From Modicisalibacter luteus DSM 23508 (lineage in GTDB: Bacteria; Pseudomonadota; Gammaproteobacteria; Pseudomonadales; Halomonadaceae): 64,000 nucleotides of DNA. Location: the NCBI RefSeq assembly GCF_000378505.1, contig NZ_KB899998.1, positions 1 through 64,000 of the forward strand, written 5' to 3'. Made by a program: the position numbers and the translations under genes. The notes under the pieces are model-generated. The model saw only the letters and a program-made list of their open reading frames with translations. It made no database searches and was not told where the DNA came from. Of this stretch, positions 1 through 64,000 are shown in pieces. Positions within the stretch are counted from its first letter, which is position 1. Every line of letters begins with the position of its first letter.

Positions 1-132
1 AGGGGCCTTGAGAGGCCCGGGTAGTGGTCGCCACGACATACGGATACGCGAGTCGTATCGCCAGTCAGCTTGATCACGTTGTAAAGTGCACCGTTTCCGG
101 GTGCTGCGCCACGCGCAGCATGCCACAGTTAC
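1..132. other. Probable 23S-5S ribosomal spacer
   Basis: This stretch lies directly upstream of the 5S rRNA and has no convincing open reading frame. It contains a small hairpin (GATACG and CGTATC arms near 51-60). I infer that it is the internal spacer between a 23S gene outside the window and the 5S gene. I did not recognise a 23S 3' end or a tRNA in it. Confidence 0.5.
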
Positions 133-249
133 GCCTGACGACCATAGCGAGCGGGTCCCACCTGACCCCATGCCGAACTCAGCAGTGAAACCGCTCAGCG
201 CCGATGGTAGTGTGGGGCCTCCCCATGCGAGAGTAGGTCATCGTCAGGC
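133..249 (+). rRNA. rrf: 5S ribosomal RNA
   Basis: This is the 5S rRNA of the large ribosomal subunit. The closing helix is visible: GCCTGACG at 133 pairs with CGTCAGGC at 242-249. The conserved internal block CCCATGCCGAACTCAG and the GAGAGTAGGTCATCG tail are both present, and the length is about 117 bases. It is the last gene of an rRNA operon whose 16S and 23S genes lie outside the window. A strong intrinsic terminator follows within 15 bases. Confidence 0.95.
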
Positions 250-259
250 ATCTTTTCGA

Positions 260-288
260 AAACCCCAGCCAGCCGGCTGGGGTTTTTT
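260..288 (+). terminator. Intrinsic terminator of the rRNA operon
   Basis: The stem AACCCCAGCC pairs with GGCTGGGGTT around an AGCC loop, and a run of six T follows. It sits 11 bases after the 5S rRNA, so it ends the rRNA operon transcript. Confidence 0.9.
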
Positions 289-344
289 CGTTGGGGCGGG
301 AAAAACAGACACGTACAGGCGCTGCAACAGTCCAGCGTGATAAA

Positions 345-372
345 GCCAAGCCGTGCTCAGCACGGCTTGGCC
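345..372 (-). terminator. Hairpin terminator 3' of ybiT
   Basis: GCCAAGCCGTGC and GCACGGCTTGGC form a 12-bp stem with a very short loop, 25 bases past the stop of the minus-strand ybiT gene. The T tract on that strand is weak (CTTTAT), so it may also act for leftover rRNA operon transcription. Confidence 0.65.
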
Positions 373-397
373 ATTGATGAAGATCTGCGAATCGACG

Positions 398-1987
<1,590 letters not shown>

Positions 1988-2147
1988 TGCGGGCTCCAAT
2001 GCATCGACTGATGCCTGGCGGCGTCAGCGATGAGTGTGAACGGGTGGGAAAAGGGCGCGATTGTAGCGGGTCCGGCGAGGAAATGGCAGACAGTGCGCAG
2101 GTTTCATGCGGCTTGCCGCCGAGCATGAGAACCCTACTGCTGGCACG

Positions 2148-2185
2148 AAAAGAGCCGGGCCCTTGGGCCCGGCTCTTTATTTTAT
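2148..2185. terminator. Bidirectional intrinsic terminator
   Basis: A 14-bp perfect stem (AAAGAGCCGGGCCC with GGGCCCGGCTCTTT) has a two-base loop. T-rich tracts lie on both sides. It lies 3' of the Tim44-like gene on the minus strand and also separates that gene from ybiT. Confidence 0.85.
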
Positions 2186-2212
2186 TGTATTGCTACGACG
2201 TTTGAAATGAGC

Positions 2213-3037
2213 TCAGGAAGCCGTGTTCTGCTCGATACCTTGAACGTACCACGGCGCACCATCACGCAGATCACGCACCAAGTGCCAAGTCTCGTTGAAC
2301 TCATTCTGCTCGCCATTTTCATCTATGAGGCCGTGGAATAGCACCGTGGCTTCAGCCTGGCGGCCGACCTCACGAACATCGCCTAGTTCTGCGAACACGC
2401 GCAGGACTTCGGTGCGGTTATTCGCTGGCTGGTTGGCGCGTTCTTCGCGCAGCAGATTGTAAAGCTCAGGCGTCACGTATTCCTGAATACTGCTGAGGTC
2501 ATTGTTGTCCCAGGCGCGCTGCAGGGTCATGAAGTGCTCCTTGGCCCCGCCCAAGAAACGCTCCTTATCGAACCAGGCAGGAGACGCTGCGGCACCGCCG
2601 CCGAGGCTGCTTGCCGTGAAGGCCTGTGTCGAGTTGTCGGTACGGGTCTGCGGTTGGTGGTCGTGAGCCTGGGGACCACCGGCCGGTGCAGGCTGGCGAC
2701 GCTTGCGGAACAGACGGAAGGCCAGCCAGATGGCGCCTGCAATTAGCAGCATATCCACTAGGCGCAGCTCATCGAAGGCGCCGCCGAAGAACAGCGAAGC
2801 CAGTAGACCGCCGGCTAGAAGGCCTGCGAAGGGCCCGGCAAAGCGTGACAGACCTTTGGATGGCTGGCGAGAAGGCGTTGCAGTGGCCGTGCGGTTAGGC
2901 GCAGCGTCTGTGCTGTTCGCTGAGCGCGAGTAGGTGCCGAAGCTCTTGCCGCCGCCCATTCGCTTGGCCTCGGCGTGGTCGACAGCGAGGCCGAAGCCGA
3001 GCAGACCGACCAATAGCATGACAAACAGGTTTCGCAT
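2213..3037 (-). CDS. Tim44-like domain membrane-associated protein
   Basis: The 274-residue protein has an N-terminal signal or anchor (residues 1-24, ending AEA), a low-complexity Ser/Thr/Ala/Pro segment, two hydrophobic segments at about 68-88 and 93-108, a basic stretch (RLFRKRR), and a C-terminal Tim44-like domain at about 150-270. The family is named after the mitochondrial import motor subunit. Bacterial members are found at the inner membrane but their function is unsettled. The bacterial lipoprotein-like form usually has this layout of signal, TM and Tim44 domain. The gene stands alone between ybiT and yaaA and has its own terminator. Assignment to the family is by the overall architecture and the LVRDLRDGAPWYVQGIEQ end. 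Confidence 0.75.
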   Translation of the reverse strand: MRNLFVMLLVGLLGFGLAVDHAEAKRMGGGKSFGTYSRSANSTDAAPNRTATATPSRQPSKGLSRFAGPFAGLLAGGLLASLFFGGAFDELRLVDMLLIAGAIWLAFRLFRKRRQPAPAGGPQAHDHQPQTRTDNSTQAFTASSLGGGAAASPAWFDKERFLGGAKEHFMTLQRAWDNNDLSSIQEYVTPELYNLLREERANQPANNRTEVLRVFAELGDVREVGRQAEATVLFHGLIDENGEQNEFNETWHLVRDLRDGAPWYVQGIEQNTAS

Positions 3038-3063
3038 GTGGTGTTGTCTCCCGAAGGGTAATG

Positions 3064-3093
3064 AAAAGGCTGGGAGCAGTTTAACCCCCAGCC
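3064..3093 (-). terminator. Terminator of yaaA
   Basis: Read on the minus strand, GGCTGGG pairs with CCCAGCC around a loop of about 11 bases and TTTTC follows. It lies 37 bases beyond the yaaA stop. Confidence 0.7.
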
Positions 3094-3129
3094 TTCGTCC
3101 CTGTCCCTATTCCTGCACGATAAGACATC

Positions 3130-3912
3130 TCAAGCGGGACTTTGTTCCTCGCGGGTAAATATCCAGGTATCACCCTGGGAGAGCGTGGGGTTGAAACGAT
3201 AGCCGTCGACATCGAAGTCCTTGAGACCTTCCGGGGCATCGACCCGCTGTTGAATCATCCATGCACTCATCAGGCCGCGAGCCTTCTTGGCATAGAAGCT
3301 GATGATCTTGTATTGGCCGTTCTTGGCATCCTTGAAGACCGGAGTAATGACCCGAGCCGACAGGCGTTTGGCGTCGATGGCCTTGTAATACTCGTTCGAG
3401 GCGAGGTTGACCAGAACGGGCGTGCCGCTTTTGGCGATGGCAGTGTCCAGGTCCTGGGTAAGCTGCGCTTTCCAGAAAGCGTAAAGATCCTTGCCGGCAT
3501 TATTGGGCAGACGAGTCCCCATCTCCAGCCGGTAGGGCTGGATCAGATCGAGTGGGCGCAGCAGGCCATACAGGCCGGAAAGGATACGCAGGTGGTCCTG
3601 GGCGAAGGCATTGTCCTGTTCACTGAAGGAGGCGGCATTCAGCCCTACATAAACATCACCCTGAAAAGCCTGAATGGCCTGTTTGGCGTTCTCGAGGTCG
3701 AAAGGCGGGGCCCATTCGGCAAAACGTGCGGCATTGAGGCCGGCCAGCTTATCGCTGATGCCCATCAGTTCGGCAATCCGCTGCGGTGAGTAATCGCGCA
3801 GGATGTCTATGAGCGCCTGGCTCTGTTCCAGGTAGTCGGGCTGGGTGTGGGTTCGAGTGGTCGGAGGCGTTTCGAAATCCAGCGTCTTGGCCGGGGAGAT
3901 CACGCTCAGCAT
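3130..3912 (-). CDS. yaaA: Peroxide stress protein YaaA (DUF328)
   Basis: YaaA limits intracellular free iron during hydrogen peroxide stress in E. coli and belongs to a DNA-binding fold family (formerly DUF328). The family start [13 protein letters not shown] is present, followed by the conserved GDVYxGL block (residues about 80-86), [15 protein letters not shown] (about 101-115), and [13 protein letters not shown] (about 165-177). The length of 260 residues matches the usual 255-260. The gene is monocistronic here, flanked by a terminator and the Tas-like aldo/keto reductase gene. No OxyR site could be defined by eye. Confidence 0.93.
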
Positions 3913-4006
3913 GTAAGAGGGCTCCTGCGTCTTGTGTCATGGCAGGCAAGAGTATACCAAGCGGCGTAGCGAGGGCCGATGCAGCCCCCGCTATCACGCT
4001 CATAGT

Positions 4007-5038
4007 TCAAGGACTGGGATTGGAAAGTCGGCGATGCACCGCGTCGATTTCCTCGAGTACGGTCTGGTCGAGCGACAAGTTCTCGCTGGCCAGGTTACTT
4101 TCCAATTGCTCCATGGTGGTGGCGCCAATGATATTGCTGGTCAGGAACGGGCGCGAGTTGACGAACGCCAACGCCATCTGCGCTGGATCAAGCTCGTGCC
4201 GGCGCGCGATATCGACATAGGCGCGGGTGGCTTCATTGGCCACGTCCGAGGTATAGCGCTTGAAGCGTTCGTACAGGGTTAGACGACCCTTGGGTGGCTG
4301 AGCGCCATCGAGATACTTGCCAGACAGTACCCCAAAGGCCAAGGGGGAATAGGCGAGCAGGCCAACTTGCTCGCGATGAGCGATTTCAGCCAGGCCGACC
4401 TCGAAGCTGCGATTAAGCAGGTTATAGGGGTTCTGTACGCTGGCGACGCGCGGCACGCCGATCGTGTCGGCGAGGTGCAGGCTGTGCATGACGCCCCAGG
4501 GTGTCTCGTTGGACAAACCGATGGCGCGTACCTTGCCGGCGTCGACCAGCTCTTTGAGAGCCGATAATGTCTCGGTCAGGGGCGTGGCAGCCTCTTCCGG
4601 GTCAGGCTCATAACCAAGCTTGCCGAAGAAGTTGGTGCTGCGGTCCGGCCAGTGCAATTGATAAAGGTCGATGTAATCGGTCTGCAGACGCTCGAGACTG
4701 GCATCGATCGCCTGATGGAGATGTTCGCGGGTCAGACGCGGTCCGCCGCGGATATGTTCCATACCCGGTCCGGCCGCCTTGGTGGCAATCACTAGGTCGT
4801 CACGCTTGCCACGTGCCTTGAGCCAAGTGCCGATATAGGCCTCGGTACGCCCTTGAGTCTCGCCCTTGGGCGGGACCGGATACATCTCGGCGGTGTCGAT
4901 AAAATTGATGCCGAAATCGACGGCGCGATCGAGCTGCTCGTGAGCCTCGGCTTCGGTGTTTTGTTCACCGTATGTCATGGTCCCCAGGCAGAGTCGAGTG
5001 ACATCGATCCCCGTCCGGCCAAGTGGTCGTTTCTGCAT
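4007..5038 (-). CDS. tas: Tas-like NADP(H)-dependent aldo/keto reductase
   Basis: This is a 343-residue aldo/keto reductase that folds as a TIM barrel and reduces carbonyls with NADPH. It closely resembles E. coli Tas: LGTMTYGEQNTEAEAHEQLDRA near the start, the catalytic-site motif IDTAEMYPVPPKGETQGRTE with the conserved Asp and Tyr, then LQTDYIDLYQLHWPDR and SVQNPYNLLNRSFE. The physiological substrate of Tas is not settled. The frame is open 75 codons further upstream, but that extension is low-quality sequence. The ATG at 5038 gives the family length and has GGAG 8 bases before it. It is divergent from the Sel1 gene. Confidence 0.88.
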   Translation of the reverse strand: MQKRPLGRTGIDVTRLCLGTMTYGEQNTEAEAHEQLDRAVDFGINFIDTAEMYPVPPKGETQGRTEAYIGTWLKARGKRDDLVIATKAAGPGMEHIRGGPRLTREHLHQAIDASLERLQTDYIDLYQLHWPDRSTNFFGKLGYEPDPEEAATPLTETLSALKELVDAGKVRAIGLSNETPWGVMHSLHLADTIGVPRVASVQNPYNLLNRSFEVGLAEIAHREQVGLLAYSPLAFGVLSGKYLDGAQPPKGRLTLYERFKRYTSDVANEATRAYVDIARRHELDPAQMALAFVNSRPFLTSNIIGATTMEQLESNLASENLSLDQTVLEEIDAVHRRLSNPSP

Positions 5039-5261
5039 CCTGCAGGCTCCAACTATGTTAGGGAAACAGGCATGGTAGCGGGGGCTGGAGAAAGCGGCAA
5101 ACGAGGGTTGAGTCGGGCTTGCGGGGGGCGTATGCTTGCCCACCGTTGATCCGGCAGAGTCCGGATAATTGGCAGTAAGGAGATGGAACGTGGAATGGCT
5201 CTGGATAGGGGCTATATTCGACGTTGTCACCCTAGGCAAACTGGATTGAAGGTTCTTAGCC

Positions 5262-5765
5262 ATGCCGCAGGCATCTTCCCTGTTTACCCGGCTTGAGTAT
5301 CGACTGGCTGAGCAGTTGTTCCAGACTCGCTGGCTGCCGCGCTCGCCGCGTACTCAGCGTCTGACCATGCATCTCTTTCATCGCTGTGCCGAAGCCGGGC
5401 ACACAGCGGCGCTTTCGGTGTATGGCAACATGCTGTTCCATCGTGGGATTACGCCGCAGGATAAGGCGCGTGGTGCCCGCTATGTATTGCAGGCGGCTCA
5501 GAGTGGTGATGCTGAGGCCCAATACCAGGCTGCGCTGATCTATGAGCATGGCTGCGCTCAGTATCCGCGACGCCACGATCATGCCGTGACTTGGTACGCG
5601 CGTGCCGGAGAGGCTGGCCATCGTCTAGCAGCCAAACGCCTGGCCCAGGCCTACCAGCTGGGCGAGCTCGACCTGATTGTCGATACGCACCGTGCCGCGC
5701 ACTGGCAGGCACTCGCCGAGCAGCCGAACTATAACACCGAGGTACGCGATCCACAGATGCACTGA
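5262..5765 (+). CDS. Sel1-like (TPR-type) repeat protein
   Basis: The 167-residue protein is made of helix pairs of the Sel1/TPR type. Examples are LFHRCAEAGHTAALSVYGNMLF, YVLQAAQSGDAEAQYQAALIYEHG and WYARAGEAGHRLAAKRLAQAYQLG, each with the typical A-x-x-G-x-x-x-A pattern. Sel1 proteins are protein-protein interaction scaffolds. No signal peptide is evident, so it is probably cytoplasmic. The ATG at 5262 has GAAGG 9 bases upstream. Upstream of it, a strong AAGGAG precedes a very short reading frame (5190-5249) in the same frame but separated by a stop codon. A terminator follows the gene. The partner is unknown. Confidence 0.8.
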   Translation: MPQASSLFTRLEYRLAEQLFQTRWLPRSPRTQRLTMHLFHRCAEAGHTAALSVYGNMLFHRGITPQDKARGARYVLQAAQSGDAEAQYQAALIYEHGCAQYPRRHDHAVTWYARAGEAGHRLAAKRLAQAYQLGELDLIVDTHRAAHWQALAEQPNYNTEVRDPQMH

Positions 5766-5809
5766 GCGCCGTGTCAGGCCCTGTGGCTGCGTTTAATCCG
5801 ACGCCAGGC

Positions 5810-5837
5810 AAATCCGGGCATTAGCCCGGATTTCATG
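5810..5837 (+). terminator. Terminator after the Sel1 gene
   Basis: AAATCCGGG pairs with CCCGGATTT around a six-base loop (CATTAG), followed by a short T-rich stretch. It separates the Sel1 gene from the downstream exonuclease gene. Confidence 0.65.
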
Positions 5838-5895
5838 TTTTCATAAGCAGGGTCTACAGCCGAATCGTCTAGCCCGAACCAGATAGGAATGTGAT

Positions 5896-6396
5896 GTGAC
5901 GCTGCCCATCCTGCTCGATATCGAAGCGTCCGGTTTTGGCCGGGGCAGCTATCCCATAGAGGTTGGCTTGGCGAGAAGCGATGGCACTACCTGCGCCTTT
6001 CTGATTCAGCCGATCGCGGAATGGACTCACTGGGACCCCAAGGCCGAATTGCTGCACGGGATCTCACGAGGGCGTTTGCAGCGCGAGGGGTACCCCATCA
6101 TCGAAGTGGCTCGCTGGCTCAACGACGAACTCAGCGAGGCCGGGATCGCCTACAGTGACAGCTGGGGCTACGACAACACATGGCTTTCATTACTGTTTCA
6201 TCATGCCGGAATGCTGCCGCGTTTTCGCCTTGAGGCCCTGCGCCGGCTGCTCAGCGACACGCAGCTTGCTCTCTGGAAGCGCACCAAGGAAGCCTTGATC
6301 GAAGAGCGTGGAATCCGTCGCCACCGGGCCGGTGAAGATGCCCGGTTGCTGCAGTTGACCTACCTGCGGACTCTCGACTCGGCAACGTGCCGCTAG
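5896..6396 (+). CDS. Single-domain DEDDh 3'-5' exonuclease-like protein
   Basis: The 166-residue protein has the four acidic motifs of the DnaQ-like RNase T fold. ExoI is LDIEASG (residues 7-13, with D and E), ExoII carries the Asp in SDSWGYDNTWL (about 95-105), and ExoIII is RHRAGEDARLL with the DEDDh His and Asp. LLHGISRGRL (about 56-65) is typical of the family. All catalytic acids seem intact, so it is likely an active 3'-5' exonuclease on RNA or DNA ends; the substrate is unknown. The start is GTG at 5896 with AGGA 7 bases upstream. The next gene is convergent. Confidence 0.72.
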   Translation: MTLPILLDIEASGFGRGSYPIEVGLARSDGTTCAFLIQPIAEWTHWDPKAELLHGISRGRLQREGYPIIEVARWLNDELSEAGIAYSDSWGYDNTWLSLLFHHAGMLPRFRLEALRRLLSDTQLALWKRTKEALIEERGIRRHRAGEDARLLQLTYLRTLDSATCR

Positions 6397-6410
6397 CCTC
6401 ATCCGGTCGG

Positions 6411-7382
6411 CTATCCCTCGCCGCTTACCGATAGTAAAACCTTGCCGATACTGGCATTGCTTTCCAGATAAGCCATGGCGTGTTCGGCGTCCTGAATTGG
6501 CCATTCGCGATCAATCAACGGACTAAGTTCGCCGCGTGCCAGACGTGGCCAGACATGGGCAAACAGTGCATCAAGTATGGCCCCCTTGGCCTGTGGCGTC
6601 TTGCTGCGCAGTGTCGAGCCTATCAGGCGTTGACGTTTCATCAACATGCGACCCATATCCAGCTCGGCGGTGCGCCCGCCCATCAGGCCGATCAGGACCA
6701 GGCGCCCGTCCATGTTGAGGACCTGTTGATTGTCAGCCAGGTAGCTGGCTCCGACCGGGTCGAGGATCATGTCGGCGCCGCCCCAGTCCTTCACAGCCTG
6801 AACGAAGCTTCCTTGATGCCGGTTCCAGCCGGCATCGGCACCCAGGGATAGGCACTTCTCCAACTTGTCGTCGCTTCCCACGGTCACGAAGCAGGGATGC
6901 CCGAAGGCACGACAGAGCTGGATGGCTGTCGTTCCCACACCACTTGCCCCGGCATGCAGCAACACGCGCTCTCCCTGCCGCAGCGCCCCCTCCATGAATA
7001 GATTGAGCCAGGCCGTGGCGAACACCTCGGGTAGCGCCGCTGCCTCGCGCAGCCCATAACCTTGGGGCAGCGATAGCACCTGAGCCTGGTGCACGACGAC
7101 GTCTTCGGCGTAACCGCCACCGGCGAGCAGCGCGCAAACCTGCTGGCCGACATCGAACCCATCGACCCTTGCCCCTTTTTCGACGATCGTGCCGCTGACC
7201 TCCAGTCCGAGAATCTCAGAAGCGCCGGGAGGCGGGGGATACTGCCCCGCACGTTGCATCAGGTCGGCCCGGTTCATTCCGGCCCAGGCGACCTTGATGC
7301 GCACCTCATCGGGGCCAGGAGCAGGCAGAGGCGGGTGTTCCGTCCAATGGAGCGATTGTTCGTCGAACGTGATGGCGTACAT
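6411..7382 (-). CDS. NAD(P)H quinone oxidoreductase (PIG3/zeta-crystallin type)
   Basis: This is a 323-residue zinc-free medium-chain dehydrogenase that transfers electrons from NADPH to quinones. It has the GroES-like N-terminal domain (AGMNRADLMQRAGQYPPPPGAS and LGLEVSGTI) and the Rossmann domain with AGASGVGTTAIQLCRAFG (about 140-157). GLMGG and the LIGSTLRSK segment are typical of PIG3-like enzymes. The open frame continues upstream into the neighbouring gene, but the ATG at 7382 has AAGGAG with 5-base spacing. It lies 26 bases after the LOG gene on the same strand, so the two are probably co-transcribed. Confidence 0.88.
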   Translation of the reverse strand: MYAITFDEQSLHWTEHPPLPAPGPDEVRIKVAWAGMNRADLMQRAGQYPPPPGASEILGLEVSGTIVEKGARVDGFDVGQQVCALLAGGGYAEDVVVHQAQVLSLPQGYGLREAAALPEVFATAWLNLFMEGALRQGERVLLHAGASGVGTTAIQLCRAFGHPCFVTVGSDDKLEKCLSLGADAGWNRHQGSFVQAVKDWGGADMILDPVGASYLADNQQVLNMDGRLVLIGLMGGRTAELDMGRMLMKRQRLIGSTLRSKTPQAKGAILDALFAHVWPRLARGELSPLIDREWPIQDAEHAMAYLESNASIGKVLLSVSGEG

Positions 7383-7408
7383 GGCATCTCCTTGTGCCGT
7401 GAATTTCC

Positions 7409-7960
7409 TCAGGCCGGCTTGAGGTGGGCTTCGAGGCTCTCTAGCAGAGACTCGGATGTGCGGGCATGCCGGAGCTGGGCTCGCGTCCGCGCCGCGAGGA
7501 AGCCGGCGTCGACGGCATTGTCCAGAAAGCTTAGCAGGGGCTGATAGAAGCCAGCGACATCGAGCAGGCCCACCGGCTTGTCGTGCAAGCCGAGATACTG
7601 CCAAGTCCACACTTCAAATAGCTCTTCCAGCGTACCGATCCCGCCAGGCAGCGCCACAAAGGCGTCGGCATGTGCAGCCATGCTGGCCTTGCGTTCGTGC
7701 ATGTTGTCGACACGAATCAGTTCGCTCAGGCCAAGGTGGGCCATCTCTCGATCGACGAGGTGATGCGGCATGACGCCGATAACCTCGCCACCGGCCTCCA
7801 GGGCAGCATCGGCGACGGCGCCCATCAGGCCGATGCGGGCACCGCCGTAGACCAGGCCCAGGCCTCGCTCGGCAAGGCCGCGCCCCAGCGCAACGGCGGA
7901 TTCACGAAAGCGGGGATCGTTGCCTTCGCGCGATCCCAGGTAGACACAGACTCTCGGCAT
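7409..7960 (-). CDS. LOG family protein (nucleotide 5'-monophosphate phosphoribohydrolase)
   Basis: This 183-residue protein carries both signatures of the LOG (Lonely Guy) family: [10 protein letters not shown] (about 38-47) and the nucleotide-binding PGGIGTLEE (about 105-113). Such enzymes release a base from a nucleoside 5'-monophosphate, and in plants this activates cytokinins. Bacterial substrates are often AMP-like and their role is unclear. The ATG at 7960 is preceded by AAGGAG, giving a start ([10 protein letters not shown]) that matches the family. The longer open frame upstream is not needed. It sits directly upstream of the quinone oxidoreductase gene. Confidence 0.9.
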
Positions 7961-8002
7961 GGGGTCTCTCCTTGCGAAAGGGCTGATCTTAGCATTGCCT
8001 GC

Positions 8003-8032
8003 AACGAAAACGGGCGCCGCAAAGGGCGCCCG
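8003..8032 (-). terminator. Terminator after the DUF501 gene
   Basis: ACGGGCGCC pairs with GGGCGCCCGT around a short GC/A loop. On the minus strand TTTTCGTT follows. It lies about 20 bases past the DUF501 stop and separates it from the LOG gene. Confidence 0.8.
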
Positions 8033-8051
8033 TATTATCGACCGGCACGGA

Positions 8052-8573
8052 TCAGGGCAGGCAATCGATGAGGCCGTATTCGGCATCCAGCCACTGCCCG
8101 ATGACATTATCACCGCAGAGATGGTGGGCATACTGGGTATGAAGGCAGCGTACCTGATCCCAGTTGGCGATCCCACCGATGCCTCGCTCGTGGAACAGCG
8201 AGGTATAGCCTTGGCGTTCGGCCTGATCACGATGAGCCTCGCTCATGTGATGCCAACGCTGGGCAACGTAGTCCTCATGACTGCGATGGTAGGCGGCCAG
8301 GAACTCGGGATCGTCCTGCAGGCGAGCCTCGAGTTGCTTGATCACGCCGCTGGCCTCGATGCGCGATAGCTCGACCTTGAGTAGCCCGGAAGTCAGCCAG
8401 TACAGCGTGGGGAAAGGCTTGTCGTCGACGATGGACTCCATGCGCAGCACCAGAGGTATGCCTTGGCCATCGGTGGCGGTCACTGCCTGGATGCCGCGCG
8501 GGGCTCTGCCAAGCTGTTCGGCAATGATCGCCAGTTGTGTGTCAGTGGGCGTCTGGTCGGTCTGGATCAACAT
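8052..8573 (-). CDS. DUF501 family protein
   Basis: The 173-residue protein matches the DUF501 pattern: LGRAPRGI near the N-terminus, [10 protein letters not shown] in the middle, [32 protein letters not shown] as a helical block, and [15 protein letters not shown] near the end. The function of the family is unknown; in actinobacteria it often neighbours divisome and ppx genes. The ATG at 8573 has only a weak GGAA ribosome site. The start lies 32 bases inside the preceding gene, so translation is probably coupled. The conserved Cys and His in the C-terminal block could bind a metal, but this is only an inference. Confidence 0.75.
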
Positions 8574-8874
8574 CGTTTCCGGGGTCCCGCAGAAATTTGT
8601 TGGAGTGCGCCACACCGCGGAAAAATGCCTGATTGAGCTGAATCGGGGTGGGCACATAGCCCCACTCACGCTCGCAGTAATCATTGGCGCGCGCGATCAG
8701 GACGTCGTATAGGCGATTGAACGGGGCATCATAATCGTAAGGATCATCGCCGAACAAGCGGATATGCGGGTAGTCCGCAAAGCGCGCAATGAAATAACGT
8801 TCCAGATCGGCCTCGACGGCTCGGTGACGTTCGATATTGTCTGGCGAAATCCACAGATCGTAGCGAATGGCCAT
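8542..8874 (-). CDS. Conserved-looking hypothetical protein, 110 residues
   Basis: I do not recognise this protein. It is rich in aromatic residues (YDLWIS, YFIARF, DPYDYDAPF, EREWGYV) and charged, with no signal peptide or membrane segment. The open frame continues upstream, but the ATG at 8874 is preceded by GGAG at about 8 bases and the sequence upstream of it reads like shadow coding. Its 3' end overlaps the DUF501 gene by 32 bases in another frame, which suggests the pair is translated together. The base composition is like that of the neighbours. Confidence 0.55.
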   Translation of the reverse strand: MAIRYDLWISPDNIERHRAVEADLERYFIARFADYPHIRLFGDDPYDYDAPFNRLYDVLIARANDYCEREWGYVPTPIQLNQAFFRGVAHSNKFLRDPGNDVDPDRPDAH

Positions 8875-8930
8875 GCATCGGCTCCGGCTGGACGGCGATA
8901 TATGTTTGACAACGAGGAAGGATAAAAGGC

Positions 8931-9398
8931 TCAACGGCGTGCCAGTGGTGCCAGGCGTGCCTGGGTGAGCCGTTGTAGAACCGTCGGAGCGAGAGCGATC
9001 TCCAGGCCGCGCCGACCAGCACTCACGTGTATGCAAGCCAGGTCAGCGGCACTATCGTCGATAAAGGTCGCCAAGCGTTGTTTCTGGCCCAAGGGACTAA
9101 TGCCACCTACTACATAACCCGTGGCGCGTTCGGCCTCAGCGGTATCGGCCATGACGGCCTTTCTGCCATTTGCCGCCCGGGCCAGCGCCTTCAGGTCGAG
9201 CATACCCGAGACCGGCACGACGGCGACCGCGAGCTTTCCGTCGATCTTCGCCAGGAGTGTCTTGAAAACGGTATGTGGCGCCAGGCCGAGCAGGCGGGCG
9301 GCTTCCTCGCCATAGGCGGCGCTCGCGGGATCATGCGGATATTCGTGCAGCTCGAAGGTGACCTTGGCACGCTTGAGCGCCTGCACAGCCGGTGTCAT
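8931..9398 (-). CDS. ybaK: Cys-tRNA(Pro) deacylase YbaK
   Basis: YbaK is a freestanding editing domain that hydrolyses Cys-tRNA(Pro) made in error by prolyl-tRNA synthetase. The 155-residue protein has the family start MTPAVQALKRA, the catalytic Lys in HTVFKTLL (about residue 46), VVPVSGMLDLKALA, and the conserved GYVVGGISPLGQK (about 93-105) followed by the GRRGLEI block. It overlaps the thioesterase gene by 4 bases (ATGA), which indicates translational coupling. Its length matches that of E. coli YbaK. Confidence 0.93.
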   Translation of the reverse strand: MTPAVQALKRAKVTFELHEYPHDPASAAYGEEAARLLGLAPHTVFKTLLAKIDGKLAVAVVPVSGMLDLKALARAANGRKAVMADTAEAERATGYVVGGISPLGQKQRLATFIDDSAADLACIHVSAGRRGLEIALAPTVLQRLTQARLAPLARR

Positions 9399-9805
9399 GC
9401 GCCGGCCTCAGCCGTCTCGACGAGATGTGCTGCCAAGGCATGGCGTATCTCATCAGGCAAGGGCGCAGCACGCTTGTTCTCATGATCGTAGTGCACCAGC
9501 ACGGTATTGCCGCGCGCGCCCGGGCGGCCTTTCTGCCAGGCTTCCTGAGTCACTGTGAACGAGCTGTTGCCGAGTCGCGAGATCCAGGTACGGATCTCGA
9601 TATTTTCGCCATAGAATAGTTCCGCCAGGAACTCGACGTCGAGTCGGGCCATGATTAGCGCCCACTTGCGCGGGTCGAGGTCGGGAGTGAACAAGCGAAA
9701 CAGATCGTTGCGGGCCAGTTCGAACCAAGCCGGCAAGCGTGTGTTGTTGATGTGGCCCAAGGCGTCGGTATCGTAAAAGGCGGGCTCCAGAGTGCGGGTG
9801 AACAT
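9395..9805 (-). CDS. Acyl-CoA thioesterase (hotdog fold, YbgC-like)
   Basis: This 136-residue hotdog-fold protein probably hydrolyses short acyl-CoA thioesters. The motif YDTDALGHINN (residues about 11-21) contains the catalytic-type Asp and the GHxN signature of the 4-hydroxybenzoyl-CoA/YbgC thioesterases. A long helix (ARNDLFRLF) and MARLDVEFLAELFYGENIEI follow as expected. The stop codon overlaps the ybaK start. The true substrate cannot be read from the sequence. It is not in the usual tol-pal position of ybgC, so I give no symbol. Confidence 0.85.
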   Translation of the reverse strand: MFTRTLEPAFYDTDALGHINNTRLPAWFELARNDLFRLFTPDLDPRKWALIMARLDVEFLAELFYGENIEIRTWISRLGNSSFTVTQEAWQKGRPGARGNTVLVHYDHENKRAAPLPDEIRHALAAHLVETAEAGA

Positions 9806-9857
9806 CGCGAATCCTTGTCGAATGGCACCTCAGAATGCCGCCCGATCAAACGCTAGG

Positions 9858-10718
9858 TCAAGCGTTGGCGGGTAGGCGCGAACGCTGCCAGTAGGCCTGC
9901 AGCCGCGTCCACAGCAACAACCATACGGTGGCCACGGCAAAGCCTGCCAGCGTACCCAGCGTCAATCCCAGCGTGGGGTATGTCAGCGATACGCATAGTG
10001 CGTAGCAGAGCAGAGAACCGAGGCCGGCCGGATAGTGCTTGATGACTGTGGCGACCGGTGCCGGGCCATGCGTTAGATGCAGAATCACCAGAAAGGGGTA
10101 CATGGTGACCGGAAATGCTGCCAGCAGCCCTGCCCAGGCTGAGGGTAGGACATGTGCCAGGCCGGTAATCGTAAAGATGATCGCCGCCGCCAAAAGGGCG
10201 CGGAACAGCACGCTGGTCCATGAGGCGCGCCCGCGGGTGCCGGTGCGACGGTCGGGGACTTGACGGTAGAGCCAGGTAAATATCCCGATGGCCACCAGTG
10301 TGGTCAGTGTGCCACCTAGACGGTCGAACTCGATCGTGGCCAATACGGTGCTTGCCGCAAGCCAGCAGGCCAAGCCGCCCAAGGTACCGGTCAAGACACC
10401 TGGCAGGCCTGCACGTCGCCCGCATAGCAGGTATCCACCTCCCAGGGCCAAGGTCGCGGTGAATCCTGCCAGCGTGTGAACGGCGCTGTCGGCAGCAAAG
10501 CCGGGCGAAATCTCTAGCCCGATGAAAAACAGAGCAATGGCTGTGCCCAGCGGATAACCGGACAGCAGACCGGCAACGCGCGGACTCAGGCGTTCGGCAA
10601 TGGCCGCCAGACCAAGCACGACACCGATCGAGACCACCAGCTTGGCGACCTGCCAGGCAAAGGGAACGTCCAAGAACGACTCCAGGGCAGAAACGGATAG
10701 GCCCCGCCATAGGATCAT
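9858..10718 (-). CDS. Integral membrane protein of unknown function
   Basis: The 286-residue protein is strongly hydrophobic with about eight transmembrane segments (for example LVVSIGVVLGLAAIA, GTAIALFFIGLEI, LLAAAIIFTITGLAHVL and VATVWLLLW). It has repeated Gly-rich turns (LSGYPLGTAIA and LLAAFPVTMYPFL) that look like two related halves, each with a G/A-x-P motif. This hints at an internally duplicated transporter-like fold, but I do not recognise a named family. The ATG at 10718 is used. It is 20 bases downstream of another unknown gene on the same strand. Confidence 0.6.
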   Translation of the reverse strand: MILWRGLSVSALESFLDVPFAWQVAKLVVSIGVVLGLAAIAERLSPRVAGLLSGYPLGTAIALFFIGLEISPGFAADSAVHTLAGFTATLALGGGYLLCGRRAGLPGVLTGTLGGLACWLAASTVLATIEFDRLGGTLTTLVAIGIFTWLYRQVPDRRTGTRGRASWTSVLFRALLAAAIIFTITGLAHVLPSAWAGLLAAFPVTMYPFLVILHLTHGPAPVATVIKHYPAGLGSLLCYALCVSLTYPTLGLTLGTLAGFAVATVWLLLWTRLQAYWQRSRLPANA

Positions 10719-10737
10719 GCCCAGGCGGCTAGCCCGA

Positions 10738-11163
10738 CTATATCAGACGTTGAGACTGCTGGTCGGCCCAAGCCTGCTCAAGCGCGGGCGTCAGGGGTTC
10801 ATGCAGATGATCTGGCAGGGCCTCGCGCGCCTGCTCGAAAGTTTCGAAGCTGCGGTTGCGCAGCCAGCAGTAGGCCCAGGCACAGGCTTCCAGCTCATCC
10901 TGCGGTACCGGCCGGGACGGTATTTGCACCAGCAGAAACAGCGCGCTGCGCATGGCCCACTGCGGCGGTTGGGCATCGCTGCTCCACGCCGCCAGGGTCG
11001 CTCCGCTGGGCGTATCGTCGGGTTCGCCCAGGTTGGCCAGGCGGGCCGTATCGGCGAGTATTTGTGCCAGGCGGTCGGGATCGGCCTGGCCGACGAACAT
11101 CCAGTGTCCAACCAGACGAGGTCCACCGCGCATGGCCTTGGCATAAAAGGGGCTTTCAGGCAT
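10738..11163 (-). CDS. Hypothetical protein, 141 residues
   Basis: I do not recognise this protein. It is soluble, rich in Ala, Trp and Gln, with helical segments (DRLAQILADTARLANLG, SFETFEQAREALPDHL) and a Cys/Trp-rich patch (CAWAYCWLRNRS). Its start at 11163 is only about 40 bases from the divergent PatB-type gene, so the two may share a control region. It is followed by a membrane-protein gene on the same strand with a 19-base gap, which suggests co-transcription. Confidence 0.5.
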   Translation of the reverse strand: MPESPFYAKAMRGGPRLVGHWMFVGQADPDRLAQILADTARLANLGEPDDTPSGATLAAWSSDAQPPQWAMRSALFLLVQIPSRPVPQDELEACAWAYCWLRNRSFETFEQAREALPDHLHEPLTPALEQAWADQQSQRLI

Positions 11164-11204
11164 GTTCTTCCTCAGGAATAACAGAGTTTCGACATGGAGA
11201 GACC

Positions 11205-12356
11205 ATGCGTTTCGATTTTGCCACGTCTATCGACCGCCGCCAGTACCCATCTCAGAAATGGCAGCGCTATGCAGCGGATGTCTTGCCACTGTGGGTTGCC
11301 GACATGGATTTCGTGTCACCGCCGGCCGTGGTCGACGCCTTGAGCGAGCGAGTCGCGCATGGTGTGTTCGGGTATGGTAGAACGCCGGACAGTTTGCGCC
11401 ATGTACTGTGCGAATGGAGCCGGCAACATTATCACTGGCCAATTGACCCTGCCTGGCAACTGTGGCTGCCGGGCGTCGTACCGGCATTGCATCTGGCCAG
11501 TCTGGCCTTGACCGAGCCGGGCGAGGGGGTATTGACCGTCACGCCCATCTATCCGCCGTTCCTCAAGGTGGCCGAACGTACGGGGCGGCTGCCGCAGACC
11601 GCGAACCTGGCCGAGCCGATCTCCGGTGACGAGACCTGGCGGCTTGACCGCGACGCCCTGGAGGCAGCCATCACGCCAGAGACCCGGCTGCTACTGTGGT
11701 GCCACCCGCACAACCCGACCGGACGTGTCTGGCATCATGAGGAACTGGCAATTCTCGCCGAGTTGGCCGAACGCCACGATCTGATCGTTGTTTCAGATGA
11801 GCTGCACTGTGATCTGATACTAGATGGCGAGCGGCACCGCCCCTTGGCGGCAGCGTTTCCCGAGTTGGCCAAAAGGGTCATCACGCTCTGGGCACCCTCG
11901 AAGACGTTCAATCTGGCCGGCCTGACCTGTGCCTGCGCCGTGGTTCCCGATGGCAAGCTGCGGCGCCGGTTGCAGGAGGCCATGCGTGGCCTGATGCCGG
12001 ATATCAACGTGCTTGGCCTGTTAGCCGGTGAGGTGGCCTACCGTGAGGGTGAGCCGTGGCGCCAGGCGCTGCTCAAGGTATTGCGAGACAACCGCCGTTG
12101 TCTCGGCGAGCACGTGGCACAATGGCCGGGTGTCACCTACCGCGAGCCGGAATCCACCTACCTGGCCTGGCTGGACCTGCGAGAAACGGGACTGGGCGAG
12201 TCGCCCCAGCGGGTACTGCTCGACCGTGCCAAAGTCGCCTTGTCGGATGGTGCCGACTTCGGCTGGCCCGGTTTCGTACGTCTGAATTTCGGGACACCCA
12301 TGGCCCAGTTGCAGCAGGCGTTGGAGCGCCTCGATACGGTGCTTCGCGGGGCATGA
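11205..12356 (+). CDS. patB: PatB/MalY-type cystathionine beta-lyase (PLP aminotransferase fold)
   Basis: This is a 383-residue fold-type I PLP enzyme of the MalY/PatB group, which cleaves C-S bonds in cystathionine or cysteine conjugates. The N-terminal signature LPLWVADMDFVSPPAV is present. The PLP Lys is in WAPSKTFNLAGL (about residue 230), with HNPTGRVW (about 170) and DELHCDL (about 200) upstream. The frame is open further upstream, but the ATG at 11205 has GGAGAG with 5-base spacing and gives the family length. The gene is divergent from the 141-residue unknown gene and convergent with cnoX. A perfect GC hairpin lies just 3' of it. Confidence 0.87.
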   Translation: MRFDFATSIDRRQYPSQKWQRYAADVLPLWVADMDFVSPPAVVDALSERVAHGVFGYGRTPDSLRHVLCEWSRQHYHWPIDPAWQLWLPGVVPALHLASLALTEPGEGVLTVTPIYPPFLKVAERTGRLPQTANLAEPISGDETWRLDRDALEAAITPETRLLLWCHPHNPTGRVWHHEELAILAELAERHDLIVVSDELHCDLILDGERHRPLAAAFPELAKRVITLWAPSKTFNLAGLTCACAVVPDGKLRRRLQEAMRGLMPDINVLGLLAGEVAYREGEPWRQALLKVLRDNRRCLGEHVAQWPGVTYREPESTYLAWLDLRETGLGESPQRVLLDRAKVALSDGADFGWPGFVRLNFGTPMAQLQQALERLDTVLRGA

Positions 12357-12360
12357 CGAG

Positions 12361-12386
12361 GAACGGCGGGCCTGGGCCCGCCGTTC
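12361..12386. terminator. Hairpin between convergent patB and cnoX
   Basis: GAACGGCGGGCC pairs perfectly with GGCCCGCCGTTC with almost no loop. It lies between two convergent genes and probably ends both transcripts, though neither side has a long T run. Confidence 0.6.
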
Positions 12387-12408
12387 GAAAATTGCCACCG
12401 TTGTCGTA

Positions 12409-13341
12409 TCAGTACAGCAGGGCAAATAGCCTGCGCCGGTAGGCGACTGTCAACGGATGATCGGCGCCAAGAGCATCGAAAACACGCAACAAGGTCTTGC
12501 GTGCCGCATCGTCGCCATAGGTACGGTCGCTTTTCATCAGCGCCAGTAACGCGTCCAGGCCGGTTTCGTATTGTCCGTCGGCTACTTGCCGCAAGGCACG
12601 GCGATACTGGGCTTCGCTATCGTCGCGCCCCTCCAGGGTAGCCATCTCTTCGGCGTCGGGGGCTTCTTCGCCGAACTCGATGCGGGCACGCACGCCACGT
12701 GCCTTGGCACTGTCGCGATGCTCGGGGGGCAGGTTGTCAAGAATCGCCCGGGCTTCCTCGGGGTTGCCCTCAGCCAACACCGCACCAGCCAACCCGATCT
12801 GGTAATCGTGATGGTCGGGGTATTCTTGGCTCAGCTGTTGATAGATGGTGCGTGCTGTTGCCGCATCGCCAGCAGCGAGCGCGGCCTCGGCCTGCTCTTC
12901 GGGGCTGGCTGGCGCATCCTGGGGAGCTTCGATGTACTGGGCCAGCCATTCACGGATCTGCCGCTCGGGCAGGGCGCCCTGAAACTGATCGTATAATTGA
13001 CCCTGCATGATCAGTTTGACGTCGGGAACCGAGCGAATCCCGAGCTGTGCTGCAATCTGTTGATGCTCCTCGATATTGAGTTTGGCGAGAACGAACGCAC
13101 CGGCATACTCGTGAGCGAGCTTCTCCAGTATCGGCATCAGGTTCTTGCAGGGTTCGCACCACGGGGCCCAGCAGTCGAGAAGTACGGGGGTCTTGACCGA
13201 GCCTTCCAGCACGACCTGCTGAAAATTGGACATGTCGACGTCGACAATGTAGCTCGATGGGTCGGCCTGCGTGGCGCTCGGTTGTTGCGAAGCCTCGGGC
13301 GTGCTAAGCGGGGCTCCAGTATGGGGATCGACAATCGGCAT
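12409..13341 (-). CDS. cnoX: CnoX/YbbN-like thioredoxin-TPR chaperone
   Basis: CnoX (YbbN) is a holdase chaperone that binds hypochlorite-damaged proteins and hands them to GroEL. The 310-residue protein has a short low-complexity start, a thioredoxin domain (about 32-140) and a C-terminal TPR-like region (about 147-310, with EEQAEAALAAGDAATARTIYQQL and AGAVLAEGNPEEARAIL). Unlike E. coli YbbN, whose active site is SxxC, this one has WCEPC (Cys62 and Cys65) and the cis-Pro in SVPDVK, so it could be redox active. It converges with patB and is divergent from the DUF3750 gene. Confidence 0.85.
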   Translation of the reverse strand: MPIVDPHTGAPLSTPEASQQPSATQADPSSYIVDVDMSNFQQVVLEGSVKTPVLLDCWAPWCEPCKNLMPILEKLAHEYAGAFVLAKLNIEEHQQIAAQLGIRSVPDVKLIMQGQLYDQFQGALPERQIREWLAQYIEAPQDAPASPEEQAEAALAAGDAATARTIYQQLSQEYPDHHDYQIGLAGAVLAEGNPEEARAILDNLPPEHRDSAKARGVRARIEFGEEAPDAEEMATLEGRDDSEAQYRRALRQVADGQYETGLDALLALMKSDRTYGDDAARKTLLRVFDALGADHPLTVAYRRRLFALLY

Positions 13342-13418
13342 AACGCTTGGCTCTATTGAGAGTGGGTATATCTCTCCAGATGCGGGCCGACAAGCAAGGA
13401 TTCAAGGGGAGGGCACCC

Positions 13419-14246
13419 ATGAAGGGTTTAATGAACCTCTGTCTGCGCAGCCTTGCCGTGCTGGGGCTAGTCGGAATTTTAATGCTGGGCGGGCCACTGG
13501 TCATGCTGGCTGGCCCGACTATTGACCTGAACAGCCACTGGTCGACCGCGGATCGCTCGGTGGCGGGGTTGGCCCCAACTCCCGAAGAAGCCCACGAAGC
13601 CGTGGTACAGGTGTATGCGGCGCGCGCTTTCAATTGGCGAGGCGCTTTCGGCGTCCATACCTGGATTGCCACCAAGGCTGAAGGCGACACGTTCTACCGT
13701 GTCTACGAAGTGACCCGCTGGCGTGGGGCGGTGCATGTTTCCCGCCAGCGGAGCCCCGATCGGGCCTGGTATGGCAACCCACCACAACTTCTGGCCAGCT
13801 ATTATGGCGACGCAGCGGCACGGCTGATTTTGCCTATCGAAGCGGCGGCCGCTGCCTACCCGCGTGCCGGTCAGTACCGTATCTGGCCCGGGCCCAACAG
13901 CAACACCTTTACGGCCTGGATAATCCGTCAGGTACCCGGTTTACGGGTGCACCTTCCACCTACGGCGATCGGCAAGGATTACCTGATTGATGGCTGGGCC
14001 ACGACGGCGCCCAGCGAGAGCGGCTATCAGATTGCGTTGGGTGGCCTCGTCGGGATTCTGGTAGCGCGTGATGAAGGCGTAGAGATCAACCTGCTGGGGC
14101 TGGTCTTCGGTATCGATTATGCCGTGCCGGCGCTCAAGTTCCCTGGCATTGGTCGCCTGGGATTCGAGTCGCCAGCTCTGGGGCGCTCGGGAGATGGCCA
14201 AACAGGTAGCAGCGTTGAATCGACAGCAGCATTAAGTGCACGATGA
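13419..14246 (+). CDS. DUF3750 family membrane-anchored protein
   Basis: The 275-residue protein has an N-terminal hydrophobic anchor or signal (about 8-32) and a periplasmic-facing domain that fits DUF3750: VQVYAARAFNWRGAFGVHTWIATK, YEVTRWRG, and WPGPNSNTFTAWIIRQVPGL. The function is unknown. The ATG at 13419 is chosen over an upstream start because AAGGGGAGGG lies 5 bases before it and it places the hydrophobic segment at the N-terminus. It is transcribed divergently from cnoX and ends 65 bases before the tRNA on the other strand. Confidence 0.75.
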   Translation: MKGLMNLCLRSLAVLGLVGILMLGGPLVMLAGPTIDLNSHWSTADRSVAGLAPTPEEAHEAVVQVYAARAFNWRGAFGVHTWIATKAEGDTFYRVYEVTRWRGAVHVSRQRSPDRAWYGNPPQLLASYYGDAAARLILPIEAAAAAYPRAGQYRIWPGPNSNTFTAWIIRQVPGLRVHLPPTAIGKDYLIDGWATTAPSESGYQIALGGLVGILVARDEGVEINLLGLVFGIDYAVPALKFPGIGRLGFESPALGRSGDGQTGSSVESTAALSAR

Positions 14247-14271
14247 CATATTGTGCATACTGAGGAAACGG

Positions 14272-14304
14272 CAAAGAAAAAGCCGACCCTATTGGATCGG
14301 CTTT
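14272..14304 (-). terminator. Terminator of the initiator tRNA gene
   Basis: Read on the minus strand, AAAGCCGATCC pairs with GGGTCGGCTTT around AATA, and TTTTTCTTT follows. It sits just after the tRNA 3' CCA. Confidence 0.85.
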
Positions 14305-14311
14305 CAATATT

Positions 14312-14388
<77 letters not shown>

Positions 14389-14404
14389 TCAGACTGTGGA
14401 GCGT

Positions 14405-14432
14405 ATTCTACGGATTTTTTGCCTTGGGTCAA
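14405..14432 (-). promoter_or_regulatory. Sigma70-type promoter of the initiator tRNA gene
   Basis: On the minus strand TTGACC (14427-14432) and TAGAAT (14405-14410) are separated by 16 bases, and the tRNA begins 16 bases past the -10. The AT-rich spacer supports it. Confidence 0.7.
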
Positions 14433-14548
14433 GTATTCAATACTCGCACAGCCCAGTAAAACTCGACCATACTTTGTTGGAGGGAGGCCGGACGGCTAAT
14501 GCGCCTCTCGTTCTCCATAACAATCGTCATGACTCAGGGGGAGAATAT

Positions 14549-15295
14549 ATGACACAAACAGCATCCGTGGCGTGGGTAACCGGCGGTACCGGCGGTATTG
14601 GTTCGGCCATTTGCCGCGAGCTGGCCAAGGAGGGCTATCTGGTCGTGGCGGGTTACCACAATCCCGATAAGGCAAAAGCCTGGCTTGAAGGCCAGCGCGC
14701 CGATGGTTACGAGAACATCGTCCTGTCCGGCACCAACCTGATCGACTATGAGGATTGCGAGGCCGGCGTGCGCGAGATTCGCGAGAAGTACGGACCCGTT
14801 AGCGTTCTCGTCAATTGCGCAGGTATCACCCGGGATACCACACTCAAGAAGATGAGTCCCGAACAGTGGCGTGAAGTCATCGATACCAACCTCAACAGCG
14901 TGTTCAATACCTGCCGCTGCGTGATCGAGGACATGCTTGGGGAGGGCTACGGGAGAATCGTCAATATTTCCTCGATCAATGGGCGTAAGGGCCAGTTCGG
15001 CCAGGCCAACTATGCCGCCGCCAAGGCGGGTATGCATGGGCTGACCATGTCATTGGCCCTGGAGACCGCCACCAAGGGAATTACCGTCAATACCCTGTCG
15101 CCTGGCTATATTGCCACCGACATGATCATGAAGATTCCCGAGAAGATTCGAGAGTCGATTCGCGAGACGATTCCCGTCAAGCGCTATGGCACCCCAGAAG
15201 AAGTGGCCCGTGCCGTGGCGTTTCTGGCACATCGCGACTCCGGCTACATCACGGGGGCCAATCTGGACATCAACGGTGGGCAGTTCATGGGCTAA
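14549..15295 (+). CDS. phaB: Acetoacetyl-CoA reductase PhaB
   Basis: PhaB reduces acetoacetyl-CoA to (R)-3-hydroxybutyryl-CoA with NADPH, the second step of polyhydroxybutyrate synthesis. The 248-residue SDR protein has the cofactor motif TGGTGGIGSAI (about 10-20), NCAGITRD (about 88-95), the catalytic Ser in NISSINGRKGQFGQ and the YxxxK of NYAAAKAGMHG (about 153-160), and SPGYIATDM. The ATG at 14549 has GGGGGAG 6 bases upstream. The gene stands alone between the fMet tRNA and the DUF349 gene, without phaA or phaC next to it. Its relative FabG is the main alternative, but the QFGQANYAAAKAGMHG segment favours PhaB. Confidence 0.87.
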   Translation: MTQTASVAWVTGGTGGIGSAICRELAKEGYLVVAGYHNPDKAKAWLEGQRADGYENIVLSGTNLIDYEDCEAGVREIREKYGPVSVLVNCAGITRDTTLKKMSPEQWREVIDTNLNSVFNTCRCVIEDMLGEGYGRIVNISSINGRKGQFGQANYAAAKAGMHGLTMSLALETATKGITVNTLSPGYIATDMIMKIPEKIRESIRETIPVKRYGTPEEVARAVAFLAHRDSGYITGANLDINGGQFMG

Positions 15296-15317
15296 ACGGA
15301 CAGTCGCCCTGCAAGCC

Positions 15318-15350
15318 AAAAAGAGCAAGCCGTTCGGCCTCGCTCTTTTT
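15318..15350. terminator. Bidirectional terminator between phaB and the DUF349 gene
   Basis: AAAAAGAGC and GCTCTTTTT flank a GC-rich interior that itself pairs partly (AAGCCG and CGGCCT). T runs lie on both strands, so it can end both convergent transcripts. Confidence 0.85.
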
Positions 15351-15358
15351 GCATTTGG

Positions 15359-18127
15359 CTAGGATGAAGGCAGGCGGGCCAGTTGGCTGAGATGGTTGTC
15401 GAGCTCACCCGCCTCACGGGACCATAGCGAGGGGGCGACTGGCCCTGTGGCCAGGATACCGCACAGGATGTCGTGCAGTTCCCCAGCCTTGGAGAGTTCA
15501 CGCTCACGAGATTCGTTGAGTCGCTCTACTTGAATGGCCAAGCGGAGCGGCTCGTCGGCGCGTTCGACTCGTGCCCCGGCCAACAGGGCGAGATGGACAC
15601 GCAGGCGGCCAAGCTGCTCCGCGACCTGCTCCGCCGGGAGTGGCGCCTTGCGTGCAGCATTGCGCTGCTCGTGGGCAGCCAGCATATCGCGGTCAAGCCC
15701 GGGCATGGCCTCGACCACCATCGCCTCGTGGCCTTCCAGTTGCTGGGCGTCAGCCTCCAGGTGCCGGTCCAGTAACGGGCGAAGTTGCTGCCAGCGTTGA
15801 GCTTCTTCGCTAAGCGATAGCCGCAACAGTTGTTCTCGGCGCGCGCGAATAATGCCATTCCAACGCCGGCGCATGCCTTCACTGCGCCGGCCGGCGGGGA
15901 GTGGTTCGAAGCTTTCGGCCTCGTTAATGGCCTGTTCCAGCACGTTTGCGTCCTGGCTGGTGGTTGGTTGCCAGGCATCGATTCGCTCGATCAAAGCCTG
16001 CATGGCGTCGAGATGTTCTCGGGCGCGTTGAGCTCGGTCGTCTCGTTCACTCTCGCGCGCGGCGAAGATGTTGTCGCATAGGCTGCGGAATTCACGCCAT
16101 AACGCCTGCTCTTCACCTTTTGGGGCGCGGCCTAGTTCGCGCCAGCGTCGCTGCAGTCCCTTGGCATGTTCGGCGCGCTGGGCGGCCGTACCTGTGTCGT
16201 TCTGCAGCTGCCGGGCCTCCTCGACCAAGGCGCGCTTGGCGGCGGCGATTTCCTGGGCGCGCTGATCGATTAGGGTCTGCAGCGCGTGACGGATGTGGCC
16301 GAAACGCTGCCCCACCTGCTCGGCTTGATCGCGTGGAACGGGAGAAAAACGGCGCCACTGCTCCCTGGCACGATCGCGAATCTGTCGTAGAACATCGGGG
16401 TCAGCGCTGGGGTCAGGGTTGTCGACCAGGGCTTCCAGCTGCTCGCACAGACCTTCGCGAGCCTGCAGGTTGTGTTGACGCTCTTCATCGCGCGCTTGGC
16501 GCCAGGGCCCCAGGCGCTCATGAATACGGTCAGAGGCAGCGCGGAAGCGATTGGAAAGCTCTCGTTCGGCAGCGGCATCGCCAAGGTTCTTCCAGTCCTT
16601 GACCAGCTGACGATGGCGACGATCCAGTTCGGCATCGAGCAGTGTCGTGTCCTCGGCCAGTTCTTCGATAGCCGAGCACAGTTGGTTGCGCTTGGGGCCT
16701 GCCACAAAGCCCCGCCAGTCACGAAGTTCGGCCAGCTGTGCCCCAAGGCGCTTGAGTGTCGGCTGTATCGATTGGCGCTGATTGGCTGGCAAGGCATCGA
16801 AGCGCTGGCGCAGGCTCTGATGGAGACGGCTGGCCCGTTTGAATGCGCCCTGCTCAAGCAGTTTCTCCAACTCGGCCAGATCCTGACTGACGCGCTCCGC
16901 CTGTGGCGGGGTGGAAGTCTCGGCAAGACGCTGGGTCAGCTGGTTTTTCACGCGTCGTAGCAGTGGCGACGGCGGAAGGTCGCTTGGCCAGTCAATGCCA
17001 TCCAGCACATGGCGCAGGTGGTCGTTGTCCTGTTGCTCGATGCCTTCACGCAGCGCATCGGTCTTCTGTTCCAGGCGTTCCCAAGCCAGGCGGATTCGCT
17101 CGTGTTCTTCCAGTACAGCCGTGTAGCGCTCACTCAGTGCTTGGCTAGGCACGTGTTGTTCGGACAACGTCTGCCAGCGGTTGGCCTGCAGGCGCTTGTG
17201 GGCGAGCAGGCTATCGATGTCCTGTTGGGTAATTGCATCGCCCTGACGTAATCCGGCCACCGACTCTTCGAGCGCCTCGACCAATGCCTGCCGCTCTGCT
17301 TCCGCATCGTTGCGCTGCTGGTCTGCCGTCTCGATTGCCTGGTGCTGTGCTTCATGATCGGTGATCACCTTGCGACAGCGCAGACTGGCTTCTTGGTAAC
17401 GGTGCTCCTGCTCGGATGTCGGGAGGTCGGAAAGGCGCTCCCATTCACGCTTAAGGTGTCGATAGCGACCGGCATAGAGCGGTTCCCAGGCGTGCTGGGC
17501 ATGCTGTTCCAAGGCCTCCAGGATGCGCTCACGTTCGATGCGCTGCGCCTCGGCCTGGGAGGCATCCTCACGTAACCGGTTGAGCCGATCGCGGGCCAGG
17601 CGCGTCACATGCTTGTCACGCCGGGCCTGGCGGGCCAGCTGGGTCAGGCCCTCCTCGGACGTGACCCGCTCGGCCGCGGCATGGCGTACGGCAGCGATGC
17701 TATTCTCGCAAGCCTGGTGGATCAGGGCGGGTTCATCATCCAGGCGAGCCAGTGCCGATAGACGTAGCTCCTGATTATCGCCCTGCATTGCCAGTTCGGC
17801 GAAAAGTGCCGGATCGTCGATGCGATCGAGCAGGGCCAAGCGCTCGCCCAATGGCACGTTGCCGACCTGCCCGGTCAACACTGCCTTCAGGTGGGCGCGG
17901 AGCTCAGGAGAGTCCTGGTTGGCGCGCAATGCCAGAAGACGAGCAGGGTCGCCGAGCCGAGCCAGCGCCGCCTGGCGTACGCCGGGGTCGCTGTCGCTCG
18001 CCAGCTTCTCCAGGCGCTGGAGATCACGGGGCTGTCCTGCATCGAGGCGCTCGATGGCCTGGCGTCGAACCGAGGGGTCCCGGTGTTGCCAGCGAGGACC
18101 GAATAAGCGTTCAAAAATTCCTGACAT
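15359..18127 (-). CDS. Large HEAT-like and DUF349 coiled-coil protein
   Basis: The 922-residue protein begins with HEAT-like repeats (about 1-175; DPSVRRQAIERLD, DPGVRQAALARLGDPARL, NQELRLSALARLDDE), then long charged coiled coils with DUF349-type repeats (for example HLKREWERLSDLPTSEQEHRYQEA, and further copies at about 490, 575 and 660 with W-K/R-x-L/F plus RFR or EFR segments). It is very rich in Glu, Arg, Gln and Ala. DUF349 proteins are widespread but of unknown function. There is no signal peptide or membrane segment. The start lacks a clear ribosome site. The upstream 230-base region is shared with the divergent min operon. Confidence 0.75.
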   Translation of the reverse strand: MSGIFERLFGPRWQHRDPSVRRQAIERLDAGQPRDLQRLEKLASDSDPGVRQAALARLGDPARLLALRANQDSPELRAHLKAVLTGQVGNVPLGERLALLDRIDDPALFAELAMQGDNQELRLSALARLDDEPALIHQACENSIAAVRHAAAERVTSEEGLTQLARQARRDKHVTRLARDRLNRLREDASQAEAQRIERERILEALEQHAQHAWEPLYAGRYRHLKREWERLSDLPTSEQEHRYQEASLRCRKVITDHEAQHQAIETADQQRNDAEAERQALVEALEESVAGLRQGDAITQQDIDSLLAHKRLQANRWQTLSEQHVPSQALSERYTAVLEEHERIRLAWERLEQKTDALREGIEQQDNDHLRHVLDGIDWPSDLPPSPLLRRVKNQLTQRLAETSTPPQAERVSQDLAELEKLLEQGAFKRASRLHQSLRQRFDALPANQRQSIQPTLKRLGAQLAELRDWRGFVAGPKRNQLCSAIEELAEDTTLLDAELDRRHRQLVKDWKNLGDAAAERELSNRFRAASDRIHERLGPWRQARDEERQHNLQAREGLCEQLEALVDNPDPSADPDVLRQIRDRAREQWRRFSPVPRDQAEQVGQRFGHIRHALQTLIDQRAQEIAAAKRALVEEARQLQNDTGTAAQRAEHAKGLQRRWRELGRAPKGEEQALWREFRSLCDNIFAARESERDDRAQRAREHLDAMQALIERIDAWQPTTSQDANVLEQAINEAESFEPLPAGRRSEGMRRRWNGIIRARREQLLRLSLSEEAQRWQQLRPLLDRHLEADAQQLEGHEAMVVEAMPGLDRDMLAAHEQRNAARKAPLPAEQVAEQLGRLRVHLALLAGARVERADEPLRLAIQVERLNESRERELSKAGELHDILCGILATGPVAPSLWSREAGELDNHLSQLARLPSS

Positions 18128-18269
18128 GAGAGAACAGGCATCCCTGAAAAGATATAAATAAAGAAAGAGTGGTTGTTGTCGCGCTCCGGTGTCCTACCGA
18201 CAGGCGCATCCTGCTATCTAAGCATGTGCATCGCCGAGGGAAAAGCCTGGGCGTCTGCGTCCAGCGACA

Positions 18270-18299
18270 CTGACAAGTCGGTGGGGCTGGGCGTATCAT
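18270..18299 (+). promoter_or_regulatory. Probable sigma70 promoter of the min operon
   Basis: CTGACA (18270-18275) and TATCAT (18294-18299) are separated by 18 bases and lie about 60 bases before minC. Each hexamer matches the consensus at five of six positions. The rest of the 18128-18359 region shows nothing else I can name. Confidence 0.55.
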
Positions 18300-18359
18300 C
18301 AGTTGCAGCCAGGCAGCCCCTCGCTTAGCTTAGTGACATTACCGACGCGGAGACCGGCA

Positions 18360-19097
18360 ATGAGCCTCAACGTGGACAGGGCAGGTACGGCCTTTTCTTT
18401 CAAGGGTGGCATGCTGCCCATGACGGTCATGGAACTGACCAGTGCAGATCCCGAGCAGATACGCGAGCAACTGGCCGGCAAGGTCAGCCAGTCGCCAGCC
18501 TTCTTCCAGCATACCCCAGTGGTGTTGAGCGTGGAAAAGCTCTCCGAACCTCACCTGGCGCTGGAGCGGATCTGTGCCGTCTGCCGTTCACACAAGCTGT
18601 TGCCGGTTGCCGTGCGTGGCGGGGCGGATCCCATCAAGCAATCAGCCTGGGCCTTGGGCCTTGGCTGGTTTCCGCCCCAGGAAGAGCGTGTGCGCAACCT
18701 CGAGAGCGTATCGCAATCACTGCCCGAGGAGGCATTGCCGAGTCCGGCGCCGGCCGGTACTGCCCCGGTTACCAATCGCATCCATCGCGGTACGGTTCGT
18801 TCCGGCCAGCAGGTCAGTGCGGCGGAAGGCGACCTGATCGTGCTCGGCTCGGTCAATGCTGGCGCCGAGGTGCTGGCTGGGGGTAACGTCCATGTCTATG
18901 GGGCGCTGCGTGGCCGCGCCCTGGCCGGGATTCACGGCGACCGCGAAGCGGGAATATTCTGTCATGAATTACATGCCGAGTTGCTTTCCCTGGCCGGGAA
19001 TTACAAGCGTCTTGAGGACATCGATCCTCAATTGCTCGGCAAAGCGGTTCAGGTGCGTCTCAACGACGACCAGTTGACCATAGCACCGCTCGTTTGA
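18360..19097 (+). CDS. minC: Septum site-determining protein MinC
   Basis: MinC blocks FtsZ ring assembly away from mid-cell and is carried to the poles by MinD. The 245-residue protein has an N-terminal domain (about 1-110, with FSFKGGMLPMTVMEL) and a C-terminal right-handed beta-helix domain (about 140-245). The latter has the hallmark HRGTVRSGQQVSA, EGDLIVLGSVNAGAEVLAGGNVHVYGALRGRALAG and the SLAGNY surface. The ATG at 18360 is used; the open frame 19 codons upstream is less likely. It begins the minC-minD-minE operon, 45 bases before minD. Confidence 0.95.
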   Translation: MSLNVDRAGTAFSFKGGMLPMTVMELTSADPEQIREQLAGKVSQSPAFFQHTPVVLSVEKLSEPHLALERICAVCRSHKLLPVAVRGGADPIKQSAWALGLGWFPPQEERVRNLESVSQSLPEEALPSPAPAGTAPVTNRIHRGTVRSGQQVSAAEGDLIVLGSVNAGAEVLAGGNVHVYGALRGRALAGIHGDREAGIFCHELHAELLSLAGNYKRLEDIDPQLLGKAVQVRLNDDQLTIAPLV

Positions 19098-19142
19098 ACG
19101 AACGCTCAATGATCATCAGAAACTAGCAACAGGAAGCTTACC

Positions 19143-19961
19143 TTGGCCAAGATTATTGTAGTGACCTCCGGCAAGGGCGGGGTCGGCAAGACGACCAGTG
19201 CAGCAGCCATCGCCACCGGGCTGGCACTGCGCGGCAAGAAAACAGTGGTGATCGATTTCGATGTGGGTCTGCGCAACCTGGACCTGATCATGGGCTGCGA
19301 ACGTCGCGTGGTCTACGACCTCATCAACGTGATCCAGGGCGAGGCGGGGCTCAACCAGGCCATGATCCGCGACAAGCGGGTGGATAACCTGCACATCCTG
19401 CCTGCGTCCCAGACTCGCGACAAGGATGCCTTGTCTGCCGAGGGCGTCGAGAAGATCCTCGACGCTCTGTCCAAAGATTTCGACTATGTGGTTTGTGACT
19501 CGCCGGCAGGTATCGAGCGCGGCGCTCAACTGGCCATGTACTATGCTGATGAGGCCGTGGTTGTGACCAACCCCGAAGTTTCGTCGGTGCGCGACTCGGA
19601 CCGGATCCTGGGTTTGCTGGGGTCGAAAACCCGGCGTGCCGAACAAGGGCAAGATCCGGTCAAGGAGCATCTATTGATCACACGTTACGATCCGGAGCGG
19701 GTCAATCATGGCGATATGCTGAATCTGGAGGACATCCAGGAGATCCTGTCGATTCACCTGATTGGCTTGATCCCTGAATCCGAGGCGGTGTTGCGGGCCT
19801 CGAACCAGGGCGTGCCAGTCACCCACGACCAGAAGAGCGATGCCGGCCAGGCGTATGTCGACACCGTTTCGCGCCTGCTTGGTGAGGACATCCCGCTGCG
19901 CTTTCATGAATACCAGAAGAAGAGCCTGCTCTCACGCGTATTCGGAGGAGGTCGTCGGTGA
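19143..19961 (+). CDS. minD: Septum site-determining ATPase MinD
   Basis: MinD is a membrane-associated ATPase that recruits MinC and oscillates between the cell poles under MinE control. The deviant Walker [10 protein letters not shown] (about 10-18), the [12 protein letters not shown] switch region (about 38-50), [10 protein letters not shown], and a C-terminal amphipathic membrane-targeting helix ([14 protein letters not shown]) are all present. The start is TTG at 19143, preceded by AGGAAG with good spacing. The 272 residues match the family. The stop codon overlaps the minE start by 4 bases. Confidence 0.97.
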
Positions 19962-20212
19962 AGTTACTCGAATTCCTGAAGCGTGAACGCAAGAAGTCAG
20001 CGTCCGTCGCCAAGGAGCGTCTGCAGATTATCGTGGCTCATCAGCGCAGCCAGCGTGATCAGCCCGATTACATGCCGATGCTCGAGCGCGAACTGCTGGA
20101 AGTTATCCGTCGCTACGTCAATGTCGATCAGGACGCCATCAATATCAGCCTCGATCGTGAGGATGATTGTTCCGTTCTCGAACTCAACGTAACGCTCCCG
20201 CGTAGCGGCTGA
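19958..20212 (+). CDS. minE: Cell division topological factor MinE
   Basis: MinE stimulates MinD ATPase activity and sets the division site at mid-cell. The 84-residue protein has the anti-MinCD helix ([15 protein letters not shown], about 17-31) and the topological specificity domain ([28 protein letters not shown], about 41-68). The start is GTG and overlaps the minD stop by 4 bases (GTGA), so the two are translationally coupled. The length is typical of the family (about 80-90 residues). Confidence 0.96.
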
Positions 20213-20267
20213 GCGTCGGCTCCAGCTGTGCTAGTCTGGTCGCTTTCGATTGGTGTGGAGAGCGGTC

Positions 20268-21758
20268 ATGGCGCAGCTTGGCGCGACACAGCGAACATTT
20301 CTCTGGCACGACTACGAAACCTTCGGGGCCGATCCGCGGCGTGATCGGCCTGTGCAGTTCGCAGCCATTCGCACCGATGCCGACTTCAACGAGATCGGCG
20401 AGCCTCTGACCCTTTACTGCAAGCCGGCCGACGACTTCCTTCCGCATCCTCAAGCCTGTCTGATTACAGGTATCACACCGCAGACAGCGCGGCGGCGCGG
20501 ACTGCCCGAGGTCGAGTTCGCGGCGCGAATCAATGCCGAGATGAGCGTTCCCGGTACCTGTGTGCTGGGCTACAACAGTCTGCGCTTCGATGATGAAGTG
20601 ACGCGCCACCTGCTGTATCGCAACTTTTTCGATCCTTATGCCCGGGAATGGCAGAACGGCAATTCGCGCTGGGACCTCATCGATGTAGTGCGTACCTTTC
20701 ATGCCCTGCGTCCGGAGGGCATCGAGTGGCCGCAACGGGAGGACGGTTCGCCGAGCTTTCGCCTCGAGGAGCTGACCGCTGCCAACGGTATCGAACACGC
20801 CGGCGCGCACGATGCCTTGGCCGATGTACGGGCCACCATCGCCTTGGCAAGACTGCTGCGCTCTCGAAATGCCAAGCTGTTCGATTATCTTCTGGGGCTA
20901 CGCAACAAGCGCGACGTGGCTGCGATGCTCGACATTCCCGGACGCAAGCCCATGCTGCACATCTCACGGCGCTATCCTGCCAGCCGTGGCTGCAGTGCGC
21001 TGGTCATGCCGCTCGCCAAACACCCATCCAATTCCAATGGCATCGTCGTCTACGACCTTTCGGTGGATCCGGCGCCACTGTTCGAACTGTCCGTTGAGGA
21101 GATACGCGCAAGGGTCTTTGCCAGCGCGGATGAACTGGCCGAGGGCGAGTCGAGGATTCCGCTCAAAGTGATTCATATCAACCGAAGCCCGGTTGTCATG
21201 CCGGCCACGTTCCTCAAGGATGTCAGTGGGCCTCACAAGGGTGAATATGGCGTCATTGTCGAACGCTTGGGGCTCGACGTGGTGGCCTGTCGCCAGCACT
21301 GGAAGGCGCTGTGCGCGCATCCCGAGGCAGCCCGCAAGGCGGCGGCGGTATTTGCCGAAGGGCCGGCCCAGGGGCCGCAGGACCCTGACCTGATGCTGTA
21401 CAGCGGTGGCTTCTTCTCGCCGGCGGATCGTCAGGAGATGCAGCGGGTGTTGGATACGGCGCCCGACGCGCTGGGAGAAACGGCCTTTGCGTTTCAGGAT
21501 CCACGCCTCGAGGAGATGCTGTTCCGGTTACGGGCGCGCAACTATCCGGACACGTTAACCAGCGAGGAGCAAGCGCAATGGGAAGCCTACCGTTGGTCAC
21601 GGATGAATGATGCCACGCTGGGCGTACTGACCCTGCAGGCGTTTGCCCGTGAAATCGAAAGGTTGAATCAGGCCCCATTGAGCGATCGTGAGCGGCAGGT
21701 GCTGGAGGAGCTGGTCATGCATGTCGAGGCCATGATGCCACCACAGGCGTTTGGTTGA
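20268..21758 (+). CDS. sbcB: Exodeoxyribonuclease I
   Basis: ExoI degrades single-stranded DNA from the 3' end and acts in mismatch repair and recombination. The 496-residue protein has the DEDDh nuclease domain (HDYETFGADPRRDRPVQFAAIR at the start, with D and E; LGYNSLRFDDEVTRHLLYRNF; and HDALADVRATIALARLL with the His and Asp). An SH3-like middle and a helical C-terminal domain follow, with RARNYPDTLTSEEQ near 420. The ATG at 20268 has GGAG 7 bases upstream. It lies 55 bases after the min operon and ends before a convergent protease gene, with a terminator between. Confidence 0.95.
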   Translation: MAQLGATQRTFLWHDYETFGADPRRDRPVQFAAIRTDADFNEIGEPLTLYCKPADDFLPHPQACLITGITPQTARRRGLPEVEFAARINAEMSVPGTCVLGYNSLRFDDEVTRHLLYRNFFDPYAREWQNGNSRWDLIDVVRTFHALRPEGIEWPQREDGSPSFRLEELTAANGIEHAGAHDALADVRATIALARLLRSRNAKLFDYLLGLRNKRDVAAMLDIPGRKPMLHISRRYPASRGCSALVMPLAKHPSNSNGIVVYDLSVDPAPLFELSVEEIRARVFASADELAEGESRIPLKVIHINRSPVVMPATFLKDVSGPHKGEYGVIVERLGLDVVACRQHWKALCAHPEAARKAAAVFAEGPAQGPQDPDLMLYSGGFFSPADRQEMQRVLDTAPDALGETAFAFQDPRLEEMLFRLRARNYPDTLTSEEQAQWEAYRWSRMNDATLGVLTLQAFAREIERLNQAPLSDRERQVLEELVMHVEAMMPPQAFG

Positions 21759-21798
21759 AATCAAGCTTGGGGCAGTTGGGAGTAGGGCCAGCCGGTCA

Positions 21799-21840
21799 AC
21801 ACCGCCCGTGCCGACAGTAACGGCGCGGGCGGTGTCGTTT
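21799..21840. terminator. Terminator between sbcB and the protease gene
   Basis: ACACCGCCCGTGCCG pairs with CGGCGCGGGCGGTGT around seven bases, and CGTTT follows on the plus strand. It lies between convergent genes. Confidence 0.75.
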
Positions 21841-21850
21841 CACAGTGCGC

Positions 21851-24679
21851 TCAGCGTGCCTCGGGCAAGGGCTGATAATCCTTGGTTAGCGCTGAGACAT
21901 CGCTGGGTGACATTCCGCTGGTATAGGTGATCACTTGGGCTGGTGCGGCACGCAGCGACTGCCACGCTTGGCGCAGGGTGGCGGCATCCAGTTGCGAGAC
22001 GCGCTCGGCCAACCGCTCGCGCCGGTCGAACTCGGTATGGCCATACGCCAGCTCGTACCACAGACGATTGGTCAGGCTGGAGAGCGACGGGTCACGTTGG
22101 AGCAAGCGGTCGCGCACGGCGTCGCGATACGGGGTGATCGTCTCGTCATCGACCTGGGCGATGCGGGCGTCGAATGTTATCAGGAAGGCATCGATTCGCG
22201 ACTGTATCTTGTCGATATCGGCGCTTGGCGACTGGATCAGCAAGTTGATGCCTGGGGCATCGAGCAGTGGCTGATAGCCGGCGCTGACGATATAGCCCAG
22301 CTGTTCCTCGGTGCGCAGCTGCGCATAGAACGGGGTGTCGATCATCTGGCCGAGCACGGCTAGAGCCGCCTGGCTATCCAATGAGCGGTCAGGGCCTTGA
22401 AGATAGCGCAACACGGCGACATCGTTGCGGGTCGAGTGTGGATGCAGGGCCGGTGCCGAGCTCGGCACATCGAGGGGCTTCAGCTCTGGAATAGCCGTAT
22501 CTTCCAGCCGGGGTGCCAGGGCGTTGGCCACCGTTAGCCCCTTGCGGCGTGCTTGCTCAGGGGTCAGGTTGCCGACTGCCATGCTCTCGATGTACAGCCG
22601 ATTGAGGAAGTGTGTACGGAATTCACGCAGGTCCTCGACACCGAGCGGGGCGATGGCATCAAGTAGTGCGGCATCGCTCCACTGTGGGCGAATCAATGCG
22701 GCCCCCAGCGTGCTCTGCATCTGTTCGTAGAGGGGCGACTGCGGCGCGTTGCGCCATTCTCTTTCCAGTCCCATCTTGACCCGGGCGAAAGCGTCGCTGG
22801 CAATATCGCCCCTCTGCAATTGTTCCACGGCCCGACGCAGCACCAGTTCCTGCTGGTCACGCCAACCCGACAGGGACAGCGTAATGCCGCGGGCATGGGC
22901 ATAGGCGGAAAAATCCTGGCCAGCCAGGCGGGCGGGATACAGGGTTTCATTGAGGCTGTCGCTCAGCCAGCCGGCTAGCAATCGGGCCAGGGCGGCATCG
23001 CGAGCGCTGCTCGAGGCGTCGGGGTTCTGGAGACTGAACCGCCACTCGACGCGTGGCGTGCCAAACTCGCTATCAGGCCGATACCACAGTGAGTAATGCT
23101 CGCCATCAATCAGTGCTACAGGATCGCGGGTTTCGAGGTCGAGCAGTTCGAGGCTCTCCGCGATATACGGATTGCGCTCGGGAAGGGCCAGATCCGGTAG
23201 CGGCTCGGCTTGGGGCCAATGCTGGATCGCCGTTAGCGTATAGGGTGCGTCGAACCACTGGCTGCGTTGCTCGCCTTCCACGTCAGGACCGCTGTAGACG
23301 CGCAATAATGACTCCGGTGTGAGCGAGGAGAGCAGCTCCCTGACCTTGCCCGGATCGAGCCCTTCCATGCGGTAACTGCCGTATTGCACGTCTTCGAGGG
23401 GGTAGTGAGCCATGTTCATGGCCAGTCGGCTGGCGAGGTGGATAGGCTCGCCGCGCTGCTGGAAGCGGAACTGCTGCTCCGAGAGGCTCGCTTGTTCTTC
23501 ATAGCGCCAATCCTCGATGCCCTGTTGGCGAATGCGCGCGATCATGTCGAACAGGCTGGCCTGGATGCGGTCGAGATGCCGGGCTCCCTCGGGGGTCAGG
23601 CTGACGCTCACTGCAAACAGGGCGTCATCACCGTCGCCACGCATGCTGCCGGCAGACAGGCCATCGGCCCAGCCCTGTTTCCGCAGAGCGGCTAGCAGGC
23701 TGCCTTCCCCCTCATGGCCCAACAGGCCAGCCAGATAATCCAGCGACTTGTGGCGGTAGTCCTCGATCGGATCTTGGGTGGGAAAGAGAAAGTGCACTTG
23801 GCGTCGATTTTCCAGACTCTGTACTCGCATCTTTGCCGGGACGAGGTCTGGCGTGAGCAGGTTTTCGGGAATTTCTGGGTGGGTCAGGTTGCGATCTGGA
23901 ATGGCACTGAAGTCCTCACGTACCCATTTCTCCAGCGTTTCCAGTGGCTGTGGCGCTACCACTGCCAGGTTCATGACATTGGCGCCGTAATGATTCCGGT
24001 AGAAATCGATCAGGACGTCACGCAGCGGTTTCTCGCCGTCTCGTAGGGTCTCGAGACTGCCCACTGAGAAGCTGGTGCTCGGGTGGTCGGGGTTGAGTGC
24101 CTGATCCATGGCCTCGTTCAAGCGACGCGCATCGTCGCGCAGGCGGGCCTGATACTCCGAATGGACGGCATTGCGTTCGCGGTCGACGTATTCGGAATTG
24201 AACAGTGGAGCGATAAAGAACTGGCTGAATCGGTCGAGTGCGCCGGGAAGTGCACCTGGCTCGATGGAAAAGAAGTAATTGGTGTCCTGGCTAGCGGTGA
24301 AGGCATTGTGGCTACCGCCGTGCTGGCTGATGTACTGCTGGTAGCTGTCCGCCTCGGGATAGCGCTCGGTGCCCAGAAACAGCATATGTTCAAGAAAATG
24401 CGCTAGGCCGGGAATCGATTCGGGATTCTGGGCGCTGCCCACCGAGACATTCATCGAGGCGGCCGCCTTGTCGGCATCGGGATCGCTGACCAGTAGCACC
24501 TGTAGGCCGTTATCCAGCGTCAGGGCGCGATAGTCTCGATCATCGTTGGGGCTGATAATCGGCGCGTCGGCACGGTTGGCAGCGGTGGTTTCGCTGTCAC
24601 TCATGGCTTGGTCTGCAAGCGCCAGGCCAAGCCAGCACAGGCCCAGCCCGAGGGCACGGCGGGGTCGCGGTAGTCGCAT
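21851..24679 (-). CDS. ptrA: Periplasmic M16 metalloprotease, pitrilysin-type
   Basis: This 942-residue protein belongs to the insulysin/pitrilysin branch of the M16 zinc proteases, which degrade small peptides and unstructured polypeptides. A signal peptide is present (about 1-24, LGLGLCWLGLALA). The inverted zinc motif HFLEH (about residue 95) and the downstream Glu in RNAVHSEYQ are intact, with SHNAFTASQDTNYFF as the typical substrate-binding block. Three further M16-like domains follow, and EEQLGYIVSAG (about 800) is typical of the C-terminal half. The second of two adjacent ATG codons (24679) has better spacing (5 bases) from GGAG. It overlaps the SRAP gene stop. The symbol is by resemblance to E. 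coli protease III. Confidence 0.88.
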   Translation of the reverse strand: MRLPRPRRALGLGLCWLGLALADQAMSDSETTAANRADAPIISPNDDRDYRALTLDNGLQVLLVSDPDADKAAASMNVSVGSAQNPESIPGLAHFLEHMLFLGTERYPEADSYQQYISQHGGSHNAFTASQDTNYFFSIEPGALPGALDRFSQFFIAPLFNSEYVDRERNAVHSEYQARLRDDARRLNEAMDQALNPDHPSTSFSVGSLETLRDGEKPLRDVLIDFYRNHYGANVMNLAVVAPQPLETLEKWVREDFSAIPDRNLTHPEIPENLLTPDLVPAKMRVQSLENRRQVHFLFPTQDPIEDYRHKSLDYLAGLLGHEGEGSLLAALRKQGWADGLSAGSMRGDGDDALFAVSVSLTPEGARHLDRIQASLFDMIARIRQQGIEDWRYEEQASLSEQQFRFQQRGEPIHLASRLAMNMAHYPLEDVQYGSYRMEGLDPGKVRELLSSLTPESLLRVYSGPDVEGEQRSQWFDAPYTLTAIQHWPQAEPLPDLALPERNPYIAESLELLDLETRDPVALIDGEHYSLWYRPDSEFGTPRVEWRFSLQNPDASSSARDAALARLLAGWLSDSLNETLYPARLAGQDFSAYAHARGITLSLSGWRDQQELVLRRAVEQLQRGDIASDAFARVKMGLEREWRNAPQSPLYEQMQSTLGAALIRPQWSDAALLDAIAPLGVEDLREFRTHFLNRLYIESMAVGNLTPEQARRKGLTVANALAPRLEDTAIPELKPLDVPSSAPALHPHSTRNDVAVLRYLQGPDRSLDSQAALAVLGQMIDTPFYAQLRTEEQLGYIVSAGYQPLLDAPGINLLIQSPSADIDKIQSRIDAFLITFDARIAQVDDETITPYRDAVRDRLLQRDPSLSSLTNRLWYELAYGHTEFDRRERLAERVSQLDAATLRQAWQSLRAAPAQVITYTSGMSPSDVSALTKDYQPLPEAR

Positions 24680-25365
24680 CATGTCTCCTGTTCGCTATGC
24701 CAGCGGACCATATTGCCGGTCGGGCGACCGCAGGCCCAGTCCTGGTAAGAGGGATCGTTTACTCGTCTTGATACAGGAAAAATGCCCAACAGTTCCAAGG
24801 GAGCCGGCGAAAGGAGCGCGCGGGCGCGTTCCTGGGGCGTATCCGGAGACAGCCACCGGTCTGCGTTTTCGGGGGAGATGATGGCGGGAAACCGATCGGT
24901 GAGCGGAGCCAGCAGTTGATTCACGGGAACGGTAATCAGTGCCGTGGAATCGTTATAGTGGGTCAGCGTCGTGTGGTATCTGCACCACAAGCCGGCCAGC
25001 AGCAACGGTCCGCGGTCAGCACGGGTCACCAGGAAAGGCTGCTTCATGCGCGGCTGGGGCTTCCAGACATAGACACCGCTGACCGGAAGCAGGCAGCGGC
25101 GAGCGGTAAAGGCATCACGGAACATGGCGCGTTCGTCGAGTGACTCGGCCCGCGCGCAGTGCGGTGCGTGGTCCAGGACCTTGAGCCAGGGTGGGGTCAG
25201 TCCCCAGAATGCCGTGGCCAGGCACGGCGTTCCCTGTTCGTGACGAATGATCGAGACTGGGGTGCGGGGCGCCCGGTTGGGGCTGGTAATCAACGGCTGG
25301 GTAGCCTTGAGCCCCGGCAACAGACCGTCGAGGGGTAAAGCGGCAATATGCAGGCGTCCGGCCAT
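24679..25365 (-). CDS. SRAP (YedK/HMCES) family protein lacking active-site residues
   Basis: SRAP proteins such as YedK and HMCES crosslink to abasic sites in single-stranded DNA through Cys2 and protect them. The family framework is clear in these 228 residues: NRAPRTPVSII (30-40), FWGLTPPW (53-60), ARAES (71-75), RRCLLPVSGVYVWK (89-102), LLLAGLW (121-127), and VNQLLAPLTDRFPAIISPENADRWL (148-172). Yet the catalytic set known for YedK is replaced: Cys2 is Ala, the Asn of NARAE is Cys70, the Glu of GFYEW is Val100, and the His of HDRMP is Thr156. It therefore cannot form the usual crosslink. The ATG at 25365 is inferred from the MxGR alignment; an upstream open extension exists. It is translationally coupled to the M16 protease gene. 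Confidence 0.85.
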   Translation of the reverse strand: MAGRLHIAALPLDGLLPGLKATQPLITSPNRAPRTPVSIIRHEQGTPCLATAFWGLTPPWLKVLDHAPHCARAESLDERAMFRDAFTARRCLLPVSGVYVWKPQPRMKQPFLVTRADRGPLLLAGLWCRYHTTLTHYNDSTALITVPVNQLLAPLTDRFPAIISPENADRWLSPDTPQERARALLSPAPLELLGIFPVSRRVNDPSYQDWACGRPTGNMVRWHSEQET

Positions 25366-25559
25366 GGTCGGTCTCTTGGCTGGTGAGTCATTGTGCGGTT
25401 TCCCAGGATATCGCTGCCCTGGGTTGGCAGCCATTGGCAGTCATGGTACGCGTTCGGGACTTGCGTTTACGTGCGGTGTCGATATGCTGAGCGAAAACAG
25501 TGTTCGATCATTGTCGCTTCCGAGCGCGCATGGAAGCGATTTGCGAAACGAGGTTAACG

Positions 25560-26177
25560 ATGGCACGTCCCCGACAGCACGCGCCCGAGGCATTGCATGC
25601 CCAGGTGATGGCCGCATGTGATGCATGGCTGCGGGAGAATCCTGTGCATACACTTTCTCTGCGTGCCTTGGCGCGCGAGATTGGTTGCGCGCCCAGTACG
25701 CTGCTCAAGCTTTATGGCAGCTTCAACAACCTGCTTCAGTACGTCAACATCGAAACGCTCGATAGGTTGCGTGCTGCAGTCGAAGGTCTGAGTGGGGCCA
25801 CGCCCGAACCGCAGCTCAAGGCATTGGCAACGGCTTATTGGCAGTTTGCGCAGGAGGATCCCTTCCGCTGGCAACTGCTTTTCGACTATCCCTTGGCGCA
25901 AGAAGGTGAGCTGGACCAGCGGCAGAGCAGCATGATCGAGGCATTGTTCACACGTGTCGAGGCGACGCTCAAGGAGTATCAGCCAGCACTCGGTGAGCTC
26001 GAGGCGCGGCGCATGGCACGTACCTTGTGGGGTAGTGTGCATGGCCTGGTGCAGCTGGGACTTAACGAGCGCCTTGGTTACTGGCAAGGGCAGGCTCTTG
26101 AGGTCGGGGAATTGCTCGATCAGTTATTGACCACAATCCTGGCCGGCCTCAGGTCGTCATCCAACCAGAGTGAGTGA
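25560..26177 (+). CDS. TetR family transcriptional regulator
   Basis: The 205-residue protein has an N-terminal TetR-type helix-turn-helix (about 20-60): HTLSLRALAREIGCAPSTLLKLYGSFNNLLQYVN. The C-terminal ligand domain ends with SVHGLVQLGLNERLGYWQ, resembling WHG-type TetR C-terminal domains. The ATG at 25560 has CGAGG 6 bases before it. It is divergent from the SRAP gene, and its last bases overlap the next gene (8-base overlap), so it may control the downstream MFS-acyltransferase fusion. The inducer is unknown. Confidence 0.82.
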   Translation: MARPRQHAPEALHAQVMAACDAWLRENPVHTLSLRALAREIGCAPSTLLKLYGSFNNLLQYVNIETLDRLRAAVEGLSGATPEPQLKALATAYWQFAQEDPFRWQLLFDYPLAQEGELDQRQSSMIEALFTRVEATLKEYQPALGELEARRMARTLWGSVHGLVQLGLNERLGYWQGQALEVGELLDQLLTTILAGLRSSSNQSE

Positions 26178-28053
26178 GTCATTGCTGACGCAGCGCCGCT
26201 TTGCCCCGTTCTTCTGGTCCCAGGCCTTGGGCGCCTTCAATGACAACTTGTTCAAGAATGTTCTGCTGCTGTTGCTGACTTTCGTGGCCGTGCCTCGGCA
26301 CGGCTGGGATACGGGGTTGCTCAACAATCTGGCTGCAGGGTTGTTCATCCTGCCCTTCCTGTTGTTTTCCGCCTGGGGGGGGGCGTTGGCCGATCGTCTC
26401 GACAAGCAGCGCCTGATTCGCCGCCTCAAGCTGCTCGAGCTGGCTACGATGTGTGCGGCAGCGGCAGCGGTCTGGTTCGAGCAGTTTGCCGTACTTCTGG
26501 GGCTGCTGTTCATGATGGGCACGCAGTCGGCGCTTTTCGGGCCGGTCAAATACGCTATTCTGCCGCAGCATCTGCGCCCCACCGAACTGGTGCGCGGCAA
26601 CGCCTGGGTCAACTTGGGAACCTTCGTCTCGATCCTGCTGGGAACGCTGCTGGCCGGGGTGCTGGCTTCTCTGGAGGGCAGTTGGTCACGGGCTGCGATT
26701 GCCTTAACGCTGGTGGGTGTCGCCCTGGCTGGGTACTTGGTCAGCCTGGGGGTTCCCATTGCGCCTTCCAGTGCGCCGGGGCCCGTGGCATGGCGGCCAT
26801 TGTCGGGCAGTGTTCAGATATTGCGCGATAGCTGGCGGCATCCGCGTATCTTCCGGGGGCTGCTGGGAATCAGCGTGTTCTGGTTCCTGGGCGCCAGCTA
26901 CCTGACGCAGTTACCGGCCTGGGTGCGCGATGTAGTGCATGCAGACGAGACCGCCGTAAGCGCCCTGCTGGCGGCGTTCGCGCTGGGTGTAGGTGGCGGG
27001 GCGCTATTGTGCGCTCGGTTGTCCGGAGGGCGACTGGAAGTGGGGCTGATTCCTCTGGGCGCGCTGATTATTGGCGCCGCCGGGCTCGATCTGGCTCTAC
27101 AGCCGGCTATCGTTGGCGAGCAGTTGAGCTTGGTGGCGCTTTTGGCGGTGCCTGGCTTCTGGCGCATGGCGCTGGACCTGGCATTGATCGGCGTTGGCGG
27201 CGGACTGTATATCGTTCCTCTGTATACCCTGGTCCAGCTAGCCAGCCATGACGAACATCGTGCGAGGATGATTGCCGCCAACAATCTGCTTAACGCTCTG
27301 TTCATGATACTCGCCGCCGTTTTCGGCATCGTGGTGCTGAGCGTGTTTGGCGCTTCGCTGCACGTCTTCTTCGCCGGGCTGGCGGGCATCGCCCTGGCAA
27401 CGGGCATCTATGTGCTGATGGCCAACCCTCGCTCGGTACTGCGATTGGCCATCTTTGCGCTGACGCATGTGCTGTATCGCCTGCGGTTCACGGGGCGCAA
27501 CCACATTCCCGCCGAAGGGCCGGCACTGGTGGTTTGCAATCATGTCAGCTTCATGGATGCCTTGATACTGGGGGGTGGCAGTCCGCGCCCGTTGCGCTTT
27601 CTGATGGACCGCCCAATCTACGAATCGCCGTGGCTGAACTGGTTCTTCCGTATTGCCGGGGCGATACCCGTGGACTCGGAACGCCGAGATCCAGGGGGGA
27701 TTCGACGTGCGCTGGAACAGGTCAGCCTGGCCTTGCGCAGCGGCGAGGTTGTCATGCTTTTCCCTGAAGGGCGGCTGACCCCGGATGGTGATGTGCATCG
27801 CTTCCGGCGCGGCGTGGACATGATCCTGTCGCGCGATGCTGTACCTGTCGTGCCGGCAGCATTGGCCGGGCTATGGGGTTCGTGGACCTCGAATCGAGAA
27901 GGCCCGGCACTAGCCAAGCGCCCACGCCGTTTTCGCGCCAAGGTGGCGCTGGTATTTGGTGAGCCGATGGCGCCTGAGGCTACAAACAGTACCAGTCTTG
28001 AGGCCAAGGTGCGCGAACTCAAGACCGCTGCCGAGCGACGCATTCTCGACTAA
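26170..28053 (+). CDS. LplT-like MFS transporter fused to PlsC-type acyltransferase
   Basis: The 627-residue protein joins two functions. Residues about 10-410 form a 12-helix MFS permease like LplT, the lysophospholipid flippase (SQALGAFNDNLFKN at the start, LFGPVKYAILPQHL near 120). Residues about 430-627 form a glycerolipid acyltransferase with NHVSFMD (HxxxxD motif), PEGRLTPDG and VPAALAGLWGS. The likely role is to bring in and reacylate lysophospholipids. E. coli separates LplT from Aas; here the acyl-ACP synthetase part of Aas is absent. The start is GTG at 26170, overlapping the TetR gene by 8 bases; TTG at 26182 is an alternative. Confidence 0.85.
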   Translation: MSESLLTQRRFAPFFWSQALGAFNDNLFKNVLLLLLTFVAVPRHGWDTGLLNNLAAGLFILPFLLFSAWGGALADRLDKQRLIRRLKLLELATMCAAAAAVWFEQFAVLLGLLFMMGTQSALFGPVKYAILPQHLRPTELVRGNAWVNLGTFVSILLGTLLAGVLASLEGSWSRAAIALTLVGVALAGYLVSLGVPIAPSSAPGPVAWRPLSGSVQILRDSWRHPRIFRGLLGISVFWFLGASYLTQLPAWVRDVVHADETAVSALLAAFALGVGGGALLCARLSGGRLEVGLIPLGALIIGAAGLDLALQPAIVGEQLSLVALLAVPGFWRMALDLALIGVGGGLYIVPLYTLVQLASHDEHRARMIAANNLLNALFMILAAVFGIVVLSVFGASLHVFFAGLAGIALATGIYVLMANPRSVLRLAIFALTHVLYRLRFTGRNHIPAEGPALVVCNHVSFMDALILGGGSPRPLRFLMDRPIYESPWLNWFFRIAGAIPVDSERRDPGGIRRALEQVSLALRSGEVVMLFPEGRLTPDGDVHRFRRGVDMILSRDAVPVVPAALAGLWGSWTSNREGPALAKRPRRFRAKVALVFGEPMAPEATNSTSLEAKVRELKTAAERRILD

Positions 28054-28091
28054 GCAGCGGCAGGGTGTTCCGGTGGCAAGGGGAGGTGGGA

Positions 28092-29372
28092 TCAGGTGAG
28101 GCGCGAGCGGCGCACCTGCTGCCAGCAGCGTGCCGCTGTGATCAGGTTGTCCTTGACCTGGAGGATCTCCATGCGCGTAGAGCCCAGTTGCAGGCACGCT
28201 GGAGCATCGGGGAAGGACTCGAGGTGTTCGAGGATTAGCCCGTTGAGTGTCTTGGGTCCGTCAGTGGGCAATTGCCAGCCCAGCATCTTATTGATCTCGC
28301 GAATATTCGCCGTACCTTCAATGACGTAGCTGCCATCGTCCTGCAGGTGTATCTCCTGATGCATGCCGGCAACGTCGGTGGTGAATTCGCCGACAATCTC
28401 CTCGAGTATATCCTCCAACGTGACTAGACCCTCCACATCGCCATACTCATCGACCACGATGCCGATACGCCGCTTCTGCTGCTGAAAGTTCAACAACTGG
28501 GTGTGCAACGGAGTCGATTCGGGAATGAAGTAGGGCTCGCGCGCTTCTTGAACGATTGCTGCCTTGGTGACCTCGGGCTTGGACAAAAAGCGTGCTGCAT
28601 TGCGCAGATGGAGGATTCCGATAATGTTGTTGATATCCCCCTTGTATACTGGCACACGCGTGTGCTGACTGGCGCGAATCTGAGCCAGAATGTTATCCAG
28701 ATCATCATCCAGATCGATGCCCGATACCTCATGGCGGGGCACCATGATGTCATTGACGGTAACGTTCTCGAGATCGAGGATCGACAACAGCATGGCCTGG
28801 TGGCGACGCGGGATCATTGTGCCGGCCTCGTGCACCACAGTGCGTAGCTCGTCCCGTGTCAGGTTGTCCGCACCGCCCTCGATGTCGCGCACCCCGAGTA
28901 GACGCAGCAGACCGTTGGAAATGGCATTGACCATCCACACCAGCGGGTAAAGCACCTTGAGCATCGGCTCAAGGGCCAGCGACGACGGGTAGGCAATACG
29001 TTCGGGCTTGATCGCAGCGTAAGTCTTGGGCGTTACTTCGGCGAAGATGAGCACCACGATGGTAAGCACCAGGGTGGCAACGGCCGGCCCCGACACTTCA
29101 CCGAAGAAATGGATGGCAATAATGGTGGCAATCGATGCTGCCAGGTTGTTTACGAAATTATTGCCGATAAGGATGACGCCGATCAGGCGGTCGGGGCGGG
29201 CAAGCAAGCGCATTACCCGCTTGGCGGCACGGTCGCCGCTATTGGCCTGATGGCTCAGACGGTAGCGGTTGATAGACATCATGCCGGTCTCGGAGCTGGA
29301 GAAATAAGCGGACAGGCAGATGAGAAGAAACAGCAGGCCGAACAGCAGTCCCAAAGGGATGTCGTCGTTCAA
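28092..29372 (-). CDS. CorB/CNNM-type membrane protein with CBS and CorC domains
   Basis: The 426-residue protein has a CNNM membrane domain with four hydrophobic segments (about 5-25, 60-85, 95-120 and 130-150; SSSETGMMSINRYRL and GNNFVNNLAASI are typical), then two CBS repeats (about 205-330, with DIMVPRHEVSGIDL and VVDEYGDVEGLVTLEDILEEIVGE), and a C-terminal CorC/HlyC transporter-associated domain (about 340-420). Members (YfjD, CorB, CorC) are linked to magnesium and divalent cation efflux. The gene ends 38 bases after the convergent fusion gene. It is downstream of ypjD on the same strand. Confidence 0.9.
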   Translation of the reverse strand: MNDDIPLGLLFGLLFLLICLSAYFSSSETGMMSINRYRLSHQANSGDRAAKRVMRLLARPDRLIGVILIGNNFVNNLAASIATIIAIHFFGEVSGPAVATLVLTIVVLIFAEVTPKTYAAIKPERIAYPSSLALEPMLKVLYPLVWMVNAISNGLLRLLGVRDIEGGADNLTRDELRTVVHEAGTMIPRRHQAMLLSILDLENVTVNDIMVPRHEVSGIDLDDDLDNILAQIRASQHTRVPVYKGDINNIIGILHLRNAARFLSKPEVTKAAIVQEAREPYFIPESTPLHTQLLNFQQQKRRIGIVVDEYGDVEGLVTLEDILEEIVGEFTTDVAGMHQEIHLQDDGSYVIEGTANIREINKMLGWQLPTDGPKTLNGLILEHLESFPDAPACLQLGSTRMEILQVKDNLITAARCWQQVRRSRLT

Positions 29373-29459
29373 GGTCTGGGAATCCTAAATTGCATAACAG
29401 GCTCGTTTGTAGGGAATAGGCCACCCCGGTGTCAAGGCAGGGTGGCGATACGGGGCAGC

Positions 29460-30260
29460 TCAGGGCCGGCCAAACACGATTTCCAGGGCGAACTTGCTAC
29501 CAAAGTAGGCCAACAGAAGTAGGGCGCAGCCACCCAGAGTCCAGCGCACAGCCTTGGCTCCACGCCAGCCGAAGACATGGTGTCCGGCCAGCAGCAGGGC
29601 GAAGATGATCCAGGCGGCAAAGGAAAGTACTGTCTTGTGGACGAGGTGCTGAGCGAAGAGGTTGTCGAGGAAGATCATGCCGCTGATGATCGATGCCGTG
29701 AGCAGGAACATGCCTGCCCAGATCAGTTCGAACAGCAAGCGTTCCATGGTAACCAGTGGCGGTAGTACCTGGACGATGCCGCGCGTGTGATGCTTGCGCA
29801 GGGACTGGTTCTGACGAGCCAGTAGCATCGCTTGTACGGCGGCAATGGCGAACAGGGAAAAAGCCAGAGTCGAGGTGAGAACATGAATGGCAATGCCTGG
29901 GGGCAGTCCTTCGCGATGGCCATGCTCAGGTAGGCCCACGACCAGTAACAGGGCCAGGGCCGCCAGGGGGAATAGGCCGACGGCTGCGCTCAACACGGGC
30001 TTGACGAAGCTCACACCCAGAAGCAGTAGGGCAATCAGCCAGCTGAACAGCGATGCGCTGTTGGAAAGGCCGAGGTTGAGTGAGTCGGTACTATCCAGCG
30101 TAATGAAGACCACTACGCTATGGCAGGCCACGGCCAGCAGGCCAACGCCTCTGACCAGGGCCGGACGTGCGGGAACGCGGCGTAGTAGCGTCAGGCCCTG
30201 CCAGGAGCCGGCGCCCAGGTAAAAAATGATGGCAAGTAATGCGAAGGGAAGCGCCTGCAT
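29460..30260 (-). CDS. ypjD: CcsA-like inner-membrane protein YpjD
   Basis: The 266-residue protein has about eight transmembrane segments and the CcsA/CcmC/HemX-like core, including HVLTSTLAFSLFAIAAVQAMLLARQN and HKTVLSFAAWIIFALLLAGHH. Its conserved His residues could bind heme, as in cytochrome c assembly proteins, but YpjD is not part of the classical Ccm system and its role is unknown. The ATG at 30260 begins at the first transmembrane segment (MQALPFALLAIIFYLG), so I reject the longer upstream frame. It is divergent from ffh, the position seen in E. coli and other gammaproteobacteria. Confidence 0.87.
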   Translation of the reverse strand: MQALPFALLAIIFYLGAGSWQGLTLLRRVPARPALVRGVGLLAVACHSVVVFITLDSTDSLNLGLSNSASLFSWLIALLLLGVSFVKPVLSAAVGLFPLAALALLLVVGLPEHGHREGLPPGIAIHVLTSTLAFSLFAIAAVQAMLLARQNQSLRKHHTRGIVQVLPPLVTMERLLFELIWAGMFLLTASIISGMIFLDNLFAQHLVHKTVLSFAAWIIFALLLAGHHVFGWRGAKAVRWTLGGCALLLLAYFGSKFALEIVFGRP

Positions 30261-30388
30261 GGTTAGGCTCTGCTGACCTCGGAAGGTGTGCCATGGCAAA
30301 AGAGAATCGATTGCAGCGCCACTATACCGAATCGTGGCCGTCTCGCCCAGCCACTGCATCGCAGTGAGAGGGCGTAGCCACAGCCACA

Positions 30389-30417
30389 TGGAGACTGACG
30401 CCACGAAGGCGTATAAT
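30389..30417 (+). promoter_or_regulatory. Possible ffh promoter
   Basis: TATAAT (30412-30417) is a perfect -10, and TGGAGA (30389-30394) is a weak -35 at 17-base spacing. The -10 lies about 75 bases before the ffh start. The -35 is the uncertain part. Confidence 0.5.
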
Positions 30418-30491
30418 TCTGCACCAAACAGCGGATGTGATCTCGCCCGACGGCGAAGCAGACATCCAGGCATCCCTGCATGGAGAGCCCC

Positions 30492-31934
30492 ATGTTCGAA
30501 AATCTCTCGGAGCGTCTATCGCAGACGCTCAAGTCGGTTACCGGTCAGGCCAAGCTGACCGAAGACAACATCAAGGATACGCTGCGCGAGGTGCGCCGCG
30601 CTCTGCTCGAGGCCGATGTCGCACTGCCGGTGGTCAAAGACTTCATCGAGCGGGTACGCGAGCGTGCTGTTGGTCAGGAAGTCTCTCGCAGCCTGTCGCC
30701 GGGCCAGCAGTTCGTCAAGATCGTCCAGCAAGAGCTGGAAGCTATCATGGGCGAGACCAACGAAGGGTTGGCGCTAAAGGGCAGCCCGTCTGTAGTACTG
30801 ATGGCCGGCCTTCAGGGGGCAGGTAAGACCACTTCCGTGGCCAAGCTTGCGCGTTACCTGCGTGAGCGCGAAAAGAAAAAGGTGCTGGTAGTGTCCACCG
30901 ACGTCTATCGTCCGGCGGCCATCGATCAGCTCGAGACCCTGGCGCGTGAAGTCGAGGTCGATTTCTTCCCGTCGACCAGCGACCAGCGTCCGGTCGATAT
31001 CGCTGAAGCGGCCCTTAAGCACGCCAAGATTCAGTTCCACGACGTTGTGCTGGTCGATACGGCAGGCCGACTGCATGTCGACAGCGACATGATGGACGAG
31101 ATTCAGGCGCTGCATCAGGCGACCCAGCCCCAGGAAACCCTGTTCGTCGTCGATGCGATGACCGGTCAGGATGCTGCCAATACGGCCAAGGCCTTTCACG
31201 AGGCGCTGCCTCTTACCGGGGTAATCCTGACCAAGGCCGATGGTGATGCCCGTGGCGGTGCCGCTCTGTCAGTGCGCCATATCACCGGTAAGCCGATCAA
31301 GTTCATGGGGGTGGGTGAGAAGGTCGATGCGCTGGAGCCCTTCCACCCGGACCGTGTCGCGTCGCGCATTCTGGGCATGGGCGATATGCTGTCGCTCATC
31401 GAGGAGGCCGAGCGCACCGTCGACAAGAGCAAGGCGGATAAGCTTGCCAAGAAGGTCAAGAAGGGCGAGGGCTTCGACCTCGAGGACTTCCGCGATCAGC
31501 TACAACAGCTCAAGAAGATGGGCGGCATGGGCGGCATGATGTCCAAGCTGCCGGGCATGGGACAATTCGCCGAGATGGCGCAGGGGCCGGGGCCCGAGAA
31601 GGAACTGGGCAAGCTCGAGGCGCTGATCAACTCCATGACACCCAAGGAGCGGCGCAAGCCGGAAATCATTAACGGCTCGCGCAAGCGACGTATCGCGACT
31701 GGGGCCGGCCTGCAGGTGCCCGACCTGAATCGTCTGCTCAAGCAGCACAAGCAGATGCAGAAGATGATGAAGAAGGTCGGCAAGAAAGGTGGCATGCAAA
31801 AGATGATGCGCGGCATGGGGGGTATGCTGCCGCCCGGCATGGGTGGCGGTCCCGGCGGTCCCGGCGGTCCCGGCGGTCCTGGTGGCATGGGTGGGCCGGG
31901 CGGCTTCGGCGGCGGGGGCTTCCCGCGGCGCTAA
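30492..31934 (+). CDS. ffh: Signal recognition particle protein Ffh (SRP54)
   Basis: Ffh is the GTPase of the bacterial signal recognition particle that binds 4.5S RNA and hydrophobic signal sequences and docks with FtsY. The 480-residue protein has the N domain (1-85), the G domain with GLQGAGKTTSVAKLA, DTAGRLHVD and TKADGDARGG, and the Met-rich M domain (about 300-430, with KKMGGMGGMMSKLPGM, GSRKRRIATGAG and MMKKVGKKGGMQKMM). The C-terminal tail is a Gly/Pro repeat. The ATG at 30492 has GGAG 6 bases upstream and is preferred over that at 30480. FtsY is also in this window. Confidence 0.97.
   Translation: MFENLSERLSQTLKSVTGQAKLTEDNIKDTLREVRRALLEADVALPVVKDFIERVRERAVGQEVSRSLSPGQQFVKIVQQELEAIMGETNEGLALKGSPSVVLMAGLQGAGKTTSVAKLARYLREREKKKVLVVSTDVYRPAAIDQLETLAREVEVDFFPSTSDQRPVDIAEAALKHAKIQFHDVVLVDTAGRLHVDSDMMDEIQALHQATQPQETLFVVDAMTGQDAANTAKAFHEALPLTGVILTKADGDARGGAALSVRHITGKPIKFMGVGEKVDALEPFHPDRVASRILGMGDMLSLIEEAERTVDKSKADKLAKKVKKGEGFDLEDFRDQLQQLKKMGGMGGMMSKLPGMGQFAEMAQGPGPEKELGKLEALINSMTPKERRKPEIINGSRKRRIATGAGLQVPDLNRLLKQHKQMQKMMKKVGKKGGMQKMMRGMGGMLPPGMGGGPGGPGGPGGPGGMGGPGGFGGGGFPRR
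31851..31877 (+). repeat. Nine-base tandem repeat in the ffh tail
   Basis: CCCGGCGGT occurs three times in a row and encodes Pro-Gly-Gly repeats at the C-terminus of Ffh. Degenerate copies flank it on both sides. Confidence 0.85.
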
Positions 31935-31963
31935 GCCACGGCGTGGCGGAGCGAGGAAAAAGG

Positions 31964-31992
31964 TTTCCAACGTCCGTCGTTTTCCGTAGAAT
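31964..31992 (+). promoter_or_regulatory. Probable promoter of the rpsP operon
   Basis: TTTCCA (31964-31969) and TAGAAT (31987-31992) are 17 bases apart and lie about 105 bases upstream of rpsP. The region between ffh and rpsP (31935-32097) shows no other clear signal. Confidence 0.5.
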
Positions 31993-32097
31993 GCTGCGTC
32001 TTCGTGGCAGGCTGCGTGTGTACGTAGCTGACGACTGCGACCGCAGTCATGAATCTGTGGCGTAAATACTGAACTCAACCGAAGGATTGTTAACGCA

Positions 32098-32349
32098 ATG
32101 GTTACCATTCGTCTGGCACGTGGTGGCGCCAAGAAGCGTCCCTTCTACCACCTGACCGTGAGCGACTCCCGCAAGTCACGCGACGGCCGTTTCATCGAGC
32201 GTGTTGGCTTCTTCAATCCGGTCGCCCGTGGCCAGGAAGAGCGCCTGCGTGTCGATCTCGACCGTATCAGTCACTGGCAGAGCCAGGGTGCGCAGGTCTC
32301 CGACCGCGTTGCCGAGCTGGTCAAAGAAGCGCGCAAGCAGCAGGCGTAA
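32098..32349 (+). CDS. rpsP: 30S ribosomal protein bS16
   Basis: S16 is a small-subunit ribosomal protein needed for 30S assembly. The 83-residue protein opens with [21 protein letters not shown], carries [18 protein letters not shown] (about 23-40), and ends in a basic tail, all typical. Its length matches the family. It is the first gene of the rpsP-rimM-trmD-rplS operon, 15 bases before rimM. Confidence 0.98.
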
Positions 32350-32364
32350 GCCTAGCCCCGTCTC

Positions 32365-32922
32365 ATGCCGAATAACGTATCGAGCGAGCCGCAAGCCGGC
32401 CAGTCGGACGAGTACGTGGTGCTGGGTAAGCTGACCAGCCCCTACGGCGTGAAAGGGTGGCTCAAGGTGTATTCGTACACCAGCCCGATGGAGGGCATCC
32501 TCGACTACGCCGAATGGGTGATCGAGCAGCGCGGAGTACGTACGACCCGCCGCCTCGCCCAGGCGCGTCGTCAGGGTAAAGGCCTCGTGGCCTGTCTCGA
32601 GGGTATCGACTCACGAGAGCAGGCGGAGCAGCTTGCCGGGGCGGACATTCTTCTGCCCAAGCAGGCACTACCCGAACTCGAGGCGGGTGATTATTATTGG
32701 TATCAACTGGAAGGGCTGCGGGTCATGACGCTGCAAGGCGTCGACCTGGGGCGTGTCGACTACCTGTTCGAAACTGGCGCCAACGATGTTTTGGTCGTCA
32801 AGGGTGATGCGCAGAGCATCGACGACAGGGAGCGCTTGCTTCCCTTCCTGCCCGATGAAGTGATTCGCGACACGGATCTGATAACCGGTACATTGACGGT
32901 GGACTGGGATCCTGAGTTCTGA
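32365..32922 (+). CDS. rimM: Ribosome maturation factor RimM
   Basis: RimM assists assembly of the 30S subunit head around S19. The 185-residue protein has the N-terminal RimM barrel ([22 protein letters not shown], about 18-39) and the C-terminal PRC-barrel domain ([39 protein letters not shown], about 107-148, and [10 protein letters not shown]). The length matches E. coli (182). The ATG at 32365 has no strong ribosome site, so translation may be coupled to rpsP 15 bases upstream. Confidence 0.96.
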
Positions 32923-32986
32923 CGCGACGCCGGGTCGGGCGCTGACACGACGGGCTGGTTATGATTCCGGCTCCAAGGGATCTGCC

Positions 32987-33802
32987 GTGTGGATTGGTGT
33001 TGTCTCCCTGTTCCCGGAAATGTTCGATGCCCTGACCGGTTACGGGGTGGTTGGGCGAGCGGTCAAGCAGGGGTTGCTGGAAATCGACTTCTGGAACCCT
33101 CGGGATTACGCCACGGATCGACACCGCACGGTGGATGATCGTCCTTATGGCGGTGGGCCGGGTATGCTGATGAAGGTCGATACCCTGCGCCGTGCTATTC
33201 ATGAGGCGCGAGCGAGTGGTGAGCGGCGATACGGCACGCCTCCCAAGGTGATTTATCTGTCGCCTCAGGGGCGACCTCTGGATCAACGTGGCGTGCAGGA
33301 GCTGGCGTCCGGTGGGCCCTTTGTCGTAGTGGCTGGTCGCTATGAAGGTATCGACGAGCGCGTCGTGGAAAGTGACATCGATGAAGAGTGGTCGATCGGC
33401 GACTATGTGCTGAGCGGGGGTGAACTGCCGGCCATGGTGCTTATCGATGCAGCAGCAAGACTGGTTCCTGGCGTGCTGGGCCATCAAGCTTCGGCGGTCG
33501 AGGATTCGTTTGCCGACGGTCTACTGGATTGCCCGCATTATACGCGGCCTGAGGTCATCGATGATCGGCGCGTGCCGGATGTCTTGCTCAGTGGCAACCA
33601 TGCCGCGATCCGACGCTGGCGCCTCAAGCAGTCCCTGGGACGCACCTGGCTCAGGCGTCCCGAGTTGTTAAAGAGCCGAACACTGAGCGATGAGCAGCGC
33701 AAGCTGCTCGATGAGTTCATTGAGGAATACGCCAACCCGGCGGAGGAGTGTGGCGAGCCGGTAAAGCCCGGTGCCGATCAGTCCCGCAGTGAGGATCGGT
33801 AG
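32987..33802 (+). CDS. trmD: tRNA (guanine37-N1)-methyltransferase TrmD
   Basis: TrmD uses S-adenosylmethionine to methylate G37 next to the anticodon and prevents frameshifting. The 271-residue protein has the SPOUT knot fold: [35 protein letters not shown] (about 47-61), [11 protein letters not shown] (about 88-98), [13 protein letters not shown]-type segment (about 110-122), and [19 protein letters not shown] (about 133-152). The start is GTG at 32987 with AAGGGA upstream. It lies between rimM and rplS, the standard operon order. Confidence 0.97.
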
Positions 33803-33943
33803 GCCCACGTCACCCATATTGTCGTTCCCGCGTTATCGAACGTCGGGATCACATGCCAGGCAGGCGCGTCTCGAGAATCGCCATTAGCGATATCGAGAGA
33901 ATACAGCGAGCCCGCGTGGCCAAAACAGTCAAGGAGTTGCATC

Positions 33944-34300
33944 ATGAGTAGCAAGAACAAGGTGATCCAGGCGATCGAAGCCGAACAGATGAGCAAGAAC
34001 GTGCCGGCTTTCGCACCGGGCGATACAGTTGTCGTCCAGGTAAAAGTTGTCGAAGGCAACCGTGAGCGTCTGCAGGCCTTCGAAGGCGTGGTGATCGGCA
34101 AGCGCAACCGCGGGCTGAACTCCGCCTTTACCGTACGCAAGATTTCTCACGGTGTCGGCGTCGAGCGTACCTTCCAGACCTACAGCCCGCTAGTCGACTC
34201 CATCGACGTCAAGCGTCGCGGCGACGTGCGCCAGGCCAAGCTGTACTATCTCCGCGAGCGCAGCGGCAAGGCAGCGCGCATCAAGGAAAAGCTGGCCTAA
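33944..34300 (+). CDS. rplS: 50S ribosomal protein bL19
   Basis: L19 lies at the subunit interface of the 50S subunit. The 118-residue protein has the typical [35 protein letters not shown] (about 22-56), [21 protein letters not shown] and [27 protein letters not shown] end. It closes the rpsP operon, 141 bases after trmD, and a strong terminator follows. Confidence 0.98.
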
Positions 34301-34343
34301 GCGATTGGCTGATGGCGGCGAGGCATCCCTTGCCGCCACCTCA

Positions 34344-34380
34344 CGAAACCCCGTCGCCGCGAATGCGGGGCGGGGTTTCG
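34344..34380 (+). terminator. Terminator of the rpsP operon
   Basis: GAAACCCCG pairs with CGGGGTTTC, with an inner CCGC/GCGG stem, followed by GTTG. It lies about 45 bases after rplS. Confidence 0.8.
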
Positions 34381-34415
34381 TTGCATCTGTGTGTTGCTTG
34401 CGAAGATAATGCGCC

Positions 34416-35318
34416 ATGGCCGAGTCACATGACGATAGTGGGCTGATCGAGGCGTACCTTGATGCCTTGTGGTTGGAGCGGGGAGCCAGCGAGCATACGC
34501 TCTCGGGCTACCGGCGGGACCTTGAAGCCTGGCGCGCCCATATCCTTGAGAGCGGCAGTCGGTTGCTCTCTCCCGATCCTGAGGTGTTGCCTCGCTGGCT
34601 GGAAGCGCGACGCGCCGCGGGATATCAACTGCGTAGTAATGCACGGCTGCTGTCGAGTCTGCGCGGCTTTTATCGCTGGCTGCTTGAACTGGGGCGTGTG
34701 GAGGGCGATCCTCTCGGTGACGTCCGCTTGCCACCAGTGCGAGCCAGCCTGCCCAACACCCTGGATGAAGACGAGGTCGAGCGCCTACTCGTCGCACCGG
34801 ACGATACGACGGCATTGGGGCTGAGGGATCGTGCCATGCTAGAAGTATTATATGGTTGCGGTTTGCGTGTCTCTGAACTGATCGGCTTGCGTCTGGACAG
34901 TATCAACCTGCGCCAGGGCGTGGTGCGCGTCGTCGGCAAGGGCGACAAGGAAAGGCTGGTGCCGCTGGGCGAAGAAGCTCATGCATGGGTGGAGCGCTAC
35001 TTGCGTACCGGTCGCAGTGAGTTGATGTCCGATATTCGGCGTCCGCCCTTGTTTCCTGGGCGCAGTGATGCGTTCATGACGCGCCAGACGTTCTGGTATC
35101 GCATCAAGCATTACGCCCGGCTTGCCGGTATCGACAAGCCATTATCACCGCATACTCTGCGCCATGCATTTGCGACGCACCTATTGAATCATGGCGCCAA
35201 TCTGCGTGTCGTGCAAATGTTGCTGGGACATAGCGACCTGTCGACTACGCAGATTTATACCCATGTAGCCCAGGCGCGGCTGGAGACGCTGCATGCCGAA
35301 CACCATCCTCGAGGTTGA
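34416..35318 (+). CDS. xerD: Tyrosine recombinase XerD
   Basis: XerD resolves chromosome dimers at dif together with XerC, activated by FtsK. The 300-residue protein has the SAM-like N-terminal domain (about 1-110) and the catalytic domain with all six residues in place: Arg in GCGLRVSEL (about 152), Lys in GKGDKERLVPL (about 176), His and Arg in SPHTLRHAFATHLL (about 248-251), His in LLGHSDLSTTQIYTH and the nucleophile Tyr in IYTH (about 283). XerD rather than XerC is suggested by the dsbC neighbour and length. The stop is immediately followed by the dsbC start. Confidence 0.93.
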   Translation: MAESHDDSGLIEAYLDALWLERGASEHTLSGYRRDLEAWRAHILESGSRLLSPDPEVLPRWLEARRAAGYQLRSNARLLSSLRGFYRWLLELGRVEGDPLGDVRLPPVRASLPNTLDEDEVERLLVAPDDTTALGLRDRAMLEVLYGCGLRVSELIGLRLDSINLRQGVVRVVGKGDKERLVPLGEEAHAWVERYLRTGRSELMSDIRRPPLFPGRSDAFMTRQTFWYRIKHYARLAGIDKPLSPHTLRHAFATHLLNHGANLRVVQMLLGHSDLSTTQIYTHVAQARLETLHAEHHPRG

Positions 35319-35321
35319 ATG

Positions 35322-36065
35322 ATGATTCGTGGTTTAAAGACGCTGTCGAGCGCACTGTTCGCAATACTGACACTCACTTCCAGTCTGGCGCTGGCCGCGC
35401 CGGCGGCGGAAACGCTCGCCGAGCGACTGGCCGTGAACGGTGAGCCGATGCCGGTGGAGAGCGTGAGCGAGACGCCGATGGACGACATCTACGAAGTTCG
35501 TCTGAAAAGCGGCGAAACGTTCTATAGCAACGCTGATGGAAGCCACTTTATCGTGGGGGATCTGTTCGCCAACGGCGAAAATGGGCTGGTTAACCTGACC
35601 CAGCAGACACGTAATGCCGAACGCGCCGAGCGTCTGGCCCAGGTGCCGATGGATCAGCGCATCATTTACCGCGGCAAGGAGACACCTCAGGCAACGATTC
35701 AGGTCTTTACCGACGTGACTTGTCCTTACTGCCGCAAGTTCCACGAGGAGGTGCCGCGCCTCAATGACATGGGCATTGAGGTGCAGTACCTGTCATTTCC
35801 GCGCAGCGGCCTGGGCTCCGAAGGAGCGCGTTATCTCGCTCAGGTATGGTGTGCAGATAACCCGGGCGAAGCCTTGAGCGCCGCCAAGCGTGGCGAGAGC
35901 CTGAAGAATGCACCGGACTGCGACAACCCGGTCATCGATCAGTATCATCTGGGGCTTGAGCTCGGCGTACAGGGTACACCGGCTATTGTATTGCCAGATG
36001 GGCGTATGGTGCCGGGCTACGTGCCGGCCGAAAGGCTGGCCGGCATGCTCGGCATCGAGGAGTGA
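35322..36065 (+). CDS. dsbC: Periplasmic disulfide isomerase DsbC
   Basis: DsbC is a homodimeric protein disulfide isomerase in the periplasm, kept reduced by DsbD. The 247-residue precursor has a signal peptide (about 1-25, ending LALAAPAA), a dimerisation domain (about 30-85), and a thioredoxin domain with active site CPYC in FTDVTCPYCRKFHEEV (about 126-141), the structural Cys pair (WCADN and APDCDN), and the cis-Pro in GTPAI. Two ATG codons are adjacent; the second (35322) has better spacing from GAGG. It follows xerD directly, an arrangement known from other gammaproteobacteria. Confidence 0.95.
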   Translation: MIRGLKTLSSALFAILTLTSSLALAAPAAETLAERLAVNGEPMPVESVSETPMDDIYEVRLKSGETFYSNADGSHFIVGDLFANGENGLVNLTQQTRNAERAERLAQVPMDQRIIYRGKETPQATIQVFTDVTCPYCRKFHEEVPRLNDMGIEVQYLSFPRSGLGSEGARYLAQVWCADNPGEALSAAKRGESLKNAPDCDNPVIDQYHLGLELGVQGTPAIVLPDGRMVPGYVPAERLAGMLGIEE

Positions 36066-36185
36066 AGCTGCCTTTCGCAAGGCCGCTGGACATACGTTTG
36101 ACACCCCGGTAGAGGGTTTTACCTTGTCGTTCTGATCAAAATTTGATCAGTCTGTAAATCGAACGAATAGGAAGGGAGCACGACG

Positions 36186-37502
36186 TTGAAACCGGTGAGA
36201 GTGGGGATCTGTGGTTTAGGAACCGTCGGTAGCGGTACCTTCAATGTGCTGACACGCAATGCCGACGAAATTGCCCGTCGGGCGGGGCGGCCGATTGTCA
36301 TCGAGCAGGTCGGCGCCCGGCGTGAAAATCCCGACTGTGATACCACCGGTGTCAAGGTCACGGCCGATATCTTCGAGGTGGCACGCAATCCTAATGTCGA
36401 CGTACTGGTAGAGCTGGTAGGCGGCTACGATGTCGCACGCGAGCTGGTGTTGACCGCCATCGAGAACGGCAAGCACGTAGTAACTGCCAACAAGGCGTTG
36501 ATTGCGGTCTATGGTAATGAAATCTTCAAGGCGGCTCACGACAAGGGAGTGATCGTTGCCTTCGAGGCGGCTGTTGCCGGCGGCATCCCGGTGATCAAGT
36601 CGCTGCGTGAGGGCCTGGGCGCCAACCGTATTCAATGGCTGGCCGGCATCATCAACGGCACCGGCAACTATATCCTCACTCATATGCGTGACGAAGGCCG
36701 GGCGTTCGAGGATGTCCTCGCCGAAGCCCAGGCGCTGGGTTATGCCGAGGCTGACCCGACCTTTGATGTCGAAGGCATTGATGCCGCACACAAGCTGACC
36801 ATCCTGGCTTCCATCGCCTACGGTGTTCCCTTGCAGTTCGACAAGGCCTACACCGAAGGCATCTCGCGGATCACTGCGGAGGATGTCGAGCAGGCCGATA
36901 ACCTAGGGTACATCATCAAGCACCTGGGTATTTCCAAGCGTACCGAGGCCGGACTGGAGCTGCGCGTTCATCCCACGCTGATACCCAAGGAACGCCTGCT
37001 GGCCAGCGTGCATGGCGTCAAGAATGCCATCGCGGTAATGGGCGATGCCGTGGGCCCCACGCTCTATTACGGTGCGGGTGCCGGTTCCGAGCCGACGGCC
37101 TCGGCGGTGGTTGCGGACCTGCTCGATGTGGCTCGCGACATTACCACCGACCATCACTACCGTGTGCCCTACCTGGCCTTCAGTGGCATCGTCGAGGGCG
37201 GCAATAGCCTGCCGATTCTGCCCATGGAGGATATCGTCACTGCCTATTACTTGCGCCTGCTGGCTGTCGATCGCCCCGGGGTGCTGGCGCGCGTGGCGAC
37301 CATTCTCTCCGAGCAGGGCATTTCCATCGAGGCCATCATTCAGAAAGAAGCCACCGAAGGCGAGCTGGTCCCGATCATCCTGCTGACACATCGCACCCGC
37401 GAGAAGAACATGAACGACGCTATTCGTCAGCTCGAGTCGTTAGCCGATATCGCCGGGCCGATTACGCGTATCCGCGTTGAGTGCCTCGACGAAGGGGAAT
37501 GA
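36186..37502 (+). CDS. hom: Homoserine dehydrogenase
   Basis: This enzyme reduces aspartate semialdehyde to homoserine, the branch point to threonine and methionine. The 438-residue protein has the NAD(P)-binding start VGICGLGTVGSGTF (about 5-18), NKALIA (about 101-106), the catalytic segment AGIINGTGNYILTHM (about 155-170), and a C-terminal ACT domain (about 350-430, with YYLRLLAVDRPGVLARVATILSEQGIS) for feedback control. The start is TTG at 36186 with GGGAG 7 bases upstream. It is monofunctional, without a fused aspartokinase. thrC follows 109 bases later. No thrB lies between. Confidence 0.95.
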   Translation: MKPVRVGICGLGTVGSGTFNVLTRNADEIARRAGRPIVIEQVGARRENPDCDTTGVKVTADIFEVARNPNVDVLVELVGGYDVARELVLTAIENGKHVVTANKALIAVYGNEIFKAAHDKGVIVAFEAAVAGGIPVIKSLREGLGANRIQWLAGIINGTGNYILTHMRDEGRAFEDVLAEAQALGYAEADPTFDVEGIDAAHKLTILASIAYGVPLQFDKAYTEGISRITAEDVEQADNLGYIIKHLGISKRTEAGLELRVHPTLIPKERLLASVHGVKNAIAVMGDAVGPTLYYGAGAGSEPTASAVVADLLDVARDITTDHHYRVPYLAFSGIVEGGNSLPILPMEDIVTAYYLRLLAVDRPGVLARVATILSEQGISIEAIIQKEATEGELVPIILLTHRTREKNMNDAIRQLESLADIAGPITRIRVECLDEGE

Positions 37503-37611
37503 GTCCTGGCGCTAAGCCGTAAGCGCCAAGCGATCATGCGCCTTGGCTTCAATCTTCGGGTGGACACCAGGTCGCCGGTTATCCACGGCCGGTGGCGATA
37601 GGGGAAACATC

Positions 37612-39000
37612 ATGCGTTATATCAGTACGCGCGGGCAGGCGCCGGCGCTGAATTTCGAAGATGTGGTGCTGACCGGCATGGCCAGCGATGGCGGTCTTTA
37701 CGTGCCAGAAACCGTGCCGCAGCTATCGCGAGACGAACTGGCGGCAATGGCAGGGCTGTCCTATGCCGAGATCGCCTTTCGAGTAATGAAGCCGTTCGTC
37801 GACGGCGAGATTGATGACGACACCTTTCGCAACATCGTTCATGAGGCTTACGCCACCTTCAGCCACGAGGCGGTCGTACCGCTCAACCAGCTCGGGGCCA
37901 ACCATTTCCTGCTTGAGCTGTTCCACGGGCCCACGCTGGCCTTCAAGGATGTCGCCCTGCAACTGCTCGGCCGATTGCTGGATCACTTTCTGAAGAAGCG
38001 CGGTGAGCGCGCGGTGATCATGGGGGCGACTTCCGGGGATACCGGATCGGCTGCGATCGAGGGCTGCCGCCACTGCGATAATCTCGATATCTTTATCCTG
38101 CACCCGCACAACCGGGTTTCCGAGGTACAGCGCCGGCAGATGACCTCGGTGCTGGCCGACAACGTGTTCAATATCGCTATTGAAGGCAACTTCGATGACG
38201 CCCAGGCAATGGTCAAGGCCAGCTTCGCCGACCAGTCGTTTCTCGACGGTACGCGACTCGTGGCGGTCAATTCGATCAACTGGGCCCGCATCATGGCTCA
38301 GATCGTCTACTATGTTGCCGCCGGCGTAGCGCTAGGCGCACCGCACCGCCAGATCAGTTTCTGCGTTCCCTCAGCCAACTTCGGCAACGTATTCGCCGGC
38401 TACATGGCCTACAAGATGGGCCTGCCGGTCGAGCGCTTCGTCATTGCCACCAACGCCAACGACATTCTGCACCGTACGCTAGCCGACAACGACTTTTCCA
38501 AGCGTGACCTCGAGGCGACACTGGCACCGTCAATGGACATCGTGGTGTCTTCGAACTTCGAGCGGCTGCTGTTCGATGCCTATGAGCGTGACGGCGATGC
38601 CGTGCGTGCGCTGCTCGAGCGTTTTCAAAACGAGCCGACGGCGCTTGCCGACGCCCCCCTGGCCAAGCTTCGGGAACGCTTTGCCAGTCATAGCGTCGAC
38701 GATGCGACACTCCTCGAGGTGATCCGCGAGGCACACCATCGCACCAAGGAACTGCTCGATCCGCATACGGCTACCGGCTACCGTGCCGCCGAAGTGTGCC
38801 GGGGCGACGCCGGCACGCCGATGATCACTCTAGCCACTGCGCATCCCGCCAAGTTCGCCGAGGCAGTGGTCAAGGCCGGTTTCCCCGGTGTGCCGTTGCC
38901 TGCTCACATGGAAGACCTGCTCGAGCGTGAGGAACGCTACAGTGTGTTGCCTGCGGACCTGAAGGCTGTGCAGTCTTTCGTAGCCGAACACCGTCGCTGA
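37612..39000 (+). CDS. thrC: Threonine synthase
   Basis: ThrC converts O-phosphohomoserine to threonine with PLP. The 462-residue protein starts MRYISTRGQAPALNFEDVVLTGMASDGGLYVPE in the family pattern. The PLP Lys is in HGPTLAFKDVALQLLGR (about residue 110), and the phosphate-binding loop is MGATSGDTGSAAIEG (about 143-157). PSANFGNVFAG is also conserved. The frame is open 23 codons upstream, but the ATG at 37612 is preceded by AGGGG with 8-base spacing. It follows hom. Homoserine kinase is elsewhere in the genome. Confidence 0.95.
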   Translation: MRYISTRGQAPALNFEDVVLTGMASDGGLYVPETVPQLSRDELAAMAGLSYAEIAFRVMKPFVDGEIDDDTFRNIVHEAYATFSHEAVVPLNQLGANHFLLELFHGPTLAFKDVALQLLGRLLDHFLKKRGERAVIMGATSGDTGSAAIEGCRHCDNLDIFILHPHNRVSEVQRRQMTSVLADNVFNIAIEGNFDDAQAMVKASFADQSFLDGTRLVAVNSINWARIMAQIVYYVAAGVALGAPHRQISFCVPSANFGNVFAGYMAYKMGLPVERFVIATNANDILHRTLADNDFSKRDLEATLAPSMDIVVSSNFERLLFDAYERDGDAVRALLERFQNEPTALADAPLAKLRERFASHSVDDATLLEVIREAHHRTKELLDPHTATGYRAAEVCRGDAGTPMITLATAHPAKFAEAVVKAGFPGVPLPAHMEDLLEREERYSVLPADLKAVQSFVAEHRR

Positions 39001-39070
39001 CTGTCCATCGTTTCAATTCGTTGCCTTTCCGCGCCCGGCCTGCCGGGCGCGATGCCTCTTAGGAGTGCCC

Positions 39071-40876
39071 GTGGATACCGAGATTGCGCAGCGCCCTCTG
39101 GCAGAACTCATGCGCCGGCGCATCATGCCGCGCCAGCGCGACGAGGCGTTGTACCAGCGCTGCCTGGCGGCGGGACTGTCCGAACTCCAGGCACGTATCC
39201 TGGCTGGACGTCTGAGCGGCTACAGCGGCGAGCTCGATCCGTTGGTCACGCCCGGTCTTCGGCACCTGGCGCACCCCGAGAAGCTGAAGGATTCACGACG
39301 CGCCGCCGAGCGCATCGCCCGGGCGGTGACCGAGGGTGAACACATCGGCATCCTTACCGACTATGACGTCGATGGCATCACTTCGCATGTGGTGATCCTG
39401 CGTACCCTCAACGAACTGTTCGGCGTACCCGCGCAGAAGCTACATAGTCTGATCGGTCACCGCATCAATGATGGCTACGGTATCAGCCTGCCATTGGTGG
39501 AGCGCACGCTAGCGCTGAAGCCGCGCCCCAGCTTGGTGATCACCGCCGACTGCGGCTCGTCGGATGAGCCGCGCATCGCGCGATTGCGCGATGCCGGCAT
39601 TGAAGTCATCGTCACCGATCATCACGCGTTACCACTGGAGGGGCCGCCAGTCTCGGCCTATGCCACGGTCAATCCGACCCGTAACGACTGTGAATTCCCC
39701 GATCATACTATTGCCGGTTGTATGGTGGCCTGGTTGGTAATGTCACTGGCCCGAGCTGTGCTGATCGAGTTCGGGGCGCTGTCGCCGTCCACGCCCAAGT
39801 TGTCGCCATGGCTCTCTTACGTGGCGCTGGGTACCGTGGCCGACTGCGTATCGTTGGGCGGCAGTGCCATCAACCGTGCGGTGGTGACCCAGGGGCTGAC
39901 GCTCATAAACCGCATGGAAGCCGCCTGCTGGAGGGCGATGGCGGAACGCTTGGGGGCCGATAGCGTGCCCTTCGACGCCGAGACGTTAGCTTTCCAGATG
40001 GGGCCGAGAATCAACGCCCGGTCGCGTCTCGATGACCCCTACGCAGCGTTGCACTTCATGCTGGCAGCCGATGAACACACTGCACGCCGGCATCTCGAGG
40101 TACTCGATCAGGATAACCAGTCGCGCAAGGCCATTGAGGCCGACATGACCGAGACGGCACGCGCCCTGGCCTTGCAACAGCTGGCCGAGGGTGCCCAAGT
40201 GCTGGTTGTCTATCTTGAGGATGGCCATGCCGGGGTGCAGGGTATTGTCGCTTCACGGCTGGTTCAGGCCTTCGGGCGGCCGGCACTGGTACTGACGCGT
40301 GCAGCTGCGCCAGGCATGCTCACTGGCTCGGGACGTTCCATCGAGGCGCTGCATCTGCGTGACGCCCTGCAGCGTGCCCATGATCTCGCCCCGCAGGCGC
40401 TGCCTCGTTTCGGTGGCCACCGCGGGGCGGCGGGCATCGGCCTTCCGGTCGAGCAATTGGAGACCTTTACGAATGCATTGCGTCAGGCCGTTAACGAGCA
40501 GCTTGGCGTATGTGAACTGTATCCCTGCGTCTTTACCGATGGCGAATTGACCGCCCCACAGCTCTGCCTGGCGACCCTCGACGAGTTGGAGCGCCTCGCG
40601 CCCTATGGCCGAGAGTTCGATGCACCGTTGTTCGACGGCGAGTTTTTGGTCGAGAACCTGCGCGTGGTTGGCGCCGACGGCTGCCACCTGATGCTCGAGC
40701 TGTCGTGCGGTGGGGTGACGGCGCGAGCCATCTGGTTCCGTGCCCTGACGCCGGGCGAAGTGCCGGCCTTCGGCCTGGGTGCGCGCTTGCGCTGCGCCTA
40801 CAAGCTGTCGCGCAACCGGTGGAAGGGGAGGGAGTCGTTGCAGTTGATGATCGAGCACGCCGAACAGGTATACTGA
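39071..40876 (+). CDS. recJ: Single-strand DNA exonuclease RecJ
   Basis: RecJ degrades single-stranded DNA 5' to 3' in recombination and mismatch repair. The 601-residue DHH-family protein has the metal motifs ILTDYDVDGITSHV (about 96-108), ITADCGSSDEPRI (about 155-167), VTDHHALPLEGP (about 180-191) and NPTRNDCEFPDHTIAG. LGTVADCVSL is present, as are the DHHA1-type FGGHRGAAGIGL (about 450) and the OB-fold domain. The GTG at 39071 has AGGAG with 5-base spacing and is chosen over the GTG at 39065. The repeat element described below lies 48 bases 3' of it. Confidence 0.94.
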   Translation: MDTEIAQRPLAELMRRRIMPRQRDEALYQRCLAAGLSELQARILAGRLSGYSGELDPLVTPGLRHLAHPEKLKDSRRAAERIARAVTEGEHIGILTDYDVDGITSHVVILRTLNELFGVPAQKLHSLIGHRINDGYGISLPLVERTLALKPRPSLVITADCGSSDEPRIARLRDAGIEVIVTDHHALPLEGPPVSAYATVNPTRNDCEFPDHTIAGCMVAWLVMSLARAVLIEFGALSPSTPKLSPWLSYVALGTVADCVSLGGSAINRAVVTQGLTLINRMEAACWRAMAERLGADSVPFDAETLAFQMGPRINARSRLDDPYAALHFMLAADEHTARRHLEVLDQDNQSRKAIEADMTETARALALQQLAEGAQVLVVYLEDGHAGVQGIVASRLVQAFGRPALVLTRAAAPGMLTGSGRSIEALHLRDALQRAHDLAPQALPRFGGHRGAAGIGLPVEQLETFTNALRQAVNEQLGVCELYPCVFTDGELTAPQLCLATLDELERLAPYGREFDAPLFDGEFLVENLRVVGADGCHLMLELSCGGVTARAIWFRALTPGEVPAFGLGARLRCAYKLSRNRWKGRESLQLMIEHAEQVY

Positions 40877-40924
40877 AGCACTTAGCACGTTTTTGCTTCG
40901 TACAGCACTTCCAGTGAGCCAGAG

Positions 40925-41040
40925 AAACTTGGCAAACGAAGTCATGCTAGGCAAAAAGCAGCGAGAAAAGCGGAGTTTACTGATGTAAATGAGCATTTTT
41001 AAGCTGCTTTTAGCGACGCATGACCGAGTGCAGCAAGTTT
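40925..41040 (-). repeat. Nested palindromic repeat element, copy A
   Basis: Read on the minus strand this 116-base element has concentric arms: AAACTTG with CAAGTTT, GTCATGC with GCATGAC, AAAAGCAGC with GCTGCTTTT, and an inner imperfect pair (AAAATGCTCATTTAC with GTAAACTCCGCTTTT). It begins two bases beyond the stop of the VOC gene and also fills the gap after recJ. Copy B at 47747 has the same plan and core. Confidence 0.8.
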
Positions 41041-41041
41041 G

Positions 41042-41461
41042 CTAATAGTTCGGCCAGACCCCCGGTGTAGCCAGCTCCAGCAGGTGGCCATCCGGGTCGC
41101 GAAAATACAAGCTTTCGCCGCCTTTGGGCCAGTGCGTGCGGCCTTCGATCTCGACTCCGTGCTCGGTCAGTTGGGCTTCCCAGGCGTCGAGTTGGTCGGC
41201 GGGAATAGCGAGCGCCATATGGACTGGCCCCTGCCCATCGTGGGGTGGAATGGTACCCATGTCGCGGGGCAAGGTGACAGTCTCCAGCGTCGCGCCCTTG
41301 AGAAACAGTAACAGCACCGTACCACGCCCGGCATCGTAGGCTGTGAACCGGTGATCGGCAGTGAACGGCTCAAGACTCATTACCTCCTCGAAGAAAGCCC
41401 GAGCGCGCCCCATGTCTTCTACGTAAAGTGCCGTTTCCAGCACGCCGTCGAGCGTTGGCAT
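41042..41461 (-). CDS. VOC superfamily protein (glyoxalase/dioxygenase fold)
   Basis: The 139-residue protein is a single vicinal oxygen chelate unit with paired beta-alpha-beta-beta-beta modules. Its hallmarks are LYVEDMGRARAFFEEVMSLEP (about 11-31), HMALAIPADQLDAWEAQLTEHGVE (about 80-103) and SLYFRDPDGHLLELATPG (about 116-133). The His and Glu ligands are visible in the last two blocks. Such proteins range from glyoxalases to antibiotic-binding proteins, and the substrate cannot be read here. The ATG at 41461 has GGGAG with 5-base spacing. It is downstream of the copper operon on the same strand. Confidence 0.85.
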   Translation of the reverse strand: MPTLDGVLETALYVEDMGRARAFFEEVMSLEPFTADHRFTAYDAGRGTVLLLFLKGATLETVTLPRDMGTIPPHDGQGPVHMALAIPADQLDAWEAQLTEHGVEIEGRTHWPKGGESLYFRDPDGHLLELATPGVWPNY

Positions 41462-41532
41462 GGTGGCTCCCGTGTTAGATGTTTTCTCCAGCATAGAGGG
41501 GCCTGCGAGTACCTAGCCAATGCTGAGGCTCG

Positions 41533-41637
41533 CTAGGCACTCTTCCTTGAGCGATTGCCCTTCAGCCGGGCCCCCCAGAACCACCAGACGATCAGCGCGA
41601 TCAGCGTGATGCCACCGAGGTTGACTAGCCAGCTCAT
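41533..41637 (-). CDS. Tiny membrane peptide coupled to copA, 34 residues
   Basis: The predicted peptide is one hydrophobic helix (about residues 3-22, [20 protein letters not shown]) followed by a basic tail ([10 protein letters not shown]). This pattern predicts a single-pass inner-membrane protein with a cytoplasmic C-terminus. Its ATG overlaps the copA stop by 4 bases (ATGA), the same arrangement as between the regulator gene and copA. I do not recognise a named family. Small hydrophobic partners of P-type ATPases are known elsewhere (for example KdpF), so a role as a CopA subunit is a guess. Confidence 0.6.
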
Positions 41638-44438
41638 ACACTTGCCTCCTTCAGGGGCGCCTTGGTAGTGCGGCGAGTGGCGCGCTGCGCGGCACTTGGG
41701 CGAAACAGCCGCAGTCGGTTGGCGTTGCTGACGACCGTCACCGATGACAACGACATGGCGATGCCTGCAATCACCGGGGACAGTAATAGGCCGGTAAAAG
41801 GATAAAGCACGCCGGCAGCGATCGGGATGCCCAGGCTGTTGTAGCCGAAGGCGCCCCACAGGTTCTGCTTGATGTTGCTTAGTGTAGCCCGGCTAATCTC
41901 GATGGCATCGGCAATGCCGTGCAGCGAGCCGCGCATCAACGTAATTCCCGCGCTTTCGATGGCGACATCAGTTCCCTGACCGATGGCAAAGCCAACATCG
42001 GCTTGAGCCAGGGCGGGGGCATCGTTGATCCCATCACCGGTCATGCCGACGATCTCGCCGGCACGCTGCAGACGCTGAACCTCAGCGTGCTTGTCCTCGG
42101 GCATCAGCCCGGCGCGGTAATCGTCGATACCCACTTCACGGGCCACGGCGGCAGCGGTATGGGCATTGTCGCCCGTCAGCATGATTACTCTTAGTCCATC
42201 GGCCTGCAGGCGGCGTACGGCCTCGATACTATCGGCACGTAGCGGATCGCTGATACCGAACAGCGCTACCAGGGAATCATCCACAGCGAGGTAGACGACG
42301 GTGCGCGCCTCGGCTTCAAGCTCTCGGGCCCGGCGCTCAGCCTGGCCCAGCGTAATGTCGGCTTCGTCGAGCAACGTGGCATTGCCCAGTCGCAGCCGTT
42401 CCCCATGGGGGCCAATGGCGGTGACACCACGTCCGGTTACGGAGACGAAATCCCGTATCGTGACAGGCTCGATGTTCCTCTCCTCGGCATAACCCAGCAG
42501 GGCTGCTGCCAGCGGGTGTTCGGAGCCACGCTCCAGCGCGGCTACCAGACCCAGCACATCGCGTTCCTCGCCAGCGAGTACCTCTGCATCGGTGACTCGC
42601 GGCTTGCCTTCGGTGAGTGTGCCGGTCTTGTCGACGATCAAGGTGGTCAGGTGGCTGGCGGTCTGCAGGGCCTGGCCGTCACGGATCAGGATGCCATGCT
42701 CGGCGGCCTTGCCCACGCCGATCATGGTCGAGATTGGCGTCGCCAGGCCCAAGGCGCAGGGGCAAGCAATGATCAGCACCGTAGTGGCGGCAACCAGCAT
42801 ATGAATTATCTGTGGCTCGGGACCGAAGTTATACCAGGCCAATGCGGTGATGACGGCAACGATCATGACGCTAGGCACGAAGATCGCCGAAACCTGGTCG
42901 GCCAGTTCGCCGATCGGCGGACGTGAATTCTGTGCCTTGGCAACTTGGTCGATGATACGGCCCAGGCGCGTGTCGGCGCCCACATGCGTGGCACGGTAGA
43001 CCAGCCCTCCGCGGCCGTTGACGGTGCCGGCACTGACTTCGTCGCCGGGCTGCTTGGCCACCGGCAGGGGTTCGCCGGTGAGCATCGACTCATCGATGTG
43101 GCTGCTGCCTTCCTCGACCTCGCCATCCACTGGCAGGCGTTCACCGGGGCGCACGCGGATACGGTCGCCGGCGCGCACCTCGTCGATGCCGACCTCGCGT
43201 TCCTGCCCGTCCCGGATGACCCTTGCGCTACGCGTCTGCAGATCGAGCAGCCGCTTGAGCGCTTGGCTGGTGCGACCGCGTGCCTTGAGCTCCAGGCCTT
43301 GGCCGAAGCTGATCAGGCCGATGATCATTGCGGCCGCCTCGAAGTAGAGCCCGCGCGCCGCGACGGGAATCGCCTCGGGAAACAGGACCACGATCATCGA
43401 GTAGATCCAGGCGGTACCCGTCCCCACGGCGATCAGCGTGTCCATGTTGGCCTGATGATGACGAAATGCCTTCCAGGCATTGACGAAGAATCGCCGCCCG
43501 GCGGTGGCCAGTACCCCAAGGGTTACCAGACCGACTACCAGCCATAGCCAGCGCTCGCTGCCGGCCAGATGCGGATGGTGAAAGAACATGCTGAACATCA
43601 GCGGAATGCCGACACCCAAGCCCAGTGCGGTGTCGCGCAGGCGTTGGCGATATTCACGAGCCTCATTGACTTCACGGGTCTGTTCGGCCTGCCGTAGGTC
43701 CTCGATCACTTCGGCGCCGTAGCCGGCTTCGACCACCGAGCGGATCAGCTGGGTCGCATTGGCGTCGCCATAGACCTGGGCGGTACGCGAGCCGAAGTTG
43801 ACCTCGGCGCGGCGCACGCCGGGCGTATCGTCGAGTGCCTGCTGGATAGTACGCACACAACCGGCGCAGGTGATCCCCGTCAGCGACAGGCGAATCATAT
43901 CGTCTTCCGCTGTTTTGTCCTGTGTTTCCTGCGATGTGTCAACTTGTGACGGAGCGGGGGGCTCAGGGGGCGTATCACTGTGTGTGCTCGTATCGCTGAC
44001 GGAACTCAGGGGCGTTTCGCTGGGCGGGTAACCAGCCTCGCGGAGCACGTCGTCGAGCGTATCACCGTCAAGCACGGTAGTGACGTCGAGGCGTTTCTCG
44101 GTGGGTGTGCCCACGACCTCGGCCTCGGCATCGCGGGCTTCTATAGCGCGACGCATCTTGCTGACACAGCCTTGGCAGCTCATGCCCTCGATGTGACGTA
44201 GATGGTGGGTGCTGTTCGGCTTGTCTTCCGGTGACGGCGGATAACCTGCCTCATGCAACACAGCGTCCAAGGAATGCTCATCGAGCACGGTAGTCACATC
44301 GAGGCGCTTCTCGGCGGGCGTGCCCACGACCTCGGCCTCAGCATCATGGGCCAGGATGGCGCGGCGCATATTACTCACACACCCTTGGCAACTCATGTTG
44401 TCGATATGTCGTGAGAGATGATTGGCTGGCGCGGTCAT
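41634..44438 (-). CDS. copA: Copper-exporting P1B-type ATPase CopA
   Basis: CopA pumps Cu(I) out of the cytoplasm. The 934-residue protein has three metal-binding HMA domains: two nearly identical atypical ones with MSCQGC (about 15-20 and 86-91) and a third with GITCAGC (about 190), joined by a Ser/Thr/Pro linker. Then come eight membrane helices, the TGE loop (MLTGEPLPV), the CPC metal site ([13 protein letters not shown]), the phosphorylated Asp in DKTGTLTEG and [16 protein letters not shown]. The helix 7 YN and helix 8 MSLSS motifs point to Cu(I) rather than Zn or Cd. The ATG at 44438 has AGGAGG 6 bases upstream and overlaps the regulator stop. Confidence 0.95.
44020..44396 (-). repeat. 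Tandem duplication of the first two HMA domains in copA
   Basis: Two units of about 165 bases (near 44020-44183 and 44233-44396) are offset by 213 bases, which is 71 codons. They share long identical stretches, such as 20 bases encoding EAEVVG. Most differences are at third positions, which suggests duplication followed by purifying selection. Confidence 0.85.
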
Positions 44439-44881
44439 TGGCAGCCTCCTGTAGGGGTTCGCGGCCCGGCACACTCGCCGTCGGGAAGGTTCTCGATCAG
44501 ACGGCAGAGGCTATGCCCATCCGGCACGCCGTCGGGCATGTCTCGCCAAGTATCCAGGGCCTGTTCCATGCGGGCAGCCAAGGCCTCGAGTTCGGCAATA
44601 CGCTGGCGGATCGTGGGTAGGCGCTGGGCCAAAAGATCACGTACCAGAGGGCAGGGAGAGTCGCCCTGATCGGCATGCTCGAGGATGTCGCTAATCTCCT
44701 TGACACTGAAGCCCAGCGTTCTTGCGCGCTGAATGAAGCGCAGGCGATTGAGATCGCCTCTGTCGTAAAGTTGATAGCCATTGTCTGGGTTACGGCTAGG
44801 TGACAACAGACCTTCGCGTGTGTAGTGACGTACTGTTTCGGCCGTAACGCCGGCCGCCCTGGCCAATTCACCGACTTTCAT
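44435..44881 (-). CDS. cueR: MerR-type metal-responsive regulator, CueR-like
   Basis: MerR-family activators bind an overlong promoter spacer and untwist it when metal binds. The 148-residue protein has the winged helix (about 1-70; [31 protein letters not shown]), a long dimerisation helix (about 80-112), and a metal-binding loop with Cys126 and Cys137. It sits directly upstream of copA with a 4-base overlap, so it probably controls that operon. However, position 77 is Cys, whereas Cu(I) sensors of the CueR type usually have Ser there and divalent sensors (ZntR, CadR, PbrR) have Cys. The ATG at 44881 has GGAGG 6 bases upstream. The symbol is by context. Confidence 0.8.
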
Positions 44882-44908
44882 GGCTGACCTCCTGCTCGAG
44901 ATAGTCTC

Positions 44909-44940
44909 AGTGTAGAACCTGGGGGTAACACCTAGGTCAA
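44909..44940 (-). promoter_or_regulatory. MerR-type promoter and dyad operator of the copper operon
   Basis: On the minus strand TTGACC (44935-44940) and TACACT (44909-44914) are 20 bases apart, the lengthened spacer expected for MerR-family promoters. Within the spacer a 21-bp dyad (44917-44937) reads ACCTAGGTG, TTA, CCCCCAGGT. The regulator gene starts 28 bases beyond the -10. The other part of the 300-base gap to fadL (44941-45181) has no signal I can name with confidence. Confidence 0.75.
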
Positions 44941-45181
44941 TGAAGCAGGTCAAGGAATAAAGCAGCCAGCCGATAAACCGGGCATGCCTGAGCCCCGATA
45001 ACGCGGAAGGCTGCGCTGATAATGCGTCTACTACTAATGGATGGGTGTTCAACCGATTAAAACGGTCGTTTGTTCTTGACTTGATATTGTTCATCAGCCA
45101 AAACGGTTAGGCAGACTGCCGTTGCGTATGAGCAGATCGGTTATAACGACTAGCCTCATGGGAACAGATTTCGAGAAAACT

Positions 45182-46429
45182 ATGCACAATAAGATTAACA
45201 ATCTCACCGTGGCCATCGCTGTTGCCGCAGCAGGAATGTCCGGTCAAGCCGTGGCTGGTGCCTTCCAGCTCAACGAACAGAGTGTCAGTGCCCAGGGAAA
45301 TGCCTTCGCCGGAAGAACTTCCAACGTCCAAGATGCTTCCATCGTCTTTGGCAACCCGGCGGGCATGTCATTCCTGGATAGGGCGCAGGTGACAGCGGGC
45401 GCGACCTATCTGGATGTAAATACTGACATTAGTAATGCCTCAGGAACTGCCGAAGGGACAAATGAAGGAGATATGGTGCCGGGGAGTACGATTCCCTTCG
45501 GCTACTATGTCCAGCCAATCAATGACAACTTGCACTTCGGTCTTGGTGTCTACGCTCCTTTCGGGGTAATCACCGATTACGAAGACAGCTTCGAGGGGCG
45601 CTACTTTGGCAACTACAGTGAAGTCGAAGTGGTCACTGTCCAGCCGACACTGTCGATCAAGTTCAGCGATCAGGTCTCGGCAGGGTTCGGAATTACATAT
45701 AACCGCATAAAAGGTGAACTTGAGAGCGCAACTCCAGACCCAACCACATCAGGTGTCCTGGGAGAGGGGAGGATCAATGTGCAGGGCGACGATGAAGCTT
45801 ATGGTTTCACCTTCGGTATGATGTATAGGCCGATCGAATCGACAATTTTAGGTGTGACCTATCGCTCGGATGTCGATTATGAACTTGAAGGTGATCTTGG
45901 TACCACGAATGTCTTAGGCGGTTTGGTGCCTAACGGATCTTATGACGCATCATTAGATATTTCATTGCCAGAAACCATCGACTTTTCATTGACTCATAAT
46001 CTCAATGACCGCTGGACAGTGATGGCGGGTGCAGCGCTGGTTAAATGGAGTAGCTTTGATCGTCTGACGGCCGAGAATAATATTCTGCCGATAGACGAGC
46101 CTCAGGACTACGAGGATGCGTGGCAATATGCGCTAGGATTGTCCTACCACGTCAACCCGGCGCTTACGCTACGCACTGGAGTTGCCTACGATGAGTCGCC
46201 GATCAGCGATGAAGTCCGCACCGTACGTGTGCCGTCCGGGGATCGCACCATCTTCTCGCTGGGTGCCGGCTGGACACCCACGCCGAACCTGACGCTGGAC
46301 GTCGCCTACACTTATCTGACTGAAGATACCGCGCCGGTCAGCATGTCCGATCCGAGTCGCGGCACCTATGAGGCCGACTACGAGAACGAGGCTCACGGCT
46401 TTGGCGCCCAGGCGACCTACCGTTTCTGA
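45182..46429 (+). CDS. fadL: FadL-family outer-membrane long-chain fatty acid transporter
   Basis: FadL-type proteins are 14-stranded outer-membrane barrels that take up long-chain fatty acids and other hydrophobic compounds. The 415-residue precursor has a signal peptide (about 1-25, ending AVAG), the family start AFQLNEQSVSAQGNAFAGRTSNVQDASIVFGNPAGMSFL with the NPA(G) motif, alternating strands, and a C-terminal Phe (FGAQATYRF) as in barrel proteins. The ATG at 45182 is favoured since it begins the signal peptide. It stands alone, between the copper operon and prfB, and has a terminator. The substrate is inferred from the family only. Confidence 0.88.
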   Translation: MHNKINNLTVAIAVAAAGMSGQAVAGAFQLNEQSVSAQGNAFAGRTSNVQDASIVFGNPAGMSFLDRAQVTAGATYLDVNTDISNASGTAEGTNEGDMVPGSTIPFGYYVQPINDNLHFGLGVYAPFGVITDYEDSFEGRYFGNYSEVEVVTVQPTLSIKFSDQVSAGFGITYNRIKGELESATPDPTTSGVLGEGRINVQGDDEAYGFTFGMMYRPIESTILGVTYRSDVDYELEGDLGTTNVLGGLVPNGSYDASLDISLPETIDFSLTHNLNDRWTVMAGAALVKWSSFDRLTAENNILPIDEPQDYEDAWQYALGLSYHVNPALTLRTGVAYDESPISDEVRTVRVPSGDRTIFSLGAGWTPTPNLTLDVAYTYLTEDTAPVSMSDPSRGTYEADYENEAHGFGAQATYRF

Positions 46430-46449
46430 TCTGCCTCGCTATACCATCG

Positions 46450-46477
46450 ACCCGGTCTCACGGCCGGGTTTTTTTGT
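46450..46477 (+). terminator. Terminator of fadL
   Basis: ACCCGG pairs with CCGGGT around TCTCACGG, and seven T follow (46469-46475). It lies about 20 bases past the fadL stop. Confidence 0.9.
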
Positions 46478-46629
46478 GTCGATTCCTGTATGGGACTTCG
46501 CTACCTGTCATGCTAGGGCCTGTTGGTGCGGGATGGTCGCTGGTGATCACTTTCGCTACAATAAACGCCCTTTGCCGGTACCACGTACCGGCCTCGAATA
46601 CTTCCCGCAGGACGCCAAACAGGACGACC

Positions 46630-47728
46630 ATGCAAGAGATCAATCCGATCAACAACCTCATCAAGGACCTGTCCGAACGGACAGACGTCCTGAGGGGGTA
46701 TCTTTGACTATGCCGAGAAGAAGGATCGGCTAGAAGAAGTCTCCCGCGAGCTCGAAAACCCCAACGTCTGGAATGATCCCGACTATGCCCAGAAGCTGGG
46801 CAAGGAACGCGCCTCTCTGGAGGCCGTCGTCGAGACCATCGATGCCTTGGATCGTGGCCTGGTGGACAACCAGGAGCTGCTCGAGCTGGCGGTGATGGAA
46901 GAGGACGATGCAACCGTCGATGAGGTCCGGAAAGAACTCGCGCACCTGGACACGCTGCTCGAAAAGCTCGAGTTTCGGCGCATGTTCTCTGGCGAGATGG
47001 ATGCCAATAACGCCTATCTCGACATTCAGTCCGGCTCTGGCGGCACCGAGGCCCAGGACTGGGCCAACATACTGCTGCGCATGTACCTGCGCTGGTGCGA
47101 GCATCATGGTTTCAAGACGGAAATCGTTGAGATTTCCGGCGGAGAGGTGGCTGGCATCAAGTCGGCGACACTCCATGTTCAGGGTGATCATGCATTCGGC
47201 TGGCTGCGCACAGAGACCGGTGTTCATCGCCTGGTGCGCAAGAGCCCGTTCGATTCCGGTGGTCGCCGTCACACCTCGTTTGCCTCCGTGTTTCTGTCAC
47301 CGGAAATCGATGACGACTTCGAAGTCGAGATCAATCCGGCCGACCTGCGTGTCGATACCTACCGTTCCAGCGGGGCCGGTGGTCAGCACGTCAACACGAC
47401 CGACTCTGCCGTGCGTATTACCCACGAGCCGACTGGCGTGGTGGTGTCGTGCCAGACCCAGCGCAGCCAGCATGCCAACCGCGACTTCGCCATGAAGCAG
47501 CTCAAGGCGAAGCTGTGGGAGCTGGAAATGCAGAAGCGCAATGCCGCCAAGCAGGAAGCCGAGGACAGCAAGGCTGACATCGGCTGGGGTAGCCAGATCC
47601 GCTCCTATGTGCTCGATGACCAACGCATCAAGGATCTGCGTACCGGCGTGCAGACCAGCAACTGTGAGAAGGTGCTGGATGGGGATTTGGATCAGTTTAT
47701 CGTGGCCAGCCTCAAGCAGGGGCTCTAA
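46630..47728 (+). CDS. prfB: Peptide chain release factor 2 with programmed +1 frameshift
   Basis: RF2 recognises UAA and UGA stop codons and releases the finished peptide. The gene is read in two frames: codons 1-25 run from the ATG at 46630 to CTT (46702-46704), where the in-frame TGA at 46705-46707 is bypassed by a +1 slip, and reading continues at GAC (46706). The slip site CTT TGA C and the internal SD-like AGGGGG at 46692-46697 are the classic prfB signals. The product is 365 residues, the same as E. coli. SPF (in [10 protein letters not shown]) and GGQ (in [10 protein letters not shown]) are intact. AGGA lies 5 bases before the start. lysS follows, the usual order. Confidence 0.97.
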
Positions 47729-47746
47729 GCCGGCGCAATTGCGCTC

Positions 47747-47833
47747 GCCGAGGCGGTGTTATGAAGCGGCTCACCATGCTCATTGACACACAAGTCAACT
47801 GCGCTGGCTTGCCGCTTCATGCCTAGCCTCGGC
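47747..47833 (+). repeat. Nested palindromic repeat element, copy B
   Basis: This 87-base element has outer arms GCCGAGGC and GCCTCGGC, middle arms ATGAAGCGGC (47761) and GCCGCTTCAT (47811), and the core CATGCTCATTGAC with GTCAACTGCGCTGG. It starts 19 bases after the prfB stop. The core matches copy A at ATGCTCATT, and both have GCCTAGC in the 3' arm. Confidence 0.78.
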
Positions 47834-47907
47834 ATCGCTCATGACGCGCCTCGGCTGGGCGTTAACCGCTCCAAGTTACGACGATTTTTTTATTCATAGG
47901 CAGAGCA

Positions 47908-49410
47908 ATGGCGAACCAGGATTCTCCCCAGCACGATGAAAACCACCTGATTGCGGAGCGTCGCGCCAAGCTGGCAACGCGTCGCGAAATGGCCGCGGAG
48001 CATGGTGGTAGTGCGTTCCCTAACGATTTTCGACGCGATAGCCTAGCGGCAGAGCTGCAGGCCGAGCTGGGCGGGCTCGACAAGGCCGAGCTGGAAAGCC
48101 ATGGCCGCCAGGCCGCAGTGGCGGGGCGCATCATGCGCAAGCGCGGGCCGTTCATCGTTATCCAGGACGTCTCCGGCCAGATTCAGCTCTATGTGGATAA
48201 GAAAGGCCTGCCCGAAGAGGTCCTTGAAGACATCAAGGGTTGGGATATCGGTGATATCGTCGGCGCGCGCGGGCCGGTACACAAGTCCGGCAAGGGCGAT
48301 CTGTACGTGATGATGGTCGAGGCCAAGCTGCTGACCAAGAGCCTGCGCCCGCTACCCGATAAATTCCATGGCTTGACTGACATGGAGGCGCGTTACCGTC
48401 AGCGCTACGTTGATCTGATCATGAATCCCGAGTCGCGGCGGGCCTTCGAGGTGCGCGCCGGGGTAATCGCCTCGATCCGGCGTTTCTTCGAAGCGCGTGG
48501 CTTCATGGAAGTCGAGACGCCGATGCTGCAGCCGATCCCCGGTGGGGCCACGGCGCGCCCGTTCATTACCCACCACAATGCGCTGGACATCGACATGTAC
48601 CTGCGCATTGCGCCCGAGCTGTATCTCAAGCGCCTGGTGGTGGGCGGCTTCGAGCGGGTCTTCGAAATCAACCGCAACTTCCGCAACGAAGGGCTTTCGA
48701 CGCGTCACAACCCTGAATTCACCATGCTTGAGTTCTACTGGGCCTACGCTGATTACAAGGACCTGCTCGATCTGACCGAGGAGATGATCCGCAACGCTGC
48801 TCAGGAAGTGCTGGGAACCACCGTACTCACCTATCAAGGCACCGAGTACGATCTGGGTAAGCCGTTCCGCCGCCTGACGCTGCGTGAGGCTATCCTCAAG
48901 CATGGCGACGACATCGCCGACGCCGATATCGATACCCTCGAGGCAGCCCGCGATACGGCCATGAGGCTGGGGCTTCAGGTCAAGGAGGGTTGGGGGCTCG
49001 GCAAGCTGCAGACCGAGATCTTCGAAGAGGTTGCCGAGCATCAGCTCGACCAGCCGACCTTCATCATCGAGTACCCGGCTGAGGTCAGCCCGCTGGCACG
49101 GCGCAACGATGCTAACCCGTTCGTCACCGACCGCTTCGAGTTCTTCGTCGGCGGCCGTGAGATCGCCAACGGTTTCTCTGAGCTCAACGATGCCGAGGAC
49201 CAGGCTGAGCGCTTCGCTGCCCAGGTGGCCGAGAAAGACGCCGGGGATCTCGAGGCGATGTACTACGATGCCGATTATGTTCGCGCGCTGGAGTACGGCT
49301 TGCCTCCGACGGCGGGTGAGGGTATCGGGATCGACCGGCTGGTGATGCTGTTCACGGACAGCCCTTCGATTCGCGATGTGTTGCTTTTCCCGGCGATGCG
49401 ACCGGAATAG
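47908..49410 (+). CDS. lysS: Lysyl-tRNA synthetase (class II)
   Basis: LysS charges tRNA(Lys). The 500-residue protein has the N-terminal OB-fold (about 60-150; [26 protein letters not shown]) and the class II core. Motif 1 lies around [20 protein letters not shown], motif 2 is [11 protein letters not shown] (about 251-261) with [16 protein letters not shown], and motif 3 is [16 protein letters not shown] (about 472-487). ANGFSELND is also conserved. The length matches E. coli LysS (505). It lies 180 bases after prfB with the repeat element copy B between them, so the two may not be one transcript. Confidence 0.97.
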
Positions 49411-49484
49411 TTGGTAAGTCGTGCGGCGAGCGACCATAATGGTCAGCGTTTCGATGCCGAGACCGCATGTCGAGGAGACTCCCG

Positions 49485-49871
49485 ATGAAACTGCTCAACC
49501 GTTCCGCGCTGAGCGTCAAGCCAACCCAGGCGTTCGTCGACTGGATCAACTCGCTGGAGCCGATGGTCGGCAACGATGACCTGACCATCGATGACATCGA
49601 TCGCGAGAACACCGTCTATCTCATTCCCGAGATGGATACCGAGGAAGCGCTCGACGCTTGGGTGCGTGAGCGTTACATGGATATCCTCGAGAATGAATTG
49701 CGCGCCTGGGAGGAGGACGAACGGCAGTGGCCCGAGTCCATCGATTGGGCGTTGTTCCAGCGTTTCCTGTCGGTCGAACATAGCTATCTTGCCATCGACC
49801 TTGACGATGAGGCGCCGCTGGAGATCGCCGACTTCGACGATGCGATACTGCTGGAAACCGATGAAGAGTAA
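49485..49871 (+). CDS. Strongly acidic hypothetical protein, 128 residues
   Basis: I do not recognise this protein. It is very acidic, with about 36 Asp or Glu against about 9 Arg or Lys. It has a helical middle (EEALDAWVRERYMDILENELRAWEEDE) and a C-terminal acidic patch (DLDDEAPLEIADFDDAILLETDEE). No signal peptide or membrane segment is seen. The ATG at 49485 has GGAG 7 bases upstream and a plausible start (MKLLNRSALSVKPTQAF). It lies 75 bases after lysS and is followed by a terminator. High acidity is in part expected in a halophile, but this is extreme. Confidence 0.6.
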   Translation: MKLLNRSALSVKPTQAFVDWINSLEPMVGNDDLTIDDIDRENTVYLIPEMDTEEALDAWVRERYMDILENELRAWEEDERQWPESIDWALFQRFLSVEHSYLAIDLDDEAPLEIADFDDAILLETDEE

Positions 49872-49911
49872 ACAGCGCTAGTCTGCATTCATCCCGTGAA
49901 ATGATTCGATC

Positions 49912-49935
49912 TGCCCGGCTTTGCCGGGTTTTCTT
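49912..49935 (+). terminator. Intrinsic terminator ending at the MFS start codon
   Basis: CCCGGC (49914-49919) pairs with GCCGGG (49923-49928) around TTT, followed by TTTTCTT up to 49935. The next base is the A of the ATG of the MFS gene. Confidence 0.8.
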
Positions 49936-51318
49936 ATGCTATTAAGACGACTTTTCGAGACGCGTCCCGGCGACGATGGCTTGCCGGGGCCGCAGCGCAA
50001 GCTTGCCTTGTTGGTACTGGTCATGGGAACGCTCATGGCTGTGCTGGATGGCGGCATCGTCAACATTGCCCTGCCTACGATGGCTCGCGAGTTGCAGGTC
50101 GCCGAGTCGCGCATCGTCTGGGTGACCAATGCCTATCAGCTGGTGACGGCGGCGTCGTTACTGACCTTTGCAGCCCTGAGCCGTCGAGTCGGCCGACACC
50201 GGGTGTATATGGGTGGGCTGGCGGTGTTCTCGCTGGCCTCGTTGTTCTGCGCACTTTCCGAGTCTCTGAATACGCTGCTGATGTCACGTATCCTGCAGGG
50301 GATCGGCGCTGCGGCCATGCTCAGCATCGGGCCTTCCATGTACCGGGTCATCTTCCCGTCTCGTCTGTTGGGTTCCGCTATCGGGCTGGGGGCATTGGTC
50401 GTGGCGTTCGGCATTGCTTCAGGGCCGTCGCTCGGTGGCCTGCTGCTGGCGGTGGCCAGCTGGCCGTGGTTGTTTGCCATCAATGTGCCGGTTGGGTTGG
50501 TCGCATTGTGGCTGGCGAGCAGGGCGTTGCCGCGTGAGGCGGCGCAGCCGGGACGCCTCGATTGGCAGGGGGCCGTGCTGTCGGCCGGCATGCTGGGCAG
50601 CTTTGTGTATGGTATCGATCGGCTGGGCCATGGTGCGCCTGCCGTCGAGGTTGTGGCCCTGCTGGCGACGAGCATCGTGTTGGCGAGTTTATTCGTTTGG
50701 CGCCTTCGCCGTGCGCCGCGTCCTCTGGTGCCACCGGCGCTGTTCGCCGAGCCACGCTTTTCCTACGCAGCGGTCATCTCCATGTTGGCGTTTACAGCCA
50801 ACGGGGCCGCATTCGTTGGCTTGCCGTTTTTCTACCAGAACCTGATGGGACTATCTCCGTGGCAGGCAGCGCTAATGTTTACGCCGTGGCCATTGGCGCT
50901 GATGTTTGCCGGTCCCATGGCCGGGCGGCTGGCGGATCGGGTCAATCCCACCAAATTATCATCGCTGGGGCTGGGCATCTTCCTGATGGGCATGCTGTCA
51001 TTGGCTCTGATGCCTGATACGGCAGCGCCGCTGGACGTAATCTGGCGTACGCTATTATGCGGGCTGGGGTATGGGCTGTTCCAGGCACCCAATAACCGCG
51101 AAATGATCGGTAGCGTACCGCTGGAACTGAGCGCCAATGCCTCGGGGGTGCTCGCCTCGGTGCGCACCTTCGGTCAGTCACTAGGTACCGCACTGGTCGG
51201 TATCGTCTTGGCATTATCGTTCGGTTCGCTGCAGATGGCCCTTTGGTTGGGCTGCGTTTTTGTGGTGGTCGCGCTGTCGTTGAGCCTTTGGCGCATCCCA
51301 CTGGCAGCTCGCCACTGA
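49936..51318 (+). CDS. MFS drug transporter of the DHA2 (14-helix) type
   Basis: The 460-residue protein is a proton-driven multidrug exporter of the major facilitator superfamily. It has the DHA2 features LMAVLDGGIVNIALPTMARELQV (motif near helix 1), WVTNAYQLVTAASLLTFAALSRRVGRHRVYMGGL (motif A), and RILQGIGAAAMLSIGPSMYRVIFP, with about 14 membrane segments. The substrate is unknown. I place the start at the ATG at 49936; no ribosome site precedes it, because the upstream terminator runs directly into it. Later ATG codons would remove part of the N-terminal tail. bolA follows 63 bases downstream. Confidence 0.83.
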   Translation: MLLRRLFETRPGDDGLPGPQRKLALLVLVMGTLMAVLDGGIVNIALPTMARELQVAESRIVWVTNAYQLVTAASLLTFAALSRRVGRHRVYMGGLAVFSLASLFCALSESLNTLLMSRILQGIGAAAMLSIGPSMYRVIFPSRLLGSAIGLGALVVAFGIASGPSLGGLLLAVASWPWLFAINVPVGLVALWLASRALPREAAQPGRLDWQGAVLSAGMLGSFVYGIDRLGHGAPAVEVVALLATSIVLASLFVWRLRRAPRPLVPPALFAEPRFSYAAVISMLAFTANGAAFVGLPFFYQNLMGLSPWQAALMFTPWPLALMFAGPMAGRLADRVNPTKLSSLGLGIFLMGMLSLALMPDTAAPLDVIWRTLLCGLGYGLFQAPNNREMIGSVPLELSANASGVLASVRTFGQSLGTALVGIVLALSFGSLQMALWLGCVFVVVALSLSLWRIPLAARH

Positions 51319-51381
51319 ACATATCGTCCGACCCGGACGACACGTTACAATGATTGCTTCGCCACAGGAGGCCAAACAGGC

Positions 51382-51693
51382 ATGAGCATCCAGGCACAGA
51401 TCGAAACCAAGTTGCAGGCCCTCGAGCCCGTCTACCTGGCCGTGGAGAACGAGAGTCATATGCACCACGTGCCGCCCAACTCTGAAACACATTTCAAGGT
51501 GACTCTGGTGTCGTCCCGCTTCGAGGGGTTGATGCCGGTGAAGCGTCACCAGCAGGTCTATGCCATTCTGGCCGACGAAAAGGCTGGCCCGGTCCACGCC
51601 CTGGCACTGCATCTCTACACACCTGAAGAGTGGGAAGTGCGTGGTGGGGCGCGCCCGGACTCGCCCAACTGCCGGGGCGGTGGCGACCGCTGA
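51382..51693 (+). CDS. bolA: BolA family protein
   Basis: BolA proteins bind [2Fe-2S] clusters together with monothiol glutaredoxins and influence morphology and iron homeostasis. The 103-residue protein has the class II KH-like fold with VENESHMHHVPPNSETHFKVTLVSSRFEGLMPVKRHQQVYAIL (about 21-63) and the conserved HALALHLYTPEEW end. The His residues at SHMHH and KRHQ are typical. The length matches E. coli BolA. The stop TGA is directly followed by the ATG of the next gene. Confidence 0.93.
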   Translation: MSIQAQIETKLQALEPVYLAVENESHMHHVPPNSETHFKVTLVSSRFEGLMPVKRHQQVYAILADEKAGPVHALALHLYTPEEWEVRGGARPDSPNCRGGGDR

Positions 51694-52533
51694 ATGACCA
51701 CTGAACCGCAGCGCTCGCAGTATCTCGAGGCCATGGGGCTGACCGCCTGGGTCAGCCGCTATCGCCTGCCGAACGCGGCCGAAACGCCGGCTTGCGAATG
51801 GCTTGAGCCCGAGGTGCCTGCCGAGCGGCCACCAGCGCAACGCCTGCATGCGTTGCTCGATACGCCGGTCGAAGCGCCTCCGCGTTCGCCAGCGGAAGCG
51901 GCACCCGCTGCGCCCCAACGGCAGCGTAAGCGGGCTCGGGGATTGCTCGAGTCCGAGGGGTTGGTGGAGGTTACCGAACAGACACCGTCTACAGCGCCGG
52001 CTTCGGAGGCGGTGCCGGCCGAGGCCAACAAGGCCCGCCCGCAGGAGTCGCTGCGTTTCACGCTGCAGATCGCTGCCCTGGACGGGCGTTGGCTGGTAAT
52101 AGTGCCGCATCGTCAGTCGCTGGATGAGACGAGTCGTCGTTTGCTTGACAACCTGCTTCAGGCGGCCGGCATCTTACCCAGGAATCCGCCGAGCTTTCAG
52201 GAGTTCCGTTGGCCGGTCGTGGACGGGGCGCCTGTCGAGTCGCCGCTTGACGAGGCATGCGATGGGTTGCGGGCATTCGTGGAAGGTCAAAGCCGGCGTG
52301 GCTGGCGTCCTGAGCGCGTCCTGGTCTTCGGCGAGGACACAGCTCTCACGCCCGTCCTGGCGTTGATGGAAGGACGCTGTGGCCTGCTGGGAATCGATGG
52401 TTGGCAAGGGCCGGCGCTGAAGGAGTTGGCACAGTCACCCGCCGCCAAGCGAAGGCTTTGGCGTACCTTGGTCAATTGGCGCCATGCCTGGCATGAGGCG
52501 AAAGATGGTGAGCCCGGTGACGCAACGTCCTGA
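51694..52533 (+). CDS. holD: Candidate DNA polymerase III psi subunit (HolD-like), with long linker
   Basis: Psi links the clamp loader to chi and thereby to SSB. The 279-residue protein has a short N-terminal helix QYLEAMGLTAWVSRYRLPNA (about 9-28) that resembles the chi-binding LQQLGITQW of E. coli psi. A Pro/Ala/Glu-rich linker (about 40-115), then a fold with WLVIVPHRQSLDETSRRLLDNLLQAAG and a C-terminal block GPALKELAQSPAAKRRLWRTLVNWRHAW follow. This last block parallels PALTDLRANPTARAALWQQ of E. coli. It is immediately upstream of rimI, the usual holD place, and starts at the base after bolA ends. The psi family is highly divergent, so this is inference from motif and context. Confidence 0.72.
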   Translation: MTTEPQRSQYLEAMGLTAWVSRYRLPNAAETPACEWLEPEVPAERPPAQRLHALLDTPVEAPPRSPAEAAPAAPQRQRKRARGLLESEGLVEVTEQTPSTAPASEAVPAEANKARPQESLRFTLQIAALDGRWLVIVPHRQSLDETSRRLLDNLLQAAGILPRNPPSFQEFRWPVVDGAPVESPLDEACDGLRAFVEGQSRRGWRPERVLVFGEDTALTPVLALMEGRCGLLGIDGWQGPALKELAQSPAAKRRLWRTLVNWRHAWHEAKDGEPGDATS

Positions 52534-52978
52534 ACGGCTGACGCTTGATGATCTGCCAGGCTTGGTGGCGCTGGAGCGCGAAGGTCAGTCCCATCCATGG
52601 TCGGAAGCCCTGCTACACGAGGCTTTTGTCGACGAGCGGGCCCAAGTCTGGGGCCTAAAAATGACCGACGGTCTGAAGGGGTTCGCCGTTTTCTATCGGC
52701 TGCCTTTCGACGCCGAGTTGCAAGCGATTACCGTCGCTCCCCGGATGCGTCGTCAGGGGTTTGCCACAACCTTGTTGGAAACGGGAATTGCCCAAGCGAA
52801 TGCGTGGGGCAGTGAGCGTTTGCTGCTCGAAGTCCGCGCCTCGAACCAGGCTGCCATCGACATGTATCGGCGAGCGGGGTTCCTGCGCGACGGGGTGCGA
52901 CGTGGATATTACGATAGCAAGGAAGGGCGCGAGGACGCGTGGCTCATGTCGTTGAGGCTAGCTGCCGGCAAGGCGTGA
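52505..52978 (+). CDS. rimI: Ribosomal protein S18-alanine N-acetyltransferase RimI
   Basis: RimI is a GNAT enzyme that acetylates the N-terminal alanine of S18. The 157-residue protein has AELQAITVAPRMRRQGFATTLLETGIAQA (about 68-96) with the acetyl-CoA loop RRQGFAT, and EVRASNQAAIDMYRRAGFLRDGVRRGYYD (about 107-135), typical of RimI. DAWLMSLRL ends the core. The ATG at 52505 overlaps the holD-like gene by 29 bases in another frame; a nearby GTG at 52508 is an alternative. The holD-rimI order is the same as in E. coli and pseudomonads. Confidence 0.92.
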   Translation: MVSPVTQRPERLTLDDLPGLVALEREGQSHPWSEALLHEAFVDERAQVWGLKMTDGLKGFAVFYRLPFDAELQAITVAPRMRRQGFATTLLETGIAQANAWGSERLLLEVRASNQAAIDMYRRAGFLRDGVRRGYYDSKEGREDAWLMSLRLAAGKA

Positions 52979-53017
52979 GCCCAGCCGGCGCAGAACAGCA
53001 GGAGCGCTTACTTGTAT

Positions 53018-53218
53018 TCAGGAGACGCTGGTTTCGCTGCTTTCTAGCTCACGGAACTTTTCCAGCAAGCCATTGAGACGACGCTCCCATTCCTGATGCT
53101 CCTGCTTGAGACGGGCATTCTCCTCGCGGAGCTCCTCGGCCTCCATTTTTAGCATTTCTAGCGATTCGACCGCATTGGCGACTTTCTGCTCGAGCTGATT
53201 GAAGAGTTCGATACTCAT
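53018..53218 (-). CDS. ZapB-like coiled-coil protein
   Basis: The 66-residue protein is one coiled coil (about 5-60): FNQLEQKVANAVESLEMLKMEAEELREENARLKQEHQEWERRL, with heptads and a high Glu content. Size and pattern resemble the ZapB family, which supports FtsZ ring assembly through ZapA, and the related TIGR02449 group. The ATG at 53218 has AGGAG with good spacing. It is next to rsmD and ftsYEX on opposite strands. Assignment to a family is only by fold and length. Confidence 0.65.
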   Translation of the reverse strand: MSIELFNQLEQKVANAVESLEMLKMEAEELREENARLKQEHQEWERRLNGLLEKFRELESSETSVS

Positions 53219-53288
53219 CCTATTCTCCTGATGTCTTGCGTAGTCTGGCACGACTGGCCAGCCGCCAGCGTACGCTGCGTCCTGCCGC

Positions 53289-53918
53289 TCAGCAAGCGTC
53301 TCCAGAGGCTGACGGCGAGCGCCGATAGAGCCTACCATGGCTATCGCCCGCCTTGACTTCTCGGTGCAGCGTCCAGCGTCCCGGCACTTGGGGTGGCAGG
53401 CTTGACTCGGTCTCGACGTAAATCAGCGCATCGTCGTCCAGCCAGCCGCGGCGTTCGAGCAAATCGCAGGCCGGTCCCGCCAGGTCCTGGCGAAACGGTG
53501 GATCAAGAAACACAACGTCAAATGGCGTGGCGGGTTCGTCCAGGAAGTCGAGCGCATCTCGCACTACGACCTGGCCGGTAGCGCCCAGCGTGGCCAGGTT
53601 GGTCTCGATCAGGCGTGCAACCTCGGCATCGGTTTCGACGAAGTGCGCCTGACTGGCACCGCGCGACAGGGCCTCCAGGCCGAGTGCGCCAGTGCCGGCG
53701 AAGAGATCCAGAACGCGATGACCGGCCAGGTCGAAGGCCAGCCAGTTGAACAGGGTCTCACGGACCCGGTCGGGCGTGGGGCGCAGGCCGGGCCTGTCTG
53801 CCACCGGCAGCAGTCGGCGGCGGAAGCGGCCGCCTATGATGCGTAGCTTGCCGCGCGGCCGATCCGAAGCGGACGCCGTAGGGCGATAGCGATTGCGGGA
53901 AGAACGTTGTCGGGTCAT
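53289..53918 (-). CDS. rsmD: 16S rRNA (guanine966-N2)-methyltransferase RsmD
   Basis: RsmD methylates G966 of 16S rRNA with S-adenosylmethionine. The 209-residue protein has a basic tail, then LRIIGGRFRRRLLPVADRPGLRPTPDRVRETLFNWL (about 25-60). Next come the SAM motif VLDLFAGTGALGLEALSRGA (about 68-87), VETDAEVARLIETNL, and the catalytic DPPFRQD (about 138-144). It is divergent from ftsY with 92 bases between, the arrangement in E. coli. Confidence 0.95.
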   Translation of the reverse strand: MTRQRSSRNRYRPTASASDRPRGKLRIIGGRFRRRLLPVADRPGLRPTPDRVRETLFNWLAFDLAGHRVLDLFAGTGALGLEALSRGASQAHFVETDAEVARLIETNLATLGATGQVVVRDALDFLDEPATPFDVVFLDPPFRQDLAGPACDLLERRGWLDDDALIYVETESSLPPQVPGRWTLHREVKAGDSHGRLYRRSPSASGDAC

Positions 53919-54010
53919 GGTCGCTGGATTGTACGTGTGCCTTATCCACAGTGGTAGTGCACAGTGATAGGATGGATCGATTCCCAGTCTCTACAGTATA
54001 GAATTCGCCC

Positions 54011-55540
54011 ATGTTCGGTTTTTTCAAGCGCAAGAAGAAGCAGGAATCAGATCAGCAGGAAGCGCTCGAGCGGCAACAGGCCACTGAGGCAGAGGCGCGC
54101 ACTGTCGACGAGGAGAGTGCCGCGGAAGCGGCGGTGCATGAGCACGATCCAGAAACCCGGCAGGCGACGGAGTATCGCCCCGACGAGCTCGAACGGGATG
54201 CGTCCCGGGAGGCGCTGGATGGTGATCTGGCCACGGGCGAGGCCCACACTGCCCTCGATGAAGAGCCGGTGGAGACGCCCTACGAGTCACTGGCCGAGGA
54301 AGTAAAGCGCCCCGAGGCCGACATCACGAATCGTGAATCGCCGAGCGATGAGGCACTGACGGAGGATGAGGCATCAGCGACGGAGGTGGAACCGCTGGCC
54401 CCAGAGCCTGAAACCCCGACGGTAGGTACCAGCGATACTCGGGATGGCGATACCAAGGTAGACACCCTGGCGCAGGCCACCGAGGAAGCTCAAGAGGAAG
54501 TGCGCCGCCAGGCGGGTGATATCGAGGGCGATAGCACGGCCGAGGTACCCCACGAAACGTCAGCGGCTACGGCTGGGCGCGACAAGCCCAAGAGCGAGAA
54601 GCGTGGTTGGTTGGCTCGTATCAAGGCCGGTCTGGGCAAGACCCGGGCCAATTTGACCGATGGCTTGGCCAACCTGTTCCTGGGCAAGAAGCAGATCGAT
54701 GACGAGCTCATGGAGGATCTCGAGACCCAGCTCTTGATGGCCGATGTCGGCATCGAGGCGACAACCGAGATCATCGACAAGCTTTCGGCCCGGGTCTCGC
54801 GCAAGGAGCTCGGCGATCCACAGGCCCTCTACCGGGCGCTGCAGGAGGAACTCGCCGAGTTGCTCGCCCCGGTCGCCACGCCGCTATCACTCCCCCCCAA
54901 GGGTGAGGGCCCGTTCGTGATTCTCATGGTCGGTGTCAACGGGGTCGGCAAGACTACTACTATCGGCAAGCTGACCAAGCGTTTTCAGGCCGAGGGTCGC
55001 AGTGTCATGCTCGCTGCCGGTGATACCTTCCGTGCTGCTGCAGTGGAGCAGCTCAAGGTCTGGGGCGAGCGCAATCGGGTACCGGTCGTCGCCCAGCATA
55101 CCGGGGCCGACAGCGCCTCGGTGATCTACGATGCCTTGGCGGCGGCCAAAGCGCGCAAGGTCGATGTGCTGATTGCCGATACCGCTGGTCGACTGCACAA
55201 CAAGGGCCACCTGATGGAGGAGCTCAAGAAAGTGCGCCGGGTAATGGCCAAGCTCGACGAGGCAGCGCCTCACGAAGTGATGCTGGTTCTCGATGCCGGC
55301 ACCGGCCAGAACGCTTTGGCACAGGCGAGTACCTTCAACGAGGCGGTTCCGGTCACGGGTATCACCCTGACCAAACTCGATGGTACTGCCAAGGGTGGGA
55401 TCATCTTCGCCCTGGCCAAGCAACTGGGCACCCCTATCCGCTTTATCGGGGTCGGTGAAACCTTGGATGATCTGCGTCCCTTCGCGGCGGATGACTTCGT
55501 CAACGCACTGTTCTCGCAGGATGAAGAGAACGCGGGATGA
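54011..55540 (+). CDS. ftsY: Signal recognition particle receptor FtsY
   Basis: FtsY is the membrane receptor for Ffh-bound ribosomes. The 509-residue protein has a very acidic N-terminal A region (about 10-190, rich in Glu, Asp, Ala and Thr), then the NG domain (about 195-509; WLARIKAGLGKTRANLTDGLANLFLG, GVNGVGKTTTIGKLTKRF, DTAGRLHNKGHLMEEL, TKLDGTAKGG). The A region helps membrane binding. It begins the ftsY-ftsE-ftsX operon with 4-base overlaps (ATGA) to ftsE. Confidence 0.96.
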   Translation: MFGFFKRKKKQESDQQEALERQQATEAEARTVDEESAAEAAVHEHDPETRQATEYRPDELERDASREALDGDLATGEAHTALDEEPVETPYESLAEEVKRPEADITNRESPSDEALTEDEASATEVEPLAPEPETPTVGTSDTRDGDTKVDTLAQATEEAQEEVRRQAGDIEGDSTAEVPHETSAATAGRDKPKSEKRGWLARIKAGLGKTRANLTDGLANLFLGKKQIDDELMEDLETQLLMADVGIEATTEIIDKLSARVSRKELGDPQALYRALQEELAELLAPVATPLSLPPKGEGPFVILMVGVNGVGKTTTIGKLTKRFQAEGRSVMLAAGDTFRAAAVEQLKVWGERNRVPVVAQHTGADSASVIYDALAAAKARKVDVLIADTAGRLHNKGHLMEELKKVRRVMAKLDEAAPHEVMLVLDAGTGQNALAQASTFNEAVPVTGITLTKLDGTAKGGIIFALAKQLGTPIRFIGVGETLDDLRPFAADDFVNALFSQDEENAG

Positions 55541-56217
55541 TCGCTTTCGAGCATGTGGGCAAGCGTTACGGTGGGCGCTTCGAGGCGCTCGCCGACATCA
55601 ATTTCTCCGTGCAGCGCGGCGAGATGGTCTTCCTCACCGGCCATTCCGGGGCCGGCAAGAGCTCTCTGCTGCGCCTGATCATGCGTCTCGAGCGACCCTC
55701 CCGCGGGCGTATTCTGGTGGCTGGCTACGATATCGACCGTCTGCATTACAGTCAGGTCCCGTTTTACCGTCGTCAGATCGGCGTCGTCTTTCAGGATCAC
55801 CAACTGCTTTCCGATCGTGACGTATTCTCCAACGTGGCGTTACCACTCGAAATCCAGGGCGTCGAACCCCACGAGGCGGCCCGTCGCGTACGGGCCGCGC
55901 TCGACAAGGTCGGCCTGCTGCATCGCGAGAAGGCGTTGCCGATCGAGCTTTCCGGTGGCGAGCAGCAGCGGATCGGCATTGCACGCGCTGTGGTTAACAA
56001 GCCGGCGTTGCTGCTGGCCGACGAGCCTACAGGCAACCTTGATCCTCAGTTATCGGCGGATATCATGCGTCTGTTCGAGGACTTCAACCGCATCGGCACC
56101 ACGGTGATGATCGCCAGCCACGACCTGGCGCTGATTGCCCGCTTGCGCCATCGGGTGTTACGGCTGCGTGAAGGGCGCTTGATCGCCGATGAGCACGCCG
56201 CACGGGAGGTCGTATGA
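55537..56217 (+). CDS. ftsE: Cell division ATP-binding protein FtsE
   Basis: FtsE is the ATPase of the FtsEX complex, which activates cell-wall amidases at the septum. The 226-residue protein has Walker [14 protein letters not shown] (about 37-49), the Q-loop [17 protein letters not shown], the signature [15 protein letters not shown] (about 138-152), and Walker [13 protein letters not shown]. It overlaps ftsY and ftsX by 4 bases each (ATGA), so all three are coupled. Confidence 0.97.
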
Positions 56218-57221
56218 CCTCCGGGGCTTCCAGGCGCAGCGAGAAACGAGTCCCTGAGGCCGCCGCGCCGCGCCGAGGCGCACGTGTCCAGCGCACCGGA
56301 CTGGACAGTCGAGTTCGCGCCTGGAGTCGTCATCATCGGGCCATGGCTCGTGACAGTGCGTTTCGGCTGGCACGTCGCCCACTCGGCAGCTTGCTGACCA
56401 TGGTGGCCATTGCTATCGCCCTGATCCTGCCCTGTGCCCTGTGGCTGGTCATGGACAGCGCCAAGGTGCTGGATACCGAGCTCGACGAGAGTGCCACGTT
56501 GACGGTTTACCTGTCGGCCTCGCTCGGTGAACGTCAGGCCATGGACATAGCAGAGACGTTACGTGCCCAGCCTGGCGTGGCCGGTGCCCGCTTGGTCACG
56601 GCGGCCGAAGGCATGGCCGAGTTTCAGCAGGCACTGGGACTTGAGGATGCCTTGAGCGAGTTGGAGGAGAATCCGCTGCCTGCGAGTATCATCGTCTCGC
56701 CCCGTGACGTGTCTCCGCAGGCCGTGAATGGCCTGGGTGAACAACTGGACGAGGTCGAGGGCGTCGACGAGGTACGCCTAGACCTGGCTTGGCTCGAGCG
56801 CCTCAATCGCCTGGCTGAGCTGGGTCAACGGCTAACCCTGGCGCTAGGTGTACTGTTTGGTCTCGGGGTATTGCTGATCGTCGGCAACACCATCCGGTTG
56901 GCGGTGGAGAGTCGTCGACAGGAGATCGAAGTGGTGACGCTGATCGGGGCCACTCATGCTTTCGTTCGCCGGCCCTTCCTGTACAGTGGAGCCTGGTACG
57001 GCCTGGGCGGGGGGATGCTGGCCTGGGCCATCCTGTCTCTGGGGAGGCAGTGGTTGGCGGCGCCGGTCCAGGCGCTGGCACAGAGTTATGGGGCGACCTT
57101 TGTCATGCCGTCGCTGGGGCTGGAGGGTTCGGCAATCCTGCTGGTTTCTAGTACACTACTAGGCTGGTTGGGCAGCTGGATGGCGGTGAGTCGTCATCTA
57201 AAGGACATACGGCCCCGCTAA
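56214..57221 (+). CDS. ftsX: Cell division permease-like protein FtsX
   Basis: FtsX is the membrane partner of FtsE and regulates amidase activators through a periplasmic loop. The 335-residue protein has a basic cytoplasmic N-terminus (about 1-50), a first membrane segment (about 60-82, TMVAIAIALILPCALWLVM), a periplasmic region (about 90-210), and three further segments near 220-240, 265-285 and 305-325. GVLFGLGVLLIVGNTIRLAVESRRQEIEVVTLIGATHAFVRRPFLY is the typical core. It ends the ftsYEX operon; rpoH follows 160 bases later. Confidence 0.95.
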   Translation: MTSGASRRSEKRVPEAAAPRRGARVQRTGLDSRVRAWSRHHRAMARDSAFRLARRPLGSLLTMVAIAIALILPCALWLVMDSAKVLDTELDESATLTVYLSASLGERQAMDIAETLRAQPGVAGARLVTAAEGMAEFQQALGLEDALSELEENPLPASIIVSPRDVSPQAVNGLGEQLDEVEGVDEVRLDLAWLERLNRLAELGQRLTLALGVLFGLGVLLIVGNTIRLAVESRRQEIEVVTLIGATHAFVRRPFLYSGAWYGLGGGMLAWAILSLGRQWLAAPVQALAQSYGATFVMPSLGLEGSAILLVSSTLLGWLGSWMAVSRHLKDIRPR

Positions 57222-57380
57222 GATGAAAAGGCAGAGTGGGTGTTCGCCGGTTTTGGTTTGCGGAACTTCACGCTGTAGTTGCGGTCCTATGGGTCGCGCA
57301 GTTATGTTAGGCGTCTAATTATTGTCGGGTCGAGCCGTTGCATGGCTCCCCGCTTCGTGGGCAACATGGAGACATCCTGC

Positions 57381-58247
57381 ATGAGCACCAGTCTTCAGCC
57401 TATTGGCCAGCTTTCGCCGGGCCATGATCTGAATGGCTACATTCAGGCAGTCAACAGCATTGCCGTGCTGACTGTCGAGGAAGAGCGCGAACTGGCCTTT
57501 CGCCTGCATGATCATAATGATCTGGAGGCTGCACGCCGCTTGGTCATGTCACATTTGCGCTTCGTCGTGCATATAGCACGCAGCTATTCTGGGTATGGGC
57601 TGCCACAGGCTGACCTGATCCAGGAGGGCAACGTCGGCCTGATGAAGGCGGTCAAGCGCTTCGACCCGAACCAGGGCGTGCGACTGGTATCCTTCGCCGT
57701 GCATTGGATCAAGGCGGAGATTCACGAGTTCGTGTTACGCAACTGGCGCATCGTCAAGATTGCGACCACCAAGGCTCAGCGTAAGCTGTTCTTCAACCTG
57801 CGCAGCGCCAAGAAGCGTCTGGCCTGGTTGAACAATGATGAAGTCGACGCCATTGCCAAGGATCTCGACGTTAAACCCGAGGTGGTTCGCGAGATGGAGG
57901 GGCGTCTTTCGGCGTTCGATGCCGGCTTTGATGCCTCGCCTTCCGATGATGACGACCAGGCTTATCAGGCCCCGGTGCACTTTCTCGAGGACAGTCGCTA
58001 CGACCCGGCAGTTCAGCTCGAGGACAGCGACTGGGAGGAAGATTCAACCCGTCGCCTCCAGGATGCCTTGGCCAGCCTCGACGAACGCTCTCGTCACATC
58101 CTGCAAAGCCGCTGGCTGGCAGAGAACAAGGCGACACTGCACGAGTTGGCCGATGTCTACGGCGTTTCCGCCGAACGTATCCGGCAGCTCGAAAAGAACG
58201 CCATGAAGAAGATTCGCCAGCAATTGGGTGAAGCGATGGCTGCCTGA
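57381..58247 (+). CDS. rpoH: RNA polymerase heat-shock sigma factor RpoH (sigma32)
   Basis: RpoH directs transcription of heat-shock genes. The 288-residue protein has region 2 (about 40-115; [38 protein letters not shown] and [38 protein letters not shown]). The RpoH box QRKLFFNLR is specific to sigma32. Region 4 is near the end ([29 protein letters not shown]). The ATG at 57381 has GGAG about 10 bases upstream. The gene follows ftsX as in E. coli. The 160-base leader (57222-57380) has no site I can name. Confidence 0.95.
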
Positions 58248-58283
58248 CGGAGAAGCCCAAGTGGCCAGCCCTTCGCCCTGATG

Positions 58284-58316
58284 AAAGCGCCCGGCAAGAG
58301 ATTGCCGGGCGCTTTT
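58284..58316. terminator. Bidirectional terminator between rpoH and slmA
   Basis: AAAGCGCCCGGCAA pairs with TTGCCGGGCGCTTT around GAGA, with TTTTGC on the plus strand and an A-rich stretch on the other side. It ends convergent transcripts of rpoH and slmA. Confidence 0.85.
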
Positions 58317-58340
58317 GCATTTCAGTGCAGCGCTGTCAGG

Positions 58341-58958
58341 TCAGGCGCGGGCTATGGTAGGAATCGGTGCAAGGAGCTGACTGGACAGCAGTGACCATTG
58401 TTCGCTCCAGTAATCCGTTGGTAGCCGCTTGAAGTCGCTGCGGACATACTGACCGATTCGACCCTCGGCGTAAGCCAGCAGCAGGTTGGCTGCCGAAGAG
58501 ACCGGTAAGGTGGTGCGCAATCCATCGTGCAGCTCGGCCTCGCGCAAGACCTGCTTGAGCTGAGTTTCCAGACGTTCGAAAAGCTGCCCCATGCGTATCC
58601 GCAATCGGGCGGTCTCTCCGGTTAACGCGTCGCCGTTGAGCAGCCGGCACAGGCCGGGGTTCTTTTCGGCGAAGCCCAGCAGCAGCATGAGGATATGCTG
58701 GCAGCGGGAAGGCGCGTCGGTCGTTTCGTCGAGGATGCGTCGGATACGCTCGAACAGGCTTTCCTCGATGAACTCGATCAACCCTTCGAACATGCGCGCC
58801 TTGCTCGGAAAATGGCGATAGAGTGCGGCTTCCGAAACGCCGACCTGACGAGCCAGCGAAGCGGTGGTGATGCGTTTTCCGCTATCTTCTTCGAGCATCA
58901 GCGCAAGCGCCTGGAGAATCTGCTCCCGGCGACTCTGCTTGGTAGTAGCCTGCGTCAT
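58341..58958 (-). CDS. slmA: Nucleoid occlusion factor SlmA
   Basis: SlmA is a TetR-fold DNA-binding protein that blocks Z-ring assembly over the nucleoid. The 205-residue protein matches E. coli SlmA closely: [64 protein letters not shown] (about 9-75), [21 protein letters not shown], and [18 protein letters not shown]. The ATG at 58958 is used. It lies near argB on the same strand and faces rpoH across a terminator. Together with MinCDE it positions division in this organism. Confidence 0.94.
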
Positions 58959-59046
58959 GGCGTTCTTCTAGTAATATTTTATGGTCTCGCTAATCGTACT
59001 TGGGGGGGCGAGCCAGGGCAAACGGCAACATTCAATGGCGAGACAA

Positions 59047-59070
59047 CGCACTGCACCGGCGTGCAGTGCG
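59047..59070 (-). terminator. Hairpin 3' of argB, possible terminator
   Basis: CGCACTGCAC pairs perfectly with GTGCAGTGCG around CGGC, 14 bases past the argB stop. There is no T run on the minus strand, so it may act as an mRNA-stabilising hairpin or a weak terminator. Confidence 0.5.
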
Positions 59071-59083
59071 TGAGTGGGATGGC

Positions 59084-60001
<918 letters not shown>

Positions 60002-60103
60002 TCAGTCTCCTCAGTATCAAACGAGTCGCCGGCCCGCAGGCCGACGACAATACGTTCAGAATATGTCTGAAAGCCGCTCTGTACAGGCGCTTCCAGGCAT
60101 GGC

Positions 60104-61486
60104 TTAGAACGGAAGCTCGGCATCCGGTGCTACCTGCTTGAGCGCATCGCGGAAGCAGGCCTGGATGCGGTCGAGTGCCTCTTGGCTCTTGCCCTCGAAG
60201 CGCAGCACCAGCACCGGTGTGGTGTTGGAAGCGCGGCACAGGCCCCAGCCGTCGGGATAATCGACGCGGATACCATCCAGTGTCGTTTTCACGCCATCGT
60301 TACCGAAGTCGCCTTCCTTGGCCAGTTTCTCGACGATATCGAACTTGTTGTCGTCGGTGACCTTGACGTTGAGTTCGGGCGTGCCGAGATCCTGCGGGAA
60401 ACGATGGAAGAAGGTGTCGGCATCGTCATCCTGCTTGGAGAGGATTTCGAGCAGGCGCGCAGCACCGTAGATGCCATCATCGAAGCCATACCAGCGCTCC
60501 TGGAAGAAGATATGGCCACTCATCTCGCCGGCCAGCTGGGCGCCGGTTTCCTTCATGCGTGCCTTGATCAGGGAATGACCGGTACGCCACATTTCCGGGG
60601 TGCCGCCGGCCTTCTCGATGACCTGCGCCAGGTTGCTGGTGCATTTGACGTCGAAGATGACGCGGGCGCCGGGGTTGCGGGTGAGCATGTCCTCGGAGAA
60701 GGCCATCATCAGGCGGTCAGGGTAGATCACCTCTCCCTTGGGCGTGACCACGCCCAGGCGGTCGCCGTCGCCGTCGAAGGCCAGGCCGATGTCGGCGCCG
60801 GTTTCCTTCACCTTGGTGATGACATCCTTGAGATTCTCGAGCTTGCCGGGATCGGGGTGGTGATTGGGGAAGTTGCCGTCGATGTCGTCGAACAGGGGAA
60901 TTGTTTCCACGCCCAAGCGCTCGATGAGCTTGGGACCCAGTTCGCCGGTCACGCCATTACCGCAATCGACCACGGCCTTGATCGGGCGGCTCAGCTTGAC
61001 GTCGCCGAGGATGCGCTCCAGGTAGGCATCGCGAATGTCGTGTTCACGTACCGAACCTTCGCCGCTTTCCAGATCGTCGTTCTTGATCCGCTCATAGAGC
61101 GCGGTGATGGCATCGCCGGACAGCGTTTCGCCGCCCAGGACAATCTTGAAGCCATTGTAGTCCGGCGGGTTGTGGCTACCGGTGACCATGACGCCCGAGG
61201 CGGTGCCGTCGAGTACGTAAGTGGCAAAATAGAGTACCGGCGTCGGTACCATGCCAATGTCGATGACGTTGCGTCCGGCCGCGTTGAGGCCGCGTGTCAA
61301 GGCGTCCTTGAAGCGCATCCCCGACAGGCGCCCGTCCCGGGCAACTACCACGGTGGACTCGCCGCGCTTGGCGGCTTCGCTGCCGATGGCACGTCCGATC
61401 AGCTCGACGCTGTCATCGGTCAGGGTATCGTCCACGATGCCGCGGATGTCATAGGCGCGGAAAATGGATGGGGTTATCTGGGGCAT
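60104..61486 (-). CDS. algC: Phosphomannomutase/phosphoglucomutase AlgC
   Basis: AlgC interconverts hexose 1- and 6-phosphates for alginate, LPS and exopolysaccharide precursors. The 460-residue protein starts MPQITPSIFRAYDIRGIVDDTL in the family pattern. The phospho-Ser is in VTGSHNPPDYNGFKIV (about 105-120), the metal loop is FDGDGDRLGVV (about 238-248), the sugar-binding GEMSGHIFF (about 323-331) and the phosphate-binding RASNTTPVLVLRFEG near the end. The ATG at 61486 has AAGGAGG 4 bases upstream; the open frame further upstream is rejected. It follows dut on the same strand with 94 bases between. Confidence 0.93.
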   Translation of the reverse strand: MPQITPSIFRAYDIRGIVDDTLTDDSVELIGRAIGSEAAKRGESTVVVARDGRLSGMRFKDALTRGLNAAGRNVIDIGMVPTPVLYFATYVLDGTASGVMVTGSHNPPDYNGFKIVLGGETLSGDAITALYERIKNDDLESGEGSVREHDIRDAYLERILGDVKLSRPIKAVVDCGNGVTGELGPKLIERLGVETIPLFDDIDGNFPNHHPDPGKLENLKDVITKVKETGADIGLAFDGDGDRLGVVTPKGEVIYPDRLMMAFSEDMLTRNPGARVIFDVKCTSNLAQVIEKAGGTPEMWRTGHSLIKARMKETGAQLAGEMSGHIFFQERWYGFDDGIYGAARLLEILSKQDDDADTFFHRFPQDLGTPELNVKVTDDNKFDIVEKLAKEGDFGNDGVKTTLDGIRVDYPDGWGLCRASNTTPVLVLRFEGKSQEALDRIQACFRDALKQVAPDAELPF

Positions 61487-61580
61487 GATCCCTCCTTGGT
61501 GTCGACGGGTGTCGTTATGTCTCCCGGCACGATGCCGGGTGCTTCCTGAAAAGCCTCGCGCAATGCGGGCATACCTTTTA

Positions 61581-62069
61581 TCAATGCCGGCCGGAGTGGC
61601 CAAAACCGCCTTCGCCGCGCAAACTGACGTCGAAATCCTCGACGACGTCGAGTTCGGCCTGCACTACAGGCACGAGTACGTATTGCGCCAGGCGTTCGCC
61701 GGGCTCCAGCGTGAACGCCTGCTGGCCCCGGTTCCAGACGGAAATCATCAGTTCGCCCTGGTAATCCGAATCAATTAGGCCGACCAGGTTGCCCAGCACG
61801 ATGCCATGCTTATGACCCAGGCCCGAGCGTGGCAGGATCAGGCCGGCAAGGCCGGGGTCAGCGATATGCACGGCTAGTCCGGTGCGCACCAGTTCACTGT
61901 CGCCGGGAGCGAGTTCCAGTGGTGCGTCGAGTAGCGCGCGCAGATCCATGCCGGCACTGCCTTGCGTCGCATAGTGCGGCAATGGATATTGATGGACCCG
62001 CTCGTCGAGGATCTTGACGGAAAGTCGGGCGCCGCCGCGGGCGGCGGCGGGTGTTGTAGCGTTACTCAT
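61581..62069 (-). CDS. dut: dUTP diphosphatase
   Basis: Dut hydrolyses dUTP to dUMP and keeps uracil out of DNA. The 162-residue protein has all five motifs: [42 protein letters not shown] and [13 protein letters not shown] short N-terminal extension (about 1-14) is added compared with E. coli Dut (about 151). The ATG at 62069 overlaps the coaBC stop by 4 bases (ATGA), so the genes are coupled. Confidence 0.97.
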
Positions 62070-63388
62070 GGGGTGTCCTGTTGGGGCGTCTGCAGCGCCT
62101 CGCGTTGCTTGGCGTGAAAGCGCTCCATGACGGTGGTAATGATCGCATCGGCCAAGGTGGCCTTGCTCTGGGGTGGCAGTTCGAGACGGCCCGACTCGCT
62201 GGTGGTGTCGCGCCACAGGAGCAGGGCGGCGTTCTCGTCGGCACCAAAACCCAGGCCGGCCTGACTGACATCGTTGGCGACGATCATGTCGAGATTCTTG
62301 CGCACCAGCTTGTCGCGGGCATAGGACTCGACATCGCGCGTCTCGGCAGCGAAACCGACCACGAACGGGCGTGGTTCGGCAACGGCTATTGCGGCAACGA
62401 TGTCGGGATTCTTGACCAGGCGCAGTTCCAGTGCCTCATCTCCCGATGTCTTCTTGATCTTGTGCTCGCTGAATCGCTCTGCCCGGTAGTCGGCAACGGC
62501 GGCACAGCCGATAAAGATGTCGCTGTCGATGGCGGACTGCCGTGCCGCCTCATACATTTCATTGGTCGACTCGACGTCGATACGCTCGACGCCAGCCGGC
62601 GTGGGCAGGTTGACCGGGCCGCTGATCAGGCGAACTCGGGCGCCCCGTCGGGCGGCGGCGGCTGCCAGGGCGTAGCCCATCTTCCCCGAGCTGTGGTTGG
62701 TCAGGTAACGCACCGGATCCAGCGGCTCGCGTGTCGGCCCGGCGGTCAGCGTAATGGCCAGTCCCAGGGCATCGAGCGAAACAGTATCGTCCGGTGCGGA
62801 ATCGATAGAGGCACTGGCAGAGGCCGACTCAAGAGGGAGGTTGTCTGCCGGTGCGAACAGCATTGCGACGATGGCTTCGGGCTCCAGCATGCGACCTGGG
62901 CCGATGTCTCCACAGGCCTGGTCTCCTGCATCGGGTCCGAGCAGACGCCAGCCATACTCCGTGAGGCGGGTGACGTTGTCCTGAGTGGCCGGGTGGCGCC
63001 ACATGGCCTGATTCATGGCCGGCGCCATCATGCAGTCGGCTTGCGTGGCTAGGCACAAGGTGGTGAGCAGATCGTCGGCATGGCCATGGGCGAGGCGTGC
63101 CATCAGGTCCGCCGTGGCCGGAGCAATCAGTACTATGTCGGCCCAGCGGGCCATCTCGATATGCCCCATGCCGGCTTCCGCCTCCGGGTCGAGCAGTGAG
63201 GTGCGCACCGCCTCGCCGGTCAGGGCCTGCAACGTCAACGGCGTAATGAACGCCTGGGCTCCCTCGGTCATCACTACGCGGACCTCGGCCCCGGCCTTCT
63301 TCAACAGCCGCGCCAGGTGAGCGCTCTTATAAGCAGCGATGCCGGCGCTGATGCCCAGCAAAATGCGCTTTCCGGCCAGATGCGACAT
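62066..63388 (-). CDS. coaBC: Bifunctional CoaBC (phosphopantothenoylcysteine decarboxylase/synthetase)
   Basis: CoaBC makes 4'-phosphopantetheine on the way to coenzyme A. The 440-residue protein has the FMN-dependent CoaC domain (about 1-180; [38 protein letters not shown], and the active Cys in [13 protein letters not shown]). The CoaB domain follows (about 215-420; [35 protein letters not shown] and EHKIKK). A Ser/Ala/Asp-rich linker joins them. The ATG at 63388 ([14 protein letters not shown]) is chosen. It is coupled to dut and divergent from radC, as in E. coli. Confidence 0.96.
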
Positions 63389-63579
63389 GGCAAGCAATCC
63401 TAGTGATCCCGGTGGGTTACCTTACCATTACGTGCACGCTTTTGCGTAGCGCAACCGTTTGCCAGGCGGCGTGGCGCTGTCAGTAATGGCGTACATGAAA
63501 AGAGTAGGTTGCCGATTCAGACTAGCTGCGAATGTCGCGTAATGTAAGTCCCGGTGCGTCTATGTAACGAGGAGAGGGG

Positions 63580-64000
63580 ATGGGGATCCGGGACTGGCCC
63601 GAGGGCGAGCGACCGCGTGAAAAGCTGTTGTCGTTGGGGGCGGCGGCATTGTCGGATGCGGAACTGCTGGCGATCTTTCTGCGCGTGGGCGTGAAGGGTC
63701 GCTCGGCGGTGGATCTGGCGCGGGATCTCTTGAGTGGCTTTGGCGGGCTACGCCAGTTGCTGGAAGCTGACCGTACGCTTTTCTGTGCTGAGCATGGGCT
63801 GGGGGAGGCCAAGTTCGTGCAGCTACAGGCGGTGCTGGAACTCTCCCGCCGTCACCTGGCCAGCCAGATCGAACGTGGTGGCGCGCTCACCTCGCCCGCC
63901 CTGGTCCGTGCCTTTCTGTCATCGCACCTGCGTCACCTCGGTCACGAGGAGTTCGCTGCGCTGTTTTTGGATACCCAGCATCACGTGATTCGCTTCGAAT
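63580..64000 (+). CDS. radC: RadC family JAB-domain protein, 5' part
   Basis: The gene runs off the window edge; only the first 140 codons are present. It opens [37 protein letters not shown] and has the helix-hairpin-helix-like N-terminal half ([40 protein letters not shown]). The beginning of the JAB/MPN part ([29 protein letters not shown]) is seen, but the metal-binding His residues lie beyond the edge. The ATG at 63580 has GAGGAGAGGGG directly upstream. It is divergent from coaBC. The function of RadC in repair is disputed. Confidence 0.92.

Follow-up and report, generated by a model that had tools for sequence, protein, structure and literature searches.

An SRAP-fold protein of Modicisalibacter luteus and its relatives in which the four catalytic residues of YedK are replaced

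SRAP crosslinkers and the SRAPx locus

The human SRAP protein HMCES is a crosslinker with a catalytic Cys2. In YedK, the Escherichia coli member of the family (SRAP, PF02586), the crosslink is made by Cys2, with Glu105 and His160 as acid-base catalysts (PMC9436759). The YedK C2A mutant (PDB code 8d2m), which keeps Asn75, Glu105 and His160, gives no stable crosslink and acts as an AP lyase through its alpha-amine; relative to it, C2A E105Q is 25-fold slower as a lyase and C2A H160Q only 2.5-fold slower (PMC9436759). Replacement by Ala of a further active-site residue, taken to be Asn75, has little effect, and residue 75 (printed as Asp75 in the same paper) contacts the backbone of Cys2 (PMC9436759). 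In the paper that named the SRAP family, the Cys at the second residue is described as absolutely conserved (PMC3765255).

The window analysed here is the stretch of 64,000 nucleotides from position 1 of contig NZ_KB899998.1 of Modicisalibacter luteus DSM 23508. It encodes an SRAP protein, SRAPx, that lacks the catalytic residues of the HMCES type (HMCES being compared by description) and in which Cys2, Asn75, Glu105 and His160 of YedK are all replaced. The features of the locus are the following; codon positions are taken from the sequence and its alignment with YedK, with site names in YedK numbering.

24679..25365, minus strand: SRAPx, SRAP-fold protein of 228 amino acids without the four catalytic residues (stop included)
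25360..25362, minus strand: Ala2 codon, at the site of the crosslinking Cys2
25156..25158, minus strand: Cys70 codon, at the Asn75 site
25066..25068, minus strand: Val100 codon, at the Glu105 site
24898..24900, minus strand: Thr156 codon, at the His160 site
21851..24682, minus strand: M16 peptidase (insulinase/pitrilysin type) of 943 amino acids, with Pfam M16 domains; 4-base overlap between its start and the stop of SRAPx
20250..21758, plus strand: exonuclease I (sbcB-like), convergent with the M16 gene (Pfam Exonuc_X-T_C and RNase_T; start codon approximate)
25560..26177, plus strand: TetR-type regulator, divergent from SRAPx (Pfam TetR_C_33)

The original prediction read this gene as an intact frame for an SRAP-fold protein with all four active-site residues replaced, and each of these points is borne out. 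The frame runs on the minus strand from 25365 down to 24679 with no internal stop, and the predicted fold is clear, the match to the Pfam SRAP family (E 3.5e-41) scoring 141.6 bits where the curated cut-off is 27.1 bits. Identity to E. coli YedK is about 25%, and in the alignment of the two proteins residues 2, 70, 100 and 156 of SRAPx, Ala, Cys, Val and Thr, stand opposite Cys2, Asn75, Glu105 and His160. Apart from Cys70 in the Asn75 column, none of the four matching columns holds a replacement Cys, Asn, Glu or His in SRAPx. An alternative start codon giving a Met-Cys N-terminus was considered and rejected, since the in-frame upstream extension (a 251-residue ORF) contains no Met-Cys and the relatives examined have Met-x-Gly-Arg at the same start place as SRAPx.

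Because the C2A mutant of YedK loses the stable crosslink, and SRAPx is without the three catalytic residues which that mutant keeps, SRAPx should neither crosslink nor cleave abasic DNA well, as far as results from YedK mutants hold for a protein with about 25% identity to YedK.

Conservation and variation within SRAPx

Relatives were sampled as the best 80 of 165, leaning to close ones, and diverged family members were added separately. The 243 loci gave 234 protein rows (the other 9 were broken, cut off, or without an M-x-G-R start near the expected place), among which 205 sequences are distinct. Together with YedK these comprise 75 canonical rows (C/N/E/H at the four sites), 124 SRAPx rows and 7 of other types. 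SRAPx was defined by A, T, P or S at position 2 and a residue present at 160, which leaves out two Cys2-less rows of family f19 that have Ser2, lack a residue at 160 and have no M16 gene. Start codons other than ATG, which occur in the g6 genomes and elsewhere, were translated as Met.

Position 2 is Ala in 98 of the 124 SRAPx rows, Thr in 15, Ser in 7 and Pro in 4; that Cys2 occurs in 0/124 follows partly from the group definition. At the Asn75 site, Asn is found in 0/124 rows and Cys70 in 106/124, the other 18 having V, I, S, T, L, A or M (Val in the g6 genomes). Position 100 is mostly V, A, L or I, with Glu105 kept in 6/124 rows, all from g15, and Asp at that site in the two SRAPx rows from another family. 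Position 156 is mostly T or S, and the single row of 124 with His at 160 (L189) lies on a long branch and is doubtfully aligned. The A2/C70/V100/T156 combination of the window protein thus varies across the family.

The loss is confined to these four sites. Among the 82 non-SRAPx rows, 25 positions are at least 90% conserved, and 21 of them are kept at a frequency of at least 0.93 in the 124 SRAPx rows, in agreement with the framework residues having been called kept; the 4 that are lost are 2, 75, 105 and 160. If instead the 21 positions conserved in at least 95% of canonical rows are taken, SRAPx again loses 2, 75, 105 and 160 and keeps the other 17 in at least 93% of rows, a test that is partly circular, the rows having been sorted by the same four sites. 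Within the SRAPx clade the four catalytic sites require 6, 8, 11 and 13 changes, R4, N37, P40, W106, R162 and P164 require none, and W67 and R77 require one. The gene is under purifying selection, with dN/dS between 0.07 and 0.22 in thirteen SRAPx pairs of 71-96% identity, and the 124 SRAPx sequences are all distinct and intact. Catalysis has been given up and the scaffold kept. The net charge of SRAPx is positive, unlike that of the canonical YedK type, with means of +4.7 in core SRAPx, +3 in diverged SRAPx and -2.4 in canonical proteins.

Gene neighbourhood, distribution and origin

Unlike YedK, SRAPx lies beside genes for an M16 peptidase and exonuclease I. The order TetR (divergent), SRAPx, M16 is found in 80/80 loci of the relatives sample when seven genes are searched for, and in all 80 the M16 gene is the next one downstream on the same strand. 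Convergent exonuclease I follows beyond M16 in 74 of these loci and was undetected in 6. A mechanical search located the M16 start in 73/80 loci, between -10 and +43 bases from the SRAPx stop, and found none in 7; the 4-base overlap seen in the window recurs in 39 of the 73. The gene after TetR (26170-28053) encodes a protein that combines major-facilitator with acyltransferase domains; it was undetected in 3/80 loci. A scan of 24400-25700 for sigma-70 promoters and terminators gave 0 and 0, shuffled sequences giving 0.3 and 0.9.

The SRAPx-M16 core reaches further than the TetR gene, which was undetected in the g14, g15, g22 and f34 loci examined, SRAPx-M16 remaining in g14, g15 and g22. In five TetR-less regions examined at length (L267, L268, L269, L273 and L274), exonuclease I comes next, and the order SRAPx-M16-exonuclease I also occurs in two genomes of a second GTDB family (G363 and G1018), so that the locus is common to two GTDB families. 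An M16 gene is present at the locus of 124/124 SRAPx rows vs 1/82 others (a 27% identical stretch), a comparison made with unequal flanks: 6 kb for the 80 close-relative loci and 1.5 kb for most others, although the further SRAPx loci, g14, g15 and g22 among them, have 1.5 kb flanks equal to those of the canonical ones.

The second family shows that the M16-exonuclease I pair stands without SRAPx. An M16 match, in a few cases weak, is present in 74 of its 79 genomes and SRAPx in 2/79, and at 30/30 second-family loci examined (L275-L304) M16 and exonuclease I are convergent neighbours, 29 of them without SRAPx. The same follows from three genomes among the 275 of the window's own family that have no SRAP match and keep an M16 match, one of which (G005) still has TetR and M16 as neighbours with SRAPx missing. 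The long-shared gene order is better evidence that the locus is of common descent than that its genes work together. Moreover, the N-terminus of M16 looks, by eye, like a secretion signal, which makes a direct complex with cytoplasmic SRAPx unlikely.

A perfect CTGT-N8-ACAG LexA-type box is present in 0/80 stretches upstream of SRAPx and in 6/30 upstream of canonical SRAP genes, with 0 in one shuffle of the latter. One-mismatch boxes occur in 11/80 SRAPx upstream stretches and in 4 when each is shuffled once. No SOS gene was found among the four window neighbours scanned with Pfam.

The second, canonical YedK copy that had been suggested as a check exists in the same genome, which has two SRAP genes. 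The copy (G000:C1:193515-194129) starts MCGRF, has C/N/E/H, and lies beside, and divergent from, genes for an S24 peptidase (umuD-like) and a umuC-type polymerase; only a 2-mismatch LexA-type box was found at this gene. SRAPx itself is found in nearly every genome searched of the family, with a match (E up to 0.001) in 272/275, the weakest being a fragment in G243. Exactly one SRAP match is present in 153/275 genomes and more in 119 (hand count), and in the one-match genomes the match scores (E below 1e-32, the G243 fragment excepted) suggest that the single SRAP protein is SRAPx. Copies broken by frameshifts, through decay or assembly error, are seen in G199 (89% complete) and G266 (74%), at loci L170, L184 and L194-L196. 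With the presence in 272/275 genomes, the low dN/dS, the gene order in 80/80 loci and the loss at only the four catalytic positions, the view of SRAPx as a retained pseudoenzyme and not a decayed gene is supported.

In a tree of 127 rows, for which every fourth of the 106 Cys70 rows was retained, the 45 SRAPx rows form one clade (100/98), and judged from this tree SRAPx is of one origin. It is spread over at least two GTDB families, where the counts beyond the family level rest on the loci examined. In the second family (f34) 22/79 genomes have an SRAP match, and of these 22, all classified, 2 are SRAPx. The search of the order gave a match in 158/391 genomes, with 1 SRAPx (L160) among the 10 other-family loci examined; 16 further order regions gave 14 rows, 0 of them SRAPx and 0 with M16. 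In the class, 120/377 genomes have a match, and 25 of the 26 loci examined gave a row, all C/N/E/H. A mobile origin was considered and rejected: in viral_contigs, 4 stretches had a pattern match and none encodes a relative, in a search that covers close relatives only, and among 49 phage and 1609 plasmid records the best matches listed are all below 60% identity.

The type nearest to SRAPx is a divergent SRAP protein of family f19, which we take to be the Pseudomonadaceae (L161, L162, L164, L165, L167 and L168). As in SRAPx, Asn75 and the His160 segment are missing in 6/6 rows, and two rows have Ser in place of Cys2. Unlike SRAPx, these proteins keep Glu105 and have Cys or Ser at position 2, and M16 is absent within 1.5 kb on either side of these genes and from two longer regions. 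The f19 rows have His at the Asn75 place and nothing at the His160 place, and L258, which is outside the tree, is similar with Gln at the Asn75 place. The f19 type groups next to SRAPx at 94/68, a union that is thereby weakly indicated. In one of these f19 genomes the divergent SRAP gene (L248:5436-6272) adjoins an M48 metallopeptidase gene. In family f7, L166/L272 (G453) and L251 (G280) keep Cys2 and Asn75 but carry Asp at the Glu105 site and Thr at the His160 site; L166 sits on a long branch.

Possible functions of SRAPx

SRAPx very probably has a role distinct from the crosslinking of damaged DNA. On balance, we consider it probable that it is an SRAP-fold pseudoenzyme without the crosslinking of YedK and HMCES, retained for another selected function, most likely non-covalent DNA binding. 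The SRAP cleft would then bind DNA non-covalently, probably single-stranded or junction DNA, and the bound DNA might, for example, be shielded or handed over. DNA binding is suggested by the retained framework and the positive net charge, the DNA-contact residues of SRAP proteins being those that we presume; however, a positive charge could also fit the binding of RNA or of a protein. SRAPx may also work together with M16 or with exonuclease I, but the second family, with M16 in 74/79 genomes and SRAPx in 2/79, and the three SRAP-less family genomes that keep M16 count against this part of the explanation, and the apparent secretion signal argues against a direct complex.

An explanation that we regard as rather unlikely is that DNA is no longer the ligand and that SRAPx is a protein-binding or regulatory module, acting for example with the M16 peptidase or controlling it by translational coupling. 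The constant position of SRAPx before M16 on the same strand, the close spacing with its frequent 4-base overlap, and several SRAPx-specific conserved residues outside the four old active-site positions agree with such a role. However, M16 is found without SRAPx in most second-family genomes and in three family genomes and looks secreted, the kept framework is the one that other SRAPs conserve, and since M16 and exonuclease I are neighbours in 30/30 second-family loci, 29 of them without SRAPx, the neighbourhood may be inherited order. Less likely still would be a weak abasic-site lyase: with the Met removed, the free amine of residue 2 would form a Schiff base but no stable crosslink. In 124/124 rows residue 2 is A, T, S or P, each compatible with removal of the initiator Met, but this narrow set carries little weight because T, S and P are one base from an Ala codon and only 6 changes are needed. 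The alpha-amine lyase of YedK C2A and the small 2.5-fold effect of H160Q speak for the lyase, and its strongest case is g15, where 6 rows have Thr or Pro at position 2 and keep Glu; yet the core group, including the SRAPx of the window, lacks Glu105, the residue whose change in C2A E105Q slows the lyase 25-fold (PMC9436759). It is similarly improbable, if conceivable, that the SRAP fold changed mechanism stepwise, from a crosslinker to an N-terminal-amine lyase (g15, with Thr/Pro2 and Glu kept) and on to a pure DNA binder or a core His69-Cys70 enzyme.

We think it very doubtful that the active site has been rebuilt in the core group, where the His69-Cys70 pair would bring in a new nucleophile at the former Asn75 position. 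H69 and C70 are invariant in the 43-row alignment A1, His69 accompanies Cys70 in 106/106 rows, and residue 75 of YedK contacts the Cys2 backbone (PMC9436759). In the 18 of 124 rows with V, I, S, T, L, A or M at position 70, from the same clade and locus, Cys70 is absent and so not required clade-wide; as a clade-wide nucleophile it is rejected, the core group being exempt from that rejection. Decay of the gene after loss of the active site has hardly any credibility, broken copies in G199 and G266 and the three genomes without SRAPx notwithstanding: the reading is already contradicted by the data on selection and distribution, namely the dN/dS values, 124 distinct intact sequences, a loss confined to four positions and persistence in two GTDB families.

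In the open-access literature searched, the titles and abstract openings listed point to no Cys2-less SRAP subfamily, and the main text of the paper that named the family has 0 mentions of Halomonas or M16 (PMC3765255). Cys2 is called absolutely conserved there, yet SRAPx is an old subfamily that lacks Cys2 along with the three further catalytic residues. SRAPx makes it possible to tell the requirements of SRAP chemistry apart from the reasons for which the fold is retained, and its members are natural proteins for testing what an SRAP protein incapable of crosslinking does.
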